32,579 nucleotides of DNA, from the IMG/VR virus record IMGVR_UViG_3300034060_000488, positions 1-32,579 of that record. One strand, written 5' to 3'. Both the position numbers and the translations under genes were made by a program. Positions 1-32,579 of the stretch are shown here, in pieces. Numbering within the stretch: the first letter of the stretch is position 1; each line of letters starts with the position of its first letter. This DNA is from a virus. The notes beneath the pieces are model-generated. The model ran no database searches and was not told the DNA's origin. It saw only the letters and a list, made by a program, of their open reading frames with translations.

Positions 1-270
1 CATGGAACTGCCCCAACATCCCCAACAAATGGTGATATTTGGACAACAACAACAGGTTTGTTTGCTAGAATAAATGGGGGTACGGTAGGACCTTATGGAA
101 TTGGAACAGCAAGAACTTTTTATCAAACCTCTGCTCCATCTACCCCAACAACAGGAGATATTTGGGTAGATAGTGATGAAGTGTATACAACAATTAATCC
201 AAACGATTATGCATTAAAAACTGATCTTTCAGATGCTGGACTTAATGCATTCTTCTTAAGTGGAATGTAG
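1..270 (+). CDS. Tail-fibre-like protein, 3' part only
   Basis: The frame is open to the left edge, so the N-terminus is missing and 89 residues are visible. It carries two copies of a Pro/Thr-rich motif of the form AP-x-x-P-x-x-GDIW, the second reading GDIWVDSD. A related copy (GQVWVDSD) is in the next gene. Such motifs are common in phage tail fibres, where they separate short beta-rich units. The protein ends LNAFFLSGM, recalling the VLMFAGM end of the fibre gene that stops at 9306. A TTG at 58 could serve as a start, but the motif upstream of it is in frame, so I treat the gene as truncated by the window. Fibre assignment is by motif and context; receptor unknown. Confidence 0.7.
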   Translation, partial: HGTAPTSPTNGDIWTTTTGLFARINGGTVGPYGIGTARTFYQTSAPSTPTTGDIWVDSDEVYTTINPNDYALKTDLSDAGLNAFFLSGM

Positions 271-285
271 TAGAATAGGAATATT

Positions 286-930
286 ATGGCAGACAGAATA
301 GCAAGAATGTGGAATGGAAGTAGTTGGGAAGTTATTACTTCTACCGCTGCTGCTCCTACAGCGGTTGCAAATTATCAATCAACTGCTCCGTCATCTCCAG
401 TTACTGGTCAGGTTTGGGTAGATAGCGATGACAGGATTCTTTATGTTTGGAACGGATCTTCATGGGTATCTTCTCCAAATCTTTCTTCATACGCCCCACT
501 TGCCTCACCAACATTTACTGGAACGGCAACTGCTGCAGATTCTGTTGTTAGTGGACTTTTAACTGTTTCAGAAACAACTGAAGTGCTTAATACTGGAACT
601 ATAGCCACTGGAGTATTTACAGCAAACTTTGCTACTGGAGGAGTTTTTTACATAACAACCGCACCTACTGCAAACTTTACTATAAACGTAACAAATTTAC
701 CGACAACAGATAACAGAGTAACTGTTGTTTCATTTTTTGTTATTCAGGGTGCAACTGGATATATACCAAATGTTTTACAAATAGGTGGGTCTGCTCAAAC
801 TATAAAGTGGTCTGGTGGAACTGCTCCAACTGCGACTAATGGGGTAGGGAAAGTAGATAATTTTACCTTTACTTTTGTCAGAAGAGGTGCTGCTTGGGAA
901 GCACTAGGAACATCTAATAGGAACTTTTAA
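286..930 (+). CDS. Tail fibre protein with GxVWVDSD motif
   Basis: The 214-residue product begins with a short Trp-rich segment (MWNGSSW), then an AP-x-x-P-x-x-GQVWVDSD motif shared with the preceding gene. Next comes the fibre phrase SYAPLASPTFTGT (about residues 73-85), often seen in phage fibres before a shaft or tip domain. The C-terminal half is a beta-rich domain ending in a Phe/Arg/Trp segment (TFTFVRRGAAWEALG), a type I know from phage fibre tips. A weak purine stretch (TAGGAA) lies 7 nt before the ATG. It probably contributes to host attachment; the exact position in the tail is not visible. Confidence 0.75.
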   Translation: MADRIARMWNGSSWEVITSTAAAPTAVANYQSTAPSSPVTGQVWVDSDDRILYVWNGSSWVSSPNLSSYAPLASPTFTGTATAADSVVSGLLTVSETTEVLNTGTIATGVFTANFATGGVFYITTAPTANFTINVTNLPTTDNRVTVVSFFVIQGATGYIPNVLQIGGSAQTIKWSGGTAPTATNGVGKVDNFTFTFVRRGAAWEALGTSNRNF

Positions 931-990
931 TGCCAATTTTTTCTAGTACCCAAAATATTTTTTTTGCAATGTCAAGCAAAGTATCATGTA

Positions 991-1299
991 ATGCGAGCAT
1001 TTAGTCAAGGTCTTGCAGCGGCTCGTGCTAGAGGTGGAGTTATTGATGAAGGTAATTTTATTTACTTTCAAGACCTTGGTGTAAACGGTGCAGCAGCTCA
1101 ACGCGAAATGACTGCTTATTTTGAAGTTGAACAAGAAACATTAAACAATGGTCAGGTTCCTACGTTTGATATGCAGAAAGCTTGGTTAGAAGCAGTTGGT
1201 GAAAAGTTTGCTGGCGAAGTAACTCGCTACACATTGTCGCGTGGTTTTATTCCTGTTGTTCCTGAATTGTTTGCTCAACCAGCATTGGAATCACAGTGA
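991..1299 (+). CDS. Hypothetical protein, uncertain N-terminus
   Basis: The reading frame is open from a TTG at 964, but the first ATG is at 991 and gives a 102-residue product starting MRAFSQGL. Neither start has a clear ribosome binding site. A 24-codon ORF starting at an ATG that overlaps the previous stop (930) runs toward it in another frame and meets a run of eight T (958-965). Loss of one T would join it to this frame and give one protein of about 122 residues. The protein is mixed alpha/beta in appearance (VTRYTLSRGFIPVVPELF near the end) and I do not recognise a family. Its position among fibre genes suggests a tail-associated role only by neighbourhood. Confidence 0.5.
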   Translation: MRAFSQGLAAARARGGVIDEGNFIYFQDLGVNGAAAQREMTAYFEVEQETLNNGQVPTFDMQKAWLEAVGEKFAGEVTRYTLSRGFIPVVPELFAQPALESQ

Positions 1300-1364
1300 G
1301 TAAAATAGCAAAGTATATCATTCATAATGATGGTAATGGCTTTCCTAGATTTAAACATAATTAA
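1296..1364 (+). CDS. Possible 22-residue micro-ORF
   Basis: A GTG overlapping the stop of the preceding gene (GTGA) opens a 22-codon frame, product VSKIAKYIIHNDGNGFPRFKHN without its tail of stop. It fills most of the gap before the next promoter. Only the GTGA coupling supports it; there is no recognisable family, and chance cannot be excluded. Confidence 0.2.
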   Translation: MSKIAKYIIHNDGNGFPRFKHN

Positions 1365-1375
1365 ACGCTAGTGAA

Positions 1376-1384
1376 TGCTATAAT
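1376..1384 (+). promoter_or_regulatory. Extended -10 promoter TGCTATAAT, leaderless start
   Basis: TGC plus TATAAT (hexamer 1379-1384) ends 6 nt before the ATG at 1391. A start site 7 nt after the hexamer falls on that ATG. No Shine-Dalgarno and no -35 hexamer are visible. Confidence 0.75.
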
Positions 1385-1390
1385 ATAAAT

Positions 1391-1744
1391 ATGAGTTTTC
1401 CAGCAACCTATAATATACGTTATTATCAAGGGGATCTTTATCAATTTGTAATTCGTCCAAAAACATCGGCGGGAGAAATTTATCCAGTTAGTGATGCAAC
1501 ATATTTTGCTTACTTTAGAATATCAACATCCAGAAATGGTCTTTCTGCGGGAACAATATTGGCAAACACATCAATTTCTGATAATGCCGTTACCTGCGAA
1601 TTAAGACCTTCTGTAGGTAACTCTCTAACTCCTGGAACAACATATTTTTATGACGTATCAATTGAAGATCAAGACGACTCAAACATAGTTTATACACTTC
1701 TTACTGGAACAATCACGGTAACAGGAGATATCACAACACCATGA
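1391..1744 (+). CDS. Baseplate/fibre-base protein, BppU-like beta domain
   Basis: The 117-residue protein opens with NIRYYQGDLYQFVIRPK, the signature start of a small beta-sandwich domain found in many phage baseplate or fibre-anchoring proteins and similar to the N-terminal domain of BppU. It ends with a strand pattern VYTLLTGTITVTGDI typical of the same group. There is no ribosome binding site; the start is placed by the ATG that coincides with the predicted transcription start of the TGCTATAAT promoter. The stop overlaps the next start (ATGA), so the two genes are probably translationally coupled and the products may sit together. The BppU link is a remembered resemblance, not a computed match. 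Confidence 0.7.
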   Translation: MSFPATYNIRYYQGDLYQFVIRPKTSAGEIYPVSDATYFAYFRISTSRNGLSAGTILANTSISDNAVTCELRPSVGNSLTPGTTYFYDVSIEDQDDSNIVYTLLTGTITVTGDITTP

Positions 1745-2328
1745 CAGCCATATTCGATGTTGTAGTTAATACTGATGACTTAGTTGTACTAGCTTCACCT
1801 ACAGTTATTGATGTTGGAATTGATTTTGGTCCTCAAGGTCAAAGAGGAGCAACTTTTTATGCAGGATCAGGAAATCCAAACGACTCAGCGGTATCTGAAA
1901 ATGTTTTTGGGGATATAGTTATTCCCATAGAAGGAGACATGTATATAAATGTTGCTGCTGGAGCAAACTACGGCTGGCTGTTTATTTATAATCCAAAAAC
2001 AGTCGGAGATAATTGGGATCAGATTCTAAGATTAAACCCTCCTATATATTCAAGGAACATAGAAAAAATATTTACTTCTGGTTCTACAACTGTAGCTATA
2101 CCTGTTTCAGATATTGTTCCTCCAGGAACTGTAATCTCAAGCACTTCTAGCTTTATTGTAAATGTGACACCAATAAATTCTGTACCCACAACTTTGACTG
2201 TTCAATCAAAAGTTATATCTGGATCAAATCTTAATATAGTAATTAGTGGAATAAAATACTCTGGTGGTAGTTGGTCTAATCTAAACTCTGAAACAATTGA
2301 TATAGCAACTACCATTTCAGTGGTATAA
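1741..2328 (+). CDS. Tail fibre protein with short collagen-like stretch
   Basis: The 195-residue product has an N-terminal beta segment (FDVVVNTDDLVVLASP), then a GPQGQRG stretch (about residues 30-36) like the Gly-x-y stretches that trimerise phage fibres, followed by a domain with GDMYINVAAGANYGWLFIY and NWDQILRL that recurs in phage fibre proteins. The C-terminal half is Ser/Thr-rich and beta-rich. ATGA overlap with the gene before suggests coupled synthesis. The gene's stop codon is embedded in the -10 motif of the next promoter. Together with its neighbour it looks like a fibre-base pair. Confidence 0.7.
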   Translation: MTAIFDVVVNTDDLVVLASPTVIDVGIDFGPQGQRGATFYAGSGNPNDSAVSENVFGDIVIPIEGDMYINVAAGANYGWLFIYNPKTVGDNWDQILRLNPPIYSRNIEKIFTSGSTTVAIPVSDIVPPGTVISSTSSFIVNVTPINSVPTTLTVQSKVISGSNLNIVISGIKYSGGSWSNLNSETIDIATTISVV

Positions 2329-2329
2329 T
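2321..2329 (+). promoter_or_regulatory. Extended -10 promoter TGGTATAAT
   Basis: The hexamer 2324-2329 includes the TAA stop of the preceding gene. Predicted start near 2336 leaves a leader of about 9 nt that begins with the ribosome binding sequence AGGTGA before the ATG at 2345. Confidence 0.65.
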
Positions 2330-2344
2330 TTAGTAGGTGATTTT

Positions 2345-3313
2345 ATGTCTCAACCAGTAGGATTTCAATACAAAAGTAGGATTCCATCATTTTCTGATGA
2401 CGCATCTATTGTAGAAGCTTTAAAAGTATATCACTATGGAGTGGATGATTATACAACTGAGCCAATTCCAGATGACAGTATTGAGGGTAACTTTAGATCA
2501 ATAGGTACCTCAATTACGGCATTAGAGTCTGCAGTCTCTGGATTAGGTACAACATATGTAGAACAGATTTCTTTAACTGCCACTCCAAATATTATTACTG
2601 GTCAGTCAACAACAACAACACCTTTAACCATAAGAGCCATAACTTCTCAAACTGCACCTCTAATTCAACTCCAAAATTCTTCATCAGTAAGTGTGGGATC
2701 AATTTCAACAGGAGGTTTTGCCAACTTATCGGGGTATGTAACAGTAGGAAGCACAACACAATCAACTACCACTGGAGTAAATGTCATTATTGGAAATGCC
2801 TCTCACATCGGGGTAGCCATAAGAGCTCAATCATCTCAAACAGCAAACATTCAAGAATGGCAGAATAACTCTGGAACAGCAATTGCTTGGGTAGATAAAG
2901 ATGGAAAAATATTCTCTGAATCGGCACAAGTTTTTACAACTTCTTCAAGCATTCCTCAAGCCTCTGTAGTTAATCTTGTAACCGATCTTTCAGCAAAATT
3001 TCCTCTTAATGTGTCTACAAACCCAAGAACTGCTTCTTACACTTTGGTTCTTTCTGATGCTCAAAAGATTATTGAAATGAATGTTTCTACAGCAAATACT
3101 CTTACCGTACCCTTGGATTCTTCAGTTAACTTTGCTATTGGAACTTCTATTCTAATGGTACAAACTGGTGCTGGTCAAACAACCATCGCGGGTGCATCAG
3201 GGGTAACAGTTAACTCATTCCTTGGTTTAAAAATTATTGGTCGCTGGGCTGGAGTCACGCTTATTAAGCGAGCCGCTAATACTTGGGTTGCCGTTGGTGG
3301 TTTAGTGGCATGA
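2345..3313 (+). CDS. Tail fibre protein with conserved C-terminal tip domain
   Basis: The 322-residue protein starts with a region that mentions no enzyme motif (VGFQYKSRIPSFSDDASI) and a helical segment around residues 60-75 (SIGTSITALESAVSGL). A Ser/Thr-rich shaft follows. The last 95 residues form a domain common in phage fibres: ASYTLVLSDAQKIIEMN, then VNFAIGTSILMVQTGAGQT, then GRWAGVTLIKRAANTWVAVG. It has its own TGGTATAAT promoter and a TAGGTGA ribosome binding site. Its stop overlaps the next start (ATGA at 3310). Confidence 0.8.
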   Translation: MSQPVGFQYKSRIPSFSDDASIVEALKVYHYGVDDYTTEPIPDDSIEGNFRSIGTSITALESAVSGLGTTYVEQISLTATPNIITGQSTTTTPLTIRAITSQTAPLIQLQNSSSVSVGSISTGGFANLSGYVTVGSTTQSTTTGVNVIIGNASHIGVAIRAQSSQTANIQEWQNNSGTAIAWVDKDGKIFSESAQVFTTSSSIPQASVVNLVTDLSAKFPLNVSTNPRTASYTLVLSDAQKIIEMNVSTANTLTVPLDSSVNFAIGTSILMVQTGAGQTTIAGASGVTVNSFLGLKIIGRWAGVTLIKRAANTWVAVGGLVA

Positions 3314-3837
3314 TCCCCACTCTTGCGGGATTTAATATGGGGCTAAGTGCGCCATCAGCACCACAACTCTCTTATACTGCCGAAGGTCAGTTTACAATTA
3401 CTAACTACAATGCTTCTCTTACTTACGCTGTTGTTGGTGCAACAAGAACAGGCAACCTTTTAACGAGTGTTACTAACGGTGCAACTATTACTGCTGCATA
3501 CTCTGCTGGTGCACCTGTTTCTGCTGCGTCAACCATGAACGTGCTTGCTAACGCACGAGTGTTAACAGATTCTATTGGTGTTACTGATACTGGTTGTGGT
3601 CCTCGTGGCAACCTTTGTTGTCCTAGTCCTCGAATCCTTGATACTGCTGGGAATGTTTGTGGTGGCGCTCCCGGTTCACTAGCACCCGACAATTTCTGTG
3701 ATGGAACTCCTGGATATCCTTGTCCTGGATATTGTTATCAGTTGACGGTAGCCTGTTATAATTGGTACTGGACAAATTATACTAGCAGTGGGTATACTCT
3801 TATCGGTCAAACTTGGGGAAAGGCAACTAACGGATGA
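3310..3837 (+). CDS. Cys-rich tail-associated protein
   Basis: I place the start at 3310, where ATG overlaps the previous stop (ATGA), giving 175 residues; an earlier TTG at 3283 has no support. The first ~90 residues are Ala/Thr/Gly-rich and beta-like. Residues 96-149 contain eight cysteines (96, 103, 104, 117, 130, 138, 142, 149) in a Pro/Gly-rich setting (GCGPRGNLCCPSPR), followed by an aromatic stretch (YNWYWTNY). This looks like a disulfide-stabilised or lectin-like tip module rather than a zinc finger. No family is recognised. The gene is less AT-rich than its neighbours. Confidence 0.65.
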   Translation: MIPTLAGFNMGLSAPSAPQLSYTAEGQFTITNYNASLTYAVVGATRTGNLLTSVTNGATITAAYSAGAPVSAASTMNVLANARVLTDSIGVTDTGCGPRGNLCCPSPRILDTAGNVCGGAPGSLAPDNFCDGTPGYPCPGYCYQLTVACYNWYWTNYTSSGYTLIGQTWGKATNG

Positions 3838-4130
3838 TGACAGAAGAAGAAATTACAGCGGAACAAGAGTTAATCAAACAACAAAAACAAGCAGAAGAAG
3901 ATTATGTACTTAATAATTCTATAAGCAATGAACAGGCACAATCTGTAACACCACTTGATCTATTAAATTCAAAAAACTATATAAACAAAGAAATTCGTGA
4001 CAATAGGTACGAAATATGTAAGGGTTGTGAGCATTTCTTTAATCCCATAAAGATGTGTAGGGAGTGTGGATGCAATATGCCATTAAAAACCTGGCTCAAA
4101 GAAGCATCTTGTCCTATTGGTAAATGGTAG
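3834..4130 (+). CDS. Zinc-binding protein with CPIGKW end
   Basis: The 98-residue product has a charged, helical N-terminal half rich in Glu and Gln, then a Cys cluster C62-x2-C65-x9-C75-x2-C78-x-C80-x12-C93 ending in CPIGKW. This arrangement recurs in small phage proteins of unknown function (DUF6171-like by memory) and most likely binds zinc. ATG overlaps the previous stop; a second ATG follows immediately at 3837 and could be the real start. Lying inside the fibre block, it may assist fibre assembly or act on the host, but nothing in the sequence decides this. Confidence 0.7.
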   Translation: MMTEEEITAEQELIKQQKQAEEDYVLNNSISNEQAQSVTPLDLLNSKNYINKEIRDNRYEICKGCEHFFNPIKMCRECGCNMPLKTWLKEASCPIGKW

Positions 4131-4147
4131 AACGCATAGACTTTTCA

Positions 4148-4156
4148 TGATATAAT
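4148..4156 (+). promoter_or_regulatory. Extended -10 promoter TGATATAAT
   Basis: Hexamer 4151-4156. Predicted start near 4163 gives a leader of about 10 nt that begins at AAAGGAG, the ribosome binding site of the gene at 4173. Confidence 0.7.
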
Positions 4157-4172
4157 TTATAAAGGAGAAAAA

Positions 4173-4505
4173 ATGGCAACCAATTATAAATATTCACAAA
4201 TTCAAGGAACAGCAGCGGTTGGTACATACGCAACTTTGTACACAACACCTGCTGCAACTCAAGCAGTAATTTCAAGTATTGTCATAACAAATCAATCTTC
4301 ATCTGCAATAACTGTTAGAATTGGATTAGATACTACAGCAGGTACTCCAGGAGCAAGCGAATTCCTTGTTTATGATGCTGCAATCGCAGGTAATGATACA
4401 GTAGCCCTAACACTTGGTATTACAATGCCTGCAGCAAACTTTATCCGTGTATCATCTTCCGCTAACACTTGTAACTTTAGTGCATTTGTTTCGGAGATTT
4501 CCTGA
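4173..4505 (+). CDS. Small beta-rich fibre-cluster protein
   Basis: The 110-residue product reads as a single beta-sandwich: ATLYTTPAATQAVISSIVITNQ, then AITVRIGLDT, then ANFIRVSSSANTCNFSAFVSEI. Proteins of this type occur next to glycine-rich fibre genes in tailed phages and are presumed virion components. It has a strong AAAGGAG ribosome binding site 5 nt before ATG and its own promoter. The stop overlaps the start of the glycine-rich gene by one base (TGATG), so the two products are probably made together. Confidence 0.7.
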   Translation: MATNYKYSQIQGTAAVGTYATLYTTPAATQAVISSIVITNQSSSAITVRIGLDTTAGTPGASEFLVYDAAIAGNDTVALTLGITMPAANFIRVSSSANTCNFSAFVSEIS

Positions 4506-5218
4506 TGGCTATCAATAGTTTTAAGCAGGCAGGTTTAGCAAATACAAGTAGTATTATTAATATTACAGTAAGCGATGTTCTTTCTACAACAGGAAGCCCG
4601 ACAATAACGAATCCCACTGGCTTTCGCTCATATGCCTTTACTGGATCAGGAAGCATAACGCTCTCTAGACCTGGTTACATAAATTATTTAATTATCGCTG
4701 GTGGTGGCGGAGGCGGCGGAAATTCGGGTGTAAGTGCTGGTGGAGGTGGAGCAGGAGGGATGCTTGAGAAAACTCAGATGTTTTTACCAGCTGGAACCCA
4801 TACAATTACTGTTGGTGCAGGTGGAACAAGCGGGGCAACTGTTACTTGTGGGACTATTTCTAAGATTGGAGATTATTACTTTACAATAGGTGGCGGTCAC
4901 GGTGGTGGCGATTATCCTGCTGCTTACGATGCTGCAGGAGACGGAGGATCTGGAGGTTCGGGTGGACCTGCTGGAGTAACTCTTGACAGTGCACAAGGAA
5001 ATAACGGAGCTGGAGGTTATGGCAATGGCGGTGGAGCAGGAGGAACCCCAACAGGAAGATCCTCTTCGATTACTGGTACGGCGATAACTTATGCTGTCGG
5101 TGGTGGAGCAGGTAATCCAGGAGCAGATAATAATGTGAATCCGAATCGTGGCAATGGCGGTGGAGGAAAAAGATCTGGATCAGCAGGCTTAGTCGTTATT
5201 CAAGTGAGTAATCCATGA
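4505..5218 (+). CDS. Glycine-rich receptor-binding fibre protein
   Basis: The 237-residue protein has an N-terminal beta region (~residues 1-55), then a glycine-rich domain beginning INYLIIAGGGGGGG and continuing through repeated GGxGG stretches to a closing beta strand SAGLVVIQVSNP. This is the layout of the glycine-rich (polyglycine sandwich) domains of phage adhesins that contact the host receptor. It is one copy of a module that appears twice more, in tandem, in the protein encoded at 6043. The gene is translationally coupled to both neighbours (TGATG before, ATGA after). Confidence 0.8.
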   Translation: MAINSFKQAGLANTSSIINITVSDVLSTTGSPTITNPTGFRSYAFTGSGSITLSRPGYINYLIIAGGGGGGGNSGVSAGGGGAGGMLEKTQMFLPAGTHTITVGAGGTSGATVTCGTISKIGDYYFTIGGGHGGGDYPAAYDAAGDGGSGGSGGPAGVTLDSAQGNNGAGGYGNGGGAGGTPTGRSSSITGTAITYAVGGGAGNPGADNNVNPNRGNGGGGKRSGSAGLVVIQVSNP

Positions 5219-5496
5219 AATATTTTGCTGAAATAGACGAAAACAACATTGTGATTAGAGTTATAACAGTTCGTGATGAAGCTTTATTAGAAAAAAAATT
5301 TCCTAAATCAGAAACATGTGGAAAAGAATTTTTAAAAAGTTTAGGTTTTGATGGAACATTTGTTGAGTGTTTTTATGAAGCAGAATTTAGAGAATGCTAC
5401 CCAGGAACAGGGTACTTTTATAATTCAGAAGATGATATTTTTGTAGCACCATTTTTTAATCAAGATAATAATTACGTTGGGTTAGAAAGTATATAA
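5215..5496 (+). CDS. Small 'FVAP' protein, partner of glycine-rich fibre
   Basis: The 93-residue product starts with FAEIDENNIVIRVITV and has the phrase YPGTGYFYNSEDDIFVAP near the end. The gene at 7716 encodes a related protein (ARIEDGIVREVIVV and YAGIGFKYDEELDEFVAP). Both immediately follow a glycine-rich fibre gene. The family is widespread in tailed phages as a small hypothetical protein; its consistent pairing suggests an assembly factor or small tail component. This copy is more diverged and carries Cys residues (CGKEF, VECFYEAEFREC) absent from the other. Confidence 0.75.
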   Translation: MKYFAEIDENNIVIRVITVRDEALLEKKFPKSETCGKEFLKSLGFDGTFVECFYEAEFRECYPGTGYFYNSEDDIFVAPFFNQDNNYVGLESI

Positions 5497-5497
5497 G

Positions 5498-6046
5498 ATG
5501 AAAATATTAGTAACAAGTGCTCCCAGATCTGGAACTCATTTTATAGTTAGGTCTTTAGGTCTCTCGCTGAAAACTCCTGTGGCAATCAGAACTACAATAA
5601 AAAAACTACCAACTGAAGATAGTTGGATAATTGGAACTCATGATTTAAATTTAATTAAAAATTGTCCACCTGATGTTATAAAAATTGGAATACATAGAGA
5701 AATGCTTGGTCACTTGTTGTCATATTTTAATCATCCAAAAAATCCTAATTCAGATGCTTTTATTGATATGGTAAAAAAGTCTAATTTTTTTAATGTGAGA
5801 AAAGCATTTTTAAATCTTAATATACCTTATTTGTCTTACGATAAATTAGCAAAAAAAGAAAGTTCAGAATTAAATAAATTATCAGTAATGTTTAATACTG
5901 AGATGGTAACAGAAAATTATGAAAGCTCGATTTTAGTTTTTGGTTCATCTATGTTCAAATATGGAAATCCTGATAAATGGAAAAGTGTGTTTGATGTAAA
6001 AACTCAAAATATTTTAATTAACATAGAACAGGATAAAACAAAATGA
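5498..6046 (+). CDS. Sulfotransferase-like protein
   Basis: The 182-residue product carries the marks of the PAPS-dependent sulfotransferase fold. A 5'-phosphosulfate-binding loop SAPRSGTHFIVRSL is at residues 7-20. A likely 3'-phosphate pair R67 and S75 sits in IHREMLGHLLSYF, with the Arg/Ser spacing of 8 known from cytosolic sulfotransferases. A late W161-K162 in YGNPDKWKSVF matches the family's GDWKxxF region. It is shorter than most family members (250-300), so it may be a minimal enzyme. It would transfer sulfate from PAPS to an acceptor I cannot identify, perhaps a surface glycan or a fibre. It is noticeably AT-rich, unlike the following gene, and is joined to it by ATGA. Function is predicted, not shown. 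Confidence 0.75.
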   Translation: MKILVTSAPRSGTHFIVRSLGLSLKTPVAIRTTIKKLPTEDSWIIGTHDLNLIKNCPPDVIKIGIHREMLGHLLSYFNHPKNPNSDAFIDMVKKSNFFNVRKAFLNLNIPYLSYDKLAKKESSELNKLSVMFNTEMVTENYESSILVFGSSMFKYGNPDKWKSVFDVKTQNILINIEQDKTK

Positions 6047-7692
6047 CTATCTCTAAACTTTCAACAGCCCAAGGTGCAGGATCAGCGATCCCGACAGCGG
6101 GTCGCTTCGCACAAATCTCTAGTGGTGGTACACGCACTACTTACACAGATGCTGGGATCACTTATGAGGTGAGAACCTTCACCGCATCAGACAGTCTCGT
6201 TGTTTCTAGTTCCGGTGTAGTTGACGTATTAATTATTGGTTCTGGCGGTGGTGGAGGAGGTTCCACAAGTGGTCAAGGTGGTGCAGGTGGCGGTGGTGCT
6301 GGTGGACATGGTTATTTTCCAAACGTTTTTTTGCAGGCTGGATCACTAACAGTAACAATCGGTGGCGGAGGTGCTGGTGGTAGTGGTGCTGGTCTGACTG
6401 GTACAGGTGGCAACGGTGGTGGTTTTGGTAACTTCTTTGGTGTTGGTGGTGGTGCAGGTGGAGGAAGAATACCTGCTGAAGCGGGCCAGTCTGGTGCATC
6501 TGGTGGTGGTGGTTCAGGTGATTTTTCTGGATCAACACGGGCTGGAGGAAAAACATTAGTTTCTCTTATTGGTAATGCTGGTGGTGCAGGTTTCAACGGT
6601 GCAGGTTCTTCCGGCGGGGGTGGCGGAGGTGCTACCGCTAATGGATCAGTTGCAATCACCAACGTTGGTGGTGCTGGTGGTGCTGGTACGGCTAATAGCA
6701 TTACGGGTACTTCTGTAACTCGCGCTGGTGGAGGTGGTGGTGCTGGTGCTACTACTGGTGGTTCTGCTACTGGCGGTGGAGGTTCTGGTGGGAGTGGCAG
6801 TTCTGTTGGTACTGCTGGGACTGCAAATACTGGTGGTGGCGGTGGTGGTGGCGCTCAACTCGCTGGTGGCGCAGGTGGGTCTGGCGTAATTATTGTTCGC
6901 ACAATCATTGCCGGTTCAGCAGCGGGTGCTGCTGCTTCGGGTGGAACGATCACGACTTACACGGGTAATGGTACGAATGGTGTAAACGGTCAGTTGTACC
7001 GTGTCCATTCTTTCACTTCAAGTTCAACGCTAGAAGTCAGTGGCGCAGGGTTTGTGGACTGCCTCGTTGTGTCCGGTGGGGGCGCAAGTGGTTCTGGTGC
7101 TGGTGCTGCTGCGCGTGGCGGTGGCGGTGGTGGTGCAGGTGGTTGCATGAATTACTCAAATATGTTTCTTGCTTCGGGTGCATATACGGTTACTGTTGGC
7201 GCTGGTGGAACGGCTGACGGTTCGACAGTTGCTATTCCCGGTAAGCAGGGCGGTGGCTCACAATTAGGGGCTATTGGTATCTGCGGTGGTGGTGCTGCGG
7301 GTGGAGCGACAACGACTGGTGCAGGTGGCCTTGGTTGGTCAGGTGGATCAGGCGGCGGTGGTGGTGGAGGATCAACAGGATCTGCTACTGGCGGTGTAGG
7401 AACACCCGGAATTGGAAATGCGGGAGCCACGGCAACATCAGGCGCAGGTGGTGGTGGTGGTGGTGCTACTGCTGCTGGTGGAGTACCTACTGCTGGAACC
7501 GGATTGTCTTCGTCAATTACGGGATCATCTGTGACTTATGCTACGGGCGGTGCTGGTGGGGCAACTTCAGGTAACGCTGCTGGTGTAGCCGGTGGTGCGA
7601 ACACTGGTAACGGTGCAAGTGGTGGCGCTGCAAATAGTGGGGCTTCAGCCAATGGTGGCTCCGGTATCGTAATCGTTCGTTACCCAATCTAA
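6043..7692 (+). CDS. Tandem glycine-rich fibre (adhesin) protein
   Basis: The 549-residue protein contains two head-to-tail modules, about residues 1-287 and 288-549. Each begins with a beta-rich lead (YEVRTFTASDSLVVS and YRVHSFTSSSTLEVS), passes into a long glycine-rich part (VDVLIIGSGGGGGG and VDCLVVSGGGASGS), and closes with a similar strand (GSGVIIVRTI and GSGIVIVRYPI). The same module occurs once in the protein at 4505. Such glycine-rich adhesin domains are known host-range determinants. The gene is much richer in G and C than its neighbours, partly because of Gly codons, and may have been acquired by recombination. Opposite-strand Pro-rich frames here are shadows. Confidence 0.8.
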   Translation: MTISKLSTAQGAGSAIPTAGRFAQISSGGTRTTYTDAGITYEVRTFTASDSLVVSSSGVVDVLIIGSGGGGGGSTSGQGGAGGGGAGGHGYFPNVFLQAGSLTVTIGGGGAGGSGAGLTGTGGNGGGFGNFFGVGGGAGGGRIPAEAGQSGASGGGGSGDFSGSTRAGGKTLVSLIGNAGGAGFNGAGSSGGGGGGATANGSVAITNVGGAGGAGTANSITGTSVTRAGGGGGAGATTGGSATGGGGSGGSGSSVGTAGTANTGGGGGGGAQLAGGAGGSGVIIVRTIIAGSAAGAAASGGTITTYTGNGTNGVNGQLYRVHSFTSSSTLEVSGAGFVDCLVVSGGGASGSGAGAAARGGGGGGAGGCMNYSNMFLASGAYTVTVGAGGTADGSTVAIPGKQGGGSQLGAIGICGGGAAGGATTTGAGGLGWSGGSGGGGGGGSTGSATGGVGTPGIGNAGATATSGAGGGGGGATAAGGVPTAGTGLSSSITGSSVTYATGGAGGATSGNAAGVAGGANTGNGASGGAANSGASANGGSGIVIVRYPI

Positions 7693-7715
7693 AAAATAAC
7701 GAAAGGAAAATAAAA

Positions 7716-7964
7716 ATGGCACATGCAGCAAGAATAGAAGATGGAATTGTAAGAGAAGTAATCGTTGTACCAGATAATCTAGATGAAACAGAATCTGATG
7801 CAGCAATTGAAGCATTTATCCATTCTATTGGATTGACAGGAAAATGGATTCGTACATCCTATAACTCAAGCATCAGAGGAACCTATGCAGGAATTGGATT
7901 TAAGTATGATGAAGAGCTTGATGAGTTTGTAGCTCCAGTAGTTGAGCAACCTGTTTCTGAGTAA
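7716..7964 (+). CDS. Small 'FVAP' protein, second copy
   Basis: The 82-residue product has an N-terminal strand pair (HAARIEDGIVREVIVV), a central segment SIGLTGKWIRTSYNSSIRGTYAGIG, and the ending YDEELDEFVAP. It is a paralogue of the protein encoded at 5215 and again follows a glycine-rich fibre gene. The central GKWIRTSYN...RGTYAGIG phrase is characteristic of a small protein family widely spread in tailed phages with no assigned function. AAAGGAAA precedes ATG by about 7 nt. A terminator hairpin follows the stop. Confidence 0.78.
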   Translation: MAHAARIEDGIVREVIVVPDNLDETESDAAIEAFIHSIGLTGKWIRTSYNSSIRGTYAGIGFKYDEELDEFVAPVVEQPVSE

Positions 7965-7980
7965 TAAATATCTGACTGTG

Positions 7981-8005
7981 CCCCGCTTCGTGCGGGGTAT
8001 TTGTC
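7981..8005 (+). terminator. Rho-independent-type terminator
   Basis: CCCCGC (7981-7986) pairs with GCGGGG (7992-7997) around the loop TTCGT, followed by the T-rich TATTTGTC. It closes the fibre unit and lies 20 nt before the next promoter. Confidence 0.8.
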
Positions 8006-8016
8006 TTTATGGGTAA

Positions 8017-8025
8017 TGATATAAT
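8017..8025 (+). promoter_or_regulatory. Extended -10 promoter TGATATAAT, leaderless start
   Basis: Hexamer 8020-8025 ends 6 nt before the ATG at 8032, so the predicted transcript begins on the start codon. No Shine-Dalgarno is present. A terminator is just upstream. Confidence 0.75.
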
Positions 8026-8031
8026 AAACAT

Positions 8032-9306
8032 ATGGCTACTGGATCAACTCCTAACTACTTTTTATCTTATCCTTTATCTACTGATCCAGTAAACGTAGCA
8101 TCAGATATAGAGGATTTAGCTGCAAATCTTGATTCATTTTTAACCACCCCCATTTTTATTAATGATGTTCGGGTAGATGGGGGAGATCTTACTACTACAG
8201 CCCTTACCGCTACAGTTTTTAATGCAAATGCTACAACGTTGAGCGTTGGACAAGCAGCCACTACTGTTTATATTGGTGAAACAACTGGAACGACAACTAT
8301 AAGAAATGCTAATACCGTTGTTACTGGAGATCTTGCTGTCAATGGTGGAGATATTACTACGAGTCAGACAACATTTAACCTAATAAATGCTACGGCTACA
8401 ACTCTTAATATAGGAGCAGCATCAACAACAACAAATATCGGCAATGCTTCTGGACAAACAAACTTTGCTGGCGATATAAACATTGCAACAGGAAAAGTTT
8501 ATGAAATAAACAATGTTTCTGTTCTTAGTTCAACAACTCTAGGATCTTCTGTAATAACTTCAAGCCTTACTTCTGTAGGCACAATTGCAACAGGAACCTG
8601 GAATGCTACAACAATTTCGGTTGATAAGGGTGGAACGGGACTAACCTCTTATGCTATAGGAGACATAATCTATGCATCTGGAGCAACTACTTTAGCAAAG
8701 TTAGCAGATATTGCCACAGGAAACGCATTAATATCTGGGGGAGTAGGAGTAGCGCCATCTTACGGAAAAATAGGTTTAACAACACATGTTTCAGGAACCT
8801 TGCCAGTAGCAAACGGTGGAACTGGAGTCACTACTTCTACAGGAACGGGGAATGTTGTTTTATCTGCCTCACCAACCTTTACAGGTACTGTAGTAGTTCC
8901 ACTATTATCTTTAACTACAGCAGATACTGTAACTGCAGCATCCCACTACTTAGTTGAAATTGCTTCTGATGGAATACTTAGGCCAAAAACTTTAGCAAAT
9001 GTTATAACAGAAATTGTCACAACAGCAGCAGTAAACTCAGCAGCAGCTACAACAGTTGGAACAATTACTTCAGGAACCTGGGATGCCACAGACATATCTT
9101 TAGCATCTGGAGGAACAAATGCATCTCTAACAGCTATTAATGGCGGAGCAGTTTATTCTACAGGTACCGCAATGGCAATAACATCTGCGGGAACACTTGG
9201 ACAAGTTCTAACATCAAATGGATCATCAGCACCAACATGGGAAACCCCTACAAGTGGTGGAGGAACCATCGGCCTTGAATCTGTTTTGATGTTTGCTGGA
9301 ATGTAA
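8032..9306 (+). CDS. Long tail fibre protein with repeats
   Basis: The 424-residue product starts with a segment (NYFLSYPLSTDPVNVASDIEDLAANL) common at the base of fibre proteins. It then has a 55-residue-spaced repeat (VDGGDLTT at 48, VNGGDITT at 103, each followed by an ATTLxxG strand). After that come copies of the fibre phrase GTW(N/D)AT-x-IS...GGTG (from about residue 190) and NGGTGVTTSTGTGNVVLS. These features are typical of long beta-helical or triple-stranded shafts. It ends GLESVLMFAGM. The start is the ATG at the predicted transcription start. Confidence 0.82.
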   Translation: MATGSTPNYFLSYPLSTDPVNVASDIEDLAANLDSFLTTPIFINDVRVDGGDLTTTALTATVFNANATTLSVGQAATTVYIGETTGTTTIRNANTVVTGDLAVNGGDITTSQTTFNLINATATTLNIGAASTTTNIGNASGQTNFAGDINIATGKVYEINNVSVLSSTTLGSSVITSSLTSVGTIATGTWNATTISVDKGGTGLTSYAIGDIIYASGATTLAKLADIATGNALISGGVGVAPSYGKIGLTTHVSGTLPVANGGTGVTTSTGTGNVVLSASPTFTGTVVVPLLSLTTADTVTAASHYLVEIASDGILRPKTLANVITEIVTTAAVNSAAATTVGTITSGTWDATDISLASGGTNASLTAINGGAVYSTGTAMAITSAGTLGQVLTSNGSSAPTWETPTSGGGTIGLESVLMFAGM

Positions 9307-9381
9307 TACAATTGTTATAAAGATTACTATTTCAAAAATTATTTATTTGCAACGATATTTATAAAAATGTTACAGATGAGG

Positions 9382-9411
9382 TTGCATTGAAAGACATAAA
9401 AGTGATATACT
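9382..9411 (+). promoter_or_regulatory. Candidate promoter for the reductase gene
   Basis: TTGCAT (9382-9387) and TATACT (9406-9411, within TGATATACT) are separated by 18 nt. Predicted start near 9418 gives a leader of about 29 nt with AGGAAAGG before ATG. It differs from the late motif in having a -35-like element and a C in the hexamer. The rest of the 140-nt gap shows only AT-rich sequence and a separated inverted pair TGCAAC/GTTGCA (9348-9353, 9381-9386). Confidence 0.5.
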
Positions 9412-9446
9412 CAATGTTCACAAATTAAAATTAGGAAAGGTTTTTT

Positions 9447-11396
9447 ATGACATTTATTGACTCAGATGGATCAATTTTAGATCCATACCGCAACTTTATT
9501 GCAGTTTCACGATACAGCCGTTGGATAGAAAGCAAGGGCAGGAGGGAAACGTGGTCTGAGACAGTAGATCGATACATTGACTTTATGAAAGATCATCTTG
9601 TAAAGAACTATGATTACAAGGAAAATGATATTAAGTTTGCTCAAGTAAAAGAAGCAATCTTGCATCACAAGGTAATGCCTTCCATGAGATCTTTGATGAC
9701 AGCAGGACCAGCACTAGAAAGAGACAACATTGCATCATACAACTGTTCTTTTATTGCTGTTGATTCCTTGAGATCTTTTGATGAAGCCATGTACATTTTG
9801 ATGAATGGAACAGGCGTAGGATTCTCTGTTGAACAGAAGTATGTAAATAATCTTCCTGTGATATCAGAAGAACTTTACCCAACAGGAACAACCATTGTTG
9901 TTGAAGATTCAAAGCTTGGATGGGCAAAGGCATACAAAGAACTTATTGGGCTGTTGGTTACTGGACAAATTCCCAATTGGGATATGTCAAAGGTTCGTCC
10001 TGCAGGAGCAAGACTAAAAACTTTTGGAGGTAGGGCATCAGGTCCAGAACCACTTGCAGATCTTTTTAGGTTTACCGTTGAACAGTTTAAGATAGCCGCA
10101 GGAAGGCGATTAAAGCCTATTGAGGCTCACGACATTATGTGCAAGGTCGGAGAAGTAGTTGTTGTTGGCGGAGTCCGTAGATCTGCCTTAATTTCCCTTT
10201 CCAATTTGGATGATTTTGAAATGGCCAAGGCAAAAAGTGGTCAATGGTGGGAAACAGAAGGTCAAAGAGCACTTGCTAATAACTCAGCGGTATACAACGC
10301 AAAACCAAATACTGCTCAATTTCTTCGTGAGTGGAGAAACCTATATGAATCAAAGTCAGGTGAACGAGGAATCTACAACATGGATTCTGTTCGCAAGCAT
10401 ATAGATAAGTTTGGAAGGCGTGATTCATCAAAGGTTGTTGGTACAAACCCTTGTGGAGAAATTCTTCTAAGGGCTAATGAATTCTGTAACTTAACAGAAG
10501 TAGTAATTGATGCAAGTGATACAGAAGAAACTCTAAAAGATAAGATTAGAATTGCAACAATTCTGGGCACTTGGCAATCAAGTCTAACTAATTTCAAGTA
10601 TATTCGTAAATCTTGGAAAGATAACTGTGAAGAAGAAAGACTTCTTGGTGTATCTCTTACTGGTATTTTTGGAAATCCACTAACAGGAACAAGGCACAAG
10701 GATCTTTCTGCAATGCTTGATAGACTTCGTGAATCATCTATTGAGACTAATAAGGAAGAGGCAGAAGTTCTTGGAATCAATCCTTCTGTTGCTATAACCA
10801 CGGTAAAACCATCAGGAACTGTGTCTCAATTAACAGGTGTTTCAAGTGGAATTCATCCTTGGTATTCTAAGTATTACATTCGTACCGTTCGTGCAGACAA
10901 TAAAGATCCTTTGACGGCATTCCTAAAAGACTTTGATGTTCCTAATGAACCAGACGTAATGAAAGTAGATTCAACTACCGTGTTCTCTTTTCCAATTAAA
11001 GCACCAAAGAATGCGGTAGTAACAGAAGATATTTCTGCTATAGAGCATCTTGAAGTCTGGAAGGTTTACAGGACTCATTGGACAGAACATAATCCATCAG
11101 TTACTATCAACATAAAAGAAGATGAATGGCTAGATGTTGGAGCTTGGGTATTTAAAAACTTTGATTCTATAGGTGGCGTTTCGTTCCTACCAGCATCTGA
11201 ACATTCGTACAAACAAGCGCCATATCAAGAGATTACTGAAGAAGAGTACAAAGAATTGGTAGCAAAAATGCCAAAAAGAATTCCATGGGAATCACTTCCT
11301 TTGTATGAACTAGAAGACAATACCTCTGGATCTCAAGAACTTGCTTGCACAGCGGGATCAGGCTCATGTGAAGTAGTTGACCTCATTTCTGCTTAA
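9447..11396 (+). CDS. nrdJ: Class II (B12-dependent) ribonucleotide reductase
   Basis: The 649-residue enzyme reduces ribonucleotides to deoxyribonucleotides, supplying phage DNA synthesis with precursors; class II enzymes use adenosylcobalamin and need no oxygen. It resembles the monomeric triphosphate reductase of Lactobacillus (739 residues), but is shorter. Key residues are intact. C100 (SYNCSF) and C347 (EFCNL) form the redox pair. C336 and E338 in NPCGEILL are the thiyl and general-base residues. The C-terminal pair C634/C641 (CTAGSGSC) regenerates the enzyme. The PSGTVSQL phosphate-binding loop is at 455-462. The gene sits alone between structural genes with its own promoter, an AGGAAAGG ribosome binding site and a terminator. 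No thioredoxin-like partner is seen here, so host reductant is probably used. Confidence 0.96.
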   Translation: MTFIDSDGSILDPYRNFIAVSRYSRWIESKGRRETWSETVDRYIDFMKDHLVKNYDYKENDIKFAQVKEAILHHKVMPSMRSLMTAGPALERDNIASYNCSFIAVDSLRSFDEAMYILMNGTGVGFSVEQKYVNNLPVISEELYPTGTTIVVEDSKLGWAKAYKELIGLLVTGQIPNWDMSKVRPAGARLKTFGGRASGPEPLADLFRFTVEQFKIAAGRRLKPIEAHDIMCKVGEVVVVGGVRRSALISLSNLDDFEMAKAKSGQWWETEGQRALANNSAVYNAKPNTAQFLREWRNLYESKSGERGIYNMDSVRKHIDKFGRRDSSKVVGTNPCGEILLRANEFCNLTEVVIDASDTEETLKDKIRIATILGTWQSSLTNFKYIRKSWKDNCEEERLLGVSLTGIFGNPLTGTRHKDLSAMLDRLRESSIETNKEEAEVLGINPSVAITTVKPSGTVSQLTGVSSGIHPWYSKYYIRTVRADNKDPLTAFLKDFDVPNEPDVMKVDSTTVFSFPIKAPKNAVVTEDISAIEHLEVWKVYRTHWTEHNPSVTINIKEDEWLDVGAWVFKNFDSIGGVSFLPASEHSYKQAPYQEITEEEYKELVAKMPKRIPWESLPLYELEDNTSGSQELACTAGSGSCEVVDLISA

Positions 11397-11410
11397 ATAG
11401 GTTGGACGCG

Positions 11411-11441
11411 AAGCGGGGTAGAATAAAAACCTACCTCGCTT
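11411..11441 (+). terminator. Terminator hairpin after the reductase
   Basis: An 11-bp stem (11411-11421 with 11431-11441, one G-U pair) encloses a 9-nt A-rich loop. The next promoter begins one base later, so the end of the stem abuts the -10 region. There is no T-tract beyond the TT of the stem. Confidence 0.7.
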
Positions 11442-11450
11442 TGCTATAAT
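11442..11450 (+). promoter_or_regulatory. Extended -10 promoter TGCTATAAT
   Basis: Hexamer 11445-11450 directly after the hairpin. Predicted start near 11457 falls on GGAG, the ribosome binding site for ATG 11466, so the leader is about 9 nt. Confidence 0.72.
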
Positions 11451-11465
11451 TAAGTAGGAGAACAT

Positions 11466-14400
11466 ATGAGCGTTGTTTCAAATCTTTATGCGGCAAGACT
11501 ATATTCTGAACATCCAGTTGCAATTTGGCCACTAGACGATGATGTTTCTTACATATCTTTAATCGATAATCAACAAAGAACTTTTGAGGTCGGGTCTTCT
11601 CCTTATCCAGGATGGTCTATTACTAATGGAACTGCCGATGATGGGCTTTCCATTCCAGACCAAGGATCGCCATTTGATAGCGACATCTATGCGGGTATTC
11701 AGGGAAACGTTCCCTTATCTGACGGAATGATTATTGAAGCTATAAGCCCCGATATTTTTGCATTCAATGAGTGCAACGAAGACTTGGAAACTTTCTGTAT
11801 AAGCATGTATGTTTATCAAGGATCAAACTATGTGTCAAAATATGAGATTGGTTACGAGTATTACGACAATGGATCATCTTCCTGGGTTGAAGTATTAACA
11901 GAATTCACTCCGATAGAAAGATCTGGATGGAATCATTTACAAGATACTTTTACCATACAAGAGTTTGATTCAGATTTCTGTAGACTTATTTTTAGAGTAA
12001 CGGTAAATACAGGTGGAATATCAGGAGATTATAACTTTATATTTAATGGTATTACTGTTGGACAATGGTCAGAAGCTTATATCTCATCATCTCTGGGGGC
12101 AACTCCTCAAAGCGCACCATTCTCTTCTGGTCTATCTTTAGATGCTGTGCAAGCCGATCAGTATGGAATTCTATCGGACAATGCATATTATCTGGCAGAC
12201 AGTGGAAATCTTTTTGCAAAAAACGTGGGAATTCCAATGATTTTTGGATCAGAAAATGTTACTAGAGTCTATCCATCAGGTGAGGGGACTCCTTCAATTA
12301 TCTTTCCTAATAAAAAAATGTTTACCTTAGAGGGAAGCTACAAAGATTTTACTTTTGAAACATGGTTAAAAGTAAGACCAATAACAAAAGAATCAAGAAG
12401 AATACTTGGCCCACTAGATACAGATGATGGGGTATATGTAACTGAAGGATTTATCACCTTGGTAATTGATAAAAAGTTTATATCTCATAACGTATATGAA
12501 TGGTATAGACCAATGCTCCTTCACTTAGTGATAAAGGATGAAAATGTATCTATGTTTATTAATGGAGAGCAAGTTGGTCAGATAACAGTTGACAGAGCTT
12601 CTCTATCTCGATCTGAAAGTGATTGGATTGGATTTTACTCATACCCAGATTTTAGTATGTTTGAAATAGACTGTGTATCTATTTTTCCCTACGCAGTTCC
12701 TTTGCAGGTTGCAAGAAAAAGATTTGTTTGGGGGCAGGGAACTGATCCAGTAGAACTTATTAATGATTCTTTTGATGGAGAAGAAGCAGTTGTTCAATTT
12801 TCCAATGCAAAATATAGCAACAGTAAAGTTTACCCAGACATGGAAAGGTGGGACGCTGGCTACTACAACAACTTAGTTGCGACAACTAACTCTATATCTG
12901 TTCCAGGATACTCTTTGCCAGATATATACTTGGGGGGTAGAGATAGATCAGAATGGTATTCCGACAATAAAGATTTGAATGATTTACTTTATCCTTTAAA
13001 AGATCACCCATTGTTCTTTTCTTTTAGACCAAGTATAGAGTCTTCAACGTGGGAACCAGTTACTGGAACCAACTGGACAGAACAATGCTATCTAAACTTC
13101 CAAACCATGTCCTTTCTTTCTACACCACTAAGTTCTATCTACGGAGTTTTTGAGGTAGAGGAAGAAGTGAACTACTCAAGACCTCTTATTCACATAGTAA
13201 ACAATTTAAATGGAAAAAGATTTGAAATAAATATAGATGGATATGACGTATCTTATGTTTTTGATGGACAAGAGTTAGACGGTACAGGAATCACAGTAGA
13301 CAACACTCACTTTGCAGTTGGATTCCACATCCCCACACTATCTCAATCTTTCAACTTTGAGCTTTCGTCATTCTTTGGATCACCAGAATTCTTAAGTGTT
13401 TTTGTTGGTGGAGATGGTTCTGTAACATTTGAAGGAAAAATATATAGATTAGGATTTTCAGATCAGTCAAACTTTGAAGAAATATCTGAGCATTTCGATC
13501 TTGCCACGGGGATAGTAAATTATGATGACGAAGCCTTGCTTGAGAATCATTATTCATCATATACTCTATCACCTTTCTTTAGATACAACACCTACTTCCT
13601 TGATATTTCAGTTTCGGCTCAATGGGAAGAATACTTTCCTCTTTCATCTTTTGCATCTTATATAACAACAAGAGATGGATCAAGAGCCTATGACATTGAC
13701 TACCTTCAAGTTAACTATGGATATCCATCGCTAATTGAAATTATTGAAACAACGGTAGACAATCCAAACTGGACATACCAAGAGTTGTTTGATGACTATA
13801 ACGATCCAATACAAAAAAGTTATGAAATATTGGATAATTCAATTTTAAGTGGATATGATAACTATGAAGATCTAAAAGAAAACATTATTACAGAATATGA
13901 AATAGATACAAGTGGCTCGTCTCTTGATGCCTATGTAACCTTCCAACTTCTTGCAGAGGGAGCAGATGAGCCCCTATCTAGATTTATTGATACTAAAAAT
14001 TTAACAGATTCTTATACAGTATATGCAGAAAAACAAAATACAAATATTAATCCATATCAAGCATATAAAACTAAGTTTAGGATTATTGATGGAACAGTTA
14101 TCTATCCACCTAAAAAAATTAGTTTTGAGAATGTTGCTATGGTTCTTCATTTTGACATAAAGCAAGATGGAATAATTAGTAATCCTCTAAAAGTTAGAAG
14201 CCTTGAGATAGCTGCAAAATCATTAAACGAAAATGGATTAACACCTATAGGTACTCGAAGTGGGTACAATATCTATCCATATGTAAAAACAGGAATATAT
14301 TATAGTGGTAAATCAAAGAATCCAGTACTTATTGGAAAAGATAATTTACCTTACTTATACTTAACAGAAAAAACAGGACTTAGGGTTTTGGAAACTGATG

Positions 14401-15134
14401 CAGATAAAGAGTATGGGATCATCGTTCCTATAAACGAAAACAAAAGTATTAATTATGGACTTGGCGCTGTTCAGATGTTTGTGAAGTTTGATGTTGATAA
14501 ACCAATTCCTACATCTCAAAAGTTATTTACTTTGGATCACACAGAAGGAACGATAGAGTTTATTATCACCCCAGATAGCACTGCAAAAAGATATTATGTT
14601 TCTGCCAGGGATCAAAGAACATTGATAGATTATCCAAACCTAACTTTTTATCAAAACGGAATAAGCGTAACAAATCCATACATACTGAAGGATGAATGGA
14701 ACGCTTTGGCCTTTTCTTTCAGTATACCTCTAGACTTTTCTGGATATTCTGGATCAATAAACATGCTGTATGGTTTAAGGTTTAACAATCTTTCATTCTT
14801 TAAAGCATCTGGATTGAATGAGTTTAGTATTGTTATTCCAAGAATATGGACGGATATTCTTTATAACGATCAAGATCCAAACCCTTTGAATATTGTTGAC
14901 TGGAGAGAGTGGTACGATGAAAATGGGGTACTCACCATACCAAATGAATGGAAAGATATTTATGTACTAGGTGAAAGTACAGAGTTTTCTATAACTCCTG
15001 CAGATATTTATTCAGCATATTGTGGAACAAACATTATAGTTTCTGATGATGACACAGGAATGTCTCTAGAGGAAGACTACTTTACTATGTTTGCAGACCA
15101 AACTTGGCTAACAATAACACAAAAACCTGTATAA
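11466..15134 (+). CDS. Large LamG-like structural protein
   Basis: The 1222-residue product begins SNLYAARLYSEHPVAIWPLDD, a start seen in phage proteins with LamG/concanavalin-like jelly-roll domains. A clear LamG-type segment lies at about residues 285-400: FTFETWLKVRP, LLHLVIKDENVSMFINGEQVGQI, then a closing SMFEIDCVSIFPYAV. Further beta-rich regions (about 490-700 and 850-1215, for example FVKFDV..FTLDHTEGTIEFI) look like additional jelly-roll units. There is no transmembrane or catalytic motif. LamG folds bind carbohydrates, so surface or receptor binding is plausible. The gene lies immediately before the head genes. It is AT-rich with a GGAG ribosome binding site. Confidence 0.75.
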   Translation: MSVVSNLYAARLYSEHPVAIWPLDDDVSYISLIDNQQRTFEVGSSPYPGWSITNGTADDGLSIPDQGSPFDSDIYAGIQGNVPLSDGMIIEAISPDIFAFNECNEDLETFCISMYVYQGSNYVSKYEIGYEYYDNGSSSWVEVLTEFTPIERSGWNHLQDTFTIQEFDSDFCRLIFRVTVNTGGISGDYNFIFNGITVGQWSEAYISSSLGATPQSAPFSSGLSLDAVQADQYGILSDNAYYLADSGNLFAKNVGIPMIFGSENVTRVYPSGEGTPSIIFPNKKMFTLEGSYKDFTFETWLKVRPITKESRRILGPLDTDDGVYVTEGFITLVIDKKFISHNVYEWYRPMLLHLVIKDENVSMFINGEQVGQITVDRASLSRSESDWIGFYSYPDFSMFEIDCVSIFPYAVPLQVARKRFVWGQGTDPVELINDSFDGEEAVVQFSNAKYSNSKVYPDMERWDAGYYNNLVATTNSISVPGYSLPDIYLGGRDRSEWYSDNKDLNDLLYPLKDHPLFFSFRPSIESSTWEPVTGTNWTEQCYLNFQTMSFLSTPLSSIYGVFEVEEEVNYSRPLIHIVNNLNGKRFEINIDGYDVSYVFDGQELDGTGITVDNTHFAVGFHIPTLSQSFNFELSSFFGSPEFLSVFVGGDGSVTFEGKIYRLGFSDQSNFEEISEHFDLATGIVNYDDEALLENHYSSYTLSPFFRYNTYFLDISVSAQWEEYFPLSSFASYITTRDGSRAYDIDYLQVNYGYPSLIEIIETTVDNPNWTYQELFDDYNDPIQKSYEILDNSILSGYDNYEDLKENIITEYEIDTSGSSLDAYVTFQLLAEGADEPLSRFIDTKNLTDSYTVYAEKQNTNINPYQAYKTKFRIIDGTVIYPPKKISFENVAMVLHFDIKQDGIISNPLKVRSLEIAAKSLNENGLTPIGTRSGYNIYPYVKTGIYYSGKSKNPVLIGKDNLPYLYLTEKTGLRVLETDADKEYGIIVPINENKSINYGLGAVQMFVKFDVDKPIPTSQKLFTLDHTEGTIEFIITPDSTAKRYYVSARDQRTLIDYPNLTFYQNGISVTNPYILKDEWNALAFSFSIPLDFSGYSGSINMLYGLRFNNLSFFKASGLNEFSIVIPRIWTDILYNDQDPNPLNIVDWREWYDENGVLTIPNEWKDIYVLGESTEFSITPADIYSAYCGTNIIVSDDDTGMSLEEDYFTMFADQTWLTITQKPV

Positions 15135-15136
15135 TC

Positions 15137-15145
15137 TGCTATAAT
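15137..15145 (+). promoter_or_regulatory. Extended -10 promoter TGCTATAAT, leaderless start
   Basis: Hexamer 15140-15145 ends 6 nt before ATG 15152 with no Shine-Dalgarno between, so the transcript is predicted to start on the ATG. A second TGTATAAT (15128-15135) overlaps the stop of the preceding gene. Confidence 0.75.
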
Positions 15146-15151
15146 TCAACC

Positions 15152-15520
15152 ATGAGTAATACAAAAAAACCAAAAGTTGGTAAGTCTAAGGCCACCTTTA
15201 TTCCTAAAGGTTACGATTGGGGTCTGTATTTTTGGAGATTGCCTAGTGGACATTTGTTTCAGGATGGTCAAGGTAACCTTTTAAACATTCCATCAATGAA
15301 GCATGATATTTCAAAAATCGCAGAAATTAGAAAAGCAGCGTCTCATTATGGGGAACCAGATGGAGATCCTTGGTTTTACGCGGGGATCAAAAGAGCAACT
15401 GATGAAGAATACTCAGAACAGGTTGATAGAATGAAAAACGGATTGATTCCAAACCTAAACGATATGGGATCAGTACATGACGCTCAACAGTCATTACTTA
15501 AGTATGGGAGTCAAGAATAA
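15152..15520 (+). CDS. Conserved portal-adjacent small protein
   Basis: I start the gene at ATG 15152 (122 residues, MSNTKKPKVGKSKATFIPKG), where the predicted leaderless transcript begins; an upstream TTG at 15104 would run through the promoter and the end of the previous gene. The protein has a basic N-terminus, then YDWGLYFWRLPSGHLFQDGQG, NIPSMKHDISKIAEIRKAA, and GEPDGDPWFYAGIKR. I recognise this as a type of small protein often found just before the portal gene in actinobacterial phages, function unknown. The stop overlaps the portal start (TAATG), implying coupled translation and a role in head assembly. Confidence 0.75.
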   Translation: MSNTKKPKVGKSKATFIPKGYDWGLYFWRLPSGHLFQDGQGNLLNIPSMKHDISKIAEIRKAASHYGEPDGDPWFYAGIKRATDEEYSEQVDRMKNGLIPNLNDMGSVHDAQQSLLKYGSQE

Positions 15521-17154
15521 TGGAAAGACAAGAGATAGCCATTAGGTATTCAAATGAATACAATGAAGAAAATGAATTTATTAATCAAGATCCATTTAAT
15601 AAGTCTTGGGAAGACCTAAAAGATCTTAGTGGAATAAATCTAAACTTTAGACGTAGAACCACAAGAGCAGAAAATAAAATGGAAAAGTCTATTTCTAATA
15701 TACCCACAAATCAAATGGGTCAAGTAGTGGGAACATACGCAGATACTGCGGGGGTACGTTCAACAGGAATTGATGGAGTTAAAACAAAACAAATAAATCC
15801 TGGAGAAGCATATCGAAATGGATATGGTGTTTTTGATGTCATCACCCCTCCTTACAATCTTTATGAATTGGCAAGCTTTTATGATACAAACTTTGCTAAC
15901 CATGCTGCTATTGATGCAAAGGTAGCCAACACGGTAGGTCTTGGATATAGGTTTGAGACTGCCCCAGACGTAGTTATTCGTATGGAAAACATGGAAAATC
16001 AAAGTGCCATGGATAAAGCCAGGAAAAGACTTGAGAGAATCAAGGGTGAGGCTATTGAGTGGATAGAAAGCCTAAACAGCGATGACAGTTTTCTTACAAC
16101 GATGGAAAAAGTAAACTTAGATCTTGAATCAACAGGAAATGCCTACATAGAAGTAGGAAGAACCGTTACGGGTGAAGTGGGATATTTTGGACACATTCCT
16201 GCAACAACCATGAGGGTCAGAAGGATTAGAGATGGGTTTACACAAATAGTCAGTGGACAAGTAGTTTATTTCCGTAACTTTGGGGGAACTAATCCAAATC
16301 CAATTACTGAAGATCCAAGACCAAACGAAGTTATCCACCTAAAGGCATATTCCCCTTTGAATACTTTTTATGGCGTACCCGATATTCTTTCTGCTTATCT
16401 TTCTTTGAAGGGAGATCAGCTTGCTGCTCAATTTAATATTGACTACTTTGAAAATAAGGCAGTTCCAAGATACATTGTTGTTGTAAAGGGAGCAAAGCTT
16501 GATAGTGAGTCAGAGGATAGATTGTTTAGATTCTTGCAAACAGGTCTTAAGGGACAGAATCATAGAACTCTGTACGTCCCACTTCCTGCGGATCAAGATG
16601 GAAACAAGATTGAATTTACAATGGTTCCGATTGAAGCAAATGTTCAAGAAGCTTCTTTTGATAAATATCATCAAAAAAATCGTGACAACATTTTGATGGC
16701 ACATCAGGTTCCTCTTTCAAAGTTGGGCGGTGTAGATGCAGGAGGTCTTGCAGCAGCATTGTCTCAAGATAGAACTTTTAAGGAACAAGTAACAAGACCA
16801 GCACAACGATATATTGAAAAAATGATTAATAAGGTTGTAAGAACAAAAACAGATTTGGTTAGTCTTAAGTTTAAGGAACTTACTCTTACTGATGAAGTTT
16901 CTCAATCTCAGATTCTGGAAAGATATCTCAAGACTCAAGTTATCACTCCAAACGAAGCGAGAGAACAACTTGGAATGCCTCATCGTCCAGATGGAGATGA
17001 AGTTTTTGAAATGACTCCAAGACAGGCAACTGATGCCCGTGCAGATCTTGCAGGGAACAGACAAAGAGACACAGAAAGAGCAAATAATGCATCTGATAGT
17101 GTTGCTACAACCACTGGAAGAAACCCTGCTGGCGAAGGAAGACGTACTTCATAA
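15520..17154 (+). CDS. Portal protein
   Basis: The 544-residue protein forms the dodecameric portal ring through which DNA enters and leaves the capsid. The segment PLNTFYGVPDILSAYLSLKG, followed by AAQFNIDYFENKAVPRYIVVVKG (from about residue 276), is the signature of PBSX-type portals. Before it are NHAAIDAKVANTVGLGYRF and STGNAYIEVGR, and after it the HQVPLSKLGG segment that usually precedes the portal tunnel helix. The length is ordinary for the family. The N-terminal ~70 residues are charged, and the C-terminus ends in a disordered Arg/Asn-rich tail. It is followed after 36 nt by the promoter of the protease gene. Confidence 0.95.
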   Translation: MERQEIAIRYSNEYNEENEFINQDPFNKSWEDLKDLSGINLNFRRRTTRAENKMEKSISNIPTNQMGQVVGTYADTAGVRSTGIDGVKTKQINPGEAYRNGYGVFDVITPPYNLYELASFYDTNFANHAAIDAKVANTVGLGYRFETAPDVVIRMENMENQSAMDKARKRLERIKGEAIEWIESLNSDDSFLTTMEKVNLDLESTGNAYIEVGRTVTGEVGYFGHIPATTMRVRRIRDGFTQIVSGQVVYFRNFGGTNPNPITEDPRPNEVIHLKAYSPLNTFYGVPDILSAYLSLKGDQLAAQFNIDYFENKAVPRYIVVVKGAKLDSESEDRLFRFLQTGLKGQNHRTLYVPLPADQDGNKIEFTMVPIEANVQEASFDKYHQKNRDNILMAHQVPLSKLGGVDAGGLAAALSQDRTFKEQVTRPAQRYIEKMINKVVRTKTDLVSLKFKELTLTDEVSQSQILERYLKTQVITPNEAREQLGMPHRPDGDEVFEMTPRQATDARADLAGNRQRDTERANNASDSVATTTGRNPAGEGRRTS

Positions 17155-17171
17155 CATTTTGATAAAAAAGT

Positions 17172-17180
17172 TGGTATAAT
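17172..17180 (+). promoter_or_regulatory. Extended -10 promoter TGGTATAAT
   Basis: Hexamer 17175-17180 lies 10 nt before ATG 17191. Predicted leader is 0-4 nt and there is no Shine-Dalgarno, so translation is leaderless or nearly so. Confidence 0.65.
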
Positions 17181-17190
17181 AGTAACTAAT

Positions 17191-18519
17191 ATGGAAATTT
17201 CTAAAGCTCATTGGGAATCAGAAGGAAACAGCTTAAGGCTATCAATGCCTATAGCTAAGGTTGACATTGAAAGAAGAATCGTGTCAGGATTCGCTACTTT
17301 GGATAACATCGACAGGCAGAATGACGTTGTTCCTTCAGAAGCAAGCATAAAAGCTTTTGAGGGCTTCCGTGGAAACATTCGAGAAATGCATGATGACAAA
17401 AAGGCAGTAGGAAAGCTAGTATCTTTTAAAGAAGACTCATTCTACGATCAGACAACTGGAGAATTGTATAAGGGAATTTATGTTTCTGCATATGTAAGTA
17501 AGGGTGCTCAAGATACTTGGGAAAAGGTTCTTGATAAAACACTCACAGGATTTTCAATCGGTGGCAATGTAAAAGATTACGAAGATGTATACAACAAGGA
17601 AATGGATAAGTCAATTAGAATTATTAAAGAATACGACTTGTTTGAACTTTCCCTTGTTGATAATCCTGCTAATCAATATGCAAATGTCATTAGTGTTGAA
17701 AAGGGACATGCAGGAGGATATCTTGCAAAAGCCCTCATTGAAAGCGTATTCTGGTGTAAAGAGGACGATACAGTTCAACTATCTTCTGATAGTTCATCAG
17801 ACTGTCCTAGATGCGATAAGAATATGGAGAACATTGGTTTTGTTGAAACTAATGACGCACAAAAGTCAGAAGTAGTAAAGTCTATTCTTTCTACTATCAA
17901 AAATGATGCAAAGGAGGTAAGCAAAATGGAAAATGAAGTAATCAAAAATTCTGACGAAGCAACAGAAGTTGCAGAAGTTCTTACTGAAGAAACAGTAGAA
18001 GCCGCTGTAGAAGAAGTTGTGGAGAAGTCAGTTAAAGAAGATGCTGCAGAAGAGTTGAAGTCAGAAGAAGTTGAGAAGGCAGAAGATACCGAAACAACTG
18101 AAAAGATGGAAGACGAAGAAGCAGATGACGAAGAAGAGGAAGATGATTCCGAAGAAATGAAGGGCGACATGAAGAAGTCTGATGATGAGGATCTAGCTAA
18201 AGCGTATGCTGAAAGCATTGAGGCAACAAAATCAGTCGCCAATCAAATGAATTCTACAATGAACATGCTTGCTGACACCATTAAGGCTCTTAACGAGAAA
18301 GTAGAAGAACTCAACAAGACCGTATCGGGTGTTAAACAAGATGTTGATTCTGTAAAGAATGAGTTTGGAAAGCGTGTGGATGCAGTAGAAAAAGACACCG
18401 CTTTTCGCAAGTCTGGCGACCTTGGAGAGGTCGTGCAGGAGTCCTTTCTATTTGAAAAGACTCAGAACAAATCACTATGGGGTGGACGTTTCCTCACAAA
18501 GTCCGACCTATTCGCATAA
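17191..18519 (+). CDS. Prohead protease fused to scaffold
   Basis: The 442-residue product joins a prohead serine protease to a scaffold. Residues ~1-170 are the protease (HK97 gp4-like, family S78). H67 in REMHD and S122 in LTGFSIGG are the catalytic pair, with E152 in FELSLVDNPAN in the place of the third residue. A short Cys segment follows: C189, then C205-P-R-C208 and NMENIGFVE, perhaps a partial zinc site. Residues ~246-340 are strongly acidic and ~340-410 are a coiled coil (LADTIKALNEKVEELNKTV), as in scaffolds. A perfect ribosome binding site at 17910-17918 allows separate scaffold synthesis. The protease would cleave scaffold and the capsid N-terminus during maturation. Confidence 0.93.
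   Translation: MEISKAHWESEGNSLRLSMPIAKVDIERRIVSGFATLDNIDRQNDVVPSEASIKAFEGFRGNIREMHDDKKAVGKLVSFKEDSFYDQTTGELYKGIYVSAYVSKGAQDTWEKVLDKTLTGFSIGGNVKDYEDVYNKEMDKSIRIIKEYDLFELSLVDNPANQYANVISVEKGHAGGYLAKALIESVFWCKEDDTVQLSSDSSSDCPRCDKNMENIGFVETNDAQKSEVVKSILSTIKNDAKEVSKMENEVIKNSDEATEVAEVLTEETVEAAVEEVVEKSVKEDAAEELKSEEVEKAEDTETTEKMEDEEADDEEEEDDSEEMKGDMKKSDDEDLAKAYAESIEATKSVANQMNSTMNMLADTIKALNEKVEELNKTVSGVKQDVDSVKNEFGKRVDAVEKDTAFRKSGDLGEVVQESFLFEKTQNKSLWGGRFLTKSDLFA
17910..17918 (+). promoter_or_regulatory. Internal Shine-Dalgarno for nested scaffold
   Basis: AAAGGAGGT lies 7 nt before the in-frame ATG at 17926, inside the protease-scaffold gene. It is the strongest ribosome binding site in the window, whereas the full-length start at 17191 has none. 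Confidence 0.8.
17926..18519 (+). CDS. Nested capsid scaffold protein (internal start)
   Basis: From the ATG at 17926 (residue 246 of the fusion, same frame) a 197-residue product starting MENEVIKNSDEATEV would contain only the acidic region and the coiled coil. Scaffolds of tailed phages are commonly acidic, helical and made in large excess over the protease. Internal in-frame starts are a known way to achieve this (lambda C/Nu3 is the classic case). The ending, QNKSLWGGRFLTKSDLFA, may be the capsid-binding tail. Supported by the AAAGGAGGT site; expression is inferred. Confidence 0.75.
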   Translation: MENEVIKNSDEATEVAEVLTEETVEAAVEEVVEKSVKEDAAEELKSEEVEKAEDTETTEKMEDEEADDEEEEDDSEEMKGDMKKSDDEDLAKAYAESIEATKSVANQMNSTMNMLADTIKALNEKVEELNKTVSGVKQDVDSVKNEFGKRVDAVEKDTAFRKSGDLGEVVQESFLFEKTQNKSLWGGRFLTKSDLFA

Positions 18520-18551
18520 AAATACAAAAAGAAAAATGGAGGTGAAATACA

Positions 18552-19694
18552 ATGTCAGAAAAAATTTTAAAGAATCAACCAAGCAGTGAAACTGATGGAT
18601 GGAGCCCAGAACCAGCAGCAGCACCAGGTCTTTACCAAGGTGAAGGCGCAGTTGCCGCAGGTGGAATCGGTTCCGTTGTAGATCCAGCTGCTGGTGTATT
18701 GGGTAACGTCCCAAACGCTAACTATGGAGATACGACAGGACCAAACGCTGTTAATCCAACAGGAGTACTTTCAGGTCTTTTGAATCCAGAACAGGCTCGT
18801 CGTTTTATCGACTATGTTTGGGATGGAACAGTCCTGGCTAAGGATGGTCGCAGAGTAACCATGCGAGCAAACACAATGGAGATCGAAAAAGTCAACGTTG
18901 GCGAGCGTGTTATTCGTGCAGCAGCACAGGCACTTGGTAGTTATGAAAACGCAGGTGCAACCTTCTCGAAGGTAGAACTTACCACAAAGAAGATTCGTCT
19001 TGACTGGGAAGTTTCAACGGAGGCACTTGAAGATAATATCGAAGGTGGCGCTCTGGAGGATCATCTCGTTCGTTTGATGACGAATGCTTTTGCTAATGAT
19101 ATCGAAGACCTAGCAATTAATGGTGACGGCGGAGCTGACCCATTCCTCGGAATTATGGATGGTTTTGTCAATCAGGTTAAGACAAGTGGAGACGCTCATG
19201 AAGCAGTCGTCACAGTGTCTAACAATGCATGGACCCCAGAAGTAATGCAGCAAATCATTTACGCATTGCCTCGTAAGTACCGTGCAGTCAAGAGCAACTT
19301 GCGTTTCTACGCAGGAACAGATGCTTTTGCTGGTATCGTTGCTAACAACGGAACCCTTGCTGATGCAATCGCAGCAGCATTCGATCCAAGAGTTGCAGGT
19401 ACAGAGCGTAACCGTCAAGCATACCTTGATGGTGCAGGACAAACATTCGGTAATGCTAACATTACGCGAGTGCTTGGTGTAGATGTTCTTGAAGTTCCTT
19501 ACTACCCAGCAGACTATGTTGACCTAACATTCCCTGCTAACCGTGTATGGGGATTCCAACGCGACATCACAGTCAACCGTGAATACCAAGCAAAGAAGGA
19601 CACAATCGAATACACCGTATTCGTTCGTCTCGGAATTGCATGGGAAGAACTTGATGCAGTAGCTTATGCTGATGCAGCAGTAGACCCTTCCTAA
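18552..19694 (+). CDS. Major capsid protein
   Basis: The 380-residue protein follows the protease-scaffold gene, the position of the capsid gene in HK97-type head modules. Its N-terminal ~70 residues are Ala/Gly/Pro-rich and could be a delta domain or flexible arm. Next come LSGLLNPEQARRFIDYVWDGTVLA and KVELTTKKIRLDWEVSTEALEDNIEGGALEDHL, matching the spine-helix and E-loop regions of HK97-fold capsids, and the ending ITVNREYQAKKDTIEYTVFVRLGIAWEE fits the closing strand. GGAGGTGA lies 6-7 nt before ATG. Codon use is shifted toward C-ending codons compared with neighbours, as expected for the most abundant protein. Confidence 0.93.
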   Translation: MSEKILKNQPSSETDGWSPEPAAAPGLYQGEGAVAAGGIGSVVDPAAGVLGNVPNANYGDTTGPNAVNPTGVLSGLLNPEQARRFIDYVWDGTVLAKDGRRVTMRANTMEIEKVNVGERVIRAAAQALGSYENAGATFSKVELTTKKIRLDWEVSTEALEDNIEGGALEDHLVRLMTNAFANDIEDLAINGDGGADPFLGIMDGFVNQVKTSGDAHEAVVTVSNNAWTPEVMQQIIYALPRKYRAVKSNLRFYAGTDAFAGIVANNGTLADAIAAAFDPRVAGTERNRQAYLDGAGQTFGNANITRVLGVDVLEVPYYPADYVDLTFPANRVWGFQRDITVNREYQAKKDTIEYTVFVRLGIAWEELDAVAYADAAVDPS

Positions 19695-19714
19695 TCACAA
19701 CTAAATAAGTTTGT

Positions 19715-19740
19715 GGGGGACTGGCATTAGCTGGTCCCCT
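19715..19740 (+). terminator. Terminator-like hairpin after capsid gene
   Basis: GGGGACTGGC (19716-19725) pairs with GCTGGTCCCC (19730-19739) around ATTA, with two wobble pairs. There is no T-tract, so it may only attenuate or protect the 3' end. A promoter follows 13 nt later. Confidence 0.65.
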
Positions 19741-19752
19741 TCAAGCATATTC

Positions 19753-19761
19753 TGATATAAT
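19753..19761 (+). promoter_or_regulatory. Extended -10 promoter TGATATAAT
   Basis: Hexamer 19756-19761. Predicted start near 19768, in the AAAGGAAGG ribosome binding sequence that precedes ATG 19783. Confidence 0.7.
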
Positions 19762-19782
19762 TAACTAAAGGAAGGTACATAA

Positions 19783-20250
19783 ATGTCAAACTTTGAAAAA
19801 ATGACTGTTGCTCAGCTTAAAGAATATGCTGAAGAGAATTATATCGATATTTCTCAAGCAAAAACAAAAAGTTCTATCTTGTCAGTATTGTTAAATACAA
19901 ATGCAAAGATTTCTGTTGTTGAACAGGCAGAAGACAATCAAGTTATTGGATCTGAAAAGACTGTAGTGAGAAAAAGAATCCCTATGTCTAATTCAAGACA
20001 AAACGAAAATAATGTAGTTATTGTGGGATCAGCAAATACTTTTAGTAATAAAAAAGATGTTTCATCAGAAAAAAAAGATTCTAGTGAGAAGATTGCCCTT
20101 TATTCTGAAAAGAATATGAATTGGGTTTCGGTAGGAACGGTTAGCAAAGGATATAACATTGTTACGAAGGAGGCAGCCGAAATGTGGCTTACTCGTAAGG
20201 GTGTTCGTAAAACAACCCCTCAAGAGGTAGCAACTCATTACGGCCTATAA
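19783..20250 (+). CDS. Head-associated protein with SAP/Rho-N-like start
   Basis: The 155-residue product begins MTVAQLKEYAEENYIDISQAKTKSSILSVL, a helix-extended-helix start like Rho N-terminal or SAP/HeH domains, which bind nucleic acid. A polar, Lys/Ser/Asn-rich linker (about 55-105) follows, then a compact C-terminal region (ALYSEKNMNWVSVGTVSKGYNIVTKEAAEMWL...PQEVATHYGL). Small proteins with this start often follow the capsid gene in actinobacterial phages. It may link DNA or capsid to the connector. The next gene starts only 3 nt after its stop. Confidence 0.7.
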   Translation: MSNFEKMTVAQLKEYAEENYIDISQAKTKSSILSVLLNTNAKISVVEQAEDNQVIGSEKTVVRKRIPMSNSRQNENNVVIVGSANTFSNKKDVSSEKKDSSEKIALYSEKNMNWVSVGTVSKGYNIVTKEAAEMWLTRKGVRKTTPQEVATHYGL

Positions 20251-20253
20251 AAA

Positions 20254-21210
20254 ATGAACATACTCAGACAGACACCCTTTCCATTATCGGTGTCCTATGA
20301 TGGCCTTACGCCAAGCACAGACTATGCCCTGGAGATCTATGACGATCATACAGAATTAGAACTATCAATTACACTCACATCAGACTCAAATGGTGTTGTT
20401 TCGTATGAGCTTCCGACAACATTTGAAAAATATGATGAAACCTACTCTCTTTATATTTATAGCCTTGATGTAGAAGATGAACCAGATGAAACCGTTGTTA
20501 TGGATAATCTGTATATTTACAGACCGTATATTAATCCATTGCTATTGGGTGATCCTGGATGTGACAGTGAAGAGTATCTTAATCTAGAAAGAACTGCAAG
20601 ACAAATTATAGACACTATGGTGGGAGGATTTTACTATACTCGCGGGGAAATAGAAACCACAGGTCTTGGAGCAGACTATCTACCTCTATCTAAGAGAACA
20701 AACAAGATAAATGCTGTCTATGAAAACAATGTAAAAGTTTATGATAGAGTTACTCCAATTACAGGACAGTATTCCTATATGTTAAGTCCAGATAAAACTG
20801 CAATGACCATAGGCGTTGACGGTAGTTATAATAGGCAACAGTCTAAGACTGTAAGCATCCCAGTTGGGGCATCTGATTCTTTTATGCTTTATGGAGATGA
20901 CTACGATCAAATTTTAGCTTTAACAGAAATAAAAGGACCTTCTATATTTCCAAGAGATTGGGATTATACAGTTTATGGAGATTTTGGATGGCCCGTAGTT
21001 CCACAAGATATTAAAGATGCAGCAAGAATGCTCATGGATGATATGAAATGTGGAAGGCTTTCTTATATCCAAAAATATGTTACAGAATATCAAACAGATC
21101 AATTTAGGGTAAAGTATAGTGACCTTTCTTTAAGAGGAACTGGAAATCTTTTAGTAGATAGAATTTTGCAAAATTACTCAATACCCATATACCGCCTTGG
21201 AGTACTATAA
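20254..21210 (+). CDS. Head-tail connector with N-terminal Ig-like domain
   Basis: The 318-residue protein has two parts. Residues ~1-85 form a fibronectin/Ig-like beta domain (FPLSVSYDGLTPSTDYALEIYDD ... YSLYIYSLDVEDE, shown in pieces). The rest looks like an HK97 gp6-type connector subunit, ending PQDIKDAARMLMDDMKCGRLSYIQKYVTEYQ and LRGTGNLLVDRILQNYSIP, the helix-rich region that packs under the portal. Connectors are usually near 100-200 residues, so the added domain is notable. It might project outward as decoration. There is no clear ribosome binding site; it is coupled to the gene before by a 3-nt gap and overlaps the next start (TAATG). Confidence 0.72.
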   Translation: MNILRQTPFPLSVSYDGLTPSTDYALEIYDDHTELELSITLTSDSNGVVSYELPTTFEKYDETYSLYIYSLDVEDEPDETVVMDNLYIYRPYINPLLLGDPGCDSEEYLNLERTARQIIDTMVGGFYYTRGEIETTGLGADYLPLSKRTNKINAVYENNVKVYDRVTPITGQYSYMLSPDKTAMTIGVDGSYNRQQSKTVSIPVGASDSFMLYGDDYDQILALTEIKGPSIFPRDWDYTVYGDFGWPVVPQDIKDAARMLMDDMKCGRLSYIQKYVTEYQTDQFRVKYSDLSLRGTGNLLVDRILQNYSIPIYRLGVL

Positions 21211-21644
21211 TGGACTCCTGCTATGATCACTTGATGTCTATGAGTATGGATATTTATTATTCTACTGAGTCTCAAGATGATCTTGGAATAGAACAAAAAA
21301 CTTGGAGCCTTGATCAAACCCTTTTGGGGTATGCAGAAATTTTAGGGGCGGTAGAAAGAGATGGAATAAAAGGTGGTAAGTTTTTTGAGTATGAAGATAA
21401 GTTAATTGGAAGAACCAAAAAAGATCCTAGAGTATCTTTAGAAGGTTTATATTATCCTATAACTAATATAATCATTACTGATATAAAAGATAAAAGAACA
21501 AATACAAGTTTATACGTTGAAGAAGAAGGAAAGTCTGTAATATATGAAATACTCTCTGTCGAGCCTTATGTTAATCCTTGGAATGAAATAGAGTACTATA
21601 AGATTTTCTTTAACAGGTCAGATAGACAGGATTTGAAAAAATGA
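21210..21644 (+). CDS. Probable head-closure (stopper) protein
   Basis: The 144-residue product is coupled to the connector (TAATG) and to the next gene (ATGA). It reads as a beta-rich protein: SMDIYYSTESQDDLGIEQKTW, then GLYYPITNIIITDIK, then IYEILSVEPYVNPWNEIEYYKIFFNR. Position, size and the C-terminal strand pattern fit the head-closure subunit below the connector, which stops DNA leaving the head. Identification is mainly by order. Confidence 0.6.
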   Translation: MDSCYDHLMSMSMDIYYSTESQDDLGIEQKTWSLDQTLLGYAEILGAVERDGIKGGKFFEYEDKLIGRTKKDPRVSLEGLYYPITNIIITDIKDKRTNTSLYVEEEGKSVIYEILSVEPYVNPWNEIEYYKIFFNRSDRQDLKK

Positions 21645-22315
21645 TAACTGTCAAGCTAGAGTCAAATGACTTTAAAAAAGTTTTTAAGAATACCGTTCAA
21701 TACACAGAAGGATTTATTCAAGGAATAAATTTAAATAGGTTGGAATTTAACAGGGTTCTTGGAGGATATACTGCTGAAGCTTTGGGCATGTATATAGATT
21801 CTAAAGCAAGATCTAATCCAGAAATGCTTCATCATGTGTATGAATGGAAAAAAACGGGGGATCGGTCATCAAGGTTATTTAAGATAAATGTTAATGCAAC
21901 AAACACATCTATTCTTCTTAACGGAAAATTTGTTTTGTCCAATCAGCCAGCTTCAGAATCGGGACAAGTATTTTCTAATAAAGCAGAGATTATGGAAAAC
22001 GCCATTAGCGTAACCATCTCTCCAAAGAACTCTCCAGTTCTTGTTTTTCAAGATGGAGACGAAACGGTTTTTACAACAAAATCTATCTATGTGGCTCATC
22101 CAGGAGGAGATCAAGTTGCTGGAAGTTTTGGAGGAGCAATAGAAGAGTTTTTTAATTCTTATTTTGTTTTTTCAATACTTGAGCCACTTATGAAAAAATT
22201 AAGGAATCCAAAAGAATTTTCAGCTATGTTTTCTCAAGGAGCAAAGTCTGGAAAGTCTGTTGGAGTTATAGCTGGAAGAAAGTACTTTAGTTATAATAGG
22301 GAGGCGATTGTATGA
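21641..22315 (+). CDS. Probable neck / head-tail joining protein
   Basis: The 224-residue protein follows the stopper candidate by ATGA overlap. It opens with ITVKLESNDFKKVFKNTVQYTEGFIQGI, and has a central YIDSKARSNPEMLHHVYEWKKTGDRSSRLFK and a beta segment SVTISPKNSPVLVFQDG. HK97 gp10-type joining proteins usually have an N-terminal helix and a similar central region, so this is the best guess. Its length is slightly above usual. No enzymatic motif. Confidence 0.58.
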   Translation: MITVKLESNDFKKVFKNTVQYTEGFIQGINLNRLEFNRVLGGYTAEALGMYIDSKARSNPEMLHHVYEWKKTGDRSSRLFKINVNATNTSILLNGKFVLSNQPASESGQVFSNKAEIMENAISVTISPKNSPVLVFQDGDETVFTTKSIYVAHPGGDQVAGSFGGAIEEFFNSYFVFSILEPLMKKLRNPKEFSAMFSQGAKSGKSVGVIAGRKYFSYNREAIV

Positions 22316-22845
22316 GTCTTGAAGATTTGGTGGTAGCTCCAGCAATTGTTAATAAGTATCTTTGGGATACTATGAAAGCTATTCAGCCATCCTTGTCTGA
22401 AAGCAAGAACTATGGACAAACAATACCAATTTTCCCATTGGGAGATGCATCTTCAGGAAAGAAAAGCTGGGAAAACAAAAGTTATATTATTTATGACAGG
22501 ATGTTTACCAAAATGAAGGATTCTTTTTATCCTATAAAATGTGAAGAAATCAGGTATAACCTAAAAGCAAAAGAAAGAGATACTTTTATCTGGGGATCTG
22601 CAATTCAGACTATCCTGGACAGATCAGATGATGCAGGAAAAGATATAAACAAGTGGATAAGAGACCATGGCGGCAAGGATATATATCCCATATTCTTTCA
22701 CAAGCTTAGAGTTTATCAAGTTGCATCATCTTTGGCAACAGAAACAGAAAATTTAAGAGATTTTAGCATAAGACCTTATTATGTTTCTGAGTTTATAATT
22801 GATATGGAATATCACTATACTAACTCCCTGGAAGATTATCTGTAA
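22312..22845 (+). CDS. Probable tail terminator protein
   Basis: The 177-residue product overlaps the preceding gene by ATGA and is the last gene before the tail tube, the usual place of the tail terminator (completion) protein. It opens SLEDLVVAPAIVNKYLWDTMK, has the central IIYDRMFTKMKDSFYPIKCEEIRYNLK, and ends with strands SIRPYYVSEFIIDMEYHY, consistent with an alpha/beta fold. Assignment is by order and fold-like appearance only. Confidence 0.6.
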   Translation: MSLEDLVVAPAIVNKYLWDTMKAIQPSLSESKNYGQTIPIFPLGDASSGKKSWENKSYIIYDRMFTKMKDSFYPIKCEEIRYNLKAKERDTFIWGSAIQTILDRSDDAGKDINKWIRDHGGKDIYPIFFHKLRVYQVASSLATETENLRDFSIRPYYVSEFIIDMEYHYTNSLEDYL

Positions 22846-22855
22846 AAAAATGCTG

Positions 22856-22861
22856 TATAAT
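22856..22861 (+). promoter_or_regulatory. TATAAT promoter of tail tube gene
   Basis: TGCTGTATAAT has TG directly before TATAAT and a second TG one step further out, a near match to the motif of other units. Predicted start near 22868 gives a leader of about 57 nt, the longest here. Confidence 0.55.
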
Positions 22862-22881
22862 CTATATTGAGGAAACACCAC

Positions 22882-22906
22882 CCATATATAAAAAAATAAT
22901 ATATGG
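22882..22906 (+). promoter_or_regulatory. 5'-leader hairpin before tail tube gene
   Basis: CCATATAT (22882-22889) is complementary to ATATATGG (22899-22906), loop of 9 nt. It lies between the predicted start and the AGAGAGGT ribosome binding site (22909-22916), so it could stabilise or regulate the mRNA. Confidence 0.5.
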
Positions 22907-22924
22907 AAAGAGAGGTAAAAAATT

Positions 22925-23605
22925 ATGGCATATACACGCGGAGATTCAAAAAACATTATTGTTGGTGCCGCAGCCATGTTCGTTTCAACGGCAGGAGAAT
23001 TCGATCCAGATACAGTAGTCTTCCCAGACTTTGTTGAGGACGATTCTTATCTAGATACCCTTACCGATTCAGCTGAGGGTCAGGCTCTTGTTCGTAACAT
23101 TGGTTACACCACAAACGGTCTTGAACTACAATTCCAACCAGATTTTGGTGAGGTTCAGGTAGATCAACTTCTTGACGTTGCAAAGCTTTACAAGCAAGGT
23201 ATGCAGGTGAATCTTGCAACAGCATTTGCTGAAGCAACACTCGAAAACCTTCTTGTTGCAATTGCAGCACCAAGTACAGACTACAATGGCAGCGTCACAT
23301 TGGATACACCAATGGACACAGGAACAATTTCTCAGGCTTCAAGCCTTGAGCTAACTTCTGGTGCTATTGGAGAATGTCCAGTAGAAAGAGGTCTTGTTGC
23401 AGTTGGTCCAGGAACTGGCGATTGCGATCCAGATGCTTACATTGAGCGCATTTATGTTGCTTACCGTGCTTTGTCAATTGACAACGTAACGGTATCAGCC
23501 AAGCGTGACGAGGCTTCGATGTTCGAAGTTTCATTCCGTTTGCTTCCTGCAAACAATGGATCATATGGAAAAATTGTTGATAGAACTATCAATAGCACAA
23601 CCTGA
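22925..23605 (+). CDS. Major tail tube protein
   Basis: The 226-residue product occupies the tail-tube slot between the terminator candidate and the tail assembly chaperones. The sequence is beta-rich, with the strand-and-loop pattern of tube subunits (LVRNIGYTTNGLELQFQPDFGEVQVDQ, in which an acidic DFGEV turn is typical) and ends ASMFEVSFRLLPANNGSYGKIVDR. Its codon usage resembles the capsid gene, with many C-ending codons, as expected for an abundant virion protein. It has a strong AGAGAGGT site and its own promoter, and is followed by a GC-rich hairpin. Confidence 0.8.
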   Translation: MAYTRGDSKNIIVGAAAMFVSTAGEFDPDTVVFPDFVEDDSYLDTLTDSAEGQALVRNIGYTTNGLELQFQPDFGEVQVDQLLDVAKLYKQGMQVNLATAFAEATLENLLVAIAAPSTDYNGSVTLDTPMDTGTISQASSLELTSGAIGECPVERGLVAVGPGTGDCDPDAYIERIYVAYRALSIDNVTVSAKRDEASMFEVSFRLLPANNGSYGKIVDRTINSTT

Positions 23606-23631
23606 TAAAAAAATAATTGAATAGGCTATGG

Positions 23632-23655
23632 CCCCCCAGTGCATTGCACGGGGGG
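23632..23655 (+). terminator. Terminator-like GC hairpin after tail tube gene
   Basis: CCCCCC (23632-23637) pairs with GGGGGG (23650-23655), and an inner GTGC/GCAC stem encloses ATT. There is one unpaired A and no T-tract. It lies 8 nt before the next promoter. Confidence 0.7.
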
Positions 23656-23663
23656 TCTAGTCA

Positions 23664-23672
23664 TGATATAAT
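23664..23672 (+). promoter_or_regulatory. Extended -10 promoter TGATATAAT
   Basis: Hexamer 23667-23672. Predicted start near 23679, leader about 27 nt, with AAGGGA (23691-23696) before ATG 23706. Confidence 0.68.
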
Positions 23673-23705
23673 ATTCTCACAAACTAACCGAAGGGAACGT
23701 GCAAA

Positions 23706-24041
23706 ATGGCAACAACAGTTTATGACTCATCAGAAATCGAAATGATGGATGGAACTAAAGTAAAGATGCGTCCACTAAAGATTTCACTTCTAAGAGAATT
23801 TATGAAAAAGTTTGAGGGAATTACAGATGTTGCAGAAAGCAACGATCAGTCTATGGATCTCTTGATGGATTGCGTACAGATTGCTATGAAGCAATATAAT
23901 GAAAAGTATGCTGAAAATCGTGAAGAACTAGAAGATAATATTGACCTTCCCAGTGTGTATAAGGTAATCGAAGCAGCAGCAGGAATTAAACTGGATGCAG
24001 AGGGAAACGTTCTGACGACGGCGACTCTTGGAAAGAGTTAG
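23706..24041 (+). CDS. Tail assembly chaperone, short form
   Basis: The 111-residue product is small, helical and acidic (IEMMDGTKVKMRPLKISLLREFMKKFEG, then CVQIAMKQYNEKYAENREEL), and sits between the tail tube and tape measure genes, as the gpG-type chaperone does. These proteins coat the tape measure during tail assembly. Its 3' end carries the slippery heptamer GGGAAAC at 24002-24008, and a -1 slip there extends it into the next frame. The normal stop is at 24039-24041. Confidence 0.85.
   Translation: MATTVYDSSEIEMMDGTKVKMRPLKISLLREFMKKFEGITDVAESNDQSMDLLMDCVQIAMKQYNEKYAENREELEDNIDLPSVYKVIEAAAGIKLDAEGNVLTTATLGKS
24002..24008 (+). promoter_or_regulatory. -1 programmed frameshift site GGGAAAC
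   Basis: The zero frame reads G GGA AAC; slipping back one base gives GGG AAA, a canonical X XXY YYZ heptamer. The -1 frame is open from here to 24415. A 6-bp hairpin (24024-24029 with 24033-24038, loop GGA) starts 15 nt downstream and may help. Confidence 0.85.
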
Positions 24042-24415
24042 ACCTCGCAAAACTAGAATCTGAAGTATTCCTTTTGGGTATTTGGAAAGATTATGAAGAA
24101 TTAGAAAGTAATCTTTCCATGCCAGAACTCACTGCAATATTAACAGCAAAAAGAGATGACGACTATCAAGAAAAGAAGTTTTTTGCAGCAATACAAGGAG
24201 TAGATCTTGATGGTGAAAATGGAAAAGATCGTGGTCAAAAAGAATGGGAAGATATGAAATCAAGAGTTTTTAGCGGGGGGAATTCTAAAGATTCTAGTGA
24301 CATAACTTCTTTGCAAGGACATAATGCATCAAAAGCTGGTTTTGGAATTGGAAAAGGGTTAGAATACTCTGCAGGAAAAGGAAAAGACAACAATCCGAAA
24401 AACCCATTTTCATAA
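24008..24415 (+). CDS. Tail assembly chaperone, frameshift extension
   Basis: This frame has no good start of its own: the first in-frame ATG (near 24119) lacks a ribosome binding site. It is expected to be made as a -1 fusion to the gene at 23706, giving about 236 residues in total (101 before and 135 after the slip). The extension holds LDLAKLESEVFLLGIWKDYEELESNL and RDDDYQEKKFFAAIQGVDLDG, a helical pattern typical of the T part of gpG/gpGT chaperones, then a polar Gly/Ser/Lys tail ending NNPKNPFS. The T part usually recruits tail tube subunits to the tape measure complex. Confidence 0.85.
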   Translation, partial: RSDDGDSWKELDLAKLESEVFLLGIWKDYEELESNLSMPELTAILTAKRDDDYQEKKFFAAIQGVDLDGENGKDRGQKEWEDMKSRVFSGGNSKDSSDITSLQGHNASKAGFGIGKGLEYSAGKGKDNNPKNPFS

Positions 24416-24444
24416 GAAAACTATATGAAAAAAGATGTGCCTAA

Positions 24445-24453
24445 TGGTATAAT
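24445..24453 (+). promoter_or_regulatory. Extended -10 promoter TGGTATAAT
   Basis: Hexamer 24448-24453. Predicted start near 24460 in AAGGTGAA, the likely ribosome binding site of the tape measure gene (ATG 24476). The leader is about 16 nt. Confidence 0.67.
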
Positions 24454-24475
24454 TTAATAAGGTGAATATTTAAAA

Positions 24476-27400
24476 ATGGCGACTTCAGCAAATGCTAATA
24501 TTAATGTAATTGTTAATACGTCGCAGGCGCTTGCTCAATTAAAATCATTGCAAGCTCAAGTGGCTGCAACAAACCAAGGTATGGCAGCATCAAGTGCCGG
24601 AGCCTTAGCACAACAATCAGCATTGAATAAAGCACTTATGAATAGTGCTAATGCAAGTAGGATGTGGAATGCTCAAATAATTCCAATGACTACTGCGACA
24701 GATAGATTCTCTGAGTCAATAGACAAAGGAAGGCTATCTCTTGGTCAATATTCCAGATACGCTGCATCTCAGCTTCCAGGAATGAGTAGAGTATTTAAAC
24801 GAGAATTCGATATGATGTCTCGCGTTGCCGAACAAAATGTTCGAAGAATGCAAACTCAGTATGTTGCTCTAGGAAAAACAGCCACGGGTGCTTCTCAAGC
24901 TATGGCCCTTACTCCAAATCACTTAAACAATATGGCCTCAGCTTCTGCAATGGCAACACAAAGACAAGTATTAATGAATAGAATGATTGATTTAGGATCA
25001 ACAAAGCTTCTTAACTGGGGTAAAAATACTCAGTGGGCTGGTCGTCAGCTTATGGTGGGATTCACTCTACCCTTAGCAATGCTGGGTACTGTTGCAGCAA
25101 AAACATTTAAAGAGATAGATCAATCATCAATTTCTTTTAAAAGAGTTTATGGAAATCTGTCAACTACAACTGCTGAAATGGAAAGAAATCTTGAGGCAGT
25201 AAAAGATCTTGGTATGGAATATACAAAGTATGGTAAAAGTCTTTCTAGCACGATAGAGCTTGCAGCAAAGGTAGCTGCTACTGGAGCACAGGGAGAAAGC
25301 CTAAGTGCGGCTACGGAACAAACTATAAGATTGGCAACCCTTGGGTTGATGGAATATGATGAAGCACTTGGCGCAACCATTGCTCTACAAACCGCATTTG
25401 GTGTTTCCAATGAAGATTTAACATCTACAATTGATTTTCTTAACGTCACAGAAAACGAAACAATCCTTACTATGCAAGATATGGCTGCCGCTATTCCTAG
25501 AGTGGCCCCTGTTGTCAAGGGACTTGGTGGAGATATAAAAGATCTTGCTGTAATGATGACTGCTATGAGAGAGGGAGGCGTTACTGCAGAACAAGGAGCA
25601 AACGCCATTAAGTCAGGTCTTGGAAGATTAATTAATCCAACTAAGGCAGCTAGAGAAGAAATGGGTAAGTATGGAATAAGCATTGATGCTATTACTCAAA
25701 AAAATAAGGGAGACCTTATGGCTACCCTTGATGATTTTGGAACTGCTCTTGCCACACTTGGAGACTTTGAACAACAACAAGTTTTGCAAAAGGTTTTTGG
25801 AACTTATCAGTATGCAAGGTTGGGGGCATTATTCAAGAACCTAGTTAGAGATGGTAGTCAGGCAAAAAGAACTCTTGAACTAACCAGCATGTCTGTAGAA
25901 GATTTGGCCTCTGTTTCAGAAAAAGAACTTTCTAAGATTGAAGAAGCTACCAGCACCAAATTTGCAGCAGCAATGGAAAGACTAAAGGTATCCATTGCTC
26001 CAATTGGCGAAACATTTATGAAGGCAATAATGCCAGTAATTGATTTTGTTGCAAAAATAGCAAATGCTTTTAATGACTTACCAGATGGAATTAAAAAAGC
26101 TATAACCATAGGTATTGCGGTCGTTGCAGGAATAGGTCCTATTATCCTTATGACAATAGGTTTGCTTGCAAATGGTATTGCAAATATAGTGAAATTAACT
26201 CAAACTACAAGAAAGTTTTTTGCTCGACTAAAAGGAGACTCTAGTGCATTCCAGCACTTGACAGCAGAAGAGCATGAAGCAAGAGGGGCAGCAGATGCAC
26301 TAAGCAGGTCAACTGATAATCTTACAGGAAAATTCCTGGGTCAAAGAAAAGCATTAGATAGCCTTGTTGGAATGCTTGGTAATTATTCAAAAGCTTTAAG
26401 TGCAACAGTTATGTCAGCCCCCATGATGATGGGTGCAGCTAGTCCTAGGGGTAAAGCTGGTAGATCTATAGTAACTGGTCCACAGACTAGGGGAGTCGTT
26501 GCTCGCGGATACAGCAAGGGAGTTACAAAAGTTCCTGGAATGGGTAATGAAGACACCATACCAGCACTTCTTACTCCAGGAGAGTCTGTTGTAACAAAAG
26601 AAGCAACACAAAAATATTCCTCAATTATTGCTGCAATGAATGCAGGAACTTTACCAGGGTTTAATAGTGGCATTACTGGATATACAAACCAAGTAGTTCC
26701 TATGACCGCCTCCGCCAATCTTTCAAAATTAGCAACCTCGGCCCCATCCGCAGAACAATTGGGATCTGGATTAGCTGCGGGATTTGCAAGAGGGTTTGCT
26801 AAAAAAACAGCTCAAGAAGTTGCTGTTGCAGAGGCCGCATACAAAAGACTGACCCCAGTAATGAATCAATTTTATAATAATTTTCAAGCAGAAGTTGACC
26901 AAACAATTAAGGCAACTGGAAAAGCAACCTTAAACGAACAACAATTAGAGCAGGCCAGATTAAGAGCAGCAAAAACAACTGCAGCTGCAATAAAGGCACA
27001 AGAGACTGCTACAGGACGAAGAGTCTTGAGTGGGCCACTAAGAACTTCCGCAATGCAGTTTATGGGGGCACCTGGATACACTGCACCAATAACAACACTA
27101 AATAGAACGGGGGCTGGTCACGCAGACCCACTAGGAAGAGCCTCCCTAATGGGAGTAAGGTCCTTACGTTCTATGGAAAATCCAACTACAAGAGACAGGC
27201 TTGGGATTGGATATAAAGGATTTGGGAGAGGTCTCTCAGAGTGGGCTGGTCAAAAAGCAGGCATTTCTGGTCCAATGCACTTTGGTCACCTATCTTCTCC
27301 AAAAGCAATTCCCCTTAGTGCAGCAGATCAAATGGCTTCAAGACCAGGTGCATCTACAACTGCTCCGAAAGTTATTGCTGCAGTGAGATCTGGAGCAGCA

Positions 27401-30400
27401 GCAACTGCATCTGCTCTAAGAGCTGGAGGGGATTCGGCACTTGGTATATCTAGTCCTTCTAAGGTTGCTGAAAATACAATGAAGCAGTATGTAGACGGTA
27501 TTGAAACTGGTACTAAGAAAAATACTACCAGGGCATCAGCAGCAGGAAAGGTAGTTGGAAACTCTTTTGCAGCATCAGTAAAGGCAGCAATTCTTTCTGG
27601 TGGAGCCCTTCCACCGTTACCCCCAATTGGTGGAGGAAAGACAATGCCTGCAGAAGAACCAAGGCCACAGTCTGCTGCAGCAAAACAAGCAAAAATGATA
27701 AAAGATCAAATTATTGGCGCAAGGGCAGAAATAAAAACAAGCGGCAACACTCTCAAACAAGACACTAGAGGAATATTTAAAGAAATGGGAAACATCTTTA
27801 GAATATTGCCTCAGCTTGGAAAAGAACTTTTAAGAAATCTTAAAGAGCCTATGCAAATTCTTGGAGGAATTCTTAGGCAAATTTCTGGACCATACGTAAA
27901 GCCAATCGTAGATGCATTTAAGTTTCTAAGAGATACGGTAGTTGGAAATGTTAAATTGGCTGCAGCACTTTTTGTAAACGATATAAAAAAGATACCAGTA
28001 ATCTTAAAGGGTGCCGTAAGTGCTTTTACTACAAAAGTAAAAAGTGCTTTTGAGATGGCGGCACTTAGAACTTCTGTTGCTATGGACTCAATTAAATCAT
28101 TACCAGCAAAAGTAAAGAGTGCTTATGAAAATGCCGCAATAAGAACAATAATTGCCCTTGATTCAATTAAAAAACTTCCAGAAACAATGAAAAATAAAGC
28201 AGCAGATTTACAAAGAAGGTTTAATGATTTTAAAACTAATCTTCCACAGAATCTAATGAGAGCAAAAAACCAAGCATTTTATCGTGGTCAAGATGCAATA
28301 AATAGAGGAAAAGAGTCTTTAAGAGGAATATCAGAAAAGTTTGCAAAGATGAGAGAAAGATTTTCTGCAAGCAATGCCCAAGCAGCATCCTCACTAAGAG
28401 AAGGATCTATGAGAGGGGCTGCAAGGTCTTATGTTCCAGACGCGGCAGCAGCACAAGTAAAAACAATCTCAGAGCAAATAACTAAAGCCGCAACAAATGT
28501 AAAGGCTCAACTTACTCAAGCAGCTAAGAGTGTTACAGATAGCGCAAGGCTTGCAAAAATTCTTCTTAAGGATGGAGACTTGCGTGGAGCGATGAGGGCA
28601 ATGACCCCAGACAAGGTTGCTCAAGCATTTACTGCAGCGACCAAACCAATAATTAATGCTTCAAAGGTAGCATACGGAAAACTTGTTGATGGAGCAAAGT
28701 TTATTGATAGTAAGGTTAAGGGAGCAGCAGAGGTAGTTAGCAAGAAGCTTTCTTCTGCTGGACAAAAGTTGTCTGCAGCAGGAGCAAAACTTGCAAACTC
28801 TATTCAAGTTGCAGGTCAGGCTCTTGCAATGAAAGATCCAAGGACAGCCCTAAGAGCCTTAACTCCAGACAAGGTTGCATCTGCTTTGGGATCAGCAAAA
28901 GTACGTGCTGGAGAAATGTATGGAGCAGCAAGAGATAAGGCAGTCTCAGCAGCCTTGTCTGCAAAAGCAACTGGAATAACTGCCTACAATGCGTTACTTG
29001 CAAGAGATGTCAAGACATTTATTAAAGCACTTACCCCAGACAAAGTGTGGGCAGCAAGCTCAAAACTTGTTGCATCAATATCTAATGCTGGAAAACAAGT
29101 TGCTGCAGCAGGAAAGTTTGCATACGATACAATAATTTTTAATGCCAAGGCAGCAATAGCATTAGGGCCAGGAATTATTAAGGATGGCTTTAACTATGTT
29201 AGATCTTCTTTGATAACTGGTGCTAATTTTATTAAAGACACAATAGCTGTTAACGTTAGGGCAGCTCTTGTTGTTGGGGCTAGTGAAATTAAAAAAGCTT
29301 TCGTAACTGCAAAAACATTCATTGCTAATGGTGGAAAGTTTATTTTTGATACCGTAAAGGTAAACATTGGTGCCGCGTTGTTATTGGCAAAAAATGAAAT
29401 AACAAGAATTGGGGGAATCTTAAAAACTGAAGGACCAAAACTTAAAGCTAGCTTGACAGATGCTGCAAAGGGTATGGTTGGGGCAGTCAAGGGCGCTGGA
29501 GTAATTCTTGCAGATAGCATTAAGTCTGTCGGAAGCCTCGTTAGGGCTGCTGGCGCTTCACTTGTACAAGGAGGCAAAGGATTCTTGAAGGGAGGCTTTA
29601 ACGAAAATACTGGAACGAATAGAGGACAAAGGCTAGCTGGATCAGGAAACACCGCCATGATGGGCCTCATGGGGCTATCTATGGCAGCATCTTTTGCTGG
29701 AGGCAGTGTTGGAGAAATGGCACAAAAAATCATGCCAGTAACTATGGGACTGATGGGTCTACAAATGATTCTTCCTATGTTGACAAATCCAATGGGGCTA
29801 GCCATTATTGCTACCACAGCTTTAGTCGGTGGATTTATTTATTTAAGAAAGCAATTAGACGATACAGCAAAAGAAGCAGCAAACCTTGGTGCAAACATTG
29901 GCGGCGTTGCTAATGGCATGAAGATTATCGAAGAAGCAACTGGATTTAAAGCCCCTGACGCTAAAGATAGATTGTTTAGATTTAGCGATGAAGATAGAGA
30001 AGCTATGGGTCAATTTGGTTCATATTTTGAATCTGAAGGTGGGAGTAAATTTATTGAAGATTTGCGTAATGCAACATCAGAAGAAAGATATCAAAAAGTT
30101 TCAACTCTTCTTACACAAGCCGTAGCAAGTGGATTAGAAGAAGATAAGGCAAAAGCATTTGGGATGGCTATTGCAGAAGCAACAGGAGATGCTCTTCTTA
30201 ATTCTAGCATTGCAAGAGATTTTGCAAATCAAGTATTTGGCCAAGGATCTAAAACGCTTATTGATTTAGAGGAAACCAGAATGAAAAGTGCCCCAGAAGT
30301 TGACCTGTCCAAGATTAATCTTGAGGGAGGCAGATTCGGCGCAACAAACAGGAAAATTGAAAAAGAAACGAAAGAAAGTGGCGGAGGGATCTCTGGATAT

Positions 30401-32579
30401 TTTAGCAACATTCTTAGAACTATTAACGTTTTTAATACTGCTATAGATGTTGTTGGTGGTCAAGCCGAGTCAATAGAAAAGGTTGCAGTTGCTGCAGAAG
30501 GACTTGGATTTGCTCTGCAAACAATTCAGAATCTTACAACGGCTGAAGCAGTCCTTGAGGAAGAAAGATCAAACGGAATCATCAAGTATGAAGAATATGC
30601 TAAAAGACTATCAGAGCTAAATGGATTACAGGAGGATGCAGCTAACTACATAGGAGAGATATATTCTTTAGGAGCAGATTCAGGAGCAATGAGTCAAGCT
30701 CTTGGAAATCAACTATCTTTTGCTGGATTCTCAGAAGATACTATATCCAGAGTATCAGAAGCTTTTAATCCAGATGCTTTAGCAAAGCAGTTTTTTGGAG
30801 AAGATAAAACTTTTGAAGGTTTGGGAGAAAATGAACGGAACTATGTAGAACAGGTTCTTACAAAAACCTTATCTGGACTTACTCCAGAAAATGTTTCTCA
30901 AAGATTACAAGACATTGAAGCATCTTATACAGATATGGCAGAAAAGGCCGTTCAAGCTATGACTGACGGAACTATGGATGCACTTGGAGGATTAGATTTT
31001 TTCTTTAATAAAGAAAATATTTCAGATTACATATCAAGCAGAATGGGTGGTGGCATCGCTGGAGTTGGAGGTCTTGGTGGAACGTCTCCAGAAAAACTAG
31101 CATCAAATCTTTTAAAGCAAGATACGGAACTTAAAAAAATGGGAACAGATAGCCTACAAGTCTTTACAAGGCTTGGAGAGTTTATAGATGTTGACTTTGG
31201 TAAAAAAATTCTGTCAAGTAAAGAAGATATCCTTAAGTTTGGAGATATTGTAGCAAAACTTGGAAAATATAAAGACATAAACTTAGAAATAGTAATGAAA
31301 AATAAAAACCTAACACCAGAACTTATTATCAGTTCTATTGAAAAAATAAATAAGATAAAATTAGACCCAGATATTTTTGGAAGAGTCCCACTTGATGGTG
31401 AAAAACTTGTTACAACTTTAGTTAAGGCTGGGGTAGAGATAGATGACCTTCCAGAAAAGATAAGTAAGGGAGCAAAAAAATTAGAAGAATTTGGTAAAGA
31501 AGCGGTAGACTCTTTAGGAGATCTAAAGCCAAAGATAGTTCCAAAGATTATTGCAAGCGTTTTTGGAAAAAGTGCAAGTACATCAGAAGGAATAGCAAAC
31601 GCATTAAATTCAGCATTTCCAGACGGACTAAAGCCAATTGATATAATGGTTTTGCTAAGTTTAAAGGGAGACGACCTTGCCATAGCACTTCTTAGCAATC
31701 CACTCGCAATGAAAGCAGCAAAAGCAGGGGAAAAAACATTTACTCAATCGGTTGTTGTTGATGGAGAAGTAATTAATCGAACCCAAGTGGTTCCTCAGTC
31801 TCTTCTTTCCGTTGCTCCATTTTTAAGTGGTGGAACGGCAGCAACGGAAGATACCACAGATGATACTGAGGATACTGGTGGAGGAGGTGCAGCAGAAAAA
31901 CAAAAGAGTGCTCTTCAAGAAATGATATCAGCACTTAACGCTTCTCTCAAACTATATGGAACAGCCAAAACTTTAACCAAAAAAATACTAAAGTCTAAAA
32001 AAGATTTTAACAACTTTCTTAAAGAACTAAGTTTTGATGGTGGTGTGTCAGATCAACTTAGAGAAATGAATTTATCTGAAAGCTTGATTGCAGATCTTCT
32101 TAGTTTAGGAGGAAAAAATGCCAAAAGAATAATGAAAGCTTTGGGTGGTAGGTCAGGGTTGACTAGACTTGATAAAGCTTCTACTGTATCAAAAGCAGGT
32201 CAAAGAGTAGATGAAGCTACATCAAGACAAGAAAGAGAAGGGTATAAAGCAACAGCCCGAACTCGTTTAGAAAAAGACGGAAGCTTTACTAAAGAGGAAA
32301 TAGACAAAATTCTTGAAAGTGAAGAAGATGTAGAGATAATTGCTAAATTCCCAATAAAGAAAAACAAAGATAAGTGGAATGAACTTAAATCAGCTTTGCA
32401 GTCAGATGCAAAAATAGAACTAACTGTTGAATTAAAACCAGATTTAGAAAAGTTTGATGAAGCCAAGCAAATAATTGAAGAAGCATACGATGAACTAGAA
32501 CGTAAAAAAGTAAATGAATTAGCAGATAAATTTAAAGAAGCTAATGGAGCAACTGTTGAAGAAATGGAAAGACAAGTTG
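24476..32579 (+). CDS. Tape measure protein (3' end outside window)
   Basis: The frame is open from ATG 24476 to the right edge: at least 2701 residues. I checked it at points along its length and saw no stop. Tape measure proteins set tail length. Residues ~189-560 match the TP901-type core: GRQLMVGFTLPLAMLGTVAAKTFKEID, then VAATGAQGESLSAATEQTIRLA and EGGVTAEQGANAIKSGLGRLINP. A hydrophobic stretch (~543-569) ends it. VPGMGNEDTIPALLTPGESVV (~686-706) is a common tape-measure motif. The middle is Ala/Lys-rich with 25- and 37-residue repeats (28034-28183, 29126-29458). A second hydrophobic region (~1727-1785) follows, then helical sequence and an acidic linker near 31850-31900. No lysozyme or peptidase domain is recognised. 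Confidence 0.96.
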   Translation, partial: MATSANANINVIVNTSQALAQLKSLQAQVAATNQGMAASSAGALAQQSALNKALMNSANASRMWNAQIIPMTTATDRFSESIDKGRLSLGQYSRYAASQLPGMSRVFKREFDMMSRVAEQNVRRMQTQYVALGKTATGASQAMALTPNHLNNMASASAMATQRQVLMNRMIDLGSTKLLNWGKNTQWAGRQLMVGFTLPLAMLGTVAAKTFKEIDQSSISFKRVYGNLSTTTAEMERNLEAVKDLGMEYTKYGKSLSSTIELAAKVAATGAQGESLSAATEQTIRLATLGLMEYDEALGATIALQTAFGVSNEDLTSTIDFLNVTENETILTMQDMAAAIPRVAPVVKGLGGDIKDLAVMMTAMREGGVTAEQGANAIKSGLGRLINPTKAAREEMGKYGISIDAITQKNKGDLMATLDDFGTALATLGDFEQQQVLQKVFGTYQYARLGALFKNLVRDGSQAKRTLELTSMSVEDLASVSEKELSKIEEATSTKFAAAMERLKVSIAPIGETFMKAIMPVIDFVAKIANAFNDLPDGIKKAITIGIAVVAGIGPIILMTIGLLANGIANIVKLTQTTRKFFARLKGDSSAFQHLTAEEHEARGAADALSRSTDNLTGKFLGQRKALDSLVGMLGNYSKALSATVMSAPMMMGAASPRGKAGRSIVTGPQTRGVVARGYSKGVTKVPGMGNEDTIPALLTPGESVVTKEATQKYSSIIAAMNAGTLPGFNSGITGYTNQVVPMTASANLSKLATSAPSAEQLGSGLAAGFARGFAKKTAQEVAVAEAAYKRLTPVMNQFYNNFQAEVDQTIKATGKATLNEQQLEQARLRAAKTTAAAIKAQETATGRRVLSGPLRTSAMQFMGAPGYTAPITTLNRTGAGHADPLGRASLMGVRSLRSMENPTTRDRLGIGYKGFGRGLSEWAGQKAGISGPMHFGHLSSPKAIPLSAADQMASRPGASTTAPKVIAAVRSGAAATASALRAGGDSALGISSPSKVAENTMKQYVDGIETGTKKNTTRASAAGKVVGNSFAASVKAAILSGGALPPLPPIGGGKTMPAEEPRPQSAAAKQAKMIKDQIIGARAEIKTSGNTLKQDTRGIFKEMGNIFRILPQLGKELLRNLKEPMQILGGILRQISGPYVKPIVDAFKFLRDTVVGNVKLAAALFVNDIKKIPVILKGAVSAFTTKVKSAFEMAALRTSVAMDSIKSLPAKVKSAYENAAIRTIIALDSIKKLPETMKNKAADLQRRFNDFKTNLPQNLMRAKNQAFYRGQDAINRGKESLRGISEKFAKMRERFSASNAQAASSLREGSMRGAARSYVPDAAAAQVKTISEQITKAATNVKAQLTQAAKSVTDSARLAKILLKDGDLRGAMRAMTPDKVAQAFTAATKPIINASKVAYGKLVDGAKFIDSKVKGAAEVVSKKLSSAGQKLSAAGAKLANSIQVAGQALAMKDPRTALRALTPDKVASALGSAKVRAGEMYGAARDKAVSAALSAKATGITAYNALLARDVKTFIKALTPDKVWAASSKLVASISNAGKQVAAAGKFAYDTIIFNAKAAIALGPGIIKDGFNYVRSSLITGANFIKDTIAVNVRAALVVGASEIKKAFVTAKTFIANGGKFIFDTVKVNIGAALLLAKNEITRIGGILKTEGPKLKASLTDAAKGMVGAVKGAGVILADSIKSVGSLVRAAGASLVQGGKGFLKGGFNENTGTNRGQRLAGSGNTAMMGLMGLSMAASFAGGSVGEMAQKIMPVTMGLMGLQMILPMLTNPMGLAIIATTALVGGFIYLRKQLDDTAKEAANLGANIGGVANGMKIIEEATGFKAPDAKDRLFRFSDEDREAMGQFGSYFESEGGSKFIEDLRNATSEERYQKVSTLLTQAVASGLEEDKAKAFGMAIAEATGDALLNSSIARDFANQVFGQGSKTLIDLEETRMKSAPEVDLSKINLEGGRFGATNRKIEKETKESGGGISGYFSNILRTINVFNTAIDVVGGQAESIEKVAVAAEGLGFALQTIQNLTTAEAVLEEERSNGIIKYEEYAKRLSELNGLQEDAANYIGEIYSLGADSGAMSQALGNQLSFAGFSEDTISRVSEAFNPDALAKQFFGEDKTFEGLGENERNYVEQVLTKTLSGLTPENVSQRLQDIEASYTDMAEKAVQAMTDGTMDALGGLDFFFNKENISDYISSRMGGGIAGVGGLGGTSPEKLASNLLKQDTELKKMGTDSLQVFTRLGEFIDVDFGKKILSSKEDILKFGDIVAKLGKYKDINLEIVMKNKNLTPELIISSIEKINKIKLDPDIFGRVPLDGEKLVTTLVKAGVEIDDLPEKISKGAKKLEEFGKEAVDSLGDLKPKIVPKIIASVFGKSASTSEGIANALNSAFPDGLKPIDIMVLLSLKGDDLAIALLSNPLAMKAAKAGEKTFTQSVVVDGEVINRTQVVPQSLLSVAPFLSGGTAATEDTTDDTEDTGGGGAAEKQKSALQEMISALNASLKLYGTAKTLTKKILKSKKDFNNFLKELSFDGGVSDQLREMNLSESLIADLLSLGGKNAKRIMKALGGRSGLTRLDKASTVSKAGQRVDEATSRQEREGYKATARTRLEKDGSFTKEEIDKILESEEDVEIIAKFPIKKNKDKWNELKSALQSDAKIELTVELKPDLEKFDEAKQIIEEAYDELERKKVNELADKFKEANGATVEEMERQV
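28034..28183 (+). repeat. Tandem 25-residue repeat in tape measure
   Basis: Two consecutive units, KVKSAFEMAALRTSVAMDSI... and KVKSAYENAAIRTIIALDSI..., each 25 residues and ending in a LPA or LPE turn. Confidence 0.75.
29126..29458 (+). repeat. Tandem 37-residue repeats in tape measure
   Basis: Three units begin DTIIFNAKAAIAL, DTIAVNVRAALVV and DTVKVNIGAALLL, exactly 111 nt apart (29126, 29237, 29348). A related unit DTVVGNVKLAAAL begins at 27932. Confidence 0.8.

Follow-up and report, generated by a model that had tools for sequence, protein, structure and literature searches.

We propose that a small gene in the tail-tip region of a long-tailed phage, here called P0001, very probably encodes a PAPS-dependent sulfotransferase that is active or was so recently. 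The gene (positions 5498–6046, + strand) lies in the 32,579-base virus record IMGVR_UViG_3300034060_000488, positions 1 to 32,579, the whole of which is the window analysed here. Its reading frame runs from an ATG start to a TGA stop and encodes 182 residues, as an earlier note on this DNA had described; the assignment draws on the ORF, an ortholog and a match to a SULT/SOT profile. More tentatively, at a little under even confidence, we regard P0001 as a miniature cytosolic SULT/Sulfotransfer_1-type enzyme whose acceptor most likely sits on a glycine-rich (Gly-rich) adhesin or tail-tip protein. The sulfotransferase reading, which the earlier note had reached from a handful of motifs, survived all the tests that we ran and is strengthened by further motifs: T47-H48, Y114 and FKYGNPDKWKSVF.

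P0001 is a real gene. A DNA scan with the degenerate pattern M-x-(3 hydrophobics)-x3-PRSGTHF picked out four loci, among them L104 (IMGVR_UViG_3300042291_001586), another metagenomic phage, which encodes a 181-residue ortholog of 57% identity. Nei-Gojobori comparison of the pair gave pN of 0.25, pS of 0.57 and dN/dS of about 0.29, indicating purifying selection. The gene order in L104 is a 110-residue gene, a Gly-rich protein, the ortholog, a double Gly-rich protein and phrog_7759. The ortholog occupies the same slot in a second phage, and both the slot and a four-base overlap with the adhesin gene are conserved. Direct searches with P0001 returned no matches among Pfam, PHROGs, NCBIfam or PDB sequences, nor among phage records, viral contigs or genome contigs. 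The ortholog had no match in the phage records, and a two-sequence profile of the pair had none in the genome contigs, while a DNA scan for the C-terminal motif recovered the L104 ortholog and unrelated proteins, with no further family members. Neither protein reaches the Pfam gathering cut-off for PF00685 (Sulfotransfer_1) or for PF13469 (Sulfotransfer_3).

We compared the two-sequence profile with four cytosolic sulfotransferases (SULT1A1, SULT2A1 and two Arabidopsis SOT sequences, taken from PDB alignments), using column-shuffled profiles as decoys. For the whole profile, 1 of 200 decoys scored as well or better. Residues 91–182, which include region IV, carry the strongest evidence, since the C-terminal half played no part in any selection: none of 250 decoys scored as well, and the real score stood 5.9 SD above the decoy mean. 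This match pairs NIPYLSYDKLAKKESSELNKL with a 21-letter sulfotransferase segment and SSMFKYGNPDKWKSVFDV with SPFMRKGMAGDWKTTFTV. At the other end, residues 1–24, with the PRSGT loop, were equalled by 3/250 decoys. The stretch between them (residues 25–90) was equalled by 60/250 and is not significant alone. By these alignments, similarity to sulfotransferases is statistically supported at both ends of P0001 independently. In a local alignment of P0001 with SULT1A1, where 9 of 1000 shuffles scored as well, PRSGT, TH48, R67, S75, YxxYD and region IV all fall in register; the ortholog alone aligned weakly with SULT1A1 (60/1000 shuffles as good).

The individual motifs, all encoded on the + strand, can be placed against the PAP contacts and catalytic histidine of AtSOT18 (PMC5482895). 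PRSGT (residues 9–13, positions 5522–5536), already recognised in the earlier note and aligned to SULTs by hhalign, is the putative 5'-phosphosulfate-binding loop, which this superfamily carries at the end of the first strand and in which R10, G12 and T13 correspond to AtSOT18 Lys93, Gly95 and Thr96. T47-H48 (5636–5641) holds the putative catalytic histidine, the counterpart of AtSOT18 His155. The best local alignment places it on the TH of KTHLP in SULT1A1, and TH is kept in the ortholog, although it falls out of register in the ortholog's own SULT1A1 alignment. R67 and S75 (5696–5722), the putative 3'-phosphate-binding pair, would correspond to AtSOT18 Arg177 and Ser185. The 8-residue spacing that had drawn attention to this pair holds, the order is correct, both residues are invariant in the ortholog, and they align with the R...S of SULT1A1; statistical weight for the stretch in isolation did not follow. 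Y114 in YLSYDK (5837–5839) is a putative adenine contact (AtSOT18 Tyr243), its surroundings being aligned by hhalign of residues 91–182 with YLFYEDMK of SULT1A1. Finally, FKYGNPDKWKSVF (residues 153–165, 5954–5992) is comparable to RKGxxGDWKxxF of region IV, and K154 would be AtSOT18 Arg313. The WK seen earlier near the C-terminus (residues 161–162) lies within this motif. Together the AtSOT18 counterparts are R10, G12, T13, H14, F15, H48, R67, S75, Y114, K154 and G156. The PAP-contact positions that can be mapped are identical or conservative in P0001, with one clear departure, Thr97 to His14. Between P0001 and its ortholog these positions are identical save K/R154, where the ortholog has Arg as in SOT18, and Y/H155, a main-chain contact.

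P0001 shares with the cytosolic SULT/SOT enzymes (PF00685; SULT1A1 4gra, SULT2A8 7d1x, AtSOT18 5mek) the order of the 5'-PSB loop, the candidate TH and R-x7-S motifs, YxxYE/D and FxxGxxxxWKxxF, along with conserved or conservative PAP-contact residues. However, it has 182 residues against about 285–325, a shortfall of about 100 that counts against the assignment, its loop reads PRSGTH rather than PKSGTT, REM rather than RNP/RNA follows the Arg, and it falls under Pfam detection. The phage sulfotransferases of the PF13469/phrog_27463 type (L017, L108 and L109, with relatives in S-SKS1, S-SRM01 and S-SCSM1, phages known to carry such genes) have the P-loop and R-x7-S in common with P0001 but are 260–300 residues long, belong to another subfamily and lie mostly in other genomic settings; the gene in L017 is comparable in position, between a Gly-rich protein and phrog_7759. 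Sulfotransferases are also carried by OM43-phage genomes, where their function is unclear according to the authors (PMC10580990). Short phage proteins from L002, L105, L106 and L107 (176–178 residues, with marginal PF00685 matches) resemble P0001 in size, PRxGTHF loop and R-x7-S, but have RNP after the strand, lack the region-IV FxxGxPDxWK and are 24–27% identical. In L107, two short sulfotransferase-like genes, with PRSGSNYF and PRCGTHFL, are found near each other on one contig (L107:3499–4050 and 4414–4950).

Structure prediction, which the earlier note had suggested as a check, gave qualified agreement. The model from the two sequences (pLDDT 52) found no sulfotransferase among its structural matches and was unusable. 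A nine-sequence model, of low confidence (pLDDT 53, pTM 0.50), was searched with Foldseek against 350,542 PDB chains; the top 41 matches were all sulfotransferases, with probabilities up to 0.92 and E-values of at least 0.17. This result is partly circular because the alignment held sulfotransferase-like proteins: seven of its rows were short phage proteins selected for PRSGTHF or a close variant of it, Pfam recognises several of these as sulfotransferases, and R67 was out of alignment across the rows. An attempt to force the homolog alignment by means of fragments also put R67 in the wrong place. The closest matches are sulfotransferases rather than the nucleoside kinases that had been named as a finding that would overturn the reading.

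P0001 lies within a tail-tip cassette whose genes all read from the + strand and leave little space between them; several share one to four bases with the next. It opens behind a 110-residue phrog_1276 protein (4173–4505; PHROGs), which has a homolog in L104, and continues with Gly-rich protein 1 (4505–5218; Gly_rich_2, PF21722, E of 1e-11) and a small phrog_7759 protein, copy a (5215–5496; PHROGs, E of 1.5e-13). Downstream of P0001 follow Gly-rich protein 2, with two Gly_rich_2 stretches (6043–7692; PF21722, E of 3e-13), and phrog_7759 copy b (7716–7964; PHROGs, E of 2.7e-18). P0001 is thus located between two Gly-rich genes, as first noted, with copy a, which had gone unmentioned, intervening. 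The ATGA stop/start overlap that joins it to the downstream Gly-rich adhesin gene (6043–6046) was confirmed and is kept in L104. Family resemblance suggests that the Gly-rich proteins bind receptors. The phrog_7759 genes are diverged copies, each behind a Gly-rich gene, and form a duplicated cassette. Within the distal Gly-rich domain, window positions 7051–7658 equal L110:7557–8164 over 608 consecutive bases, while elsewhere nearby the two phages are about 45–80% identical. This identity suggests that the adhesin tip was recently exchanged, unless it stems from cross-assembly. No RNA families were found near the cassette.

The wider window describes a long-tailed phage, with portal, head protease, capsid and a very long tape-measure gene across 15.5–32.6 kb. 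For its head protease and its ribonucleotide reductase, the nearest counterparts belong to large Streptomyces phages (about 48% and about 62% identity, respectively), so an actinobacterial host is likely. The ribonucleotide reductase gene (9447–11396) separates the tail-tip genes from the head genes. Between the capsid and head-tail adaptor genes, a small ORF (19783–20250) with an endonuclease VII-like N-terminus is perhaps a homing endonuclease.

The base composition of P0001 sets it apart to a moderate degree. Its GC content is 27%, against an average of about 39% for the window genes and 32% expected from its residues, thus amino-acid composition explains over half of the deficit. GC3 is 0.159 against 0.274 expected (z of about -3.8). 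The gene for phrog_7759 copy a leans the same way (z of -2.6) and that for Gly-rich protein 2 the opposite way (z of +4.6). The AT-richness reported earlier is therefore genuine, but its contrast with the next gene was overstated, since that gene is itself GC-atypical. Independent acquisition, which had been read from this contrast, is weakly supported: GC3 is low, yet an ortholog in the same slot implies that P0001 has been resident through considerable divergence. We take the composition as a moderate sign of a different history, and it is no proof of recent acquisition.

We surveyed what occupies comparable slots in 86 viral loci, selected through the neighbouring phrog_7759 gene, of which 85 had room upstream. 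The gene just upstream of phrog_7759 encodes a 2OG-Fe(II) oxygenase in 40/85 rows (30/66 after thinning), three representatives of which match PF13759, and a Gly-rich protein in 26 rows. About half of these loci (L016–L101) thus have the oxygenase directly upstream of the phrog_7759 homolog, and phage DSL-LC04 has an annotated 2OG-Fe(II) oxygenase that overlaps this homolog. These oxygenases are unrelated to P0001 in chemistry and fold, while being comparable in position at the Gly-rich/phrog_7759 cassette. One phage, seen in two nearly identical contigs, has a PF13469 sulfotransferase in the slot, with a Gly-rich protein on one side and phrog_7759 on the other. We therefore rejected a sulfotransferase as the rule in this slot, as it was found in one phage among the 86 loci and the oxygenase is the common occupant. 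On one contig a PF13469 sulfotransferase gene directly precedes a PF13759 oxygenase gene, with phrog_7759 about 10 kb away; this order is seen at L108:10586–11963, behind tail-like structural genes. Putative modifying enzymes thus recur at such cassettes, and sulfotransferases are rare among them.

We infer PAPS use, catalysis, timing and acceptor in the following scheme. The 5'-phosphosulfate of PAPS would be held in the PRSGT loop by R10, T13 and H14, its 3'-phosphate would rest on R67, S75 and K/R154-G156, and the adenine would pack against F15 and Y114. H48 would then deprotonate the acceptor hydroxyl, and the sulfuryl group would move to the acceptor. Through the ATGA overlap, P0001 may be made in step with the Gly-rich proteins of the tail tip. 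The acceptor would most likely be a hydroxyl group of a tail-tip protein, either the Gly-rich adhesin or another, with receptor binding tuned by charge.

The same class of enzyme may instead act on a host surface glycan (capsule, teichoic acid or exopolysaccharide), a serious possibility to which we give appreciably less than even weight. Sulfation late in infection would mask or alter the receptor and so reduce superinfection or the loss of progeny on debris, and the joint production of an adhesin and a receptor change would be logical. The sulfotransferase gene of S-SRM01 adjoins glycosyltransferase and nucleotide-sugar genes, and those of L005 and L010 probably lie near glycosyltransferases likewise, as judged only by reading neighbouring ORFs. 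However, the scan of window proteins recognised no glycosyltransferase or other sugar-modifying gene, and in both phages translation of the enzyme gene is coupled to that of a structural gene. The conserved coupling, the lack of recognised sugar genes and the precedent of the oxygenases place the virion adhesin slightly ahead of the host glycan, thus the context weakly favours the adhesin as acceptor.

A small molecule is a less likely acceptor than either adhesin or glycan. P0001 could nonetheless be an auxiliary metabolic sulfotransferase, acting on small molecules or host proteins, that lodged by chance in an insertion-tolerant tail operon. The tail tip is indeed mosaic, with phrog_7759 copy a missing from the corresponding position in L104 and the 608-bp stretch of Gly-rich protein 2 exchanged, and the low GC3 of P0001 would suit such a lodger. 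We consider this unlikely, as both phages keep the gene in this slot with this overlap although the two copies share only 57% identity. Least probable, and in our view very unlikely, is that P0001 is no working sulfotransferase, being either a P-loop-like protein (kinase-like, structural or an adhesin chaperone) with partly coincidental motifs or a sulfotransferase fold that no longer catalyses and acts as a chaperone for the adhesin: the missing family match, the middle motifs that are not significant by themselves, the His at the Thr97 position and a place beside the adhesin that suits a tail-fibre assembly factor would agree with this, but SULT region IV is matched independently by the C-terminal half, the ortholog has the same residue at the candidate catalytic His and at nearly all PAP-contact positions, and neither kinases nor chaperones lead the structural matches.

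Our preferred reading, a sulfotransferase acting on the adhesin, adds to phage sulfotransferases that are already known; the novelty lies in the minimal family and in where it is located, while the chemistry is likely ordinary. Its proteins are of unusually small size for sulfotransferases, and none of the annotation libraries tested recognises them. As the gene is joined by overlap to an adhesin gene, its likely partner, the candidate acceptors are few and open to test. Should the adhesin be what is sulfated, phages would chemically modify their own receptor-binding proteins; should it be a host glycan, this would be a sulfate-based receptor change. More speculatively, and rather doubtful at present, the tail tip may hold a slot in which different enzymes can replace one another, each modifying the co-translated Gly-rich adhesin after its synthesis, often oxygenases, in a few cases sulfotransferases and here a new minimal family. 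If so, adhesin modification would be a previously unrecognised layer of receptor tuning in phages.
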